A stretch of DNA of 52,285 nt, from assembly GCA_023251915.1 (NCBI GenBank), contig JAHEXW010000012.1:1-52285 (forward strand), written 5' to 3'. A program made the position numbers and the translations under genes. The stretch's first letter is position 1, and each line of letters begins with the position of its first letter. Below are positions 1 through 52,285 of the stretch, one piece after another. Below the pieces are notes generated by a model. The model worked only from the letters and a program-made list of their open reading frames with translations, was not told where the DNA came from and ran no database searches. Origin of the DNA: Actinomycetes bacterium (GTDB lineage: Bacteria; Actinomycetota; JAHEXW01).

Positions 1-213
1 GCCGGTGATCGCGCTTGAGGCAGCCAAACGCCGCGTCGACGGCCTGGTCCATACGTACAGAGTTTCTGCTATCACCAGTTGGACGAGATAATCATTCGCG
101 AGACGGCCGGCGTTCCTGTCCTCAACCTGGAGGCGGACAAGCCGGGGCCGCTGGACAGCCGTAACAGGCTGCGGCTGGAGGCGTTCATAGAAACCATTCG
201 GGAAAGTTCATAG
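1..213 (+). pseudogene. C-terminal fragment of a 2-hydroxyacyl-CoA dehydratase-like protein, apparently frameshifted near position 55
   Basis: Frame 2 reads PVIALEAAKRRVDGLVHT; frame 1 continues VQSFCYHQLDEIIIRETAGVPVLNLEADKPGPLDSRNRLRLEAFIETIRESS* (stop 211-213). Joining the two restores a typical family C-terminus. Confidence 0.55.
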
Positions 214-289
214 TTGTTGGTTCATAGTGCATAGCAAAGGTTTGTCTAAGAACCACGCGCCAAGAACCAATAACTAAAAAGGAGACGAC

Positions 290-658
290 ATGTACGAACT
301 GACCATTAAGACCCATTTCGACGCAGCTCACAGTCTAACCGGTTATCCCGGGGAGTGCGCGCGGCTGCACGGGCATAGTTTTAAGATTGATGTCATGGTT
401 GCCGGTCAAGCGCTGAATGACATTGGCCTGCTGTACGATTTCAAGGACTTAAAGGACAAGGTCAACGGCATATTAGCCAAATTCGATCACGCTCACATGA
501 ACGAAGTGGCGCCGTTCGACCGCATCAGCCCGACGGCCGAGAATCTGGCCAACTATCTCTGGCACGAAGTGCAGGGCAGCGGCCTTCCCGGCGGATTGCA
601 TGCAACCAGGGTAAATGTCTGGGAATCGGACACCGCCTGCATTTCTTACTACGAGTAG
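290..658 (+). CDS. queD: 6-carboxy-5,6,7,8-tetrahydropterin synthase (QueD)
   Basis: FDAAHSL, CARLHGHSFKI and WESD motifs; next to queC and queE; ggag ribosome-binding site. Confidence 0.93.
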   Translation: MYELTIKTHFDAAHSLTGYPGECARLHGHSFKIDVMVAGQALNDIGLLYDFKDLKDKVNGILAKFDHAHMNEVAPFDRISPTAENLANYLWHEVQGSGLPGGLHATRVNVWESDTACISYYE

Positions 659-668
659 GGAAAGAAAG

Positions 669-1319
669 ATGGCGGGCGCGGTCGTTCTGCTGAGCGGGGG
701 TTTGGATTCAGCGGTCAATCTGGCCGCTGCGGCCCAGGTCGGTCCCGTTCTCGGCGCGATAACATTTGATTACGGGCAGCTTGCGGCAGTCCGCGAAATG
801 GCGGCGGCTGCGGCGATGGCGAACCGCTACGGCATCTGGCATAGACGGCTGACGGTACCTTGGTTGACCTCGGACGTGTCGGCCTTGACTAACCCTCGCG
901 CAGCAATGCCGGAGCCAGAGGCAGGAAGTCTTGACGACTTCGCGGCAACAAGCTTGAGCGCGGCGGCGGTTTGGATTCCGAATCGAAACGGCGTATTTAT
1001 AAACATCGCTGCTTCTCTTGCAGAGCAAGAGGGCGCTGACCAGGTTGTCGCGGGATTCAACGCGGAAGAGGCTGTCACCTTCCCCGACAACAGCGCGGAC
1101 TACGTCGAGGCTGCTAACGAGGCTCTGGCTTTTTCGACCCAAGGACGGGTGCGGGTCGTGTGTCATACGCTTGAGCTGGATAAAGTCGAGATAGTAAGAC
1201 TGGGGCGGTGGCTGAAGGCGCCGCTCGATTTGGTTTGGGCCTGTTACCGCGGCGGCGAGGTAATGTGCGGCCGATGCGAATCGTGCCGGCGGCTGGCACG
1301 TGCCTACGCGCAAGCCTAA
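669..1319 (+). CDS. queC: 7-cyano-7-deazaguanine synthase (QueC)
   Basis: VVLLSGGLDS PP-loop, C-terminal CxxC zinc motif (MCGRCESC); start moved to ATG 669 (MAGAVVLLSGG). Confidence 0.93.
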   Translation: MAGAVVLLSGGLDSAVNLAAAAQVGPVLGAITFDYGQLAAVREMAAAAAMANRYGIWHRRLTVPWLTSDVSALTNPRAAMPEPEAGSLDDFAATSLSAAAVWIPNRNGVFINIAASLAEQEGADQVVAGFNAEEAVTFPDNSADYVEAANEALAFSTQGRVRVVCHTLELDKVEIVRLGRWLKAPLDLVWACYRGGEVMCGRCESCRRLARAYAQA

Positions 1320-1338
1320 TTAGGTAAAGGAGACCGTT

Positions 1339-1917
1339 ATGTTAAAAACCCAGCTGCTCTTCGAGGACATCAGCTATGACGGAACTCAGCTTGCTGGCCA
1401 TTGGATATACCAAAAGACGGGCATCCTGGGAGACGCAATCGTGTCTTTTTGCGGGCCGTGCGACGTTCATCTGGAAGCGATGGCTGATTTGAAGGACAAG
1501 ATGGCAGGGGAGACTATAGCAGCCGAACGTATGGTTCACTTCCTGGCGGAGTTCTTCGGACGGGACTTGGAAACGACGGTCCTCTATCAAAGGGCCTTGA
1601 TAACTGTTATAAAAGAGGTAACAAATACGCTGCGCGCGCGCGAGGCCGAGCACGTCAGCAGGGAAGGCGACGATCTGTATCTGACGACTGAGCGGGGCCG
1701 CGGCAAGTTGAGCGTCTCGATAGCGACTGTTAGCCTCACTTCAGGCCTCGTGCATGCGGGGGTTAACGTGAGCCAGGCGGGCACGCCCGTGGCGACCGCA
1801 GGTCTCATTGATTTAGCGATAGACGAGCGCGAATTCGCGGCTGCCGTTGTAGGCGCTTTCGCGGCCGAGATTGATGGAATAGACGAGGCGCGTTTCAAAA
1901 CTCGCGCCGTACTGTAG
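1339..1917 (+). CDS. DUF366-like protein embedded in the queuosine cluster
   Basis: 192 aa, aggag-preceded ATG, resembles DUF366 from memory (LAGHWIYQKTGILGDAIVSFCGPCDVHLEAMADLKD); sits between queC and queE. Confidence 0.65.
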   Translation: MLKTQLLFEDISYDGTQLAGHWIYQKTGILGDAIVSFCGPCDVHLEAMADLKDKMAGETIAAERMVHFLAEFFGRDLETTVLYQRALITVIKEVTNTLRAREAEHVSREGDDLYLTTERGRGKLSVSIATVSLTSGLVHAGVNVSQAGTPVATAGLIDLAIDEREFAAAVVGAFAAEIDGIDEARFKTRAVL

Positions 1918-1933
1918 GAGGAGATTTAATAAG

Positions 1934-2644
1934 ATGGCAATTTCAGCTCCCATAATCGAAACGTTTTCCAGCCTGCAGGGGGAAGGCAAATTCGCCGGCA
2001 GCCTGCATATTTTCGTCCGCTTCGCGGGATGCGATCTCAACTGCAAGTTTTGCGACACGCCAGACGCGCGCGATCCGGAAGCCGGCCGACCCGTTAACGT
2101 CGAAGAACTAATTGTTGAGGCCGAGGGGCTGGAACCTGCGTTTCATCGCATGGTAGCGCTGACCGGCGGAGAGCCATTGACGCACGCAGACTTCATCGCC
2201 CAGTTCCTTCGCACCTGCCGCCGCGAAGGACGGATAAATCTGCCCTACCTTCTAGAAACTAACGGCTGCCTGCCGCAAGAACTTGAGAAGGTGATCGCCT
2301 ACGTCGACGGGGTGAGCATGGATATCAAATTGCCTGGAGTATACGGCGGTCCGGCGCAATGGTTTGAACATGCCGAATTCTTAAAGATAGCGGCACTGAA
2401 AGACTTGTTCGTAAAGGTTCCTGTTGATACCGGGATGCCGGCGGCAGAATTCATGCAGGCCGTTGACCTGGTCAAGTCTGTCAGCCGGGACATTCCGTTC
2501 TTCATCCAGCCCGTAACGCCACGCGATACGCTCAAGCCGCGCGTGTCAGGGGCGGAATTAATCGACTATGCCCGCGCCGCCTCACACGAGCTCAAACAGG
2601 TCTCAGTCATGCCGCAGCTGCATCGGATTCTGGGAATCAAGTAG
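1934..2644 (+). CDS. queE: 7-carboxy-7-deazaguanine synthase (QueE), radical SAM
   Basis: FSSLQGEGKFAG, FAGCDLNCKFCDT radical SAM cysteines, TGGEPL. Confidence 0.92.
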   Translation: MAISAPIIETFSSLQGEGKFAGSLHIFVRFAGCDLNCKFCDTPDARDPEAGRPVNVEELIVEAEGLEPAFHRMVALTGGEPLTHADFIAQFLRTCRREGRINLPYLLETNGCLPQELEKVIAYVDGVSMDIKLPGVYGGPAQWFEHAEFLKIAALKDLFVKVPVDTGMPAAEFMQAVDLVKSVSRDIPFFIQPVTPRDTLKPRVSGAELIDYARAASHELKQVSVMPQLHRILGIK

Positions 2645-3669
2645 TGACGGCGCAAGCGTCTAAGACGCATCCTCTGCGCCGGCTGCGCAACGCCGGCCTG
2701 ATCCTCATCGCGGTGATTGCCGCAGGCACCGCCGGCTATATTCTGATCGAGGGCTGGTCGGTCCTTGACTCCCTCTACATGACGGTCATCACCATCGCCA
2801 CCGTCGGATTCGGAGAGGTACATCCTTTAACCACGGCCGGCCGCATCTTTACGATATTTTTAATCGCTGGCGGAGTCGCCGGAGCAGGCTATACCTTAGC
2901 GCGCGTTGTGGAATTCATGATTGAAGGTTATTTCAGTGATATTTGGGGAGGTCGCACCATGAAAAAAAAGATCGATCAATTGTCGGGCCACTATATTGTC
3001 TGCGGGTTCGGCCGCGTCGGTGAGCAGGTGGCTCGCGAATTCACGCGGACGGGCGCCGAATTTGTAGTTTTGGACAACAATCCCGACGTACAGAAATTCT
3101 TGGACGCCGAAGGCGTTCTCTACATCCAGGGTGACGCCGCCGACGAAGACGTCCTGCAGGCGGCGGGCATCGAACGCGCCAAAGGCCTGGTCAGCGTGGT
3201 TGATAGCGACGCCGATAACGTCTACGTGACGCTCACGGCTCGAGCCCTGCGGCCCGATTTGTTCATTATCGCTCGCTCAAATTCGGAGAATTCCGCCTAC
3301 AAATTGAAACGCGCGGGAGCGAACCGCGTCGTCAGTCCCTATAGCCTCGGCGGCCGGCGTATCGCCTCGATGGTAATCAAGCCAGTGGTCAGCGATTTCT
3401 TGGACACGGTCATGCATGGCGAAAACCTGGAGCTGCAGTTGTCGGAGCTTAAGATCGGAGAGGGGAGTCCGCTGGGCAACCAAACCGTGAAAGAGGCCGA
3501 TATCCGGAAGAAAAGCGGCGCCATGGTGCTTAGCATCTATCGCCAGGACGGTAAGTTTGAGAATGATCTGCACGGTGACACCCGCATCGGAGAAGGCGAC
3601 AGGTTGATTGTCATCGGCACGCGCGACCAGCTAGATAAGCTGGAAACGATCAATAAGCATGCCGGCTAG
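2644..3669 (+). CDS. Potassium channel protein with TrkA-N/TrkA-C domains
   Basis: Ion channel selectivity filter ITIATVGFGEV, then HYIVCGFGRVGEQVA Rossmann RCK domain; GTG start. Confidence 0.9.
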   Translation: MTAQASKTHPLRRLRNAGLILIAVIAAGTAGYILIEGWSVLDSLYMTVITIATVGFGEVHPLTTAGRIFTIFLIAGGVAGAGYTLARVVEFMIEGYFSDIWGGRTMKKKIDQLSGHYIVCGFGRVGEQVAREFTRTGAEFVVLDNNPDVQKFLDAEGVLYIQGDAADEDVLQAAGIERAKGLVSVVDSDADNVYVTLTARALRPDLFIIARSNSENSAYKLKRAGANRVVSPYSLGGRRIASMVIKPVVSDFLDTVMHGENLELQLSELKIGEGSPLGNQTVKEADIRKKSGAMVLSIYRQDGKFENDLHGDTRIGEGDRLIVIGTRDQLDKLETINKHAG

Positions 3670-4192
3670 CATTCGCATAATACCGCTTGGGGACATAGAT
3701 TCAGACGTCCTGGATGAGGTCGGCGCCGCGCTAACGAGAGCCTTTGGTGCGGCGGTGACGATTGGGGAGAGCCAACCAACTCCAAAATACGCGTTTTCGC
3801 CATACGTTCACCAGTTCAGCGCCCCCATAATCGTTCACAAGCTGGCCACTACCCATGATGCCTCCGGCGCTAAGACGTTGGGTGTCATCGCTTTCGACTT
3901 ATTTGCGCCCCAAACTAATTATGTGTTCGGAGAAGCCCAGGTGGGCGGGGAAGTGGCGGTGATATCACTGTACCGTTTGCTCGAGCTTGACCGGCACGTT
4001 TACTTCGAGAGGGCCGCAAAAGAAGCCATTCACGAGATCGGGCATACCTTCGGGTTGGGACACTGCGACGACGACGTCTGCGTGATGCATTTTTCCCACA
4101 CGATAGAGGACACCGACATTAAGACAAGCGAGTTCTGCACCACATGCCGAGTAATCCTCGATAGAGTAATCGCGCTTGGAGAGGCGACCTAA
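3659..4192 (+). CDS. Archaemetzincin family zinc metalloprotease
   Basis: HEIGHTFGLGHCDDDVCVM...CTTC matches the archaemetzincin zinc/cysteine signature; overlaps the channel gene by 11 bp. Confidence 0.88.
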   Translation: MPASIRIIPLGDIDSDVLDEVGAALTRAFGAAVTIGESQPTPKYAFSPYVHQFSAPIIVHKLATTHDASGAKTLGVIAFDLFAPQTNYVFGEAQVGGEVAVISLYRLLELDRHVYFERAAKEAIHEIGHTFGLGHCDDDVCVMHFSHTIEDTDIKTSEFCTTCRVILDRVIALGEAT

Positions 4193-4333
4193 GAGAAAGT
4201 TTCCGTTTCTGACTCTCTGAGTAGGCATCAAAAAGTTAACTTTACATAACATAGATTATGCGAAGTATGACGTATTCTGGGCGCGTCCTCAGAAGACCCC
4301 AAACGACGAGGGATCTCAGCGGACAAAAGGAAA

Positions 4334-4774
4334 CTATGTCTTAATCCCCGTTGACCCGAAACCGCCGGCGCCGCGCGTTGTGTCCTCCAGGTCGTCAACG
4401 ACCTCAAAAGCGGCCGTCTCGACCGCCTGGATGACCAGCTGAGCGATTTTGTCACCCCGCTCGATGTGAAACGCCTCCGTCGGGTCCAGGTTGATTAAGA
4501 TGACCTTTATCTCACCCCGGTAACCGGAATCAATCAAGCCCGGCCCATTAACGACCCCGATGCCATGTTTAGCGGCCAAACCGCTCCGCGGCTGGACAAA
4601 GCCGGCGTAGCCGTCCGGTAAGGCGATTGCCAGGCCCGTGGGTACCATTGATCTCTGGCCGGGCTCCAGGGTCACGTCAGCGGCGCTGCGCAGGTCGCAA
4701 CCGGCGTCACCGGGATGCGCGTAGACCGGCGCCGGCATATCTGGGTCGATCAGCTTGATTTTGATGTCAATCAA
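4334..4774 (-). CDS. dut: Deoxyuridine 5'-triphosphate nucleotidohydrolase (dUTPase)
   Basis: PGDAGCDLRSA, RSGLAAKHGIGVVNGPGLIDSGYRGEI, C-terminal GAGGFGSTG. Confidence 0.95.
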   Translation of the reverse strand: MIDIKIKLIDPDMPAPVYAHPGDAGCDLRSAADVTLEPGQRSMVPTGLAIALPDGYAGFVQPRSGLAAKHGIGVVNGPGLIDSGYRGEIKVILINLDPTEAFHIERGDKIAQLVIQAVETAAFEVVDDLEDTTRGAGGFGSTGIKT

Positions 4775-5817
4775 TTTATTGAATCCTCCTCAGGCAGAAA
4801 AGCCGAAGCAGCCACCTGGTGTTGGTTCTTTCCGGCGGCTTTAGCCTGATAGAGAGCCGTGTCGGCTTGTTTTAGCAAGTCAGCACCATCTTCGGCGTGG
4901 AAAGGATAGCTGGCGACGCCGATACTCACTGTGAGCTGCGCTTTTTGCTGCGGACCGGCCGTGAACGCATACTCAGCCGTCTTCTTGATAATGCGTTCGG
5001 CAGCGTTGGCTCCGCCGGTCACGCCCGTTTCCGGCAAAAGAACTGTAAACTCCTCGCCGCCAAAGCGCGCCACGATGTCGATATCGCGGCACGTACCGTT
5101 TATCAGGGCAGCCAGTTCGCCTAGCGCGTCATCTCCGGCCAGGTGGCCGTACGAGTCGTTGAAGTATTTAAAATCATCGATATCGATCATCAGACAAGTA
5201 ATCTGATGCCCGAAGCGTTTAGCCCGTTTTATCTCAGAATCCAGGCGGTTTACCAGGTAGCGGTGATTGAATATCATCGTTTTGTCATCCGTAACGCACA
5301 GCTGGCGAGCCGTTTCATACAAGACGGCGTTGCCCAAAGCCTGCGTCAACTGGGTAACAGTGAGGTCCAACACTTCCCCGCCCTGACTGGCCGCGTCCCG
5401 GTAAGCGCTATCGGTAATGCAGAGCGCCCCGTAGACGGTCTGTCCGTTGCTCAACGGCAAGTAGACATGCTCGTCCTCCTGCATCAATTGACTGTCAGGC
5501 GGCTCGATCAGCGCGTCGAGCGCCGCGACCGCTTTGTTCCGTGCGTCCTGGGTCATCCCTTTCGTATCGGAAACGGCAAAACGCCTGTGATTGGCGTCCC
5601 AAACAATCAAGGCGTACTCATTCAAGCTAAGCGAGTCCTCCATGATTGACTTGGTCTTGGTCTTAAGTTCTTCCATTACTACCGTCGAATGAACCTCGTT
5701 GACGATGCTTTTGAAGGCGTCGTGGGTGCGAAACTTTCGGTCAAGCTCTTCCCTTGTCATGATCAGCTCGTCCCGCAGAAGCTCGATATGAAGATCTTTG
5801 TTATGCTCTATTGCCAT
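4771..5817 (-). CDS. GGDEF diguanylate cyclase with N-terminal GAF-like region
   Basis: ARFGGEEFTVLLPET active site; start assigned to ATG 5817 (MAIEHNKDL) so it does not overlap nrdG. Confidence 0.88.
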   Translation of the reverse strand: MAIEHNKDLHIELLRDELIMTREELDRKFRTHDAFKSIVNEVHSTVVMEELKTKTKSIMEDSLSLNEYALIVWDANHRRFAVSDTKGMTQDARNKAVAALDALIEPPDSQLMQEDEHVYLPLSNGQTVYGALCITDSAYRDAASQGGEVLDLTVTQLTQALGNAVLYETARQLCVTDDKTMIFNHRYLVNRLDSEIKRAKRFGHQITCLMIDIDDFKYFNDSYGHLAGDDALGELAALINGTCRDIDIVARFGGEEFTVLLPETGVTGGANAAERIIKKTAEYAFTAGPQQKAQLTVSIGVASYPFHAEDGADLLKQADTALYQAKAAGKNQHQVAASAFLPEEDSIN

Positions 5818-5839
5818 AATAACCTGCCTTGGGAATATA

Positions 5840-6532
5840 CTAACGAAGCTTGGTCGGAACGAAGCCATTACACACAGCGACGGCATCTTCCAGGTCTTGA
5901 ACGCGATACGGTTTCACTTCAGACGCTTCCGGCGCTAAACTCTTGGCCGGATTAAACTGCTGCACAACGTATTTTAACGCGCCCTCTTCCGCCAGCTCAG
6001 ACGCAATATCCGGCAACTGTGCCAAAGACACGGCCGGCGGGTACGCGGTGGTGCGAAACTCGTGCTCGACTCCAGACCTTAGGATAAGCTTGATGCTTTC
6101 CCTAATCGTCTCGGGCGCGACGTCGCTCCCGGTTATGGCGCAATAATCGTTAATGCTGCCCTTGATGTCCATGGCGACTGACGCAATCACGCCATCGTCA
6201 AGCAAAGAAGACAGTATAGCAGGATTACTGCCGTTGGTGTCGAGCTTAACCGGATAGCCGAGCGAGCGGATCTCGTCAATCATGGGGCGCAGGGACGCCG
6301 ATAGAGTCGGCTCCCCTCCCGTTATCACAACTCCGTCGATCCAGCCTTTTTTGCCCGCCAGATAAGCGATGACGTCCTCGAATGGCACAGAAGGTTGTTG
6401 ATCGGGGCGCAACACCAGTTCGGGATTGTGGCAAAAAGCGCAGCGGAAGTTGCAGCCGCCCAAAAACAGAACGGTCGCTATCTTCCCTTCCCAGTCCAGC
6501 AGGGTTACAGGCAGATGCCCCTTGACGTTCAT
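5840..6532 (-). CDS. nrdG: Anaerobic ribonucleoside-triphosphate reductase activating protein, radical SAM
   Basis: FLGGCNFRCAFCHNPELV, VVITGGEPTL; operon with nrdD. Confidence 0.88.
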   Translation of the reverse strand: MNVKGHLPVTLLDWEGKIATVLFLGGCNFRCAFCHNPELVLRPDQQPSVPFEDVIAYLAGKKGWIDGVVITGGEPTLSASLRPMIDEIRSLGYPVKLDTNGSNPAILSSLLDDGVIASVAMDIKGSINDYCAITGSDVAPETIRESIKLILRSGVEHEFRTTAYPPAVSLAQLPDIASELAEEGALKYVVQQFNPAKSLAPEASEVKPYRVQDLEDAVAVCNGFVPTKLR

Positions 6533-6539
6533 GGCGAAA

Positions 6540-6785
6540 CTAGTGGATTATCCACTCGGCCATCTGGCTGCGACTCGGGACTTCGCCCCGAAAAGCCTTG
6601 ATCTCTTTGCCGCCGTCGTCACAGACGACTATCGAAGGCGTTGCCATGATGCCGTAGAAAGCGCCTTCGCTCAGGCCGTCCAGGTCGTTAAGGTTATATA
6701 GCTCAACGTTCGGAGCCCCGTCTAAAAGGGCTTTGGCCTCGGGACATTTGGGACAATCGTCTTTCCAAAACAATTTGATCTTCAT
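6540..6785 (-). CDS. Small thioredoxin/glutaredoxin-like protein, candidate reductant for NrdD
   Basis: KDDCPKCPEAKALL CxxC active site and ATPSIVV cis-proline; between nrdD and nrdG. Confidence 0.8.
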   Translation of the reverse strand: MKIKLFWKDDCPKCPEAKALLDGAPNVELYNLNDLDGLSEGAFYGIMATPSIVVCDDGGKEIKAFRGEVPSRSQMAEWIIH

Positions 6786-6825
6786 GTATGTACTCCTCTT
6801 TGTAAGCTTTGTGCCTATTGTTTGA

Positions 6826-8982
6826 TTAAAGATTCGTGCGCACGCGGTCTTTTAGCTCGGCCGCCTTGCCAATGTTCCAGGTCGGCACCTTAGAATAGTA
6901 GCCGACGATCCGCGTGATGCCGTAGACGTTGGTTGAATCGCAGCGCGGGCAGACCTCTTTCAAGCCGCGGCTGGAGGTTCGGCAGTCCTCACACACCGTG
7001 AATTCGGGTGAAAACGCGATCTGCTCCGCCTCGGTCTGGGTAAACGTCTTCATGACAAAGGCTTGGACGGCCTTCGGATCCGGTTGGTTTTCGCCCAGCC
7101 AGATATGAATAATGGCCCCCGCTTCGATCAACGGGTGGAACAAGCTTTGCTGGCGGACGCGCTCGATGTAATCTACCGGCGCGTCGGCCGCCAAGTGGAT
7201 GGAGTTCGTGTAGTAGAAGTTGTCGTCCAACAGCGAACCCTTCAGCACCTTCGCGGTTTCTGCCGGAAAATACTTCATATCCAGCTTGGCCAGACGATAT
7301 GCCGCCGATTCGGCCGGCGATTCCTCTAGAACCATCTTGAACCCGTATTTCTCGCTCAGCTTCTTGCATTCCAGATTCATATATGCGGTGACCTTGAGTC
7401 CGAATCTGAGCGCCGCCTCACTCTCATGCAGCTGTTTGCCTATGTGCGACTCAACAAGCTCGTTTAACCCGATCAGTCCGCACAGATAGGTCAGCCGGTC
7501 CATTTTCAGATAGGGCTCGCCGTCTTGCGTGGCGCTAAACATATAGAGCGGTCCTTGCTCTTTGAGGTTAATAAGCTGTGTGATGAATTCCTTCTTTTGG
7601 ACGTGCGCCTTGGCCACGAGCTCCATTGCTTTCGAGATTTCCTCGAACAGCCTGGCGTCATCGCCGTGGGCTTTATAGGCCATGCGGGGCAGGTTGAGAG
7701 TGACGTTTTGCAGGGCCGAGAAGCGCATCTTCTCCGGCGTTTTGGTTTCCCTGATGTCCTCTTCGCCCAGCTTTAGCTTCAAGCGGCAGCATTGCGACAC
7801 GGTAACGCTCTCGCCCCGGTCGAAGACAAAGTACGTAATCCCCTGCTTCGAGGCGACGGCGCAGGCCTGTTCCAGGAAGGATTCATGCCCCGGCGTTTCA
7901 AACAGCTTGTTGTTGATGTGCAGCAGCGGTTTTGGAAAGACAAACGTCTTGCCGGTTACGTCCCCTTCCATATAGACGTCGAATAAGGCGCGCAGGAAGG
8001 TGTTGGCTTCCTCCTCGAAATCCTTATACTTCAGGCAGTCATCGCTCGGTTCGTCCTGGTACACTATCTCTCCGTCAATGCGGCGCATATAACGGCCACC
8101 CGGTCCGATCGCGGGTGTCTCCTCGAAGTGCTTCGGTACGCCGTAATACAGGTTGAAGTCGGTGAATGTCACCTGGGCGCCACGGCTGCCCGCTAGCTGG
8201 TTGAACTCGAAAATCAACATTTGCGCGAGCTGGCGCATGCGGTCATACGACAATCCCATCAACAGCGGCGCGAAGAAGACGTTTACGGCTTCCCAGCCGA
8301 CCGCTCCGGCGTAGTGCGACTGCAACGTCGAGGCCATCTTGACCATGTGTCCGATGAGCACCTCGGGATGCTTTGCGGGTTTGGAGATGGAAGTGATGTT
8401 CGGCAGGCTCAGGCCGTACCTTTTGATGTATTCCAGCGAATGCCCGCCGCAGTAGGGCCGGACAATGAAACCAAGATCATGTAAGTGAATGTCGCCGATC
8501 ATGTGGGCCGAACCGACGTCTTCACTAAAGACCTTGCGCAGGGCGAATTCTTTTAAAATGGTTTCGGCCAACGTCAGGTTGATTGATTCCGGGTTGTGCG
8601 TCGTATTGCTGTTTTCTTTGTTGGCGTTGAATATGATCTGCTCTACGTCGTACATCGGCAAACCTAGGTGGCTGTGCCTCTTGTGCATCATGGGCAGGTT
8701 GCGTTCCAGGAGTTCGATATCGATCAGCTCGCGGATTATGCTGGTGGTAACCCGCCGGAAATTGCTTTCAAGGATCTTGTTCTCGACCGCCTCCGCCAGC
8801 TCTTCCGCCAGTTCGGCGCTGGCCCCGGTCTCCAGGACCAGGGAGTTGACGATCTTGGCGCGATCCCACCCGTTTATCTCGGCCTTGCTGGCCGTCGAGA
8901 CCATCAAAGCGATGTCGGTGGCGTCACCTTCCCGAACCGCACTCTTAATTACACTGATACTGCTTGCCGCTGCACTAGTCAT
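6826..8982 (-). CDS. nrdD: Anaerobic ribonucleoside-triphosphate reductase (class III)
   Basis: 718 aa, N-terminal ATP-cone-like region, GDIHLHDLGFIVRPYCGGHS, C-terminal CxxC...CPRC zinc site and RIVGY glycyl radical region. Confidence 0.95.
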   Translation of the reverse strand: MTSAAASSISVIKSAVREGDATDIALMVSTASKAEINGWDRAKIVNSLVLETGASAELAEELAEAVENKILESNFRRVTTSIIRELIDIELLERNLPMMHKRHSHLGLPMYDVEQIIFNANKENSNTTHNPESINLTLAETILKEFALRKVFSEDVGSAHMIGDIHLHDLGFIVRPYCGGHSLEYIKRYGLSLPNITSISKPAKHPEVLIGHMVKMASTLQSHYAGAVGWEAVNVFFAPLLMGLSYDRMRQLAQMLIFEFNQLAGSRGAQVTFTDFNLYYGVPKHFEETPAIGPGGRYMRRIDGEIVYQDEPSDDCLKYKDFEEEANTFLRALFDVYMEGDVTGKTFVFPKPLLHINNKLFETPGHESFLEQACAVASKQGITYFVFDRGESVTVSQCCRLKLKLGEEDIRETKTPEKMRFSALQNVTLNLPRMAYKAHGDDARLFEEISKAMELVAKAHVQKKEFITQLINLKEQGPLYMFSATQDGEPYLKMDRLTYLCGLIGLNELVESHIGKQLHESEAALRFGLKVTAYMNLECKKLSEKYGFKMVLEESPAESAAYRLAKLDMKYFPAETAKVLKGSLLDDNFYYTNSIHLAADAPVDYIERVRQQSLFHPLIEAGAIIHIWLGENQPDPKAVQAFVMKTFTQTEAEQIAFSPEFTVCEDCRTSSRGLKEVCPRCDSTNVYGITRIVGYYSKVPTWNIGKAAELKDRVRTNL

Positions 8983-8999
8983 CTTGTAAAACTCGCCTC

Positions 9000-9482
9000 C
9001 TAAAGCGCGCCGGCTCTGCCCGAAGCCGAATGGTTATTCTGTACCGTTTCTATTTCCTGGACGAACTCATGCACGTCCTTAAAGTCTTTATAGACCGAAG
9101 CGAACCGAACGTACGCCACGGTGTCGATATCCTGCAGGTGCCGTAGCACCATCTCGCCGATCTCGTCAGACGTTATTTCCTGTTTGAACTGGTTGCGGAT
9201 CTCGTTTTCGATGTCAGTCACGACCCGCTCCAACACGTTGCGGGGCACTTCCCTTTTTATAGTGGCTCGCAACAACCCCGCTTGGATCTTAGACGGGTTG
9301 AAAGGTTCACGTTCGTTGTTCCGTTTGACCACGGTGATCGGTATATCGTCGATCTTCTCGAACGTGGTGAACCGCTTCTCGCACTGCAGACATTCGCGTC
9401 GGCGGCGGATGGAATCCCCTTCCTCCGTCGGCCGGGAGTCTATTACTTTACTGTCTGCGTCTCCGCAATAAGGGCATTTCAT
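9000..9482 (-). CDS. nrdR: Transcriptional repressor NrdR
   Basis: MKCPYCGDADSKVIDSRPTEEGDSIRRRRECLQCEKRFTTFE; ATG at 9482. Confidence 0.97.
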   Translation of the reverse strand: MKCPYCGDADSKVIDSRPTEEGDSIRRRRECLQCEKRFTTFEKIDDIPITVVKRNNEREPFNPSKIQAGLLRATIKREVPRNVLERVVTDIENEIRNQFKQEITSDEIGEMVLRHLQDIDTVAYVRFASVYKDFKDVHEFVQEIETVQNNHSASGRAGAL

Positions 9483-9505
9483 AGCTTCTCCCACCTGACC
9501 TGCAA

Positions 9506-9521
9506 TCACAATATTTTGTGA
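9506..9521 (-). promoter_or_regulatory. NrdR box (distal copy, downstream of -10)
   Basis: TCACAATATTTTGTGA, near-palindrome matching the NrdR-box pattern; centre 33 bp from the second box. Confidence 0.8.
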
Positions 9522-9531
9522 CCGCTTTACT

Positions 9532-9561
9532 ATGATAACCACTAGATATTGTGGTTGTCAA
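9532..9561 (-). promoter_or_regulatory. Sigma70-type promoter of the nrdR-nrdD operon
   Basis: On the minus strand TTGACA (9561-9556), 18-nt spacer, TATCAT (9537-9532). Confidence 0.65.
9539..9554 (-). promoter_or_regulatory. NrdR box (between promoter -35 and -10)
   Basis: CCACTAGATATTGTGG near-palindrome. Confidence 0.8.
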
Positions 9562-9603
9562 CGGGATTGTGAAAATATTATCGCGGCCGTTCAGAGGCGT
9601 GAG

Positions 9604-9617
9604 CGAACATGTGTTTG
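9604..9617 (+). promoter_or_regulatory. LexA/SOS box upstream of lexA
   Basis: CGAACATGTGTTTG fits the Gram-positive CGAACRNRYGTTYG pattern. Confidence 0.8.
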
Positions 9618-9688
9618 CTTATCTAGTTTACCATGTGCTACAGTAATGGCAACAATTATCGGCCACGCTCCAACCGGGAGGTCAAGCA

Positions 9689-10315
9689 GTGGAACAGGAT
9701 AAACTTACCAAGCGGCAAAAGGAAATCCTGAAGTTCATAATCGGCGAAGTCAGATTGCACGGCTATCCGCCTTCCGTGCGCGAGATCGGCACCGCCGTGG
9801 GCCTGTCTTCGTCATCCACTGTGCATGCCCATTTGACCAATCTCGAGCGCAAGGGTTATTTGAAGCGAGGGCAAGCACTGCCCCGCGCCATCGGCGTTCT
9901 TAAGGACCAGGGCGGCGCGCTAACCCCCGACAACGGCCGGGTCAGGGACATCCCCTTGCTGGGTCGCATCGCGGCCGGAGAGCCGTTGCTGGCCGAAGAG
10001 AACATTGAAGAGTACATCCCCCTGCCGGCTGATTTTGCGGGAGACCGGGAGAGCTTTTTGCTGCAGGTGCGTGGGGAGAGTATGATCGAGGCCGGTATTC
10101 TGGACGGCGATTACGTTGTCGTCCGCCGGCAACAGATTGTCGAGAACGGCGAGATCGCGGCGGTATTGCTGGATGATTCGGCCACGGTTAAGCGTTTCTA
10201 TAAGGAACGAAATCAATACAGGCTAATGCCCGAGAATCGCACCATGAGCCCGATCATTACTAAAGAGGCCGCTGTGCTGGGTAAGGTAATCGCGGTATTA
10301 AGGCACGTCAACTAG
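9689..10315 (+). CDS. lexA: LexA repressor
   Basis: LTKRQKEILKFI N-terminus, VPLLGRIAAGEP-like cleavage region, RGESMIEAGILDGDYV. Confidence 0.97.
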   Translation: MEQDKLTKRQKEILKFIIGEVRLHGYPPSVREIGTAVGLSSSSTVHAHLTNLERKGYLKRGQALPRAIGVLKDQGGALTPDNGRVRDIPLLGRIAAGEPLLAEENIEEYIPLPADFAGDRESFLLQVRGESMIEAGILDGDYVVVRRQQIVENGEIAAVLLDDSATVKRFYKERNQYRLMPENRTMSPIITKEAAVLGKVIAVLRHVN

Positions 10316-11429
10316 CCTGGCGCGCCAGGAGCGTTACTAGGCTATCTAGGCCCTCTCCGGTTTTCGCGGACACAAATGCGGCGTCCGGGTATTCCAACCG
10401 TAAGCGCTTCAAGACGTTCTTGTCGGCGCGGTCTATCTGATTAAACACGGTCAGCACGGGCCTGTCCGCCGCTCCAATCTCAACCAATACCTGCTCTACC
10501 GCTTCCACCCGCCCGATCCAGTCGGGGTCCGCGACGTCCACAACGTTGAGCAAGAGGTCAGCCTCCCTCACGCCATCCAGCGTCGAGCGGAACGCCGCGA
10601 CCAGCTCATGAGGTAAGTTCTTGATAAACCCGACTGTGTCGCTAAGCACGACGTTCTGCCTCGCCCGCGGCAGCGGCAGTTTCCGGGTTGTGCTATCCAG
10701 GGTAGCAAAAAGCATGTCCTCGACCAGCGCATCCGCTCCGGTCAGCTTGTTCAAAAGACTCGACTTGCCGGCGTTGGTGTATCCCACCAGGCAAACCTCG
10801 AATATTCCCTGGCGCCGTCGCCGCTTGGATTGGGTCTGTCGCACGCGGGCCAGATGCTCCAGTTCCTTCTTTAGGTGTCTTATGCGCGCCTGGATACGAC
10901 GTCGGTCGATCTCCAGTTTCTGTTCGCCCTTGCCGCGCCTAGTGCCGATGCCTCCCCCGATCCGGGACATCTCGACGCCTCGGCCGCGCAGCCGCGGCAG
11001 CCGATATTGGCTCTGCGCCAGCTCAACTTGGATGACCCCCTCGTTGGAGACGGCATGGCGAGAGAAGATGTCCAATATCAATCCTGTCCGATCAATGACG
11101 CGCAGGCCGGTGGCGTCTTCCAAATTACCCTGCTGTCCGGGCGTAAGCGGTTCGTTGAATATGATCAGGTCGGCGTCCAAGGATTTGGCCAGATGCCCTA
11201 GTTCTTCGGCCTGGCCGGATCCGATGAACGTCTTGGGATGTATCGCGTCCCGCCGTTCAATCACAGATTCGACGACGACGCCGCCAGCGGTTTCGGTCAG
11301 GCGGGCCAGCTCGGCCAGTGCGGCGGCGGTTTCCTCTTCGCTTGTGCGGGGCAAGCGCATCGCCACAAGGACAGTTCGCTCCTTAGAGGTGCTGTTTGAT
11401 TCGCTCAAGAGCCTCCTCGAGACGGTCAT
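10308..11429 (-). CDS. hflX: GTPase HflX
   Basis: VCLVGYTNAGKSSLLN, SDTVGFIKNLPHELVAAFRSTL, NQIDRAD. Exact start uncertain; the ORF overlaps the upstream gene by 47 bp. Confidence 0.93.
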   Translation of the reverse strand: MTVSRRLLSESNSTSKERTVLVAMRLPRTSEEETAAALAELARLTETAGGVVVESVIERRDAIHPKTFIGSGQAEELGHLAKSLDADLIIFNEPLTPGQQGNLEDATGLRVIDRTGLILDIFSRHAVSNEGVIQVELAQSQYRLPRLRGRGVEMSRIGGGIGTRRGKGEQKLEIDRRRIQARIRHLKKELEHLARVRQTQSKRRRRQGIFEVCLVGYTNAGKSSLLNKLTGADALVEDMLFATLDSTTRKLPLPRARQNVVLSDTVGFIKNLPHELVAAFRSTLDGVREADLLLNVVDVADPDWIGRVEAVEQVLVEIGAADRPVLTVFNQIDRADKNVLKRLRLEYPDAAFVSAKTGEGLDSLVTLLARQAS

Positions 11430-12537
11430 CCTTAACCGTCAGCGAGATGCGAATATAGCCTTCGCCGTGCGGGCCGTAAGCGTTTCCGGGAGGCACTACT
11501 ACCCCGGCCTGCTCCAGCACCAAGTTGGCGAACGATTCGGACGTGTGACCGTCCGGTACGGGCACCCAGACAAATACCGTACCCTTGGGGCGATTAACGT
11601 CCAGTCCGATTGCGCCCAGCGTATCAACTACGATGTCGCGACGCCGGCGGTATATCTCGACCATCTCAGCCACACAATCTTGCGGGCCGTCCAGGGCGGC
11701 GATGCCTGCCAGCTGAACGGCGTTAAAGATGCCGGAGTCGACATTCGTTTTGACACGGCCCATCGCCTCAATGACCTTGGCGTTACCGGCGACCCAGCCG
11801 ATGCGCCAGCCTGTCATGTTATAGGTTTTGCTCAGGCTGTTGAACTCGATAGCGACGTCCTTGGCACCCGGCACCTCGAAGATGCTGGGCGCGCGATAAC
11901 CGTCGAACGTGATTTCCGAGTAGGCGAAATCGTTGGCGATCACGATGTTGTTGTCGCGCGCGAACGCAACGGCCTCCTCGTACAGGCCGGGCTTCGCGAT
12001 CGCCGCTGTCGGATTGTTGGGATAGTTCATCAAGGCCAGCTTGGCACGATCCAAATCGGCCGCGCTGATGTCTGAAAATCGCGGATTAAAATCATTTTCC
12101 ACCGTCAGCGGCATAAAGCGCGCCTCCCCGCCGGCCAAAATCGCTCCAGTTTGATAAACAGGATATCCCGGGTCGGGAATCAAAGCGGCGTCGCCCTCGT
12201 CCAGCAAGGCCAAGAACATATGGGCCAAGCCTTCTTTGCTGCCGATCAGGGGCAGAATCTCCGAGTCGGGATCAAGATCGACACCGCGCCGTTTATACGA
12301 CCGGGCAATCGCCTCGCGAAAAGCGGGCATGCCGTAATACGACGGGTAACGATGATTGACCGGATCTTGGGCGGCTGCGCACAGCTCATCGATAACGTGT
12401 TGGGGAGTAGCCTCGACGGGGTCGCCTATCCCTAAACTTATGACGTCGACCCCGGCCGCTTTCTTGGCGGCAATCTTGCGATCGATCTCAGCGAAGAGGT
12501 ACGGCGGCAGTTGCTCTATTCTTCGGGTGAATTCCAT
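11383..12537 (-). CDS. dapL: LL-diaminopimelate aminotransferase (class I/II aminotransferase)
   Basis: SLGIGDP, RYPSYYGMPAFREAIA, NYPNNPTAA, SLSKTYNMTGWRIGW. Confidence 0.85.
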   Translation of the reverse strand: MEFTRRIEQLPPYLFAEIDRKIAAKKAAGVDVISLGIGDPVEATPQHVIDELCAAAQDPVNHRYPSYYGMPAFREAIARSYKRRGVDLDPDSEILPLIGSKEGLAHMFLALLDEGDAALIPDPGYPVYQTGAILAGGEARFMPLTVENDFNPRFSDISAADLDRAKLALMNYPNNPTAAIAKPGLYEEAVAFARDNNIVIANDFAYSEITFDGYRAPSIFEVPGAKDVAIEFNSLSKTYNMTGWRIGWVAGNAKVIEAMGRVKTNVDSGIFNAVQLAGIAALDGPQDCVAEMVEIYRRRRDIVVDTLGAIGLDVNRPKGTVFVWVPVPDGHTSESFANLVLEQAGVVVPPGNAYGPHGEGYIRISLTVKDDRLEEALERIKQHL

Positions 12538-13004
12538 GCTTTAACCAGCCTTTCGTATGTCTCGTCCAGGGCTTCCGATATGACCTTTGTGTCAGTAAGA
12601 ACCGGCATGAAGTTGGTGTCTTGACGCCAGCGCGGCACTACGTGAACGTGGACGTGGTCGCCGAACCCGGCGCCGGCCGCCTCTCCGATGTTTAAGCCCA
12701 CGTTATACCCGTCGGGGTTAAAGGCGAGACGCAGGGCTCGCGTCGCTTGGGTCGTAAGATCAATCAACTCATACGCCTCGTCGCCGTTCAGTGCCTCCAA
12801 CGAGGCGGCGTGCTTGTACGGCGAGATCAACATATGGCCGCCCTGATAAGGGTATAGATTCAGCATTACAAACGCTAGGCGGCCGCGGTGAATAATATAG
12901 TTTTCTCGGTCTTTATCCGTGGCCGGTTTAACGCAAAATATGCAACCGTCCGTGTTGCCGGCGGCGATGTATTTCATTCTCCAGGGAGCCCAGAGCGGTT
13001 TCAT
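12516..13004 (-). CDS. HIT family hydrolase
   Basis: MKPLWAPWRMKYI; CIFC; HVHVHVVPRW histidine triad. Confidence 0.9.
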   Translation of the reverse strand: MKPLWAPWRMKYIAAGNTDGCIFCVKPATDKDRENYIIHRGRLAFVMLNLYPYQGGHMLISPYKHAASLEALNGDEAYELIDLTTQATRALRLAFNPDGYNVGLNIGEAAGAGFGDHVHVHVVPRWRQDTNFMPVLTDTKVISEALDETYERLVKAWNSPEE

Positions 13005-13852
13005 AAGATACTGCCAATCGTTCCCGTAAACACCAAGGCGGCGTCGCCGGTAATATAGACGTGACCGCCTTCGGCCCATTCGACCGCCAGGTCTCCGCCC
13101 ATCAGGCTTACTCGCGTAACCCTATCCGTCAGTCCCGCCAGGCTGGAGGCGACCACAGCGGCCGCCGCGCCGGTCCCACAGGCGGTTGTCTCCCCCGCCC
13201 CGCGTTCCCACACGCGCAGGCGCAAACCGGCGCGTGAGGTAACTTGAACAAATTCGACGTTCGTCCGCTCCGGAAACGCTTCATCGTTCTCAATTAGCGG
13301 ACCAAAGCGAGCGACATCAGCCTGGGATATGTCGTCTACAAACGTAACTACATGCGGATTGCCCATCGACAGAGCGGTAACTTCCAGACTCGCGCCATCC
13401 ACAACAAGACGCTCTCGTACGGCCTCGCTGGCCGGTCCGGTCATCGGAATTGAGGCACGCTCAAAAGACGGTGCCCCCAAGTCGACCCGAATAGTCTCCG
13501 CGAGCCCGTCGTTTTCGGTGACGATCTCAATTGCGCGCAGGCCTGCTTTTGTTTCAATCAACATCTCTGTTTGGCGCGCTAACCCCGTATCAAAGGCATA
13601 TTTGGCGGCGCAGCGGATTCCGTTGCCACACATCTCGGCTTCTGTCCCGTCGGAATTCAATGTTCGCATGAGAAAAGCCGCCGCCGTGCTGGGTTGCAGC
13701 AGCAATATCCCGTCCGCCCCGACACCCCGCCGTCTGTCGCAGACCTCGCTGATCTCGGCCGGCGTCAGGCTGATTCGTCCCGTTCGGTCGTCAATAATAA
13801 CGAAGTCGTTGCCCAATGCTTGAGCTTTAGTAAACGTAAGAGGCAGAATCAT
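13001..13852 (-). CDS. dapF: Diaminopimelate epimerase
   Basis: GADGILLL, NSDGTEAEMCGNGIRC, ERGAGETTACGTGA. Confidence 0.96.
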   Translation of the reverse strand: MILPLTFTKAQALGNDFVIIDDRTGRISLTPAEISEVCDRRRGVGADGILLLQPSTAAAFLMRTLNSDGTEAEMCGNGIRCAAKYAFDTGLARQTEMLIETKAGLRAIEIVTENDGLAETIRVDLGAPSFERASIPMTGPASEAVRERLVVDGASLEVTALSMGNPHVVTFVDDISQADVARFGPLIENDEAFPERTNVEFVQVTSRAGLRLRVWERGAGETTACGTGAAAAVVASSLAGLTDRVTRVSLMGGDLAVEWAEGGHVYITGDAALVFTGTIGSIL

Positions 13853-14817
13853 GATATTTCGGAAAACACCTTTCGATAGCGGTCGCGGATTATTAATTCT
13901 ACCTTATCCGCCAGATCCACCGCACCCTCGCCCGCCTTAGCTTCGACCCATTCGATCCGCGCGTCGGCCCGAAACCAAGTCATCTGTCGCTTGGCGTAGT
14001 GTCTAGTGGCCAGCCTTATACGTTCGATTGTTTGCTCCAGCGAGGCCAGGCCCATCAGGTGGTCGCGAAGCTCGCGATATCCGAGTGCCTGCCCGGCCGT
14101 TCGGCTGATCGAGCGGCCGCCGTAGAACAATGTTTCAGCTTCTTGCACCCAACCTCGTTCAATCATTTTGATTGTCCGGACGTCGATGCGCCGCCACAAT
14201 TCGTCTTTCGGATAAGACACGCCGATCGCGACTGTATCCGCCAAATAACGGCGCTTCTTGAATGAACCAGCCGCCTCGCTGAACTTGCGTCCCGTGAGTT
14301 CGTAGACTTCCAAGGCGCGGATTGTCCGGCGGACATTGTTGGGATGAATCGACATGGCGGCGGACGGATCCACTTCCCCAAGCTTCTTGTGCAGGTTATA
14401 GGCGCCTAGCTCATCCGCTTCCGCCTGGAGTCGCTGACGTATGGCGTTTGTCGTGTCGGTTGCGGGAAACGTCATGTCGTCCAACGCGGCACTGACATAC
14501 AGGCCGGTCCCACCGGTAACCAACGGCAGGCGTCCGCGAGCGGTAATATCGTAGATCGCGGCTCGCGCCAACGGCTGATATTGTGCGGCGCTGAATTCTT
14601 CCGTCGGTTCGACGATATCGATCAGGTGATGTGGGATTTGACGTCGCAGGGCTTCAGGCGGCTTCGCGGTTCCGACGTCTAGCCCGCGATAGACCATCAT
14701 GCTATCAGCCGACACTATCTCGCCTTCCAGCCGGCGCGCAATCTCGATTGCGATGGCGCTTTTGCCGGAAGCGGTCGGGCCGACGATTGCGGCGACGAGT
14801 TGAGCCGGCCTGTTCAT
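13849..14817 (-). CDS. miaA: tRNA dimethylallyltransferase MiaA
   Basis: IVGPTASGKSAIAI, SADSMMVYRGLDVGTAKP, TGGTGLY. Confidence 0.96.
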   Translation of the reverse strand: MNRPAQLVAAIVGPTASGKSAIAIEIARRLEGEIVSADSMMVYRGLDVGTAKPPEALRRQIPHHLIDIVEPTEEFSAAQYQPLARAAIYDITARGRLPLVTGGTGLYVSAALDDMTFPATDTTNAIRQRLQAEADELGAYNLHKKLGEVDPSAAMSIHPNNVRRTIRALEVYELTGRKFSEAAGSFKKRRYLADTVAIGVSYPKDELWRRIDVRTIKMIERGWVQEAETLFYGGRSISRTAGQALGYRELRDHLMGLASLEQTIERIRLATRHYAKRQMTWFRADARIEWVEAKAGEGAVDLADKVELIIRDRYRKVFSEIS

Positions 14818-14823
14818 GGTGAT

Positions 14824-15330
14824 TTAGCGCCGCCGTTCGACAGTGAAACGGTACAATTGGACCGGTTCATCCGGTCCGATTCCGCCCTTTTGGCGGCAGA
14901 CAGCTATCTGTTCGGCGGGCGTATCGATTCCTTCTAGATCCGGAAGCAGCAATCCCCGCCGTCCGCCGCACTCGACAATGCAGCCGAACCGCCGCGGATC
15001 TAGCGCATCGGGACCGGGGGCTGGCTCCGGCTTACCCAAAATGTCGACGGAGTACGATATCTCCGGCAGCTCAACCGGGTCAATCGGCGAGAAACGCGGG
15101 TCTTGCGAGGCCGCCAGTACGGCGCTGCTGATAATCTCGGCTGCGGCGCTCGGTTCAGTGGGACCGATCGTGCCGATACAACCTCTAAGCTGGCCGCCTT
15201 CCTTGAGGGAGACGAAAACGCCGGCAGGCTCCAGGAGCCTCTCGGGCACGTCGTCCGGCACTTCAATCGTATGGCCGGTTCGCACGTAGTTCTCTACTGC
15301 CCGGCGGGCTAACTCTGCTTCGTATTCCAT
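14824..15330 (-). CDS. AMMECR1 domain protein (AmmeMemoRadiSam system protein A type)
   Basis: GVFVSLKEGGQLRGCIGTIGP, DPRFSPI. Confidence 0.85.
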   Translation of the reverse strand: MEYEAELARRAVENYVRTGHTIEVPDDVPERLLEPAGVFVSLKEGGQLRGCIGTIGPTEPSAAAEIISSAVLAASQDPRFSPIDPVELPEISYSVDILGKPEPAPGPDALDPRRFGCIVECGGRRGLLLPDLEGIDTPAEQIAVCRQKGGIGPDEPVQLYRFTVERRR

Positions 15331-15331
15331 G

Positions 15332-16045
15332 CTAGTCGAGCGCGTCGCGCAGCTTGTTTGTCAGCAGAGTCTCCCGTAGTTCTTTCGATAAAGATGCCAG
15401 GTCTTCGAGCGTGTCTACCGCGCGGGCGCGTGCGTCTTCACTGCGTTGCAGTAGGATGGGGGCTACTATCTGGGTCAAAAAGGAGCTTTCGCGTTGCGCG
15501 AAGTTCTCGTACATCCGCAGATGGCGAGGTTCTACTCCATGACGCGCTAGGCTCTTTACCAGATGCATGACGCGAACGTTTCCGGCGTCGAATAACTTGC
15601 CTTTCGGGCCGTCAACCGGCTCTACCAACCCGTACGTGACAAGTTCATTAATCTCTCGCGCGCTCAACCCCGCGGCTTCCGACGCTTCGTCGGCCGTCAT
15701 CGTTTTACTCTTGTCGGTCAAGTCGTGCGTGACTTCGTTCTTATCAGAATGGCCGCTTACCAGCTCACTAGCGTTCAGGCGGCCTCGCGCGACTTCCCTG
15801 ACCTTCTCTCGGATGACCTTCAGCGGCAGATACTGTTCCTTTTGCATCGTCAAGATCAGGCGCAGCGTCTCGGCGTCAGCTTCGGTATAGCGCCGATAGC
15901 CGCCCTTGCTGCGTTTTGGATTGAGTAAGCCTTCGTCTTCCAGGTATCTGACTTTACTGATACTCAGGTCGGGGAAATCTTTGCTCAAGCCATCTACGAC
16001 CGCCCCGATGCTTAGATAACCTTTCTTAAGAGTGCGGCTGCCCAC
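15332..16045 (-). CDS. MerR family transcriptional regulator, FtsR-like
   Basis: ISKVRYLEDEGLLNPKRSKGGYRRYTEADAETL; adjacent to an FHA gene as in many actinobacteria. Confidence 0.8.
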   Translation of the reverse strand: MGSRTLKKGYLSIGAVVDGLSKDFPDLSISKVRYLEDEGLLNPKRSKGGYRRYTEADAETLRLILTMQKEQYLPLKVIREKVREVARGRLNASELVSGHSDKNEVTHDLTDKSKTMTADEASEAAGLSAREINELVTYGLVEPVDGPKGKLFDAGNVRVMHLVKSLARHGVEPRHLRMYENFAQRESSFLTQIVAPILLQRSEDARARAVDTLEDLASLSKELRETLLTNKLRDALD

Positions 16046-16065
16046 CGTCTCCCCCTTCTTTTCGT

Positions 16066-16545
16066 TTACCGTCGCGTCGCGGCGGTCAAAAATATCATTT
16101 TGAACTTTCCGATCTGAATCTCGTCTTGATCGTGCAGGACGGCGCGTTCAATCTCTTGCCGGTTGACATAAGTCCCGTTCAGGCTACCGTTGTCTTCCAA
16201 CACATAGCCCGCCTCATCTCGCAAGATACGAGCGTGCTCCCGCGAGACCGTAATGTCGGATAGAAAAATATCGGCCTCGGGGTGACGGCCAAGCAAAACG
16301 CCGTCTCCCTCGACCCGGCGGGTCTCTCCGCGGTTCGGACCGTTCTCAATCATCAGCACAGGAACGTCTTCCCGCAGCTCATCCAGGCTGACGGCAACGG
16401 TTTCATCTTTCTTTTCGACCTCTATCTCGGTCGGCGAATAGATGATCGTGGTGTCTGCTGGTGAGTCTCCCCCGAGCAGCGACCCGCAGGCGGCGCAAAA
16501 ACGCGCCTCGGCATCGTTGACGTGGCCGCAGGCTGAACATTTCAT
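16066..16545 (-). CDS. Zinc-ribbon and FHA domain protein (GarA/OdhI-like)
   Basis: N-terminal CSACGHVN...CAACG, FHA core LLGRHPEADIFLSDITVSREHARI...NGSLNGTYVN. Confidence 0.88.
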   Translation of the reverse strand: MKCSACGHVNDAEARFCAACGSLLGGDSPADTTIIYSPTEIEVEKKDETVAVSLDELREDVPVLMIENGPNRGETRRVEGDGVLLGRHPEADIFLSDITVSREHARILRDEAGYVLEDNGSLNGTYVNRQEIERAVLHDQDEIQIGKFKMIFLTAATRR

Positions 16546-16547
16546 AA

Positions 16548-16817
16548 TTATTCCTCGAATTTGAAGTCCCAGGCCGCGAAAGCTTTGCGCATCTCGTCTT
16601 CAACGGCTTTCAGGACGGTCTCGTCTTCCATTACCTTTTCAAGCTGTGTCTCGTTAACGCGGTTGCGCACATAGGGATCGTCGAGGATGTCTTTGATTTT
16701 GCGTCCCTGGTGCAGCTCTCGAATTATATAGTGGACGACTCTGTCTTCAGCGACGTCGACAAACGCGTCAGTGAGAATCTTCGCGATCGCCTCCCGTAGC
16801 CCGTGCTCTTTCTCCAT
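16548..16817 (-). CDS. Conserved hypothetical protein, 89 aa
   Basis: Tightly packed ORF in the same operon; no family recognised. Confidence 0.6.
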   Translation of the reverse strand: MEKEHGLREAIAKILTDAFVDVAEDRVVHYIIRELHQGRKIKDILDDPYVRNRVNETQLEKVMEDETVLKAVEDEMRKAFAAWDFKFEE

Positions 16818-16911
16818 CAGCGCCTCCGTTACGCATAGACAAGGTTATAGTAAAGGTTGAGATAACGTCTTCATTATACTCACCCGCGTTAGTATCAGGC
16901 AAGGGTTTAGG

Positions 16912-17685
16912 TTAGTCGCGGTCGGCCAATTCACCGGCCGTGACCAGGGTATATCCTTGCGCAAGCAAATAATCGATCAGACCGGGTAGAACGGCAACGG
17001 TTTTGTCTCTATTCCCGCCTGCGTTATTTACTAATGCGCCGCCGTCATGAAACAGTATGACGGCGCCCGGGCGGACGTAGTGCCGAACCCGCCAGGCAAT
17101 CACCGGCGCGCTCAGGAGGCTCCAGTCGGCGGCGCTGACCGACCACAAGATTATCCGGTAACCGCGGGTTAGCAGGACTTGGCGAACGGTGTCGTTGAAG
17201 AGGCCGCGAGGTGGGCGAAATAGCACCGGCTCGACGCCTGTCGCGTCCAAGACCGCTTTGTGCCCACGGTCGATTTCATCTGTCAAAGCCTGGGCCTTTA
17301 GAAATATCATGTTTACATGGCTATATGTATGGTTACCTACCTCGTGGCCTTCATCGACGATTCGGCGCGCGATGTCGGAGTGCTCCGCGGCCATCTCCCC
17401 TGTCAAGAAGAAAGTGGCTTTGACATTTTTGGCGGCCAGGATGTCAAGTATCGCGGGGGTGTAGGCGCGGCTTGGGCCGTCGTCGAAAGTTAGCGCCGCC
17501 AAGCGATCCGTGGTGCTTTGAGCGTTACGGAAGACCCCTGCCTGTAAACCGAAGCCGTGGTATTCATAGTAGCTGGCAGCCGCGGCAACGACCGCGATGA
17601 TCAGTAGGATCGAAATAACTGTGAGGGTAACGATCATGAGCTGCGAAAAATGCCTAGAAGAGGTCTTCGTCCGTTGTCGGGTCAC
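16912..17685 (-). CDS. Polysaccharide deacetylase (NodB homology domain) with N-terminal TM
   Basis: LTFDDGPSRAYTPAIL, GHEVGNHTYSHVN, FRPPRGLFN. Confidence 0.93.
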   Translation of the reverse strand: MTRQRTKTSSRHFSQLMIVTLTVISILLIIAVVAAAASYYEYHGFGLQAGVFRNAQSTTDRLAALTFDDGPSRAYTPAILDILAAKNVKATFFLTGEMAAEHSDIARRIVDEGHEVGNHTYSHVNMIFLKAQALTDEIDRGHKAVLDATGVEPVLFRPPRGLFNDTVRQVLLTRGYRIILWSVSAADWSLLSAPVIAWRVRHYVRPGAVILFHDGGALVNNAGGNRDKTVAVLPGLIDYLLAQGYTLVTAGELADRD

Positions 17686-17950
17686 CTAGCGAGGATTCTT
17701 TGGTCAGCAACTCGCCCAAGCGGACAATATCTTCCTTGGTGAATAGCCGTTCCCCCCGCTGCTGCTTGCCTTTAAGGCGGTTCACGAGCTCAGCGCGCAA
17801 AACGTCTATCTTTCCGTGGATAACCCGGCGCCGGTAAGAAACCCGTTCTTCTTCGGCCCTTAATTTCTCTAGGGTTTCCTTCAGCTCACTGTCGGACATG
17901 CCGGATAATTCTTTGGCCAGGTCGGCGCGCTGCTTCTCGTCTTTATCCAT
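17654..17950 (-). CDS. RsiG-like anti-sigma factor, candidate c-di-GMP-binding coiled coil
   Basis: EERVSYRRRVIHGKIDVLRAEL reads E(X)3S(X)2R(X)3H(X)3D, one residue (Q to H) from the RsiG c-di-GMP motif. Confidence 0.75.
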   Translation of the reverse strand: MDKDEKQRADLAKELSGMSDSELKETLEKLRAEEERVSYRRRVIHGKIDVLRAELVNRLKGKQQRGERLFTKEDIVRLGELLTKESSLGDPTTDEDLF

Positions 17951-18014
17951 GCTTGTCCGCCACTCCTTTTGTTTGATTCAACGGTTAATCGTGTATCTGC
18001 TTTTGTATTGTATC

Positions 18015-18506
18015 CTACGACGAAAAGCGCTGTAAACCAAGTGCCACAGCTGTTTCAACGACGGACAGCGCGGTTTCGGCTCCTTTGTTTCCCTTACCGC
18101 CGCCTGCGCGAGCTTCGGCTTGTTCATAATTGTCGGTCGTGAGTACGCCAAATCCGACCGGGACGCCTGTATCTAAACTGACTCGCAGCAACCCCTGCGC
18201 CGCCGCCGCGGACACGTAGTCGAAATGGGGCGTCTCGCCTCTGATAACTGCGCCAAGCGCGATAATGCCGTCGTATAGGCCGGTGTCGGCCAGCGATTTT
18301 GCGAATACAGGCAACTCGTAACACCCCGGCACCCGGTAGACTTCTGTCGCGCGTGCGGCCGCTCCCGCCCGCTGCAGCGCGTCGAGCGCCCCAGCAAGCA
18401 ATTTATCAGTGATAGTCGCATTAAAACGGGCGGCGACTACGGCCAGGCGCATTCCGGACGCGTCCGGCATACTGCCTTCGGTAAATAGGTCTCTGTCTTC
18501 TGCCAT
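18015..18506 (-). CDS. ribH: 6,7-dimethyl-8-ribityllumazine synthase
   Basis: VVAARFNATITDKLL, VPGCYELPVFAK, GAVIRGETPHFDYV, VPVGFGVLTTDN. Confidence 0.96.
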   Translation of the reverse strand: MAEDRDLFTEGSMPDASGMRLAVVAARFNATITDKLLAGALDALQRAGAAARATEVYRVPGCYELPVFAKSLADTGLYDGIIALGAVIRGETPHFDYVSAAAAQGLLRVSLDTGVPVGFGVLTTDNYEQAEARAGGGKGNKGAETALSVVETAVALGLQRFSS

Positions 18507-18516
18507 GCCTCTCCCC

Positions 18517-19731
18517 CTAAATCTTTAGGTCGTCGTCTAGCAGGTCGTGGCCGAGCTTATGCTTTTTTGTCCGCAGGTACTTAACGTTGCCCGCTTGGGC
18601 TTTGACGCGCAGCGGCACTCGCTTTGTCACCTTCAGACCGTACCCTTCCAATCCGACAATCTTGCGCGGATTGTTGGTCATCAAATGGATTGTAGTCAGC
18701 CCAAGGTCAGAGAGAATCTGGGCCCCGATACCATAGGTTCTCAGGTCCGGCGCGAAACCAAGATCAAGATTCGCTTCTACCGTATCTCGGCCTTGTTCTT
18801 GCAGCTCGTAAGCCTTAAGCTTGTTTATCAGTCCGATTCCTCTGCCCTCTTCCGCCATATACAGGAGCACTCCGGCGCCCTCGCGCTCAATCATAGCCAG
18901 CGCGGTTTCCAGTTGTTCGCCGCAGTCGCAGCGCAGTGATTTCATAACATCACCTGTTAGGCACTCGGAATGAACCCGCACCAAGACGTCCTTTCGTCCG
19001 GCGACGTCGCCTTTCACCAGCGCGACATGCGCCTTGTCGTCCGGCAGGGACCGGTAGGCCACCGCCCGGAAGTGGCCAAAACGAGTCGGCATATCGACTT
19101 CGGCCTCTCGTTCGATCAATCGTTCCGTCCGTCGCCGGTATTCAATAAGATCCGCAACCGTTATCATTTTGAGGCCGTGCTCGGCCGCGACCTTTTGCAA
19201 CTCGGGTACCCTGGCCATCGTGCCGTCTTCCTGCATAATCTCGCAAATGACTCCCGCTGGATACAAACCCGCCAACCTGGCCAGATCAACCGCCGCTTCG
19301 GTATGGCCGGCCCGCGCCAGGACGCCTCCTTCGCGGGCGCGCAACGGAAATACGTGCCCCGGCTGGCTGATGTCTTCCGGCTTGGTGGCCGGGTCGACCG
19401 CCGCCTTAGCGGTAACGGCGCGATCGTGAGCGGAAATTCCCGTGGTTATCTTGCCTTTAGCTCCGATACTGACGTGAAACGCCGTTTGCTGTTCGCTGGT
19501 ATTGTCCGCCACCATGACGGGAATTTTCAGCTCGTCCAAACGCGCACCCGTCATCGGGAGGCAAATAAGCCCGCGGCCGTAACGCGCCATAAAGTTGATT
19601 GCAGACGCGGTAATCTTGTCCGCCGCCATTACGAAATCGCCTTCGTTCTCGCGATCTTCGTCATCGGTTACTATGACCATACGGCCGTGTTTAATGTCGG
19701 CTAACGCCGCCTCTATTGTGGCGAAACTCAT
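18517..19731 (-). CDS. ribBA: Bifunctional DHBP synthase / GTP cyclohydrolase II
   Basis: [74 protein letters not shown]. Confidence 0.96.
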
Positions 19732-20306
19732 GATTGCCGCCTTATGTAACGGGCCAACATGTCTACTTCGATATTCACCGGGGAGCCGACATTTTTGGCC
19801 CCGAGGGTCGTCACCGCTAGGGTGTGCGGGATCAGGGAGACCGTAAAGCCGGCATCGTTGACATCAACAACGGTCAAGCTAATGCCGTCTATCGCGACAC
19901 TGCCCTTGGGCGCAATAAACTCGAGTAATGCCGGATCCATCTCGAAACCCAAAATAATCGCGTTTTGTTCTGTTTGGCTGGAGACGATTGTTGCCGCGCA
20001 ATCAACGTGGCCGCTGACGAAATGGCCGCCCAGACGGTCGCCGACGCGCAGCGCCATTTCCAGATTCACCGGGTCTCCCGGACGCAAGCCGCCAAGGTCC
20101 GTCTTGCGCAGCGTCTCAGGCATGACATCGGCCGTGAAACGATCGGCGGCACGGTCGGTCACCGTTAGGCAAACGCCGTTAACAGAAATGCTGTCGCCTA
20201 TCTTTACGTCATTCAGCCAGTCCACGGCTTTGATTATGAGACGGGGCGAGTCGCCCACATCTATTTCTTCAACGTGCCCTAGTTTCTCAATGATTCCCGA
20301 AAACAT
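19728..20306 (-). CDS. ribE: Riboflavin synthase alpha chain
   Basis: [33 protein letters not shown]; start ATG 20306. Confidence 0.94.
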
Positions 20307-20372
20307 CTTCGCTCCTCGTTCTCCTGGGCTTACGCCCATGTCATCTTAGTAATCCTTGTACTCCTAATACTC

Positions 20373-21476
20373 TTACGGTTCTAAAGGGTATGCCTCGATC
20401 ATGATGTCGTCACCAATGTTTTCACAGGTATCGAAGCGCAATCCCCGGGCATCCTCGATGTCTTCTACACCCACGCCTCCGTAAAACCCCAGTGCGGCCG
20501 TGCCGCCGATAAGCTTCGGCGCAACGAAGAACACATATTTGTCGACCAAACCCTCGGTAATGAATGCGGTGGTCAACGCGGCTCCCCCTTCAACCATTAT
20601 TGAAACCAGACCCCGTTGCCCCAATTCACGCAGCAGCCGTTGCAGATCGATGCGGTCACCGTGTCGCGGCACGACCATGATCTCGGCGCCCGCCTCGCTG
20701 AGCTTTTGTGATGCGTCCAGGCTCATCAAGTCCGTAGTCGCGATTATGGTCGTCTGCTTGGGAGCGCCCTGAATGACGAGTGCTGACGCCGGGATCCGCC
20801 CTTTGCCGTCCACTACGATGCGAACCGGCTGGTGCCCCGTGTAGCCATCCAACCGAACATCGAGCCTCGGATCGTCCGCCAAAACCGTCCCGATTCCGGT
20901 CAGGACGGCGTCATTAATGCTCCGAATACCGTGGGCTTTGGCCCTAGCCGGCTCGCCGGTGATCCAGCGGGAGCTGCCCGTCTTGGTCGCGATGCGGCCA
21001 TCCAGGCTCATCGCGGTTTTAAGAGTCACGAACGGCAAACCGCTCACGATATATTTGTTGTAAGCTTCATTCAATTGCGCGGCCTCTGCGGCCAGAGGAC
21101 CCTCGTCGACGGTCACCCCGGCGGCTCTCAAGGCCAACACTCCTCGCCCGCTTACTGCCGGGTTCGGGTCAAGCGTGCCAATAATTACCCGATTGATACC
21201 GGCTTTGACGATTGCGTCTGTGCACGGAGGCGTTCGCCCTTGGGTATTGCAGGGTTCCAGGCTGACGTACAGCGTGCCGCCGTATGCCGCTTGTCCGGCC
21301 GCGCGCAAGGCATTCACCTCGGCGTGCGGACCGCCGGCATACTCGTGCCAGCCTTCGCCGACGATCCCGCCCGCCTGCACGACGAGCGCCCCGACGGCCG
21401 GATTCGGACTGGTTTGCCCCAATCCGCGCGCGGCCAGCTCGATCGCCCTCTGCATGAATTTATCGTGTTCCGCCAC
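20373..21476 (-). CDS. ribD: Bifunctional pyrimidine deaminase/reductase RibD
   Basis: MQRAIELAARGLGQTSPNPAVGALVV, HAEVNAL, SLEPCNTQGRTPPCT, EGGAALTTAF. Confidence 0.95.
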   Translation of the reverse strand: MAEHDKFMQRAIELAARGLGQTSPNPAVGALVVQAGGIVGEGWHEYAGGPHAEVNALRAAGQAAYGGTLYVSLEPCNTQGRTPPCTDAIVKAGINRVIIGTLDPNPAVSGRGVLALRAAGVTVDEGPLAAEAAQLNEAYNKYIVSGLPFVTLKTAMSLDGRIATKTGSSRWITGEPARAKAHGIRSINDAVLTGIGTVLADDPRLDVRLDGYTGHQPVRIVVDGKGRIPASALVIQGAPKQTTIIATTDLMSLDASQKLSEAGAEIMVVPRHGDRIDLQRLLRELGQRGLVSIMVEGGAALTTAFITEGLVDKYVFFVAPKLIGGTAALGFYGGVGVEDIEDARGLRFDTCENIGDDIMIEAYPLEP

Positions 21477-21496
21477 GACTTTCTCCTTCGGATCAA

Positions 21497-21536
21497 ATAA
21501 AAAACGCCTGATGCTAGTGCACCAAGCGCCGCGTTT
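21497..21536 (-). terminator. Intrinsic terminator downstream of the FMN riboswitch
   Basis: Minus strand AAACGC..TGGTGC-acta-GCATCA..GCGTTTTTTATTT: stem followed by T-run before ribD. Confidence 0.65.
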
Positions 21537-21570
21537 AGAGCGTAAATGTTCGCTATAACGGTATTATACG

Positions 21571-21709
21571 GCGCCCTCTTTCATCCGGACTATACCGTCG
21601 GCTCCGGTTTACTCACCGGAATCTACTCCATGTTTCGAATCGGAGCTCGCGGGCTCTCCACTTAGCGTGGATTACCGCCGGTCGGGAATCTCACCCTGCC
21701 CTGAAGGCC
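21571..21709 (-). promoter_or_regulatory. FMN riboswitch (RFN element) upstream of ribD
   Basis: Minus strand begins GGCCTTCAGGGCAGGGTGAGATTCCCGACCGGCGGTAATCC and ends with the ATAGTCCGGATGAAAGAGGGCGC-type close, the RFN signature. Confidence 0.93.
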
Positions 21710-21730
21710 TTTTATGCTGAAATTATATCA

Positions 21731-22432
21731 TCAATCGTTGCGGCCGCGCAGAATCAGATAGAGTAGTGTGACCACGGCGGAAGCGGCCGCGGCGACGTAT
21801 GTAAGTGCGGCGGCGCTCAACACCTTGCGGGTCGGACGGTATTCATCGTCGGAGATTATCCCGCTCTCGGCTAGCTGAGCCATGGCCCGGCGGCTCGCAT
21901 TGAATTCCACCGGCAAAGTCACTATCTGAAACAGGACGGCAATCGCAAAAACGGCAATGCCGATGTTCATGATCAGATACCCGGCCGACGAATGAAACCA
22001 ACCGACGACCAAAAGACCAACGAAAAATAAGGGAATCGCCATCTGGCTGCCGAAATTGGCGGCCGGCACCAGGCCCGCCCGCAGGCGCATCGGCCAGTAG
22101 CCGCGGGCGTCCTGCATCGCGTGGCCGGCTTCATGGGCAGCGACGCCAAGTGCCGCCAGAGACAAACCTTCGTATACCTCCGGTGATAGGTGAAGTATGC
22201 GGGCCCGTGGATCATAGTTGTCGCTCAGGTTCCCCTGAACCTTATCAATCGCTACGTCTTGGAGGTTGTTGCCATCCAATAGGCGCCGGCTTGCCTGCGC
22301 GCCAGTCAACCCTGAATGAGGCGCCACTTGGGAGTATTTGCGAAAAGCAGACTTGACCCTGTACTGGGCATACAGAGTGAACGCCAACACGGGAGCCATC
22401 AATATCAGATATAGAGGGTCGAAGAAGAACAT
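21731..22432 (-). CDS. Zinc metallopeptidase, YugP-like membrane protein
   Basis: GVAAHEAGHAMQDARGYWPMRLR, multiple TM segments. Confidence 0.9.
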   Translation of the reverse strand: MFFFDPLYLILMAPVLAFTLYAQYRVKSAFRKYSQVAPHSGLTGAQASRRLLDGNNLQDVAIDKVQGNLSDNYDPRARILHLSPEVYEGLSLAALGVAAHEAGHAMQDARGYWPMRLRAGLVPAANFGSQMAIPLFFVGLLVVGWFHSSAGYLIMNIGIAVFAIAVLFQIVTLPVEFNASRRAMAQLAESGIISDDEYRPTRKVLSAAALTYVAAAASAVVTLLYLILRGRND

Positions 22433-22436
22433 AAGC

Positions 22437-23348
22437 TTATTCTACCACTGCGCCTGGTTGCGGCCGGTAACCGCGGACAAAATCTGCTCCCGTCAACCGC
22501 GCCCGGCCAGCCGGTTGCACCTCTGACAGAAGCAAAGCGCCTGAGCCGCAGGCGACGACCGGTCCGGCATCAGTGATCTCTACTATCGTGCCCGGCGCCG
22601 CGGACACCGCGAGAGGTAGCGCGGCAGCGCGCCATACCTTGACGCGGTTGCCGGCGAACATGAAATAGGCGCCCGGGTCGGAATTCAGACCGCGCACCAG
22701 GTTCTTCAGGCCTATGGCGTCCCCCTGCCAATTGATCTTGGCTTCGGCTTTGTCGATTTTGGGAGCCTGGGTTGCGGCATCCGGCTGAGGCCGCCATACC
22801 GCGCGGCCGGATTCCATCAGATCAAGCGCATCCAATAGCAGTTCGGCGCCGATTACGCTGAGCTTGCCGAACATGTCACCGGCTGTATCGTCTGCCTCGA
22901 TCGGGAGCGTGGCCGTCAGCAGGATGTCGCCGGTATCAACCTCCGGAGCAACCTTGACAATCGTTACGCCGGTCTCGGGATCGCCATTAATCACGGCTCT
23001 CTGGATCGGCGCCGCGCCGCGGTAATGCGGCAGAATCGACCCGTGAATGTTTATCGCCCCCAGCGGCGGATCAGTCCAAACCCAAGCCGGCAGTATCCGC
23101 CCATACGCGGCGACTACAACCAGTTCCGGTTGATAAGACATCAGCGTTTCGCGCGCCGGAGCGTCGCGCAATGATTCGGGCTGCCAGACTGGTATCCCCT
23201 GCGCGGCGGCGGCAAAATGCACCGGTGTAGGAGTCGTCTTCAGGCCGCGGCCCCGTGGCCGATCAGGTTGGCTGACTGCCACCACTACGTCGTGGCGGCT
23301 CTCCACGAGAGCCAGTAGCGGCGGGACGGCAAAGTCGCCCGTACCCAT
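22437..23348 (-). CDS. fmt: Methionyl-tRNA formyltransferase
   Basis: MGTGDFAVPPLLAL, AINIHGSILPHYRGAAPIQRAVINGDPETGVTI; next to def. Start at or just upstream of the listed ATG. Confidence 0.95.
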   Translation of the reverse strand: MGTGDFAVPPLLALVESRHDVVVAVSQPDRPRGRGLKTTPTPVHFAAAAQGIPVWQPESLRDAPARETLMSYQPELVVVAAYGRILPAWVWTDPPLGAINIHGSILPHYRGAAPIQRAVINGDPETGVTIVKVAPEVDTGDILLTATLPIEADDTAGDMFGKLSVIGAELLLDALDLMESGRAVWRPQPDAATQAPKIDKAEAKINWQGDAIGLKNLVRGLNSDPGAYFMFAGNRVKVWRAAALPLAVSAAPGTIVEITDAGPVVACGSGALLLSEVQPAGRARLTGADFVRGYRPQPGAVVE

Positions 23349-23362
23349 GTAGGCTATCCGGA

Positions 23363-23851
23363 TTATTCTCGGTCCTCCCTGATCATGTCGTTGATTAGGC
23401 GCCGCCGATCCTTTTCCGTTGTACGGTCAATGATCATCAATCCGTTCAGGTGGTCGATCTCATGCTGAAACATCCTGGCCAGTAAGCCCTCGGCTTCTAT
23501 CTCCCGCGCTTCCCCCAGCTCGTCGAGCGCTCTGACTTTCACCGCGGTGCAGCGGCGAACGATTACTTCGCCGCCGGGAATACTCAAGCAGCCCTCCGTG
23601 TCTTCCTCTGTTTCGTCACTTTCCCACACCACCTGTGGATTAAGCATGACGCGCGGACCTTCGCCCATATCGTAGACGAAAATTCGCTTTAGGATTCCCA
23701 CCTGCGGGGCGGCAAGACCTAAACCATTTGCTTCACGCAGGGTATCGGTCATGTCTCTGATTATCTTCTTGAGTTCGGCCTGGTCGATATCGCCTTCCGG
23801 AATCGGATATCTAAGAACCGGGTCTCCCAATTTGTGAATTGCTAGGACCAT
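23363..23851 (-). CDS. def: Peptide deformylase
   Basis: GLGLAAPQVG, EGCLSIPG, QHEIDHLNG. Confidence 0.97.
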   Translation of the reverse strand: MVLAIHKLGDPVLRYPIPEGDIDQAELKKIIRDMTDTLREANGLGLAAPQVGILKRIFVYDMGEGPRVMLNPQVVWESDETEEDTEGCLSIPGGEVIVRRCTAVKVRALDELGEAREIEAEGLLARMFQHEIDHLNGLMIIDRTTEKDRRRLINDMIREDRE

Positions 23852-23875
23852 TACGAACCTCCACTAATAAGCATA

Positions 23876-26170
23876 TCAGAGGAGACTCATAGGGTCGACG
23901 TCATAGGTCAAGGCGGGCGCGTCGCGCACTTCACGAGGCACCAGTCCGCTGTAGGCGTCCCGCAAGAAACGTTTTGTCGCGGCGTCTCCGTCTGTTTTTA
24001 GCAAAAGATGCCACCGGTAACGGTTCTTAAGGCGGCTCAGAGGAGCCGGAGCCGGCCCCAAGAGCTCTTTGACGCCAGGCAGGAGACCTGCCTCCATCTT
24101 GTCCCGAACCATCTCCGCCGCGCGATTAACCAAAGACACGGCGGCGTCTTCGTCACTGGCCGAGACTCCTATATTGATCAATTCTGAGAAAGGCGGATAA
24201 TCCAAGGCGTCGCGTAACGTCACTTCGTGCTCATAGAAGGTGTCGTAGTCGCCCGTGAGCAACGCTTGAATAGCGTAGTTGTCGGGGTTATACGTCTGCA
24301 CTATGACCGAGCCCGGCGATGTCCCTCGTCCCGCTCTCCCGCCCACCTGCATCATCAGCTGAAAGGTCCGCTCGCCGGCGCGAAAGTCGGGCAGATTCAA
24401 GGCTGTGTCCGCATTAATAATGCCTACAAAAGTAACGTCGGGAAAATCAAGACCCTTGGCGATCATCTGCGTACCCAGCAGGATTCCTCCGGCCTGAGCT
24501 CGGAATGAGCCGAGTTTCGTGCGATGCGCGTCTTTGGCCGTAGTGGTGTCAGAATCCATCCGCGTAACCGGGGTTTCCGGGAACAGCTCCTTGAGCTCGG
24601 ATTCGACTCGCTCTGTGCCGGCACCGAAGAAGCCGATGGATCGGCCTCCGCATTCCGGACAGAGCGATGGCGCCGGCTCGGTAAAGCCGCAGTGATGGCA
24701 CAGAAGTGTCCTCTCGCGGCTGTGGTAAGTCAATGACACGTTGCAGCGCACGCAGTTTATTACGTGACCGCAGTCGCGGCAGATGATGAAGTTGGCGAAA
24801 CCGCGGCGATTAAGAAACAAGATAGCTTTGTCACCGCGCCTTATCGTCTCGCTTAGTTGGTCCAACAACCGCGTACTGAAGAAACCTGACTCGCCAACCC
24901 GCTCCGCTGACTTCATGTCCACAATCTCGACAGCCGGCATCGGCCGATCCTCAATGCGCTTGGTCAGCCTTACCAGATGGTAATCTTTTTTGTCGGCACG
25001 GTAGCGGCTCTCGACGGAAGGCGTCGCGCTCCCCAATATGACTCCGGCCCCGGACAGCTCCGCGCGTTTGATAGCGACATCGCGCGCGTGATAGCGGGGC
25101 GTTCGGTCCTGTTTGTAGCTAGGCTCGTGCTCTTCGTCGATGACGATTAGACCGAGGTTATCGACAGGCGCCCAAACCGCCGAGCGCGCTCCCACGACAA
25201 CCGAGTAGCTGCCGTCCTGAATCCGCCGCCACTGGTCATACCTCTCGCCGAGACCCAGCCCGCTGTGCAGAACCGCGACCCTCTCGCCAAAACGCGTCCG
25301 GAAGCGGCTGACCGTTTGCGGTGTGAGTGCGATTTCGGGAACGAGGGCAATGGCCGTCTGTCCACGCTCCAGAACCTGCTCGATGGCGCGCAGGTAGACC
25401 TCTGTCTTACCGCTCCCAGTCACGCCCTGCAGCAAAAACGGAGAGGTACTGGTGTTAGACTCGGTTATGGAAGTCAGCGCTTGACGTTGCTCCGCGGTAA
25501 GTTGCAGGTCGAGCGGCAGCTCTTCGGGATATGTAAAATCTGGTTCCCGATAGGTGTCTTCCATGTAAAGTGCGACGAGACCCTTGCCCGCCAGAGCACG
25601 AAGCGTGGCCGATGAAGCCCCGGCGAATGCCGCTATCCGGTGAGCCGGCAACGGGCCGTCGTCAGCCAGAGCGCGCAACGCTGCCGCCTGGCGCGGCGCC
25701 CGGCTCAGCTCAAGGGCCGCCTGTCTGGCCGCGTCAGCAGAAACCATGAGCTTGGCGTATCTTTCCTTCTTAGTGTTTACTTGAGGTTGAGATATCGAAT
25801 AGCGTGGTGCCCCATCACTTGTCGGATTTTCCTGCCGCAGCCGGCGGCTCCGACCCGGGGGCAGCATCAAGCGAAGAACGTCAGATACCGAACAGACATA
25901 CTTCTCGGCCGTCCAAATCGCGAGTTCCGCCATGGTTTCATCGAAAGCGAGCGGTTCATCCAAGACCGCCGTAATCGTTTGGTGTTTGCTTCTAGACGGT
26001 TCGGCCAAAACGTCAATAACATAGCCGAGGCGGGATGTCTTGCCAAAAGGTATTACGACTGTTGAGCCGACCTTAGCACGGCCGGCGAGCGCGTCCGGGA
26101 TCTCATACTCAAAGGGGCGGTCGATGCCTTTGGCCGAAATATCAATTATTACCGACGCGTAGCTGGACAC
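23876..26170 (-). CDS. priA: Primosomal protein N' (PriA helicase)
   Basis: LLQGVTGSGKTEVYLRAIEQ, IDEEHEPSYKQ, zinc-binding CRDCGHVINCVRC...CHHCG...CPECGG. Confidence 0.96.
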   Translation of the reverse strand: MSSYASVIIDISAKGIDRPFEYEIPDALAGRAKVGSTVVIPFGKTSRLGYVIDVLAEPSRSKHQTITAVLDEPLAFDETMAELAIWTAEKYVCSVSDVLRLMLPPGRSRRLRQENPTSDGAPRYSISQPQVNTKKERYAKLMVSADAARQAALELSRAPRQAAALRALADDGPLPAHRIAAFAGASSATLRALAGKGLVALYMEDTYREPDFTYPEELPLDLQLTAEQRQALTSITESNTSTSPFLLQGVTGSGKTEVYLRAIEQVLERGQTAIALVPEIALTPQTVSRFRTRFGERVAVLHSGLGLGERYDQWRRIQDGSYSVVVGARSAVWAPVDNLGLIVIDEEHEPSYKQDRTPRYHARDVAIKRAELSGAGVILGSATPSVESRYRADKKDYHLVRLTKRIEDRPMPAVEIVDMKSAERVGESGFFSTRLLDQLSETIRRGDKAILFLNRRGFANFIICRDCGHVINCVRCNVSLTYHSRERTLLCHHCGFTEPAPSLCPECGGRSIGFFGAGTERVESELKELFPETPVTRMDSDTTTAKDAHRTKLGSFRAQAGGILLGTQMIAKGLDFPDVTFVGIINADTALNLPDFRAGERTFQLMMQVGGRAGRGTSPGSVIVQTYNPDNYAIQALLTGDYDTFYEHEVTLRDALDYPPFSELINIGVSASDEDAAVSLVNRAAEMVRDKMEAGLLPGVKELLGPAPAPLSRLKNRYRWHLLLKTDGDAATKRFLRDAYSGLVPREVRDAPALTYDVDPMSLL

Positions 26171-26218
26171 TTAGACCCTTTCGCAGAAAGTATTTAAGGA
26201 TTGCTCGATAAAACGAAG

Positions 26219-26296
26219 TGGTCGGGCGGGCGGGATTCGAACCCGCGGCCTCTAGACCCCCAGTCTAGTGCGCTAACCAAGCTGCGCTACCGCCCG
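26219..26296 (-). tRNA. tRNA-Pro (GGG), CCA encoded
   Basis: Minus strand CGGGCGG-TAGCGCAGC...CTAGACTGGGGGTCTAG...GCGGGTTCGAATCCCGC-CCGCCCG-A-CCA; anticodon GGG. Confidence 0.95.
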
Positions 26297-26350
26297 ACGT
26301 TCAAGTCTTTCATTATAGCGATGGCGGCGGCGAAACGCCAAACTCGGGCG

Positions 26351-27949
26351 TCAATCGAACTTGTAGCCGTCCGCAAACAGCTGCGCGCAGGCGTCAACTA
26401 CAGCTTCGTCGTACAGGATTCCCCGGCCGGCCTTGATTTCGTCTAGGGCCTGTCCGCAGCCGAACTTGGCACGATACGGCCGGTGGCTGCACATTGATTC
26501 GACGACATCCGCCACGGCCAGGATTCTGGCCTCCAGGCATATCTCGCCGTTCTTCAGTCCTTTAGGGTAGCCGCTGCCGTCCAGGCGCTCGTGATGCTGC
26601 AACACCGCCTTGGCGATCGGCCACGGAAAGTCAATGTTTTCCAAAATATCTGCGCCGAATTGTGAGTGCCCGCGCACCATCCCGAATTCCAGCTCGCTTA
26701 GTTGCGCCGGTTTTGCCAATATCTCGGCCGGAACGTAGATCTTCCCTATATCGTGAACCATGGCCGCGATCCTGACTCCCTCTATCCGATCCTCGCTAAG
26801 ACCCAACAAACGCGAGATGGCGGTTGCCAGCGTCACCACTCGCTCCTGATGCCCGGCGGTGTATGGATCCTTTTTTTCCGCGGTAACGGCCAAAGCGTTA
26901 ACCGTCTCCTCGACCATGCGGCGCAAGTGCAGTAGGCTTTCCCGCAGCGCCGCGTCGGCTATATCACGGGCCCGGACGATATCCAGCTTCTGTATTGCTA
27001 CAGTTATCTGTTTGGCCAAGGCGCCGGTAAACTCGACCTCGTCTTTCGTCCAATCGCGGCGCTCCGTGACTTGATTGAATACCAGCGCATAGAACTTCTT
27101 GTCCTCATAAAAGAACGGGTACCACAACAAGCTCTTAATGCCCATCTCGCCGTGCAGCAGCTCCGACGAACCATCGCCGACTAACAAGGGGTTGACCTTG
27201 TTGTAGTCGCTTGTCAACGGCTTCCGTTTCTTCCACAGATACACAGCGCCGCGCAAAAATACATCTAGCGGAAAATCATTCTTGGTCGACTTTATGCCCG
27301 GCGCGTCCGGATTTAGCCACTCGCTTAGCCCGCTTATGACGTTCTCATCAAAATCCACCCGGTAAATCAACACCCGGTCAAGTTCGAGAGTAGCCCCGAC
27401 CGTCTCCACCATCTGATTTAACAGTCCTTGCCGGTCCTCGGTCGAGATAATCGCCTCGGCTAGGCTGCTGACGCCGTTGGCGTATTTTAGCCGTTGCTGC
27501 AGTTCCGCCTCGCTTCTTTCTAAGGCGATCTCCGCGACCTTGCGGTCTGAAATGTCGCGTGAAAAACCAATTATCGCTCGCACCTTTCCGGTTTCGTCTT
27601 TTACCGGCACTAAACGCGTGCTCAGCCAGACATTTTGGTCGCCGAACGCGGACCAATCATCGTGCAAAACCGTCTTACCATTCTCAAAAACGCGCGCCAG
27701 GCTCTCGAGCTGATGTTTGGCTGCCTGTGGGGGAAATAGGTCCGTGATTGTTTGACCTTTGATCATTTGAGGACTGCCGCCCAACCGGCTGGCGCCATAG
27801 GCGTTGACATAAACAACACGCATATCGGAATCGATGATGTAGATGCTATCTTCGGCCGCCTCAGCGATCAAATGGTAGTCGGCCTGAATGTCACGCGGGA
27901 TATCTTTCTTGCCTTTATTCTGCCCTGCCATGGCGTCAACTCCCGTCAC
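26351..27949 (-). CDS. PAS-GAF-HD-GYP c-di-GMP phosphodiesterase-like sensor
   Basis: PAS (IYIIDSDMRVVYVN), GAF region, HDIGK...HHERLDGSGYPKGL. Confidence 0.9.
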   Translation of the reverse strand: MTGVDAMAGQNKGKKDIPRDIQADYHLIAEAAEDSIYIIDSDMRVVYVNAYGASRLGGSPQMIKGQTITDLFPPQAAKHQLESLARVFENGKTVLHDDWSAFGDQNVWLSTRLVPVKDETGKVRAIIGFSRDISDRKVAEIALERSEAELQQRLKYANGVSSLAEAIISTEDRQGLLNQMVETVGATLELDRVLIYRVDFDENVISGLSEWLNPDAPGIKSTKNDFPLDVFLRGAVYLWKKRKPLTSDYNKVNPLLVGDGSSELLHGEMGIKSLLWYPFFYEDKKFYALVFNQVTERRDWTKDEVEFTGALAKQITVAIQKLDIVRARDIADAALRESLLHLRRMVEETVNALAVTAEKKDPYTAGHQERVVTLATAISRLLGLSEDRIEGVRIAAMVHDIGKIYVPAEILAKPAQLSELEFGMVRGHSQFGADILENIDFPWPIAKAVLQHHERLDGSGYPKGLKNGEICLEARILAVADVVESMCSHRPYRAKFGCGQALDEIKAGRGILYDEAVVDACAQLFADGYKFD

Positions 27950-28024
27950 CAGAGGGTTAGCACTTTGATTATAGTTTAATGGGCCTGATTTCGTCTATGG
28001 AGGCGAATATATTAACATTAAATT

Positions 28025-28918
28025 ATGAACTATATAGGAACCTGTTCTTGGACCGACCCGACATTAACCAGGGAGTCATCATTTTACCCGGCGCGAACTA
28101 TGAGCGCGGAGGAGCGGTTGCGCTTCTACGCGACTCGCTTCAATACCGTCGAGGTCGATTCCTCTTTCTACGCTCTTCCCTCTGATGCCGTGGTCGCTCT
28201 CCAAACCCAGCGTGTGCCGGCCGACTTCGTTTTGCATTACAAAGCTTTCGGCCTCTTGACCGGCCACGGCGTTAACCCGGACGCCCTTCCGAAACCGCTG
28301 CGGGAACTCTTGCCCGCCAACGCACAGAAATACACCCGTCTGAATGACCGTGATATATCCGATGAAGCGCGCCGACTCGCTTTCCGGATGTTCGCGGGAG
28401 CGATGCGTCCGGCCCAGGCCGCCGGCAAACTCGGCTGTCTGCTGTTTCAATTCCCACCTTGGTTCAAGCCGGAGACGAAGAGTCTCGATTACCTGGAGCT
28501 GTGCCAGACCGAACTGCCCGGTTTCAATCTGGCGGTCGAGTTCCGCGAACCGTCCTGGATGACAGGCGCTCAGGAGGCGGCCACCTTGAAGTTCCTGGCC
28601 GAACGCGGTCTGACCTACGTATCAGTCGACGAGCCCCAGTTCGACCCGCCGACGACCGTGCCTCCCGTTTATCACGCCACAACTCCGGTTGCCTATATTC
28701 GCCTGCACGGCCGCAATAAGGCCGCCTGGAACAAGCGCGGCATTACGGCGGCGGAGCGGTTTGCTTATGAATACACCCAGGACGAACTGTTCGATATCGC
28801 CGGCCACGTCAAAGATTTGAGCGTCAACGCCGACCAGACTTTCGTCATGTTCAATAACTGCTTCCGCGACTATGCCGTCAATAACGCGATGATCATGATG
28901 GAAATACTAAAGTCGTAG
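28025..28918 (+). CDS. DUF72 (YecE-like) protein
   Basis: YIGTCSWTDPT, FNTVEVDSSFYALP, CLLFQFPPWF, YIRLHGRN, FNNCFRDYAVNNA. Confidence 0.92.
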   Translation: MNYIGTCSWTDPTLTRESSFYPARTMSAEERLRFYATRFNTVEVDSSFYALPSDAVVALQTQRVPADFVLHYKAFGLLTGHGVNPDALPKPLRELLPANAQKYTRLNDRDISDEARRLAFRMFAGAMRPAQAAGKLGCLLFQFPPWFKPETKSLDYLELCQTELPGFNLAVEFREPSWMTGAQEAATLKFLAERGLTYVSVDEPQFDPPTTVPPVYHATTPVAYIRLHGRNKAAWNKRGITAAERFAYEYTQDELFDIAGHVKDLSVNADQTFVMFNNCFRDYAVNNAMIMMEILKS

Positions 28919-28927
28919 GTTGCTGCT

Positions 28928-28978
28928 TGGGAGGTTGCTTCGTCGGCAGAAACCGCCTCCTCGCAATGACGTAGGGCG
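28928..28978 (-). repeat. Dispersed hairpin element, copy A1
   Basis: Plus strand TGGGAGGTTGCTTCG-TCGGCAGAAACCGCCTC-CTCGCAATGACGTAGGGCG. Confidence 0.9.
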
Positions 28979-29010
28979 TCTATGATAGAGCTGTGAGAGG
29001 TTTTTGCTCT

Positions 29011-29061
29011 TGGGAGGTTGCTTCGTCGGCAGAAACCGCCTCCTCGCAATGACGTAGAGCG
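29011..29061 (-). repeat. Dispersed hairpin element, copy A2
   Basis: TGGGAGGTTGCTTCGTCGGCAGAAACCGCCTCCTCGCAATGACGTAGAGCG, nearly identical to A1. Confidence 0.92.
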
Positions 29062-29086
29062 TGCGCGTCGAGCGTCTGTTTTATGG

Positions 29087-29368
29087 TTATGGTTTAAGTT
29101 CCCGCCATGTAGGATTATGTTCGTTTATCAGCGCGTCTTTTCTGCCTCGCGAACCGCCCTTAAGCTGTTTCTCGCGCGCAATGGCCTTTTCGACATATTC
29201 AAAACTCTCAAAATATACAAGCTTGGTGATGTTGTATCTAGATGTGTGCGAGAAAGCTTCTGTGTGCTTGTGCTGATATACGCGCTCTCTGAGGTTGTTG
29301 GTGACACCGATATAGAGAGCGTTGTTATATTTGTTGGCTAAAATATAGACATAATGCGTTCGCGGCAT
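29087..29368 (-). CDS. Small GIY-YIG endonuclease domain protein
   Basis: HYVYILANKYNNALYIGVTNNLRERVYQHK...AIAREKQLKG; flanked on both sides by inverted copies of the dispersed repeat. Confidence 0.9.
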   Translation of the reverse strand: MPRTHYVYILANKYNNALYIGVTNNLRERVYQHKHTEAFSHTSRYNITKLVYFESFEYVEKAIAREKQLKGGSRGRKDALINEHNPTWRELKP

Positions 29369-29408
29369 AGTTAATTAATATCACAACGAGCATAAAACCG
29401 TGCGTAAA

Positions 29409-29461
29409 CGCTCTACGTCATTGCGAGACGCTCACGAAGTGAGTGCCGAAGCAACCTCCCA
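29409..29461 (+). repeat. Dispersed hairpin element, copy B1
   Basis: CGCTCTACGTCATTGCGAG-ACGCTCACGAAGTGAGTGC-CGAAGCAACCTCCCA. Confidence 0.93.
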
Positions 29462-29491
29462 GAACCAAAAACAAAGGCCAAGAAACGAGAA

Positions 29492-29549
29492 CGCTCTACG
29501 TCATTGCGAGGACTCCGAATGATTGTTCGGAGGACGAAGCAACCTCCCA
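29492..29549 (+). repeat. Dispersed hairpin element, copy B2
   Basis: CGCTCTACGTCATTGCGAG-GACTCCGAATGATTGTTCGGAGGA-CGAAGCAACCTCCCA; 7-bp CTCCGAA/TTCGGAG stem. Confidence 0.93.
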
Positions 29550-29570
29550 AGAACAGAAACCTATCGTAAA

Positions 29571-29623
29571 CGCTCTACGTCATTGCGAGGCGCCCGCGAA
29601 GTGAGCGCCGAAGCAACTCACCC
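29571..29623 (+). repeat. Dispersed hairpin element, copy B3 (diverged 3' module)
   Basis: CGCTCTACGTCATTGCGAG-GCGCCCGCGAAGTGAGCGC-CGAAGCAACTCACCC. Confidence 0.88.
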
Positions 29624-29664
29624 TTGCAACCCTCAATCCAGGGTGCTACACTATCTTTCCACCA

Positions 29665-29678
29665 CGAACACTTGTTCG
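29665..29678 (+). promoter_or_regulatory. LexA/SOS box upstream of the dinB operon
   Basis: CGAACACTTGTTCG, CGAAC/GTTCG arms perfectly symmetrical. Confidence 0.82.
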
Positions 29679-29696
29679 TATTAACGAGGTTAAAAC

Positions 29697-29948
29697 ATGA
29701 TCGAGGAAATCAAGGAAGCCATCCGGGTAAAAGCCATCTTTGCCGACGGCCGTCTGCGGCCCGAGGCCTTCGTTTGGCGGCGGCGCGTCTACGGCGTCAA
29801 GGATATCCACGGCGCCTACGACAACCGTCTGGGCCGGGCCAAACAACTGCATTACGCGGTCGGTTGCGGCGGCGACGACGTCTACGAGATCGCCCTGGAC
29901 ACGGATAAAATGGAGTGGCGTCTTGACAGGATTCATACCCCGGGATAG
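29697..29948 (+). CDS. Small conserved protein upstream of dinB (DUF6504-like)
   Basis: 83 aa, ATG soon after the SOS box, overlaps the start of dinB. Confidence 0.65.
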   Translation: MIEEIKEAIRVKAIFADGRLRPEAFVWRRRVYGVKDIHGAYDNRLGRAKQLHYAVGCGGDDVYEIALDTDKMEWRLDRIHTPG

Positions 29949-31206
29949 CGCGGCCGTAGACTCTCCCCCGCTGGCGACCGCCTCCGATATCATTCACTTG
30001 GACATGGACGCCTATTTCGCGTCGGTCGAACAACGCGACATGCCCCTTTACCGCGGCCGTCCTTTGGTCGTCTGCCATACGGACGACCCGAACTCCTTGC
30101 GCGGCGTGGTCTCGGCAGCCTCTTACGAAGCCCGGACTTACGGAGTCAAAGCCGGCGTTTCCGTGTTGGAGGCGAAGAAGGTGCTCAAAAATGCCATCTT
30201 CATCGCGGGCAACTATGACAAATATCTCCATACAACCCGTCAAATCAAGGAGATCTGCCGGCGTTATTCCGATATTGTCGAGGTTTATTCCGTAGACGAG
30301 CTGTTTATCGACGCCTCCAAGGTCAAACACCTCTTTGGCGGAACCGCTCGCGTCGCTCTGGAAATCAAGCGAGCCATTCAAAATGAACTCAACTTGACCG
30401 CTTCCGTCGGCGTCGGCCCCAATAAATTGGTGGCCAAGATGGCCTCGGAGTTCAACAAGCCCGATGGGTTCACCGTCATCGAGCCGGACGACCTGCCCGA
30501 CGTTTTCGCGCCCCTGCCGGTCGGGGATATCGTCGGCGTCGGCCGGCGGATGAAACGCCACTTCGACGCCATCGGCGTCAAGACCATCGGCGACCTCGCG
30601 GACGTCCCGGTCGATTATCTGACGGCTAAATTCGGCATAGTGGGAGCGGCGCTGCACAACGCGTCGCTAGGCATAGACGGTTCCGTCGTCGCCGGTCGCC
30701 AAGCCAGAGAGATAGTTAAATCCTTCGGCCATACGCACGCCCTGGGCAGCGGCATATCCGACAAGCGCGAACTGAAGCGGCTGCTCCTGGGACTTACGGA
30801 AGGCGTGGCGCGGCGTATGCGCCGGGAGGGCTATTACGGCCGGGCTATAACGCTGCGCCTGTCGCTGGCCCGCATGTTCTCAATCTCCCGTTCCAAAACC
30901 ACCGCTTATTTCACCCAGGAAGCCAAGGATATCTATCCCGTCGCCGTTGCCCTGTTTGACCGGGAAAGCGAGCTTGTCGAACAGTATCCGCCGACCTTGA
31001 TCGGGGTGTCCGTCAGCCGCCTGATAAGGACGGAAGATGGCATCCAGCTATCGGTTTTCGACATAATCGAGCGGAAAAACAAGGAACTTACAGTAGCCGT
31101 CGATGCCATCCGGGATAAATTCGGAGAAAGAGCCGTTTTTCGCGCCTCACTCGACACCTGGAAACGACAACACCATACCGTTCCCAGACTGGAGGTGGCT
31201 AAATAG
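29923..31206 (+). CDS. dinB: DNA polymerase IV (Y-family)
   Basis: IHLDMDAYFASVEQRDMP, YSVDELFIDAS, SVGVGPNKLVAKMASEFNKPDG. Start uncertain; TTG 29923 proposed because ATG 30004 lies within the catalytic motif. Confidence 0.93.
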   Translation: MTGFIPRDSAAVDSPPLATASDIIHLDMDAYFASVEQRDMPLYRGRPLVVCHTDDPNSLRGVVSAASYEARTYGVKAGVSVLEAKKVLKNAIFIAGNYDKYLHTTRQIKEICRRYSDIVEVYSVDELFIDASKVKHLFGGTARVALEIKRAIQNELNLTASVGVGPNKLVAKMASEFNKPDGFTVIEPDDLPDVFAPLPVGDIVGVGRRMKRHFDAIGVKTIGDLADVPVDYLTAKFGIVGAALHNASLGIDGSVVAGRQAREIVKSFGHTHALGSGISDKRELKRLLLGLTEGVARRMRREGYYGRAITLRLSLARMFSISRSKTTAYFTQEAKDIYPVAVALFDRESELVEQYPPTLIGVSVSRLIRTEDGIQLSVFDIIERKNKELTVAVDAIRDKFGERAVFRASLDTWKRQHHTVPRLEVAK

Positions 31207-31209
31207 TGT

Positions 31210-32742
31210 CTACCTTTCCGTTAACTTGAAGCCTTGCTTGAAAACAGCCAACGTGGCGTCGACGACGGCTGCGTCATACAACAGCCCCCGGTTCTTTTTA
31301 ATCTCTGCCAAAGCCTTGTTCAAGGTAGAAGCCGACCGGTAAGGCCTATGGCTAGCCATCGCTTCGATTACGTCGGCGACCGCCAAAATGCGCGCCTCAA
31401 GAAGGATGTCCTCTCCTTTTAGCCCTTGCGGGTATCCCGACCCGTCCATTCTTTCATGATGCTGCAAAACGATCTCCGCGACCGGCCAGGGAAAGTCGAT
31501 TTCCTTGAGCACCTCATGGCTATAGGTGGGATGGACCTTAATCATGCTTAATTCGAGATCGCTTAGTTTGCCTGGTTTGCTGAGTATTTCCATCGGGACG
31601 TACATCTTACCTACGTCATGCAACGCCGCCGCTATCCTCAGGCCCTCCCGTCTCTCTTTGGGCATATCCATTTTCTCGGCCACGGCCATGGCGATTTGCA
31701 CCACGTGCCGTTCGTGACCAACCGTATACGGATCCTTGTGTTCGGCGAACGAGGCCAACGCGTTGACCGTCCCGTTGAACGTATTACTTATGATGTCGTT
31801 CTTTTCGGCCAGCTCGGCGGTGCGCCGCGCCACCGCTCTCACCAATATGTTTTGCCTGTCGATCGCCCCGGTCATGAGGGTCGCCAGGACAAATATCAAA
31901 CCTAATCCGCCCGCCGCGAAACTCCAATAGTCCGCTTTGATCGCGCCCTCCCAGCCCTGTTTAGGCCTTGCTCCGATGAGCCAGGTTTCGCCGGGCACCG
32001 CGACTGTTACGATTACGGGGTCCCGCGCGAAGATGGTCTTGTCCATGTCCAGATTATCGCCGGCTTGCTCCTTGACGCCTATATCAAGCGTCTTATCCAG
32101 TTCGTCAATGCCGCTTCCCTGGATGAGCAGTTCTTTATCAAAGGCGACATTTGTTATCCCCCAAAAAGACCCGTTTTCGTTGAATATGGGGTCCCGGATG
32201 ACCATTACCGTCTTGCCCGAAGCATGCAGAACCGGCCCTGCGATCATCGCCTTTCGCGCCTGTATTGTCTTGGCGACATCGCGCCGGACATCGGGCCGGC
32301 GATCGTGCAACAAATCCAGTCCTAACGATTTAGAGCTGGGTGGGTAGATGTTGAGTATCACTCCGCCCGGACTTATGCCGATAGTCACGATGCTCTTGTC
32401 GCGCGGAATAAGGCCGGACGCGAACCTGTTGAACATTTCGCTGTTGGCCGGGATGTCCCGGTTCGATTTGGCAAACGCGGTCACGCCGTAAACAATACCC
32501 GCTTTCTCGAAGACTGTCGCCGATAGAGCCTGGCCGTAGGGGGCGACGTGGCTTTCAACGGCCGCCCTTTCCTTCTTTATGAGAGCTTGGCGATAGCCGG
32601 GCAAATAGGCCAGCAACAACCCGGCCATAACGGCAAATATCGTAATAAAGATGCCAAAGGAACGCGGGGATGGAGTCGGTATCGGAATCCCCGCCACTAA
32701 GCGAGTGAATTTGTCGTCCGTTATAGGCTTAGCCGCTGTCAT
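31210..32742 (-). CDS. CHASE-like sensor with C-terminal HD-GYP domain
   Basis: Two TM segments flanking an extracellular domain; HDVGK...HHERMDGSGYPQGL. Confidence 0.88.
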   Translation of the reverse strand: MTAAKPITDDKFTRLVAGIPIPTPSPRSFGIFITIFAVMAGLLLAYLPGYRQALIKKERAAVESHVAPYGQALSATVFEKAGIVYGVTAFAKSNRDIPANSEMFNRFASGLIPRDKSIVTIGISPGGVILNIYPPSSKSLGLDLLHDRRPDVRRDVAKTIQARKAMIAGPVLHASGKTVMVIRDPIFNENGSFWGITNVAFDKELLIQGSGIDELDKTLDIGVKEQAGDNLDMDKTIFARDPVIVTVAVPGETWLIGARPKQGWEGAIKADYWSFAAGGLGLIFVLATLMTGAIDRQNILVRAVARRTAELAEKNDIISNTFNGTVNALASFAEHKDPYTVGHERHVVQIAMAVAEKMDMPKERREGLRIAAALHDVGKMYVPMEILSKPGKLSDLELSMIKVHPTYSHEVLKEIDFPWPVAEIVLQHHERMDGSGYPQGLKGEDILLEARILAVADVIEAMASHRPYRSASTLNKALAEIKKNRGLLYDAAVVDATLAVFKQGFKLTER

Positions 32743-33392
32743 AGTTTAAAGCCGCGCTTAAATACAGCCAAAGCAGCCGCGGCGACATCTCTGTCGTATA
32801 GTTTGCCGGCGTTTTTACTGATTTCATTTAGCGCTTCTTCCTGAGACAGCGCGGCGCGATAGGGGCGATGGCTGGCCATTGCCTCGATTACATCGGCAAC
32901 GGCGAGAATACGGGCCTCCAGCCTTATGTCATCTCCCTTCAGGCCCTGGGGGTAGCCGGAACCGTCCATCCGCTCGTGATGCTGCAACGCGATGTCCGCG
33001 ACCGGCCACGGGAAGTCTATCTCACTTAATACTTCGTAACTATAGCGCGGGTGAACCATGATCATCCGGAACTCCAGCTCGGTAAGTTTGCCCGGTTTGC
33101 TCAGTATCTCCGCCGGCACATATATCTTGCCCACGTCGTGCAGCGTCGCCGCTATCCGCAGGCCCTGGCGGTCATTCTTTGGCAGTTTCATCTCCTCGGC
33201 GATAGCCAAGGCAATTTGCACCACTTGCCGCTCGTGGCCGACCGTATAGGGGTCTTTGTGTTCGGCCAAGGTTGCTATCGCCTTGACGGAATCTTCCATC
33301 GCCTTGTTGATATGCCGATAGCTTTGCTTAAGTTCCTTCTGGCGTTCCAGTGCGTCTAACGTGAACGAGATGTTGCCGGCGACTCTCTCCAA
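32739..33392 (-). pseudogene. HD-GYP domain segment, 3' half of a gene interrupted by an in-frame TGA
   Basis: Begins at TTG with no ATG; in the same frame as 33414..35144; HDVGK...HHERMDGSGYPQGL intact. Confidence 0.65.
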
Positions 33393-33413
33393 GAGTCGTA
33401 TCTCTGATTCAGT

Positions 33414-35144
33414 TCACAAACCGGGATCGCCGCTAAAGGCGATAATCGCCCCAACGATCGCCCGGTCCTTGACTAAGGGGAAAGCGCCCGATATCGCGAA
33501 CCCCGCTCGGGCGTTCATTTCGCGCCATTCTTGCGTGACCTTCTCGTCGCTCAAATTAGTACACACCACGCTTTTTGCCTTTCCTATCAGGTCACCGAGA
33601 ACCGGGTCGTCGTCGGTTAGATTGTCCAGATACCTGTCCAGGGAGGACGCGAAATCAGCCGGCGAGCCTTGCCAGGCAGAGGTTTTGAACGTACCTGACT
33701 TCCCGTCTCGCATCAGAACGGCCACCCACTTGTACCCGGCTTGCTTTACGAGAGTCTCGCATACCGCTGCGCTTAGTCGCTTCCGGTCCGCGATCCGCAG
33801 AGAATTCTCGTTAATGTCACTCAGGACAGCATACATAGTCAGCGAGCGGTCCAAGTCCTTGTAGCTTGCGACCAATTGGTTCTGTCTCTCCACCAATTCC
33901 GCTTCATATGTCTTCTTGTCGGTAATGTCAATCGTATATATGCGTACTCCCAATTCCTCGTCCGACGGGACGATAGTCTCCCCGAAGAAATGCTCACCGA
34001 TCTTAACCTCCCGGTATAGGGTAGGCGCCTTTCTCCGGCGGGCGGTCGCGGTCACGCTGGAGTCATAGTCCGCCGGCTTAAACAGATCAAATTGGCCGGC
34101 AACCCCGGCTTGCTGCAGAGTTTGCGTCGCCGCGTCGTTATTGAAAATCAACGCTCCCGCCTTATCGAATTCAACTATGGGGTTGGGATTCTGACGCGGG
34201 AAGGACGCAGCGTGCTCCAACTCCATCGTCCGGTAGGCAACCGCCTCCCCCAGGTAGCGCTGTCTGTCCAGTACGCCAGTAACGATTATGGTGAGCAGTA
34301 AAACAATGGCTGTTCCGCTGAACAACGCCTCATTTTGCGCAGCGGTGACGGCCGCGACCCAGCCGCCCTTCGGGATTGCGGCAACCTCCCAAAAACCACC
34401 GGGTATGTAGATTCTCCGCACGATCGGGCTGCCCGAAAACACGTGCGCTTTCTCATAAAGAATCTCCCCTGACCGGCTGCGCAGAGCTAGATCATATTGT
34501 GACGCTCGGCTGTCAAGACCGGTTTCCTTGACCAGCTGAGCCACATTAAACACAATCTGAGTGGTGCCATAAAAACTGCCGTCCGGGTTGAATATCGGCT
34601 CTCTGGCGACGAATCCTCGTCCGCCCTGCAAGAGCTCGTATGGACCGCCGACAATCGTCCTCTTGGTAGCGATGCCCAGTTTGACGTCTTCTTGCACAGC
34701 CTGTCTCTTGTCATGCAAAAGGTCGGCACCTAGCGCCGCTTCGTTGCCTTGGCGCGGATAGATATATGCAATGACTGCGTTGGGCGCAATCTCAACAGCG
34801 CGGATTCCCGGGTCTCTTGCCACCAGCCCTTGCGCAAAAGAATCGAATTCCTTGTTCAGCTCGCTCGGAGCCGGGTTGGACAAAACGAAGGCGGTTAGAC
34901 CGCTGAGGTGGCCGAGGCGCTCGCTTAACTGCACGGCCAGTACGTCTCGATATGCCAGCACGGCTCTCGTGACGGCTTGCTTGGATTCGTTCATCAGACT
35001 TATCTTGTATTGACGAAAAGCCAACAACGAGGGAATGGCCAGGGTAAGTAATACTGCTAAGAAAATGATCAGCGTGCGCGCCGACACCACACGCTCCGGC
35101 ATCCTGGGATAAATCCCTATCTTCTTGTCATGCGGTTGCGGCAT
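33414..35144 (-). CDS. CHASE-PAS-GAF sensor protein, 5' half of the interrupted gene
   Basis: CHASE-type extracellular domain, PAS-like segment, GAF truncated at GDPGL*. Confidence 0.75.
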   Translation of the reverse strand: MPQPHDKKIGIYPRMPERVVSARTLIIFLAVLLTLAIPSLLAFRQYKISLMNESKQAVTRAVLAYRDVLAVQLSERLGHLSGLTAFVLSNPAPSELNKEFDSFAQGLVARDPGIRAVEIAPNAVIAYIYPRQGNEAALGADLLHDKRQAVQEDVKLGIATKRTIVGGPYELLQGGRGFVAREPIFNPDGSFYGTTQIVFNVAQLVKETGLDSRASQYDLALRSRSGEILYEKAHVFSGSPIVRRIYIPGGFWEVAAIPKGGWVAAVTAAQNEALFSGTAIVLLLTIIVTGVLDRQRYLGEAVAYRTMELEHAASFPRQNPNPIVEFDKAGALIFNNDAATQTLQQAGVAGQFDLFKPADYDSSVTATARRRKAPTLYREVKIGEHFFGETIVPSDEELGVRIYTIDITDKKTYEAELVERQNQLVASYKDLDRSLTMYAVLSDINENSLRIADRKRLSAAVCETLVKQAGYKWVAVLMRDGKSGTFKTSAWQGSPADFASSLDRYLDNLTDDDPVLGDLIGKAKSVVCTNLSDEKVTQEWREMNARAGFAISGAFPLVKDRAIVGAIIAFSGDPGL

Positions 35145-35158
35145 TCTGCCTCTCTAAA

Positions 35159-35671
35159 TCAGTATGGTTTACCTTCCAGGATGCGCTTGCCCAAGCGCTC
35201 CGCCCATGTCCGCATGGCGGCCGGGTCACGAAAATCACCCAGCGGCGCTTTGGTTTGTTTTACTGACCAGCGCAACACCGTGCTTAGCTTGTTTGGATCG
35301 CGGACCCCGCCAAATATCCCGAGGTCCCAAGGTCTCTGCTCGAAGCGAAGCTTATTTAAGACGGCCGCGACGTGTTTGCGGTTTTCCTCAGTCGGGTCGG
35401 CCATCAGCATGCTGAGCGCGAAAAACGCGGCCGGCTTGCCGCGCATATCGTCCCGCCACTTCTCCATAAACTCGACAGCCTCGGGCAAGACATCCTCGCC
35501 CTTGACGGCGGTTCCCAGGACAACAAAATCGTAGTCCGTCAAGTTGTTAACGTCTCCGGCAGGCATCGTGTCGACCTTTAAACCAAGCCCTGTAAGACTG
35601 TCTGCGACTGTCTCGGCCGCTTCTTTCGTATAACCGTGCCTGCTGGCGTACGCGACTAAAACCTTCTCCAT
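35159..35671 (-). CDS. Flavodoxin domain protein (HemG-like)
   Basis: VLVAYASRHGYTKEAAETVADSL, FVVLGTAVKGEDVLPEAVEFM. Confidence 0.85.
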   Translation of the reverse strand: MEKVLVAYASRHGYTKEAAETVADSLTGLGLKVDTMPAGDVNNLTDYDFVVLGTAVKGEDVLPEAVEFMEKWRDDMRGKPAAFFALSMLMADPTEENRKHVAAVLNKLRFEQRPWDLGIFGGVRDPNKLSTVLRWSVKQTKAPLGDFRDPAAMRTWAERLGKRILEGKPY

Positions 35672-35699
35672 GGATTGCCCTTTCCTAGTTTACGCCGGA

Positions 35700-36656
35700 C
35701 TATTTGATATTCTTGTTATAGAGGGAGACCGCTTCTTTCTCCAGCCTATCGGCCTCCGCAAATTTGGCTGTAAATTCGTCCTCGTATTTCTTAATCGACT
35801 TTTCAAACCAAGTACTAAAGTCGCCCGTCGCTCCGACGGAGTTCGCCGCCGTTGAAGCAGCTTCCAGCTTGGCGGTTAACTCATCTTGCAGCTTGGTCAT
35901 CGTAGTTATGTCTTGCGCTTGCGCCGCTTGCAGGAAGCTGCGCATGACCGGCAGTACCTCGCGGAACTTCGCGCTTACGGTCATCATGTTCGCGATATCC
36001 TGGGAGTCGATGGATTCGTTAGCCGTCTTAAGCGCGGTTTCCGCCGCCGCCAGCGACGCGTCTGCCTCGTTCACCTTCGCGAGCGCGCCCGCGTAGTCAC
36101 CGGAGCTCATCGCGGTCGTAACTTGATCGATAACAGCGAAACCTGTTGTCATCCGATCCACACCGTCGATTACATAGGACAGAGAACCGACCATCTTACG
36201 GCTCTCGGAAAATGCCTTCATGAGAGATTCGAGACCGGCGCGCGCAGCCGCATCGCGGCGTGTCAGGGTATTGATGTATGACTTCTCCCATTCCGGCAAA
36301 CGAAGTTTTGCGGCCGCAATCAAATCTTTGTCCGCCGAGTCCAGAAGGTCGATGCCCTCTTGGGACAAGCTTTCCAGCTTGGTGACTTCGTCCTTAAAGT
36401 GCTGGATTGACGCCGTGGACGTGTCTTTGGTCAGCTCGGACCCAAGAGTCGAAGCCGAAGTATTCATGCCCTCGCCCGAGTCTACGACAGTCGAGTATTT
36501 CTTGTTCGCCGCGTCGATCAATGTTTTGGCCGACGTTGTCTGATATGACCCGGGTCCGAAACCAAAGTACCAGCCGAATCCTGCCGTCACACAACAGCAC
36601 AACAACAGAACAATCACTACACCGACAGTTATCCCGATTTTCGCGCCCTTATTCAC
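35700..36656 (-). CDS. Hypothetical membrane-anchored helical protein
   Basis: N-terminal TM (IGITVGVVIVLLLCCCVTAGFGWYFG), then a long Ala/Ser/Lys/Glu-rich helical region. Confidence 0.7.
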   Translation of the reverse strand: MNKGAKIGITVGVVIVLLLCCCVTAGFGWYFGFGPGSYQTTSAKTLIDAANKKYSTVVDSGEGMNTSASTLGSELTKDTSTASIQHFKDEVTKLESLSQEGIDLLDSADKDLIAAAKLRLPEWEKSYINTLTRRDAAARAGLESLMKAFSESRKMVGSLSYVIDGVDRMTTGFAVIDQVTTAMSSGDYAGALAKVNEADASLAAAETALKTANESIDSQDIANMMTVSAKFREVLPVMRSFLQAAQAQDITTMTKLQDELTAKLEAASTAANSVGATGDFSTWFEKSIKKYEDEFTAKFAEADRLEKEAVSLYNKNIK

Positions 36657-36691
36657 GTCCGACCTCCCTGTCTTCGGCCTAGATTTGTCGC

Positions 36692-37630
36692 CTACAGTTT
36701 AGCATAGAAAACCTCATTTACCCGTACAAACGAGTTGATTGACGGAGCCAGTAAGCCGCCTTGTGACTGGAAGCGGGACAACGCTCTAAGTTTCCTTGCC
36801 TCGTCCGCCCCGGGTAAGTTAAGCGTCAGCGGGCGGCGGCTCCCCGTGTCGTTTTCCGGCACGATTATCGAGCCCCCGGGATCGAACCAAGGCGGCCAAG
36901 GCCACCCGTAGCCATGATGGGTAATGTAGGTGAATGAGGCTCCGCTATAGCTCAAACCGTGCAGAATCTCCCCCGTGAATAGCGCCGTCGCCCAATGGTC
37001 ATGATGAACATCAGTGGGGTCGGGATAGATCACAACCGTAGGCCGAAAGTCCTTTACCACAGAGGTCAGATCGCGCTCTAGGGAAAGTCCAGTGTACGGC
37101 GCGCCGGGATGCCAGGCATGGCCGTTGTTCTGTACCGTTGTGCGGCCGTTCGCGCCGCGATGGATCCGGACCCGGTCCCGTCGCCATAATGAATTCGTGG
37201 CGCCATCCGGATAGCATAGAAATACCAAAGAAGTCTTTGTCAGGCCCAAGTCGGCGGCGGCCTGCACAACTTCGCGGTGGCGAAGATCGCCGAGACGCCG
37301 ATAAGCCGCTGCGTCAGGCTTGCGTCCCAGACTAAACAAACGCGCCGCCGTCGGATTAGCGTCGCCGTCATTTACCCAGACAACCTTGACCGCTTCGGCC
37401 TCGCGAACAGCGCGCTGAATAACGCCGGCGCAGGCTAATGATTCGTCATCCGGATGTGGGGATATAATCATGACGCGTTCGTTGACCAGGCTGGGGAATA
37501 ATCCGCCCGCGGGTGGCGCTGCGGCGCCGCTTACTAGATGACGCGCGGTCAACGCGAGAATAGCCGTTGCCGCAACAATCAGGCAGATGTATGCCTTCCG
37601 TGCACTCCCTGGCCGGCCGGTCCCGCTCAT
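36692..37630 (-). CDS. PIG-L family deacetylase
   Basis: VMIISPHPDDESLACAG, N-terminal TM, DPTDVHHDHWAT. Confidence 0.9.
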   Translation of the reverse strand: MSGTGRPGSARKAYICLIVAATAILALTARHLVSGAAAPPAGGLFPSLVNERVMIISPHPDDESLACAGVIQRAVREAEAVKVVWVNDGDANPTAARLFSLGRKPDAAAYRRLGDLRHREVVQAAADLGLTKTSLVFLCYPDGATNSLWRRDRVRIHRGANGRTTVQNNGHAWHPGAPYTGLSLERDLTSVVKDFRPTVVIYPDPTDVHHDHWATALFTGEILHGLSYSGASFTYITHHGYGWPWPPWFDPGGSIIVPENDTGSRRPLTLNLPGADEARKLRALSRFQSQGGLLAPSINSFVRVNEVFYAKL

Positions 37631-37636
37631 CCAGCT

Positions 37637-38539
37637 CTAGGGGACAAAGACGACAATCCTGTTGCGTCCGGTTTGTTTGGCTTGATACATGGCCGTGTCG
37701 CCATGCCCCAGCACGTCATCCGGCGCAGTGGTGCCGTCAATCGCAGCCACGCCTATGCTGAGGGTCAAATTGAAATCCCAATCGCCGTCGCGGTAGCCGT
37801 CAACCTCCTGGCGCATCCGCTCGGCAACCAGCAGCGCCTCATCGACTCCCTGGCCTTCCAACAGGGCGGCAAACTCGTCCCCGCCGACGCGGCCCAGCAT
37901 ATCTTCTTTCCGGATCCAGCGCTTTAAAGCGACGGTCAGATCGCGCAAAGTATTGTCACCGGCTTCGTGTCCAAAAGTGTCGTTAACTTTCTTGAAGAAA
38001 TCGACGTCAATGAAGAGCAGGGAGCTAATCCGGCCGCGCGCCGCTCGCGCGACCGCTCGCTCAAGCGCTTCCTGCAGGGCGCGCCGGTTGGCGACTCCGG
38101 TCAAGGGATCGTGGGCGGCCATGAAAGCCATGCTCTCGGCGTACTCCCTGGTCTCGGTGACGTCATAGCAGGAGCCGACGTATCCCCCGAACGTGCCGTC
38201 GAGCCCTTCGTAAGGCCGGCCGAAATCCTTTATCCAGCGGTAGACGCCGTCGTACCGCCGCAAACGATACTCCATCTCGAACGGCTCGCGCTTGTCGAAA
38301 GCGTCCAAGTAAGTCTGAACGCACCTGTCTAAGTCGTCCGGATGAACGCCTTCAATCCAGCCGTCTCCCAGCTCCTGCTCCAAAGTGCGGCCGGTAAACT
38401 TGAGCCAGATCTTGTTGAAATAGTCACATTTGCCGTCGAGCCCGCTGCGCCATATCAGCGCCGGGAAATCATCAAACATTTTGAGCGCGAGTTCGCACTC
38501 GTCGTGATTTACGGGACGTTTGTTGGCTGAGTCAGTCAT
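37637..38539 (-). CDS. PAS-GGDEF diguanylate cyclase
   Basis: PAS (FPALIWRSGLDGKCDYFNKIWLKFTG), GRVGGDEFAALLEG. Confidence 0.93.
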   Translation of the reverse strand: MTDSANKRPVNHDECELALKMFDDFPALIWRSGLDGKCDYFNKIWLKFTGRTLEQELGDGWIEGVHPDDLDRCVQTYLDAFDKREPFEMEYRLRRYDGVYRWIKDFGRPYEGLDGTFGGYVGSCYDVTETREYAESMAFMAAHDPLTGVANRRALQEALERAVARAARGRISSLLFIDVDFFKKVNDTFGHEAGDNTLRDLTVALKRWIRKEDMLGRVGGDEFAALLEGQGVDEALLVAERMRQEVDGYRDGDWDFNLTLSIGVAAIDGTTAPDDVLGHGDTAMYQAKQTGRNRIVVFVP

Positions 38540-39485
38540 CTATTGTCTCCACTTTGTCCAGCTTAAGGCTTATCTTATTGAGCCGTCTGTCGGCCTCGTC
38601 GTATTTGCCGGCGGCATTTTTCAAATGAGTGCCCAGGGTTTCGAAATCACTCGCAAATCGTCCGACGTCCCCTCTTACCCGGCTGATCAAATCAACGATC
38701 TCAGCCGCCCGCTCCTCGACCTTTAAACCCCGCAACCCCAGCATGACGGTCTGCAGATATGCAAAGGTCGTGCTAGGTGAGACAGGAATAACCTTGCGGC
38801 TGACCGCGTAGTCTGCCGCATTGCTGCCGGTGGCGTCGTCGCGCGCGATAACCTCGTAATAAATGCTTTCCGTCGGCAAATACATCAAGGCGAAATCGTA
38901 CGTGTTTTCGTCCGGCAGGATGTATTTCTCGGCAATGGCGTCGGCATGCTTCTTAACGTCAGACGCGAATTGGCGGCGCCATTTGGCCTTCTGATCGTCG
39001 CCTGCGGCGTCAACCATTTTGCGAAAACTCTCTAAGGGGAATTTGGCGTCGACCGGAACTAAGCGGTCGCCCAGGCGAATAACGGCGTCAACGGTCGCAC
39101 CGGATTTAAAACAGTATTGGAACGAACAGTTACCGGGCAATATCTGGGTCAAAACCTCTTGCAGCAAGACTTCGCCCAGAATGCCTCTCATCTTCGGCGG
39201 CTTTAGAACATCCTGCAGAGCCGAAATGTCCTGGCAAACCTCGAGTATACGCCGGCTGGCGGCTCCCAGTTCGCCCAGATGATGTTGTACGCCGGATAAA
39301 GTTTGGTTGGCGCCGTCCAGCCTGCTGTCAATGCGTCCGGTAGTCTCCATTAGCTGCGTATTCATCGCGTTAAGTCGGTCCGCGATCTCCAACCGGAGCG
39401 TCTGGCTCTGGCGCCCCACGGCGCCAATGGCGATCACCAGCCCAACAACCACTATGACCAGCAAAACAGTAATCAATGTTTCCAT
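38532..39485 (-). CDS. rmuC: DNA recombination protein RmuC homologue
   Basis: RGILGEVLLQEVLTQILP, VDAVIRLGDRLVPVDAKFPLESF, YLPTESIYYEV. Confidence 0.92.
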   Translation of the reverse strand: METLITVLLVIVVVGLVIAIGAVGRQSQTLRLEIADRLNAMNTQLMETTGRIDSRLDGANQTLSGVQHHLGELGAASRRILEVCQDISALQDVLKPPKMRGILGEVLLQEVLTQILPGNCSFQYCFKSGATVDAVIRLGDRLVPVDAKFPLESFRKMVDAAGDDQKAKWRRQFASDVKKHADAIAEKYILPDENTYDFALMYLPTESIYYEVIARDDATGSNAADYAVSRKVIPVSPSTTFAYLQTVMLGLRGLKVEERAAEIVDLISRVRGDVGRFASDFETLGTHLKNAAGKYDEADRRLNKISLKLDKVETIDD

Positions 39486-39497
39486 GGGAATAGTATA

Positions 39498-40121
39498 CTA
39501 TGCGGTCTCTCGGCACGGCGCGAAAGATAAGCGGTGCACCGGAGACGGACCGTGGCTGCGTAAAGCTTGCAGGTGCGCGGCGCTGCCATAGCCCTTGTGC
39601 CCCGCAAAGCCGTATTCCGGGTACTGTTCGGATAGCTCGATCATGATTCGATCCCGCCTTACCTTGGCGACTATCGACGCAGCCGCAATGGCCGGATGGG
39701 ATTCCTCGCCATTAACGACGCCGTGCCAAGGCACGGCAAATCCAGGATTTTCATACCAGTCGGCAAGCACGCAGTCCGGACGATCTGTCAGGGCTGCGAC
39801 TGCCTGTTCGAGGGCGGTCATGTTGGCATGCTGAATGCCGTCCCGGTCGATGTCCGACGGGCTGACTTCCGCAAGACCGACGGCCAGCGCATGTTGTTCA
39901 ATCAATAGATACCAGGTATCACGTTGGCCGGGTGTGAGTTTTTTGCTGTCCTTTACGCCCTTGAGTTTGTTGTTCGCAGGCATTATCACGGCAGCGGCGA
40001 CGATCGGTCCGGCTAGGGCTCCGCGGCCCGCTTCGTCTGTTCCGGCTATCAGTCGGTAGCCCTCGCTTACCAACCAGCGTCTAAGCGCGGCGGGAGCGGC
40101 CTTAATACGGGCTGCGGGCAT
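39498..40121 (-). CDS. rnhB: Ribonuclease HII
   Basis: IAGTDEAGRGALAGPIVAAAVI, SIVAKVRRDRIM; ATG at 40121 overlapping lepB. Confidence 0.94.
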   Translation of the reverse strand: MPAARIKAAPAALRRWLVSEGYRLIAGTDEAGRGALAGPIVAAAVIMPANNKLKGVKDSKKLTPGQRDTWYLLIEQHALAVGLAEVSPSDIDRDGIQHANMTALEQAVAALTDRPDCVLADWYENPGFAVPWHGVVNGEESHPAIAAASIVAKVRRDRIMIELSEQYPEYGFAGHKGYGSAAHLQALRSHGPSPVHRLSFAPCRETA

Positions 40122-40638
40122 GGCTGAGCGGCCACCATATGACCATAACCTTGCCCAGTATCTCAGATTTCTTAACCGGCCCAAACCTGCGGCTGTCCTG
40201 GCTGACGGTTCGGTTGTCGCCCATGACGAAAAACTCTCCCTGTCCGATGCGGATGGGACCGATAGTATCCACCGACTTGTCACGCGCTATATATGGTTCG
40301 GAAATCTTCTTGTCGTTGACATAGACGACTCCGTTGCGCATCTCAAACGTATCGTTAGGACCTGCTATGATGCGCTTTATGAAGTCATCCTGACTGCCCA
40401 TGGGGTCGACAAGGATGACGATGTCGCCCTGCTTGGGATCGGAGAACTTGTATACCAGGCGGTTTATGAATACCCGGTCATACTCGTAGAAGTTGGGTTC
40501 CATAGAGTGTTGTCTGATCACGAAGTTGCCAAAAACAAAGTTTTGCAGCAGGTACGCCAGCGCGAATGCGATGACGAATATGATCGCGTATTCGATTACA
40601 ACAGAAATAAAGCTGCGGTCGGCTCCGCCTTCTGACAT
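40102..40638 (-). CDS. lepB: Signal peptidase I
   Basis: IRQHSMEPNFYEYDRVFINRLVYKF, FVMGDNRTVSQDSRRFGPV. Confidence 0.93.
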   Translation of the reverse strand: MSEGGADRSFISVVIEYAIIFVIAFALAYLLQNFVFGNFVIRQHSMEPNFYEYDRVFINRLVYKFSDPKQGDIVILVDPMGSQDDFIKRIIAGPNDTFEMRNGVVYVNDKKISEPYIARDKSVDTIGPIRIGQGEFFVMGDNRTVSQDSRRFGPVKKSEILGKVMVIWWPLSHARSPY

Positions 40639-41288
40639 CAGTCTTTAATGTCGGCGGGAGGCTCGGTGTCCTCAGGTGCGGCGTCTTCCGTCGAAGCAAC
40701 CTCCGCCGAAGCAACCTCCGACTCGGAACGCTCTACGTCATTGCGAGCCTCCTGTTCTTCAGGAGCCGAAGCAACCTCCCCCGAAGCAACCTCCGACGAA
40801 GCAACCTCCCCCGAAGCAACCTCCCCCGAAGCAACCTCCGCCGCCGCGATGTCCTCAACCGGAGCTTCCGCCACTTCATCCAAACCTAAGCGCTTACGTT
40901 CGCTGTCAGAGTGAGCGATATCCTCGCTGGCAGGAATGCCGCCCTCAACAAACATCTCTTTGACGCGGGCTTTCTTGCCGACCCGCTCGCGCAGGTAATA
41001 CAGCTTGGCGCGGCGTACCGTTCCACGCGTTTTGATCTCGATCTTGGCCAGCATAGGGCTGTGCGTCGGAAACGTACGCTCCGTGCCTACGCCGAAACTT
41101 ATTTTGCGGACAGTAAACGTTTCCTGCAACCCGCTGCCTTGCCGTTTGATCACTGTGCCTTGGAATACCTGGATGCGCTCGCGCTCCCCCTCGACAACCC
41201 TGACGTGGATCTTAACCGTATCGCCAGCCTTGAAATCAGGAATGTTCTTGCGCAGATATTCACTCTCAAATGCCTCGATCTTACCCAT
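40638..41288 (-). CDS. rplS: 50S ribosomal protein L19 with a roughly 100-aa C-terminal extension
   Basis: Core [35 protein letters not shown]...[20 protein letters not shown]; tail [19 protein letters not shown]... Confidence 0.94.
40693..40839 (-). repeat. 15-bp coding tandem repeat (GAGGTTGCTTCGNNN = EVASx) interrupted by one dispersed element
   Basis: GAAGCAACCTCC on the plus strand at 40693, 40708, 40768, 40783, 40798, 40813, 40828; 15-bp phase kept across a 60-bp gap. Confidence 0.95.
40729..40780 (+). repeat. Dispersed hairpin element, copy C, inside rplS
   Basis: CGCTCTACGTCATTGCGAG-CCTCCTGTTCTTCAGGAGC-CGAAGCAACCTCCC; CTCCTG/CAGGAG stem. Confidence 0.95.
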
Positions 41289-42073
41289 TAATCCTTATCT
41301 CTCCTTCGCTCTTTCTCGTAATCATGCAACAGCCTTTCGGCCAGCTGTGTTTCTTCTTTGGTCAGGTTCGCCCGCCGCAAGAGATCGGGCCGGCGCCGCG
41401 CGGTCGCGATAATTGCTTGGTCGCGACGCCATCTAGAGATTTTACCATGATTCCCGCTTAAAAGAACATCCGGAACCGCCCGTTCGTTAAATATTTGCGG
41501 CCTCGTATACTGCGGGTACTCCAACAGGCCATCTTCAAATGATTCTTCGAGCAGCGAGGCCGCGTCGCCCAAGACGCCCGGCAGCAGCCGAGTGACGGCG
41601 TCAGCAACGACGGCAGCCGCCGGTTCCCCGCCGCTCAGAACGTAGTCTCCAATCGAGATATCGTCTGTGGCAATTTCGTGTATCCGCTCGTCAAGCCCCT
41701 CATAATGCCCGCAAACCAGCACTAGCCGCTTGGCCCGAGAGAGGTCACTAGCAAGCGTCTGGTCAAAGACTTTGCCTCTGGGAGTAAGAATGACGAGCCT
41801 GGTGTCTTTGGGCGCTTCGGTCATAGCTTTGGCGATGGCCAGCGATACGGGCTCCGGCTTCATTACCATCCCCGGACCGCCTCCGAAGGGATAATCGTCT
41901 ACCGTCCGGTGCGCGTCGCGCGTAAAGTCACGGATGTCGCTGACATTAAAATCAAGCAAACCCTTTTCAATCGCTATCCGACCGACGCCCTCGGCGCAAA
42001 AATCTGCAAAGTAACCGGGGAATATGGTCAAAATGTCTATCCGGTAGGGGGAACCCCCGTCTGCTTGGTTCAC
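41288..42073 (-). CDS. trmD: tRNA (guanine-N1)-methyltransferase TrmD
   Basis: [49 protein letters not shown]. Confidence 0.96.
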
Positions 42074-42315
42074 AGTTCCAACAACCCGGGCAACGGCTCA
42101 ATAACCATCTTCCCTGCCCGCAGATCGATAACCTTTATAACTTGGTGTATCGCAGGCAACAGAACCTCATTTCCGGCGTCGTCCCGCACAGAGTAGACAT
42201 CATTCGCGCCGGTGAAAATGATTCTTTCGACACGGCCAAGCGCTCGGCCATCTGTCGTTTCAACCGACAAACCGACAATCTCATCGTAATCGTATTCGAC
42301 TCCGTCAGAGATCAT
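42070..42315 (-). CDS. rimM: RimM-like protein retaining only the C-terminal PRC-barrel domain
   Basis: DEIVGLSVETTDGRALGRVERIIFTGANDVYSVRD...[30 protein letters not shown]; between khpA and trmD. Confidence 0.8.
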   Translation of the reverse strand: MISDGVEYDYDEIVGLSVETTDGRALGRVERIIFTGANDVYSVRDDAGNEVLLPAIHQVIKVIDLRAGKMVIEPLPGLLEL

Positions 42316-42564
42316 TTACTTATCGTCGATTTCGATGTTGACGTCGCCTTCGTCACCCGCTGCGGCCCGCAACACTGTCCGCAGAGCCGACGCGACGCGC
42401 CCTTTTTTGCCGATGACGCGACCCATATCGTCCGCCGCGACTTGAACGTGCAAAACAAGCTCGTCGCCGCGCTCCCGGGTTGTCACCCGGACCTCGTCCT
42501 TAACGCTGGCTACCGCCACAACCAGAGTCTCCGCCAGCAATCGTAATCTGTCTTGATTTTCCAT
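42316..42564 (-). CDS. khpA: KH domain RNA-binding protein KhpA
   Basis: DDMGRVIGKKGRVASALRTVLRAAA; downstream of rpsP. Confidence 0.9.
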   Translation of the reverse strand: MENQDRLRLLAETLVVAVASVKDEVRVTTRERGDELVLHVQVAADDMGRVIGKKGRVASALRTVLRAAAGDEGDVNIEIDDK

Positions 42565-42864
42565 CTAGACTGCCTTTTTCGCGATCTTTATGGCCGCTTT
42601 TTTCGGAGTCTCTTCGATTGCTCCCGCAATCGTCAGTAGTTTCTTTACCGTATTAGTCGGCTGCGCTCCCTGGCCAAGCCAAGCCTTCGCTTTTTCCACA
42701 TCAATCTCGACGACAGAGGGTTCGGTTTTGGGGTCGTAAAAACCTATGCTTTCGATAAAGCGCCCGTCGCGCGGCATCCTGGAATCAGCGACGACAACGC
42801 GATATGATGGAAGTTTTTTTCTACCTGTTCTGGTCAACCTAATTTTTACTGCCAAACTGTGCAC
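42565..42864 (-). CDS. rpsP: 30S ribosomal protein S16
   Basis: [40 protein letters not shown]. Confidence 0.96.
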
Positions 42865-42894
42865 CTCCTTCGTGGTTTCTCGAGAAATTATTAC

Positions 42895-44223
42895 CTATCC
42901 TGGAAAACCAGCCGGCCAGCCGCGTTTCTTCGACTTGCCCTGGGCTGACTTGACCATCTTGCGCATCGCATCAAACTGCTTGAGCAGCCCGTTTACTTCT
43001 GTAACTGTCGTTCCGCTGCCGCGGGCGATGCGGGCCCGCCTGCTCCCGTCAATCAGCCGGGGAGTTTGTCGTTCCTGGCTGGTCATCGACTGGATGATTG
43101 CTTTCGTTCGACCCAGCCCCGATTCTTCAACTTCAGCTCCCCGCAGCTCTTTTGGCAGCATATGCTTCGGAAGCATGCTAATCATATCATTGAGCCCGCC
43201 CATCTTGCTTATCTGCTCTAGTTGGGACAGGAAGTCGTCTAAGGTGAAAGCGTCTCGCTCCAGTTTCTCCGCCAGAGCACGCGCCTCGGATTCGTCCACG
43301 GCCGTCTCGGCCCGTTCTATCAGGCTTATTACGTCACCCATGCCGAGTATCCGGGCCGCCATTCTATCCGGATGGAATACCTCAAAGTCTTGCGGCTTCT
43401 CTCCGGTCGACACGAACATGATCGGCTTGCCGGTGACCCGTTTGATCGATAGAGCGGCACCGCCGCGCGCATCGCCATCCAGTTTTGTTAAGATAACGCC
43501 CTCAAAATCTAGCGCATCGTCGAACGCGCTAGCCTGGTTGACCGCGTCTTGACCGATCATGGCGTCAGCCACGAACAGTATATGCCCGGGCTTCACTGCG
43601 CTCTTTAGAGCGACTATCTCGGCCATCAGATCGTTGTCAATGTGCAGCCGACCGGCCGTGTCCACAATGACCACGTCGGGTTGAGTCCCGGATTCGCCGT
43701 GGACCGCGGCTGCGGCGATGTCAATCGCCGTTTGACCCGTTTTGCCTCGCCAAACGTCAACATTCAGCTCAGCGCCCAGACTAACAAGCTGGTCTTGCGC
43801 CGCCGGACGATACGTGTCCGCCGCCACCAGCAATACTTTCTTGCCTTCCCGTCTTAGAAGAAGTGCCAGCTTGGCCGCGGCGGTCGTCTTGCCGGAGCCC
43901 TGCAGTCCGGTTAACAGGATGACGTCCGGCTTTTTGCCGATCTTTAACTGCACGGCCGATTCGCCCATGACGCGCGCCAATTCGTCGCGCAGCACCTTGA
44001 CGACCTGCTGACCGGGCGTAAGGCTCTTTAGAACAGACTCACCTAAGGCGAGGTTTTTGACATCGGCGACAATATCCTTAACAACTTTAAAGTTGACGTC
44101 CGCTTCTAACAGCGCCAACCGAATCTGGCGGCTTGCTTCCGCGATATCCTTCTCGTCAACGCGCCCGCGCCCGCGAATTCCGGCTAATATGTCAGTGAAG
44201 CGTCCGGCCAATGTGTCAAACAT
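42895..44223 (-). CDS. ffh: Signal recognition particle protein Ffh
   Basis: LTGLQGSGKTTAAAKLA, VDTAGRL, TKLDGDARGGAALS. Confidence 0.97.
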   Translation of the reverse strand: MFDTLAGRFTDILAGIRGRGRVDEKDIAEASRQIRLALLEADVNFKVVKDIVADVKNLALGESVLKSLTPGQQVVKVLRDELARVMGESAVQLKIGKKPDVILLTGLQGSGKTTAAAKLALLLRREGKKVLLVAADTYRPAAQDQLVSLGAELNVDVWRGKTGQTAIDIAAAAVHGESGTQPDVVIVDTAGRLHIDNDLMAEIVALKSAVKPGHILFVADAMIGQDAVNQASAFDDALDFEGVILTKLDGDARGGAALSIKRVTGKPIMFVSTGEKPQDFEVFHPDRMAARILGMGDVISLIERAETAVDESEARALAEKLERDAFTLDDFLSQLEQISKMGGLNDMISMLPKHMLPKELRGAEVEESGLGRTKAIIQSMTSQERQTPRLIDGSRRARIARGSGTTVTEVNGLLKQFDAMRKMVKSAQGKSKKRGWPAGFPG

Positions 44224-44243
44224 GAGCCATCTCTCCTATACCC

Positions 44244-44283
44244 ATAAAAAAAGACCCCGCTAAAAGTCTTTTGCGCAGGTCTT
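44244..44283 (-). terminator. Rho-independent terminator between ftsY and ffh
   Basis: Minus strand AAGACC...GGGGTCTTTTTTT stem followed by a T-run. Confidence 0.7.
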
Positions 44284-44318
44284 CTGTCCTTTTATTCTAA
44301 AGAGTTTCGGAACAGGTG

Positions 44319-45242
44319 TCAATCCAACAGGGCCGCCGCGAAATTGTTGGAATCGAAGTCTATCAGGTCCGCTTCCGTCTCGCCGGTACCGAGCATAACC
44401 ACCGGCAGTCCGGTCGCACGGGCGACGGCAACCACGATGCCGCCCTTGGCCGTACCGTCCAGCTTGGTCAGAATCAGTCCGTCCAACCCGATCTTCTCGG
44501 CAAATGCTGTCGCCTGCGCCAAACCATTCTGTCCGGTTGTTGCGTCCATCACCAGCCATGACAGCAAATGCGCCTCCGGCAATTCTCTCGTCAACACGCC
44601 TTTGACCTTCTTAAGTTCTTCCATGAGCGGCGCCTTTGTCTGCAGCCGGCCGGCCGTATCGATAATCAAGTAATCAGCGCCTCTCGCTTTCGCGGCAGCG
44701 GCGGCGTCGTAAGCAACAGCGGCGCTGTCGCCTCCGCGCTTGTGCTTGACGAGATAAGCTCCGGTCCTGTCCGCCCAAACGGCGACTTGCTCGATGGCGG
44801 CCGCTCGAAATGTATCCGCCGCAGCAATGACTACAGTTCCGCCCGCGTCAGCGAAGCGGCGGGCTAGTTTCCCGGCCGTGGTTGTCTTGCCTGTTCCATT
44901 CACGCCCACGAGGAATATCACAGTCAATGACGCGTCATGTTTGCCAAGGATTGGGGCAGGAATCATCTCGGCCGCAATGGCGGCTTGCAGCATCTCTTTA
45001 AGCTCGCCGGAGTCGCCGGGCGGGTGGCGAAGCGCGTCGCGCCGGATACGGTCAATGATCTCTGTTGCGGCGGTCAGGCCCATATCGGCGCCGATAAGTA
45101 TCTCTTCCAACTCATCCCAGGTCTCGTCGTCGAAAACGCCCCGGCCGAAGACCCTGTTTACGGGTGCCGCCAGCGAGTCGCGGGTTTTGGACATCGCGCT
45201 CTTAACCCGGCTCAGCCAGCCGTTTGCCGGGATCGCACTCAT
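44319..45242 (-). CDS. ftsY: Signal recognition particle receptor FtsY
   Basis: LVGVNGTGKTTTAGKLA, IDTAGRLQTKAPLMEELKK, TKLDGTAKGG. Confidence 0.96.
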   Translation of the reverse strand: MSAIPANGWLSRVKSAMSKTRDSLAAPVNRVFGRGVFDDETWDELEEILIGADMGLTAATEIIDRIRRDALRHPPGDSGELKEMLQAAIAAEMIPAPILGKHDASLTVIFLVGVNGTGKTTTAGKLARRFADAGGTVVIAAADTFRAAAIEQVAVWADRTGAYLVKHKRGGDSAAVAYDAAAAAKARGADYLIIDTAGRLQTKAPLMEELKKVKGVLTRELPEAHLLSWLVMDATTGQNGLAQATAFAEKIGLDGLILTKLDGTAKGGIVVAVARATGLPVVMLGTGETEADLIDFDSNNFAAALLD

Positions 45243-48145
45243 CAGACGGCTGCCTCGTCAAGTTTCTGTGACAAGACCTTAGACACTCCGTCCTTTTGCA
45301 TGGTTACACCATACAAAATGTCAGCTACTTCCATCGTCCGGCGCTGGTGCGTGACAATTAAGAACTGCGCCTGGCTCTTAAACCTCTTAATCAGCGCGAC
45401 GAATCGTTGCAGATTAACATCGTCCAAAGCCACGTCGGCCTCATCCAGCAGATAGAATGGCGCCGGGTTAATCTGAAACAAGCCGAAGAGCAGCGCCAAG
45501 GCGGTCATCGCGCTTTCTCCGCCGCTTAAGAGAGACACTTTTTTTAGACGCCGCCCGCTCGGCTGAGCCTCGATCTCAATCCCCGTTGTCATGATGTCGT
45601 CAGGATTGGTCAGAATAAGCTGGGCCTTCCCATCGGGGAACATGTTCTTAAAAACCTCCTGGAAAGATTCGTTGACTTTGTTGAATATCTCCAGGAACTT
45701 CTCACTCATCTGCGTGTCCATCAGCCCGATCACCTTGTGCAAACTTCTTTCACTGCGCCGGAGGTCTTGAGTCTGTGTCTCCAAATGTTCTTGCCGTTCT
45801 TGCACTTCGGCGAATTCCTCCGCGGCGATCGGATTGATCGGCCCCATATAGTCGATCTTCGCACGTGCCTCGCGCATCACGCTGAGCAGTTCTTCTTTGC
45901 CGCGCGGCTTCGGATAAGCTTTTGCGGCCGCGTCGGGCGTCAGCGCAAACTCGGCTTCCAGCTGAGTAATTAGAGCAGTGATTTTGGGTTCGAGTTGTGC
46001 CTCGTAAATCTCTTCTCGGTGGCGATCGTTTTCAATTAAGGCTATCTGTTTCTCGACCTCTGCCAGCTGTCGTCTCGTTCCCGATAGCTCCTCGCGCGTC
46101 TGCCGTTCGACCGTTCTGGCTGAGCCGATTTCCTCTTCCGTTAATGTTTCATACCTATTGATAGCCCCCAAAAGACGTTCGCTTAGCTGTCTTACGTTTG
46201 CCAATTCTTCGGCTTGAGCGCGCATCATGGCGGCGTCCAGCGGCGCCGCATCCGCGGGAGCGGCGCTTACGCCTGCGGCTTGGCTGCGTTCCCGCAAAAC
46301 GCGTTCGCGCTCCTCCATGACTTGCAGTTGAATCTTTTGTTTCGCGGCCTCGCTTTGCCAAGGAGCCATGGCTTTGTCTCGTTCTGCTAACGCGGCCACT
46401 GCTCTGGTCTGCGCCTTTTCGGCCTCTGCGCGTTGTTTGGCCAGCTCGGCAACTTGGACACGAAGCTCCTCCAGACGGCGTTGCCGCACCAGAATATCTT
46501 CGCTGCCGCGAGCCCGCGGCGCCGCGAGACCTTCGTTTATTGTCTCTCCGGCCTCGGTGACAAAGAACGCCCCGACAAACTCGGGCCGGGCCGCGTATTT
46601 CAACGCGATTTCGATGTCTTGCGCCAGAAAAGCGTCTCCGAAAAGCGCTCCAAAGACGCGCTCATCCAACCCATCCGGCTTGACGAACTCGTTAAACCGT
46701 TTTAGTCCTGCGAAACTTTCCGCTCCGGTTGTGGGCTGTTTCAGCAAGGGGCCGATAAATATTGCCGGCCATTCCGTTCCGGATTCAATGAGCTTCCGCG
46801 CCGCTCCGACGTCTCGCCCTACCAAAGCCGAAAGACGACGCCCGAGAAGACGCTCTACCGCCGCCTCCTGACCGGCTTTTATTTCAATCAAGTCCCACAA
46901 ATAGCCGCTTATCCCGGACGGCCAGGTTTTCTTCGACGGTGCGGCCTCTCCCGCCAGCTGCGCCAGAAACGCCTCTTCCGCCTGTATCTTGGCCTGGACA
47001 ACGCGCGCCGCCGCGTCCAACTTGGCGATATCCGCTAGAGCGGCCGCGACGGTCAAGGAAATTTTGTGTTGTTTGTCCGCGTTGGCCAAGCTCTTCTCCG
47101 TCTTGGCCAAAGTCTCGGTCAGTTCACGCTTATCCGCCGCCAGCCGGCCCAATTCAGCCGCCAACCCTGCCGCTTCGTCAACAAACCGTTCCCCCACTAA
47201 CCGCAAATTGTTTTCTTTCTCCCGGAGAATGCCCACTCGTCCGCGCAACCGTTCGGCGTTCGTCGCCAAAGCGAATCGTCTGTCCTTCATAATCTCTAGC
47301 TTAGTCATGATATCGGACAGCGTCGTCTCAAGCCGCGCGGCTTGCTCCCGGCCCGCCGCGGCGGTTGCCGCCGTGGCGGCCAGCCGTTTGTCGGCCGCTT
47401 CCGTTTCAGTCTTTTGCCGATCGCTGGTTTTAGTCAGATCGGCCAGTTCGCGTACTATATACTCGGCCTCGGCCGTACGCAGGGCGTCGACTAAGACTCT
47501 GTGATCTTTAGCAACTTTCGCCTGTGTCTCCAGAGGCTTAAGCTGTCTTCTGATCTCGGCCAGGATATCTCTGACGCGTATCAGGTTTCTTTCCGTCGCT
47601 CCTAGCTTCCGCAGCGCCTTTTCCTTCCGCCTTTTATATTTTGCCAGACCCGCTGCTTCTTCAATCAGCACGCGCCGCTCATCCGGGCGGCTATTTAATA
47701 TCGCGTCCAAGCGGCCTTGCCCGATGATGCTGTACATTTCGCGGCCCATGTTGGTGTGGACAAGGAGTTCGTTGATGTCTGCCAGACGGCAAGCGGAACT
47801 GTTGAGAAGATACTCGCTCTCGCCGGATTTATAAAGACGCCGGGTGAAGGCCACTTCGTCATAATCGATAGGAAAGACGCGGCTGGCGTTATCAAACGTG
47901 AGAGTGACCTCTGACACACCCATCGGAGACTTCTGGGCACTGCCCGCGAAGATCACGTCCTGCATCTTCGTCGATCTCAATGACCGGGCGCTTTGTTCGC
48001 CTGTGACCCAGAGAAACGCGTCAACGATGTTGCTTTTGCCGCTGCCGTTGGGGCCAACGATGACCGTCGTGCCGGGTTCAAAGTTTAGGTCGCTTTTAGC
48101 GGCAAATGACTTGAAGCCTTTCATCGTGAGTGACTTTAGATACAC
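45242..48145 (-). CDS. smc: Chromosome segregation protein SMC (short, 967 aa)
   Basis: MYLKSLTMKGFKSFA, VGPNGSGKSNIVDA, hinge near GISGYLWDLIEIK, LLSGGESAMTALALLF, LLDEADVALDD. Confidence 0.95.
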   Translation of the reverse strand: MYLKSLTMKGFKSFAAKSDLNFEPGTTVIVGPNGSGKSNIVDAFLWVTGEQSARSLRSTKMQDVIFAGSAQKSPMGVSEVTLTFDNASRVFPIDYDEVAFTRRLYKSGESEYLLNSSACRLADINELLVHTNMGREMYSIIGQGRLDAILNSRPDERRVLIEEAAGLAKYKRRKEKALRKLGATERNLIRVRDILAEIRRQLKPLETQAKVAKDHRVLVDALRTAEAEYIVRELADLTKTSDRQKTETEAADKRLAATAATAAAGREQAARLETTLSDIMTKLEIMKDRRFALATNAERLRGRVGILREKENNLRLVGERFVDEAAGLAAELGRLAADKRELTETLAKTEKSLANADKQHKISLTVAAALADIAKLDAAARVVQAKIQAEEAFLAQLAGEAAPSKKTWPSGISGYLWDLIEIKAGQEAAVERLLGRRLSALVGRDVGAARKLIESGTEWPAIFIGPLLKQPTTGAESFAGLKRFNEFVKPDGLDERVFGALFGDAFLAQDIEIALKYAARPEFVGAFFVTEAGETINEGLAAPRARGSEDILVRQRRLEELRVQVAELAKQRAEAEKAQTRAVAALAERDKAMAPWQSEAAKQKIQLQVMEERERVLRERSQAAGVSAAPADAAPLDAAMMRAQAEELANVRQLSERLLGAINRYETLTEEEIGSARTVERQTREELSGTRRQLAEVEKQIALIENDRHREEIYEAQLEPKITALITQLEAEFALTPDAAAKAYPKPRGKEELLSVMREARAKIDYMGPINPIAAEEFAEVQERQEHLETQTQDLRRSERSLHKVIGLMDTQMSEKFLEIFNKVNESFQEVFKNMFPDGKAQLILTNPDDIMTTGIEIEAQPSGRRLKKVSLLSGGESAMTALALLFGLFQINPAPFYLLDEADVALDDVNLQRFVALIKRFKSQAQFLIVTHQRRTMEVADILYGVTMQKDGVSKVLSQKLDEAAV

Positions 48146-48158
48146 GTAACTCCTAGAT

Positions 48159-48935
48159 TTACTTCTTTATGTTGTAGCTTTGCAGCCGCCAGATATAAGC
48201 CGCTTGCGTGAACAGCGTTTTCGTTTCGCCCGCTTGGCTGCCTACAGCCGCTACGGGCCCGATTCCGGGCGCCCACCAGACGTACATGACTGTCCGTTCT
48301 GTTTGCTTGCCTGCCGCTACCGGTTCGCGAACAACGCGCACCATAAGGCAATCAAAGAAGGCGCCGGCTGGCGTCAGCACTTCCCCTCGCGCAACAACGG
48401 TTCGCGCTACGGTATACTTGCGCGCGGGCGTGTCTTTCGATGCGATAGTATCAGTCCAGCTGCTCCCTACCGCTGCGGGAAACACCAGCAGCCGCTCAGG
48501 ATTTGTATACCTTTTAAATGTCGGCGTCCCGTCCGAGTCCACGGAGCTCTGACCATAAACGCTAAGTGCCGACGCGGAGCGGCTGATAAAATTGAACAGG
48601 GGCACATCACCGGACTGAACGGAAGGAAAAACCTCCTCCGCGTAGTCGGCCTCCGGGAACTGCCCGTTTGCGGGCGCCTGGCTAACCTTTACCAGGCGGC
48701 TTCGGAAGATGGCGTCACCACTTCTCTGGGTGAAGTCCCACGGGCCTTTGACATCGAACGAAACGGTCCGCGTCGCTTCCAGACCGCTATTTTGATAAGC
48801 CGCGAATGTGGTGCCCGTCGTCACGGGAATGTCTTGAGCCACTATCTTGGTTTTTGGAGACAAGGCACAGCCGCCAGCCATAAGGGACGCAATGATTAAA
48901 CAGAACGCGAGTTTGCGGCTTTGCGCGAGACTCAT
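48159..48935 (-). CDS. Hypothetical lipoprotein
   Basis: Signal peptide with lipobox-like MAGGC near the start at ATG 48935. Confidence 0.75.
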   Translation of the reverse strand: MSLAQSRKLAFCLIIASLMAGGCALSPKTKIVAQDIPVTTGTTFAAYQNSGLEATRTVSFDVKGPWDFTQRSGDAIFRSRLVKVSQAPANGQFPEADYAEEVFPSVQSGDVPLFNFISRSASALSVYGQSSVDSDGTPTFKRYTNPERLLVFPAAVGSSWTDTIASKDTPARKYTVARTVVARGEVLTPAGAFFDCLMVRVVREPVAAGKQTERTVMYVWWAPGIGPVAAVGSQAGETKTLFTQAAYIWRLQSYNIKK

Positions 48936-48943
48936 AACGGCTC

Positions 48944-49429
48944 CTACAGCTCGGCCAGTACCAAGGTACGGCGTGCGGGCGTTTGGGCGCAACGGGTACA
49001 ATCGATTTGCCAGAAGAAAATGGCCTTGGGGTGCTTTCCGGCTTTCGTTCTGACATAGCTCAATAGACTAGACACGGCTGACATGACATCACGGCGCGAG
49101 CCTGACGCTACTTTCGCGATCATTGTCTCACCCTCCAGGCTGGACATCCTCGACGCCATGTCCGGCATAGACTTATCGACCGCAATCCACAGCGACCCCA
49201 TGAATAGAGCGTCTCTCAATAAGACGATATTGGGCGTGGCCTCAGTCAGGCCTGCGGCGGCAAGGTCGCGTCGGGCCTTTTCTTCCCGCCTCCTCCGTCC
49301 AATGGGCAGATGAAAAAACATAAGTATACCTGTCTTAAAGAAAGGAGTGTCGTCCCATTGCCTTTCAATGAGGTCCCATTCCACATCCTCGATTACGGGG
49401 CAACCGCAAGCAGAAATAGGCAGATCCAA
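48944..49429 (-). CDS. Hypothetical protein with CGC and CTRC motifs
   Basis: 161 aa ORF directly upstream of the lipoprotein; no family recognised. Confidence 0.6.
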   Translation of the reverse strand: MDLPISACGCPVIEDVEWDLIERQWDDTPFFKTGILMFFHLPIGRRRREEKARRDLAAAGLTEATPNIVLLRDALFMGSLWIAVDKSMPDMASRMSSLEGETMIAKVASGSRRDVMSAVSSLLSYVRTKAGKHPKAIFFWQIDCTRCAQTPARRTLVLAEL

Positions 49430-49541
49430 GCTGTCTCCTCTTCTCTGGTGAGCGCCAATTTAACCAGATTATCATACCACAAACCAAAATCGCCGCTTCT
49501 CGCAGACAACTATATTAACGCGTCTTCATAACCGCTGGTTG

Positions 49542-49570
49542 TTGACACAGTATTGGTCAAGGATTAGAAT
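49542..49570 (+). promoter_or_regulatory. Sigma70-type promoter for the HTH/HD-GYP operon
   Basis: TTGACA (49542-49547), 17-nt spacer, TAGAAT (49565-49570). Confidence 0.7.
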
Positions 49571-49624
49571 ATTAATCAGATTTAATCACTCAGGCTTACT
49601 ATCAGGATGTGACCCTTGTCAACG

Positions 49625-49843
49625 ATGACGCAGACACCCATCATGACCGTGGGAGAACTTGCCTCATACCTGCGCCTGCATGAGCAGACCGTCTACAAAA
49701 TGGCCAAAGAGGGACGCGTTCCCGCCTTTAAGGTTGGTAATCGCTGGCGTTTCCGCGAGGGCGACATTAGAGAATGGCTGCAGGCGCAGCAGTTTGGCCG
49801 GCCCGACAGTTCTGCCGACACCGCCGGAGTAACCACTTTATGA
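49625..49843 (+). CDS. Excisionase-family (MerR-like HTH) DNA-binding protein
   Basis: MTVGELASYLRLHEQTVYKMAKEGRVPAFKVGNRWRFREGDIREWL; start ATG 49625 or TTG 49616. Confidence 0.85.
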   Translation: MTQTPIMTVGELASYLRLHEQTVYKMAKEGRVPAFKVGNRWRFREGDIREWLQAQQFGRPDSSADTAGVTTL

Positions 49844-52143
49844 TGTCCTTGCGAGCCCGGCTCAGCAACTTTAGACACAATGCCTACAACGTGGGCATTG
49901 CCAGCAAGATAATCGTGCCTTTTATCGGGCTTGCCTTGATCCTGTCGATCGCCGGCGGTTACGGGACAGCCCTATGGACCACAAAGATCATGGACGACGC
50001 CGCTGCTCAAACGTTGACCTCGGCTACCAAGGCCGCCTCGCACGCATTCAATGACTATGACGATAATGTCAGAGTTTTTGCCCGGTCGTTGGCGGATACC
50101 GACAAACTCGGCGAAGCCGTGGAGTCCGGTCAAGTGGTCAACTTCCGCCCAATACTAGCAACCGGATCCAATCATTTTGGCTTGGACTATTTTGAGGTCT
50201 TGGACGCCAACGGCTCGGTCATCCTCGATAACAATGGGCCGTACTCAGAAGGAACGGTACTTAAGAGCCATCCCCTGATGCAAGCGACAGCCCGCAGCGA
50301 CGATCTCCCGACCGCGATGGTTAAGCACCCGGCTGGTTACGCGCTGAGCAGTATTGCCGTCATCAAAAATCAAGGTCGACTCGCTGGCTATATCCTCACC
50401 GGCTTTTTGATCAACAACAAGCTGCTGGCCAGTATTAAACCCGACACGTTGTCGCAAGTCGCAATCTTCAATCACTCTGAACTTGTGGCCGCGACCAATA
50501 CGGGTCCCTCCCACCAATTTTGCTCCGGCGGCGGCTGCCATGTCGTGGGGTTCGCCAGCTCGCTAGCCGATATCTCCTCGGTTGCGACCACCCGGCCGAT
50601 CTCGACCAAAATGGACGGTCACACCTACATGATTCGCCACGACGATATGCCTATTTTCGGCTCGACGCCGGCGCACCTGGTTGTCATGATGCCCATGGAC
50701 GGCGTCGTCACAACCCAAAACACGATACGGGCGACAATCTTCTTAAGCGCCGCCCTACTTATGATTTTGGTGACCCTCCTTGGATTCTTTATTAGCCGCG
50801 GCATAGCGGGACCCGTCCGCGAGTTGTCGGTTATTGCCAAGAAAGTCGCGCGAGGCGACCTTACGCCACGCGCCGTCTACCCGGGAACCGACGATGAGAT
50901 AGGTGAGCTGGCGTCCTCGTTCAACAAAATGACCGAGAGCCTGCAAAGATACACGGCCAACCTAAGGAAGCGACTTCTGGAGCTATCCGTTCTGTATGAG
51001 GCCGCCATGAGCTCACGCAGCATCTACAATCTTGAGGATCTTCTGGACGTGCTCTTGCAAAACGCCGCCAAGGCGATCAACGCCGACTGCGGCAGCCTTC
51101 TACTCTACGACGACGCCTCTGATCAGTACGTCGTTCGAGGCGCCTACAAGATTCCCGACACCATTAAGAACAACGTCTGCCTCGATCGATTGACGGGAGA
51201 CCCCACCTGGATGAACGGCAAGCATTCTGAGAACGACCAAGAAACTGGCACTCTGGCCAAAATCTGCCTCCTGGTAAAAGCGCGCGCCGCGGACGAAGCG
51301 CTATTGGTCACACCCGATAATGCCGACCCGGCCACGCGCGAAAAGCTAATTAGCACGGGAACGGTCGCCCTCATGAGCGTGCCTATGGTTATTGACGGTA
51401 AAGTCATCGGGCTTCTTAATCTGGCGCGTAACGGTGACAGCCGCCCGTTCAATGAAGAGGACAAGACATTTCTAGTCACCCTGACCAATCAGGCCGCGGT
51501 TAGCTTAAACAACCAACAACTGATCAGCAATCTGCGCGAGTCGTATATGTCGACGGTCCGAGCTCTGGCGGAGGCCATCGACGCCAAGGATCACTACACG
51601 CAAGGGCACTCGACCCGGGTCGCCCGGTACTCAGTCGCCATCGCGCGCGAGTTGAACTTGTCCGCTGAGGACATAGAAGGCATTGAAACGGCCTCCTATC
51701 TGCATGACGTTGGCAAGATAGGCATATCGGACCAGATTCTGATGAAGCCTGGCAAGCTTACGCCGCACGAAATGGAGACCGTCCGCAGCCATCCGCTTAT
51801 CGGAGCCAAGATTCTAGCGCCGGTGAAGTTTCCCTGGGAAATTGTACCGATCGTCATGCAGCATCACGAGCGTTTCAGCGGCGGCGGCTATCCCAATCAA
51901 CTGGCTTATGATGATATTCATATCGGCGCTCGGGTGCTGATTGTCGCGGATTCCTACGAGGCCATGACGAGTGAACGCCCCTACCGCGCCGCGCTAAGCC
52001 AGTCCAAGGCAATCGAGGAACTGCGCGCCGGCGCCGGTACCCAGTTCGACCCCATGGTCGTAGAGGCCTTCGTGCGTGTCCTGGAACGAGGCCTAGACGA
52101 GCGGCCCGCCAGCGAAACCGAACCCACCGAAGCCGAGGCGTAA
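49840..52143 (+). CDS. Cache-HAMP-GAF-HD-GYP sensor, translationally coupled to the HTH gene
   Basis: TM-bounded extracellular domain, HAMP (RGIAGPVRELSVIAKKVARGDLTPRA), GAF, HDVGK...HHERFSGGGYPNQL; ATG 49840 overlaps the preceding stop. Confidence 0.9.
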   Translation: MMSLRARLSNFRHNAYNVGIASKIIVPFIGLALILSIAGGYGTALWTTKIMDDAAAQTLTSATKAASHAFNDYDDNVRVFARSLADTDKLGEAVESGQVVNFRPILATGSNHFGLDYFEVLDANGSVILDNNGPYSEGTVLKSHPLMQATARSDDLPTAMVKHPAGYALSSIAVIKNQGRLAGYILTGFLINNKLLASIKPDTLSQVAIFNHSELVAATNTGPSHQFCSGGGCHVVGFASSLADISSVATTRPISTKMDGHTYMIRHDDMPIFGSTPAHLVVMMPMDGVVTTQNTIRATIFLSAALLMILVTLLGFFISRGIAGPVRELSVIAKKVARGDLTPRAVYPGTDDEIGELASSFNKMTESLQRYTANLRKRLLELSVLYEAAMSSRSIYNLEDLLDVLLQNAAKAINADCGSLLLYDDASDQYVVRGAYKIPDTIKNNVCLDRLTGDPTWMNGKHSENDQETGTLAKICLLVKARAADEALLVTPDNADPATREKLISTGTVALMSVPMVIDGKVIGLLNLARNGDSRPFNEEDKTFLVTLTNQAAVSLNNQQLISNLRESYMSTVRALAEAIDAKDHYTQGHSTRVARYSVAIARELNLSAEDIEGIETASYLHDVGKIGISDQILMKPGKLTPHEMETVRSHPLIGAKILAPVKFPWEIVPIVMQHHERFSGGGYPNQLAYDDIHIGARVLIVADSYEAMTSERPYRAALSQSKAIEELRAGAGTQFDPMVVEAFVRVLERGLDERPASETEPTEAEA

Positions 52144-52252
52144 AAGCCCAGCGGCCGGACTTCAGCAAACCGCCCTATTTCAAGCCGTTCATAATTACAG
52201 TTCAAGACCAGACCCTCTCCCCTTCGGTTAGGCACGAGCCACGCCGCGGGAA

Positions 52253-52285
52253 CGCTCTACGTCATTGCGAGGCGCTCACGAAGTG
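52253..52285 (+). repeat. Dispersed hairpin element, copy D, cut by the window edge
   Basis: CGCTCTACGTCATTGCGAG-GCGCTCACGAAGTG... Confidence 0.88.

Follow-up and report, generated by a model that had tools for sequence, protein, structure and literature searches.

The window, that is, the whole stretch of DNA that was analysed (52,285 nucleotides), belongs to a genome of 1.4 Mb assembled in 39 contigs. Its region 28926–29680 holds a small nuclease gene with copies of one repeated element, here named CGTC-tagged REP from the comparison given below, on both sides. The features are as follows:

28926..28979, minus strand, CGTC-tagged REP copy 1, with its CGTC end facing the ORF
29009..29062, minus strand, CGTC-tagged REP copy 2, 98% identical to copy 1
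29087..29368, minus strand, 93-amino acid single-domain GIY-YIG nuclease of subfamily A, assigned by Pfam match and conserved motif residues
29407..29460, plus strand, CGTC-tagged REP copy 3
29490..29548, plus strand, CGTC-tagged REP copy 4, with the longest hairpin of the five
29569..29617, plus strand, CGTC-tagged REP copy 5, where the block alignable with the sister genome G018 begins
40727..40780, plus strand, further REP copy in the same window, away from the nuclease locus
52251..52271, plus strand, 5′ module of one more REP copy, at the end of the contig

The unit formed by the nuclease gene and the REPs is bordered by DUF72 on the left and by DUF6504-dinB on the right. A LexA/SOS-box-like sequence, CGAACACTTGTTCG, was found at 29660–29680, upstream of DUF6504-dinB, and this LexA-box-like site is kept in the sister genome G018 as CGAACACATGTTCG. 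The arrangement described in the sequence-only reading, with two minus-strand and three plus-strand element copies around a 93-amino acid ORF, was recovered with coordinates agreeing within 1–2 nt. The same reading had named the ORF a GIY-YIG nuclease and placed it between DUF72 and the dinB operon, both in agreement with the present results (Pfam PF01541, E = 2e-15).

Alignment of 50 sequences of the nuclease showed Y8, Y19, E66 and N85 to be invariant and R29 and H33 to be conserved in at least 90%. The GIY/YIG tyrosines and the Arg, His, Glu and Asn residues of the GIY-YIG superfamily were thus all present in addition to the Pfam match, and we take these residues to play the same active-site roles as in other GIY-YIG enzymes. 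UPF0213 was the closest match to the predicted fold (pLDDT 90), followed by the nuclease domain of Slx1, a nuclease that cuts branched DNA, and by UvrC. In size, fold and motif residues the protein resembles the small stand-alone GIY-YIG proteins of the UPF0213 type (PDB 1zg2 and 1ywl), and no second domain, including a separate DNA-binding domain, was found in its 93 residues. Ten pairs of relatives gave pN values of 0.08–0.26 against pS values of 0.58–0.92, which indicate strong purifying selection on the gene. A phage origin was rejected, as a phage collection of 50,697 records contained no match to the nuclease. Relatives are carried by some viral contigs, and REPs lie on either side in 11 out of 30; the flanks in these contigs are possibly host DNA.

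The genome-wide search for the element that had been suggested along with the first description of the locus gave 42 occurrences of the full gapped pattern GTCATTGCGAG-N6..36-GAAGCAA and none in the reversed control; the 12-mer CGTCATTGCGAG occurred 50 times (control 0). The aligned copies have a total length of ~55 nt and the layout [AT]CGCNNTACGTCATTGCGAG, variable inner hairpin and CGAAGCAACCTCCC, with ATTGC pairing with GCAA(C/T) around the inner hairpin. The inner arms differ wholesale between copies with the pairing kept, and in 34 distinct elements the arms paired better with their own partners than with swapped ones (0 of 2000 permutations as good). This covariation of the inner arms supports the hairpin, folding energies of single DNA copies being unremarkable (z 0 to −2) and uninformative in this respect.

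The CGTC-tagged REP superfamily (Di Nocera 2013, PMC3733652) includes dRS3 of Neisseria and RPE-4 and RPE-6 of Rickettsia. The element shares with it the tag (CGTC or TGTC, unpaired) followed by a stem starting with AT (CGTCATTGCGAG... in 42 copies) and the short end tail, and it is likewise palindromic, as judged from the covariation, multicopy and arranged in opposed pairs (7 close ones). Unlike the four families listed in the superfamily, it does not have an uninterrupted 8–9 bp stem with a 4–5 nt loop right after the tag; it has a conserved [AT]CGCNNTA before the tag, an inner variable hairpin, and longer conserved 5′ and 3′ modules. By tag and layout the element fits the CGTC-tagged REP superfamily, as a member outside the four listed families.

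All seven close opposed REP pairs of this genome (gap 12–56 bp) have their CGTC ends inward, the same as the pair around the nuclease gene. In genome G254, both the REP pairs that were read and the flanks of the nuclease face mostly outward. Since the nuclease flanks share the orientation of the ordinary pairs of their genome, the gene occupies the spacer position of an ordinary REP pair. The earlier statement on the 5′ modules, all said to face the ORF, is valid for the five copies at this locus and for the ordinary repeat pairs of the genome, but not for most relatives, in which the GTC end is outward; the inward orientation is a local form and no rule of the system.

Tandem arrays were observed in several places. 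In the window at about 40680–40830, the REP 3′ module is repeated in tandem as 15-bp copies (CCGAAGCAACCTCC..) next to a full REP at 40737, and the end of contig C4 and the start of contig C27 of the same genome (L119 and L136) break inside a tandem array with a ~230-bp unit that contains a REP pair. As contigs break in REP arrays and the window itself ends in a REP (52251), REP arrays probably break the assembly. Arrays of REP 5′ modules in tandem, with a spacing of 25–27 bp or 61/86 bp, were seen in G015 and G043 (L146–L148), two genomes that lack the nuclease.

Two groups of small GIY-YIG genes emerged when 296 genomes from the same phylum (the phylum sample) were searched, a close one (subfamily A, 13 genomes, 14 loci read) and a remoter one (subfamily B, 11 loci). 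REPs of the CGTC type were present on both sides of the gene at 13 of the 14 subfamily A loci, in contrast to none of the 11 sampled members of subfamily B (Fisher p = 3e-6). The flanking repeats vary among the subfamily A loci (TCATTGCGAG, TCATTCTGAG, TCATTCCGAG, TCGTTGCGAG and others), and the association is thus not that of a single inherited locus.

When 84,980 species genomes were scanned with the subfamily A alignment, 80 loci from 20 named phyla were obtained, picked by protein similarity only. Within 300 bp of the nuclease gene, a REP tag was located on the upstream side in 72 loci, on the downstream side in 68 and on both in 60, and a quarter of the 80 loci had no recognised REP tag on one or both sides; at a distance of 600–4500 bp, tags on both sides were found at most once in 50–66 loci. 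The top enriched 8-mers near the gene were pieces of REPs, TCATTGCG being near the gene in 49 loci and far from it in 2. In many loci entire REP pairs were found on each side, forming direct repeats of ~80–270 bp. In four taxa listed for CGTC repeats in PMC3733652 (Neisseria, N. aromaticivorans, A. lipoferum and S. meliloti) the nuclease is present and flanked by REP-like palindromes, which in Neisseria include repeats of the dRS3 type.

REPs are mostly intergenic and possible RNA elements (PMC3733652), in line with an explanation in which they flank the gene merely as fellow intergenic DNA, the hairpins being terminators or mRNA stabilisers. This explanation is hardly credible and strongly disfavoured by the presence of tags on both sides in only 7 of 416 other ORFs on the same contigs (2 of 111 short ORFs) and in none of the 11 other small GIY-YIG genes, as well as by REPs on both sides of the nuclease gene that match its lineage in class. 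Chance, an intergenic bias and a general association with small GIY-YIG genes were ruled out by the same ORF (7/416) and GIY-YIG (0/11) controls.

The match between REP class and nuclease lineage was assessed after REP stems had been put into four classes by short-motif rules, with five labels assigned by eye. Along the nuclease tree there are 14 changes of stem class, compared with 29.2 for shuffled labels (0 of 200 as low), and 28 changes of host phylum; these class assignments indicate that the REP stem class tracks the nuclease tree and not the host phylum. The type of the flanks extends to the whole genome, with 25 of 26 GCG-flanked genomes being GCG-dominant genome-wide against 1 of 11 CTG/CCG-flanked ones (p = 3e-7, for genomes reached through loci). 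Genome G301 carries two nucleases, L036 and L050, that differ in flank class, and it contains 119 and 345 copies of the two REP classes; in the complete genome G141, which has a single nuclease, 407 tags of the class found at the flanks of this nuclease were counted (control 0). Clear exceptions to the match between flank class and genome class are G303 and G329.

In the phylum sample the nuclease was found in 7 of the 11 REP-rich genomes and in 6 of the 285 others (p = 1.4e-8, relatedness ignored). Of the two findings that the sequence-only reading considered contrary to a link between repeats and nuclease, a missing correlation across genomes is excluded (p ~1e-8), and repeat-rich relatives that do not have a close homologue of the nuclease occur in four cases (G015, G125, G147 and G270), but not in the other seven of the 11 REP-rich genomes. 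In view of these four genomes the tie is strong and not obligate, and the simplest account of them would be loss of the nuclease after REP expansion. RAYT genes and GTAG REPs are likewise not obligately tied (Di Nocera 2013, PMC3733652).

The sister genome G018, whose DinB is 96% identical, has one REP before DUF6504-dinB, with both the nuclease and DUF72 absent, and only 9 exact tags versus 50 in the genome of study; three further REP sites of the latter are empty in G018. Exact insertion ends were not definable from this comparison because the intergenic DNA is too diverged. An empty DUF72-dinB junction, the proposed counterpart of the locus in relatives, was found in G002, a genome of the same order in which DUF72, DUF6504 and dinB lie next to each other with ~100 bp, the nuclease being absent.

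Presence and absence of the unit were also observed elsewhere. In Azospirillum lipoferum 4B the nuclease gene, with REP pairs on both sides, lies between sufB and sufC, and the sufB-sufC junction of three Azospirillum relatives (~95% identity) is ~90–130 bp long and nuclease-free. In Sphingobium plasmids the fnrL-regulator junction was found both with and without the nuclease. Nuclease-free sites in relatives are accordingly known at three unrelated junctions (DUF72-DUF6504-dinB, sufB-sufC and fnrL-regulator), and no clean target-site duplication was found at the Azospirillum and Sphingobium sites. Azospirillum sp. B510 (L192) has a different G+C-rich palindrome between sufB and sufC, at the site of the A. 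lipoferum 4B nuclease unit. The nuclease-free allele of the Sphingobium TomTYG64 plasmid (L195) contains a single perfect palindrome that is GTC-tagged at either end and looks as if it were a REP-gene-REP unit with the inner part deleted, or its precursor.

Another possibility is that the protein serves the host in genome maintenance by resolving REP cruciforms or recombination intermediates, with selection or chance keeping it near the REPs. Slx1, a branched-DNA nuclease, as the nearest characterised fold and the strong purifying selection would both agree with such a role. However, the patchy presence, the scattered unrelated positions, the presence or absence at single junctions and the flanks of its own REP class are unlike a housekeeping gene, which need not lie between its own substrates, and we regard this role as quite unlikely.

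The main rival, possible though doubtful, is a homing-type selfish nuclease that cuts and lands in REPs of its class, with something else spreading the REPs; it shares the class specificity with the explanation preferred here. The gene resembles GIY-YIG homing endonucleases (I-TevI type, seg genes) as a selfish-looking GIY-YIG gene at varied insertion places, and differs from them in having no intron, extra DNA-binding domain or phage context and in being bracketed by multicopy hairpins. Landing in REPs would be consistent with the entire REP pairs that flank the nuclease as direct repeats in many loci, with the existence of REP-rich genomes that do not have the nuclease, and with REPs being reported as targets of some IS elements (PMC1525189). 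It explains less well that the genome-wide REP class follows the nuclease class; moreover, the nuclease is usually single-copy whereas REPs number up to hundreds, and CGTC repeats have no other known dedicated enzyme (PMC3733652).

The locus is rather more probably a nuclease-plus-repeat unit, in which the GIY-YIG nuclease acts on its own CGTC REP class and drives its spread. A RAYT/REP-like system of a nuclease and non-autonomous repeats, as had been proposed from the window by itself, is supported by the adjacency across genomes, the lineage-specific pairing of nuclease and REPs, the genome-wide repeat type with the high copy number of the matching class, the purifying selection, and the presence or absence of the unit at junctions, including the nuclease-free ones; for the spreading we infer REP binding, cutting, the position of the cut, and cutting as the cause of copying. 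The nuclease would recognise REPs of its own class when replication or transcription exposes them as hairpins or cruciforms, and its cut would fall close to or at the conserved CGTC end. For a single-domain enzyme with a Slx1-like fold, cleavage that depends on the structure of a hairpin or cruciform would be fitting. Other intergenic sites may then receive, by repair or replication, copies of REPs, of REP pairs or of the entire REP-gene-REP unit; REPs that occur alone or in pairs would be the non-autonomous members and the copy with the gene the autonomous member.

The similarity to RAYT (TnpA_REP) genes and GTAG REPs (REPtrons, REPINs) consists in an enzyme gene that is present in one copy and has its own type of REP at its flanks (here on both sides in 60 of the 80 loci, with the class following the enzyme tree), in REPs that far outnumber the enzyme, in repeat-specific enzyme lineages, and in some genomes with REPs and no enzyme. 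The two systems differ in the enzyme, which here is a GIY-YIG nuclease by Pfam and by its fold (nearest UPF0213 and Slx1) and not an HUH/Y1 tyrosine transposase of the IS200/IS605 type, and in the REPs, which are of the CGTC superfamily here and of the GTAG superfamily in the case of RAYT. No earlier report joining a GIY-YIG nuclease to REP, RAYT, REPIN or CGTC repeats was found in the open-access papers that were searched.

CGTC REPs (dRS3, rickettsial palindromic elements, the very common TCATTGCGAG and TCATTCTGAG repeats) are found across bacteria. In the 2013 survey (PMC3733652) they "seem lacking a dedicated transposase", and no RAYT or IS200 gene was flanked by CGTC units; as the missing enzyme behind their spread, the nuclease is the best candidate so far. 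If this is true, CGTC REPs would gain a mechanism, an enzyme-plus-REP system would have been invented independently a second time, and a small nuclease family annotated merely as "GIY-YIG nuclease family protein" would obtain a function. The arguments appear evenly balanced for the wider proposal of a hitherto unrecognised class of mobile system, in which most bacterial phyla have single-domain GIY-YIG nucleases as the dedicated mobilisers of the CGTC REP superfamily, acting by cleavage of hairpins and copying by the host instead of by a transposase. The question of the cognate nuclease is directly testable in laboratory strains.

Two individual loci showed additional features. On plasmid p1 of Planktothrix agardhii (L187), the nuclease gene and its REPs have an MmeI-like restriction enzyme on one side and the DISARM gene drmA on the other. 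In genome G141 (L019, contig 1, 565427–568690), the nuclease ORF continues in frame into a glutamyl-tRNA synthetase-like protein.

Follow-up and report, generated by a model that had tools for sequence, protein, structure and literature searches.

What are repeats whose flanks are nearly invariant while their centres differ in both sequence and length, and what maintains and spreads them? The question is raised by positions 29409-29623 of the window, a stretch of 52,285 nucleotides from an Actinomycetes bacterium that was analysed as a whole. The first-pass annotation had quoted five such centres from this region, and all five are present in the sequence; three of the copies do lie within the interval, whereas the copies with 17-nt centres and the one designated copy C lie outside it. 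Six copies are found in the window. On the reverse strand, those at 28935..28971 and 29018..29054 share the same 17-nt centre (GAGGCGGTTTCTGCCGA); they are near-identical and inverted, and together form a 54-nt direct repeat (98%). On the forward strand, the copy at 29416..29454 has a 19-nt centre (ACGCTCACGAAGTGAGTGC) that forms a 7-bp stem with a GAA triloop, the copy at 29499..29542 a 24-nt centre (GACTCCGAATGATTGTTCGGAGGA) that forms an 8-bp stem, and the copy at 29578..29616 a 19-nt centre (GCGCCCGCGAAGTGAGCGC), with one C-A mismatch in the stem of 29579-29616. Copy C (40736..40774, forward strand, centre CCTCCTGTTCTTCAGGAGC) stands in frame within the C-terminal extension of the gene for ribosomal protein L19 (40638-41288, reverse strand). 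A 15-bp tandem array (CCGAAGCAACCTCCC) around this copy, which also gives a repeat in the protein, copies the repeat's own 3′ end, and the L19 tail of a genome of the same genus (G002) likewise has cREP-like segments.

The fixed arms ACGTCATTGCGAG and CGAAGCAA surround the variable centres in the window copies, and ACGC.CTACGTCATTGCGAG / CGAAGCAAC is invariant in six of six. With the pattern GTCATTGCGAG-N5..35-GAAGCAA, at least 42 exact-arm copies were recovered from the genome (1.42 Mb in 39 contigs), compared to none with a reversed control pattern.

Kinship with CGTC-tagged REPs

The repeats are CGTC-tagged REP (cREP) elements, to which they correspond in tag and dispersal, with atypical details of stem and tail. 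The survey of Di Nocera, De Gregorio and Rocco (2013; PMC3733652) describes the type as a palindromic stem of ~8-9 bp starting with AT pairs and followed by a 3-bp CCA-like unpaired tail, and includes Rickettsia RPE-4 and RPE-6 and Neisseria dRS3 in the superfamily. CGTC REPs occur in several phyla. Akin to these, the repeats described here have a 5′ CGTC tag outside the hairpin (all six window copies begin with it), loops that are variable as in some cREP families, dimers, and a location between genes with some copies inside them. In the window copies TTGC pairs with GCAA, yet the first A stands opposite a C, and a fixed mismatched loop and an apical stem lie further inside; the sequence 3′ of GCAA reads CCTCCCA in four copies, CCTCCCC in one and CTCACCC in one. 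Many of the centres are long and strongly self-complementary, unlike the loops of 4-5 nt in the survey, and away from this locus most of the genome's closely spaced pairs are tail-to-tail (on contigs C4, C21, C27, C31, C33 and C39), whereas head-to-head is the usual arrangement of CGTC REP dimers. The survey, in which a search for cREPs next to transposases of the tyrosine and other types turned up fortuitous cases only, regarded CGTC repeats as not associated with transposase genes and apparently without a dedicated transposase (PMC3733652).

Conservation of structure

What is conserved in these repeats is structure, not sequence: both helices keep only their pairing, and a constant sequence is seen in the tag and the internal loop. 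In the 18 long centres of the genome, the best stems summed to 87, compared to a mean of 71.2 and a maximum of 78 after dinucleotide shuffling. When left and right halves of centres were exchanged among copies of equal length (a re-dealing test in which the kinship of the copies is uncorrected), 96 pairs were counted in this genome against 67.7 expected (z 6.2), and 475 against 301 (z 12.3) in 131 distinct centres from many genomes; the short centre class alone gave a z of 7.9. The test is not circular, because the search pattern had left the centres unconstrained. Examined column by column, the 17-19 nt centres pair at their inner positions, each of which shows 3 to 5 pair types. The outer helix behaves likewise. 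Beside GIY-YIG nuclease genes of other phyla (see below) the element reads GTCA-N4-GAG...GA(A)-N4'-T, with 14 stem types (N4 being TTGC, TCCT, TTCT, TCCC, TTAC, TTCC, CTGC and TGCT among others), and 64 of 97 non-TTGC tags are followed by their own complementary tail, whereas re-dealt stem types gave a mean of 9.7 and a maximum of 18. The first-pass annotation had proposed selection on structure and named covariation as its check; centre and outer helix both covary, in support of the proposal. Re-dealing tests took the place of R-scape and of a calibrated covariance model because the centre lengths are too variable for one alignment. Replacement of whole hairpin arms, the other mechanism considered in that annotation, was not seen: judged from the paired stem changes alone, the arms differ by paired substitutions.

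Several features bear on the nucleic acid in which the hairpin acts. GNA triloops, as in d(GCGAAGC), give unusually stable DNA minihairpins, and such a triloop occurs in 44 of the 69 odd-length centres that a pair closes, which favours a role in DNA over one in RNA. In many copies the first two letters of the centre are GA, with GA opposite, and tandem G.A mismatches probably separate the outer from the inner helix. Folding of the six window copies as DNA was equalled by at most 20 of 200 shuffles for three copies and was ordinary for the other three; folding energies, DNA parameters included, understate the short centres, which seem to use GA/GA mismatches and GNA triloops. The RNA role implied earlier (a processed small RNA or 3′-end formation) found no support, and a search of the window against Rfam at gathering score returned an FMN riboswitch and tRNA only, leaving the repeats unmatched. 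The riboswitch (RF00050, 103 bits) lies at 21569-21712 on the reverse strand. The features of the repeats fit a DNA hairpin that a nuclease recognises.

A GIY-YIG nuclease gene between the repeats

The key to the repeats is a gene that the first-pass annotation had overlooked between them. Five clustered copies flank a gene on the reverse strand (29087..29368) for a GIY-YIG nuclease of 93 aa (PF01541, E 2e-15), a candidate for the partner enzyme of the repeats and a point of difference from the CGTC REPs of the survey, for which no associated transposase was reported. Residues Y8, Y19, R29, H33 and E66, which correspond to GIY-YIG active-site residues of described role (PMC8287910), are present and conserved in 39 relatives. 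An AlphaFold2 model of the protein shows a confident fold (pLDDT 90.9), to which the nearest PDB structures are the UPF0213 protein BH0048 and then Slx1, the Foldseek E value exceeding 0.01 beyond the first match. By its catalytic residues and fold, which UPF0213-type and Slx1 nucleases have in common with it, the 93-aa protein is a member of the GIY-YIG superfamily with predicted nuclease activity, while its likeness to Slx1, as judged from the model, is a hint only. Slx1 is a structure-specific nuclease that cuts branched DNA and depends on Slx4 and a zinc finger; to our knowledge, UPF0213 proteins have no assigned function.

For an unbiased test of the association, a peptide pattern derived from the 93-aa protein, without use of the repeats, served to collect 80 loci from GTDB genomes. 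In 46 of the 80 loci we counted a total of 136 TTGC-type cREPs no more than 300 bp from the gene (2.9/kb), compared to 0.04-0.11/kb at distances of 0.3-10 kb, and a reversed-pattern control gave no match near the gene. For the general element (GTCA-N4-GA...N4'T) the corresponding values were 275 copies at up to 400 bp from the gene (4.14/kb), with 75 of 86 loci represented, and 0.127/kb beyond 1 kb, with 1-2 copies for changed control tags. Eleven of the 86 loci escaped the strict pattern. Most of these have plain cREPs or related palindromes with GTCAT, the window locus included, which was missed because its last pair is A-C. Elements stood on both sides of 40 of 63 GIY-YIG genes, but of only 20 of 971 other genes (Fisher P about 1e-40). 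More than twenty phyla or candidate phyla are represented among the GIY-YIG loci, and a genome of the window's order (G001) has a family member with repeats on both sides (L038). Another relative in G001, 55% identical (C2:13379-13645, L036), has no recognisable tagged repeats nearby. Unlike the subfamily of the 93-aa protein, the loci examined from other GIY-YIG subfamilies, whose members are weaker relatives, have almost no such repeats and little or no repeat framing. The association of the repeats with one GIY-YIG subfamily is thus strongly shown. Mapped on the protein tree, stem type changed 12 times, compared to a mean of 20.7 and a minimum of 15 with shuffled labels; this clustering fits co-inheritance and is confounded with taxonomy. 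In Bacteroidota and Spirochaetota, other palindromes starting with GTCAT flank the same nuclease gene (e.g. GTCATTCCGCACTTGATGCGGAATC, GTCATGCCCGACTTGATCGGGCATC and TGTCATCCTGAACTTGTTTCAGGATCTA; loci L112, L114, L127, L129, L072 and L090) and probably represent additional families of repeats within this system. No report of an association between cREPs and GIY-YIG genes appeared in the literature searched, a coverage that excludes most subscription journals and all preprints.

The arrangement around the gene is mostly inverted. The nearest elements took the form '+ gene -' in 33 cases and '- gene +' in 11 (44 inverted), as opposed to direct orientation in 9; the window has the '- gene +' form, the other loci mostly '+ gene -'. 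At 31 of 83 loci, but in only 3 of 104 control windows, one flank repeats 20 nt or more of the other in direct orientation. At one locus (L060) the cassette of repeats and gene is present as a tandem duplicate. At another (L080) it is shortened: 28 nt from the start of the gene are joined to 49 nt from its end, beside the same repeats and with the next repeat at a spacing of 24 bp, equal to that beside the full gene. A run of N at L080 1500-1556 adjoins the deleted cassette, the left end of which is not readable. The duplicated and internally deleted cassettes look like derivatives of a mobile element, and by analogy the shortened form would stand to the full one as a MITE to its parent. No remnant of the GIY-YIG gene was found among 30 repeat loci of the window's own genome.

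In the window, the cassette lies between a DUF72 gene (28025..28918, forward strand) and a DUF6504-like gene (29697..29948, forward strand; E 4.7e-4, below Pfam's cut-off), after which comes the gene of a Y-family DNA polymerase (open frame 29740-31206). In G001 the genes for DUF72, DUF6504 and the polymerase are contiguous, with a gap of 94 bp between the first two and no cassette, so that the locus is unoccupied in a relative. In G002 the neighbourhood of the polymerase is collinear, the genes for DUF72 and the nuclease are missing, and the DUF6504 gene is preceded by just one repeat, the orthologue of 29579-29616. The cassette is therefore variable at this site, with a history that includes gene loss or gain; neither exact insertion ends nor a target duplication could be mapped from the comparison with relatives, which differ in the DUF72 gene as well.

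Across the phylum, repeats and gene are less tightly coupled. Of 150 genomes, 17 have repeats, 10 have any GIY-YIG match and 5 have both, a moderate co-occurrence (one-sided P 0.002, kinship uncorrected) in which 3 of the 5 have matches to other subfamilies only. By profile search, 12 of the 17 genomes with TTGC-type cREPs lack a GIY-YIG relative, and two of these 12, G016 and G126, are rich in repeats. Persistence of the repeats therefore does not require the gene, and perhaps their origin does not either. G016, with no detectable nuclease relative, has regular same-strand cREP arrays (C7 92735-93224 and C12 66140-66702, with spacings of about 61/86 and 180 bp).

A candidate mechanism and its rivals

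In light of these results, a joint reading, in which cREPs flank a small single-domain GIY-YIG nuclease gene and most likely move together with it, is the one we hold to be reasonably probable. Chance similarity or an artefact of the pattern could be suspected from the short centres and the imperfect stems of some window copies; it is already excluded by the controls, as reversed or changed tags gave 0-2 matches near the gene against 136-275 and the loci had been chosen on the protein only. It is also very improbable that the repeats act in cis as regulatory hairpins of RNA, be it to terminate transcription or to stabilise mRNA, and are unrelated to movement. They are covarying hairpins between genes, and REPs elsewhere have been proposed to affect mRNA stability (PMC3733652), but such a function would explain neither the inverted framing of one nuclease subfamily nor the duplication and deletion of cassettes, and one copy lies inside the L19 gene; with no match in Rfam, an RNA regulatory element was dropped as a candidate.

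Two further explanations leave the repeats to another agent. The GIY-YIG gene might be a passenger on cREPs moved by a different enzyme, for instance a Y1/RAYT-like HUH transposase: the genome has one Y1_Tnp gene, and a link with enzymes of this type is described for GTAG REPs (PMC3733652). This too is improbable, as the framing of one GIY-YIG subfamily in many phyla is hard to explain for a passenger and cREP-transposase neighbours were, as cited above, fortuitous; since the 3.3-kb locus of the only Y1_Tnp gene (L034) has no exact-arm cREP, RAYT-driven REPs were dropped as the main explanation. A more serious contender, to which we give roughly one chance in five, is that the gene parasitises cREPs that were there before it, in the manner of a homing gene: its product would cut repeat hairpins or dimers, and the gene would be copied into them through recombination, but it would not spread the repeats. 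The many genomes of the phylum with cREPs and no gene would then be expected, as would the lone G002 repeat at a locus occupied in the window, and the direct repetition of repeat dimers on both sides of the gene resembles the outcome of recombination at a dimer. The gene remnants at the L080 repeat pair speak against it, indicating that some repeat pairs derive from cassettes, as does the fact that stem type follows the protein tree.

With movement of repeats and gene together as the preferred reading, the nuclease becomes the strongest candidate for an enzyme by which cREPs spread, and that it both cuts and spreads them is, in our estimate, somewhat favoured. Its substrate would be the repeat, made up of the GTC(A) tag, an outer helix that is ~4-5 bp long and unconstrained in sequence, the invariant internal loop GA / GA(A) and, at the tip, a hairpin that is likewise free in sequence and in many copies ends in a GNA triloop. 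The repeat would be extruded as a DNA hairpin, either while single-stranded in replication or as a cruciform, and the nuclease would recognise tag, internal loop and helix and cut there. Through repair or re-joining, a copy would arise elsewhere, be it of one repeat, of a dimer or of the complete cassette of gene and flanking repeats; because GIY-YIG enzymes hydrolyse DNA and do not join it, the joining would have to be done by host repair. The full cassette would be the autonomous form, and dimers and internally deleted cassettes the dependent ones.

Such a system would have a close parallel in the REP-associated tyrosine transposases (RAYTs), which are IS200/IS605-like and act on GTAG-tagged repeats (REPINs). 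As in RAYT/REPIN, a single gene for a small nuclease is bordered by short palindromic repeats that bear a tag of four nucleotides, and dependent dimers are scattered over the genome. The tag, however, is CGTC and not GTAG, and the enzyme is a metal-dependent GIY-YIG nuclease with a fold unrelated to HUH/Y1, which places the pair outside RAYT/REPIN. Our best reading is that nuclease and cREPs work in a comparable manner with an unrelated, Slx1-like enzyme, the enzymatic step being inferred. The GIY-YIG homing endonucleases, such as I-TevI, offer a parallel in their catalytic domain and in the idea of a selfish gene; the 93-aa protein differs from the I-TevI type in having no DNA-binding tail, no intron and, as proposed, dispersed hairpins as sites.

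We consider it slightly better than an even bet that this is a minimal mobile DNA that spans phyla, in which a GIY-YIG nuclease, with no transposase, recognises a hairpin and spreads both itself and CGTC REPs. A specific candidate, the 93-aa nuclease, with a defined DNA substrate makes the question of the missing transposase testable at the bench. If the proposal is true, the second great REP superfamily would have in this nuclease the enzyme that it has so far lacked, and two unrelated nuclease folds, HUH and GIY-YIG, would have reached the same repeat-spreading way of life.
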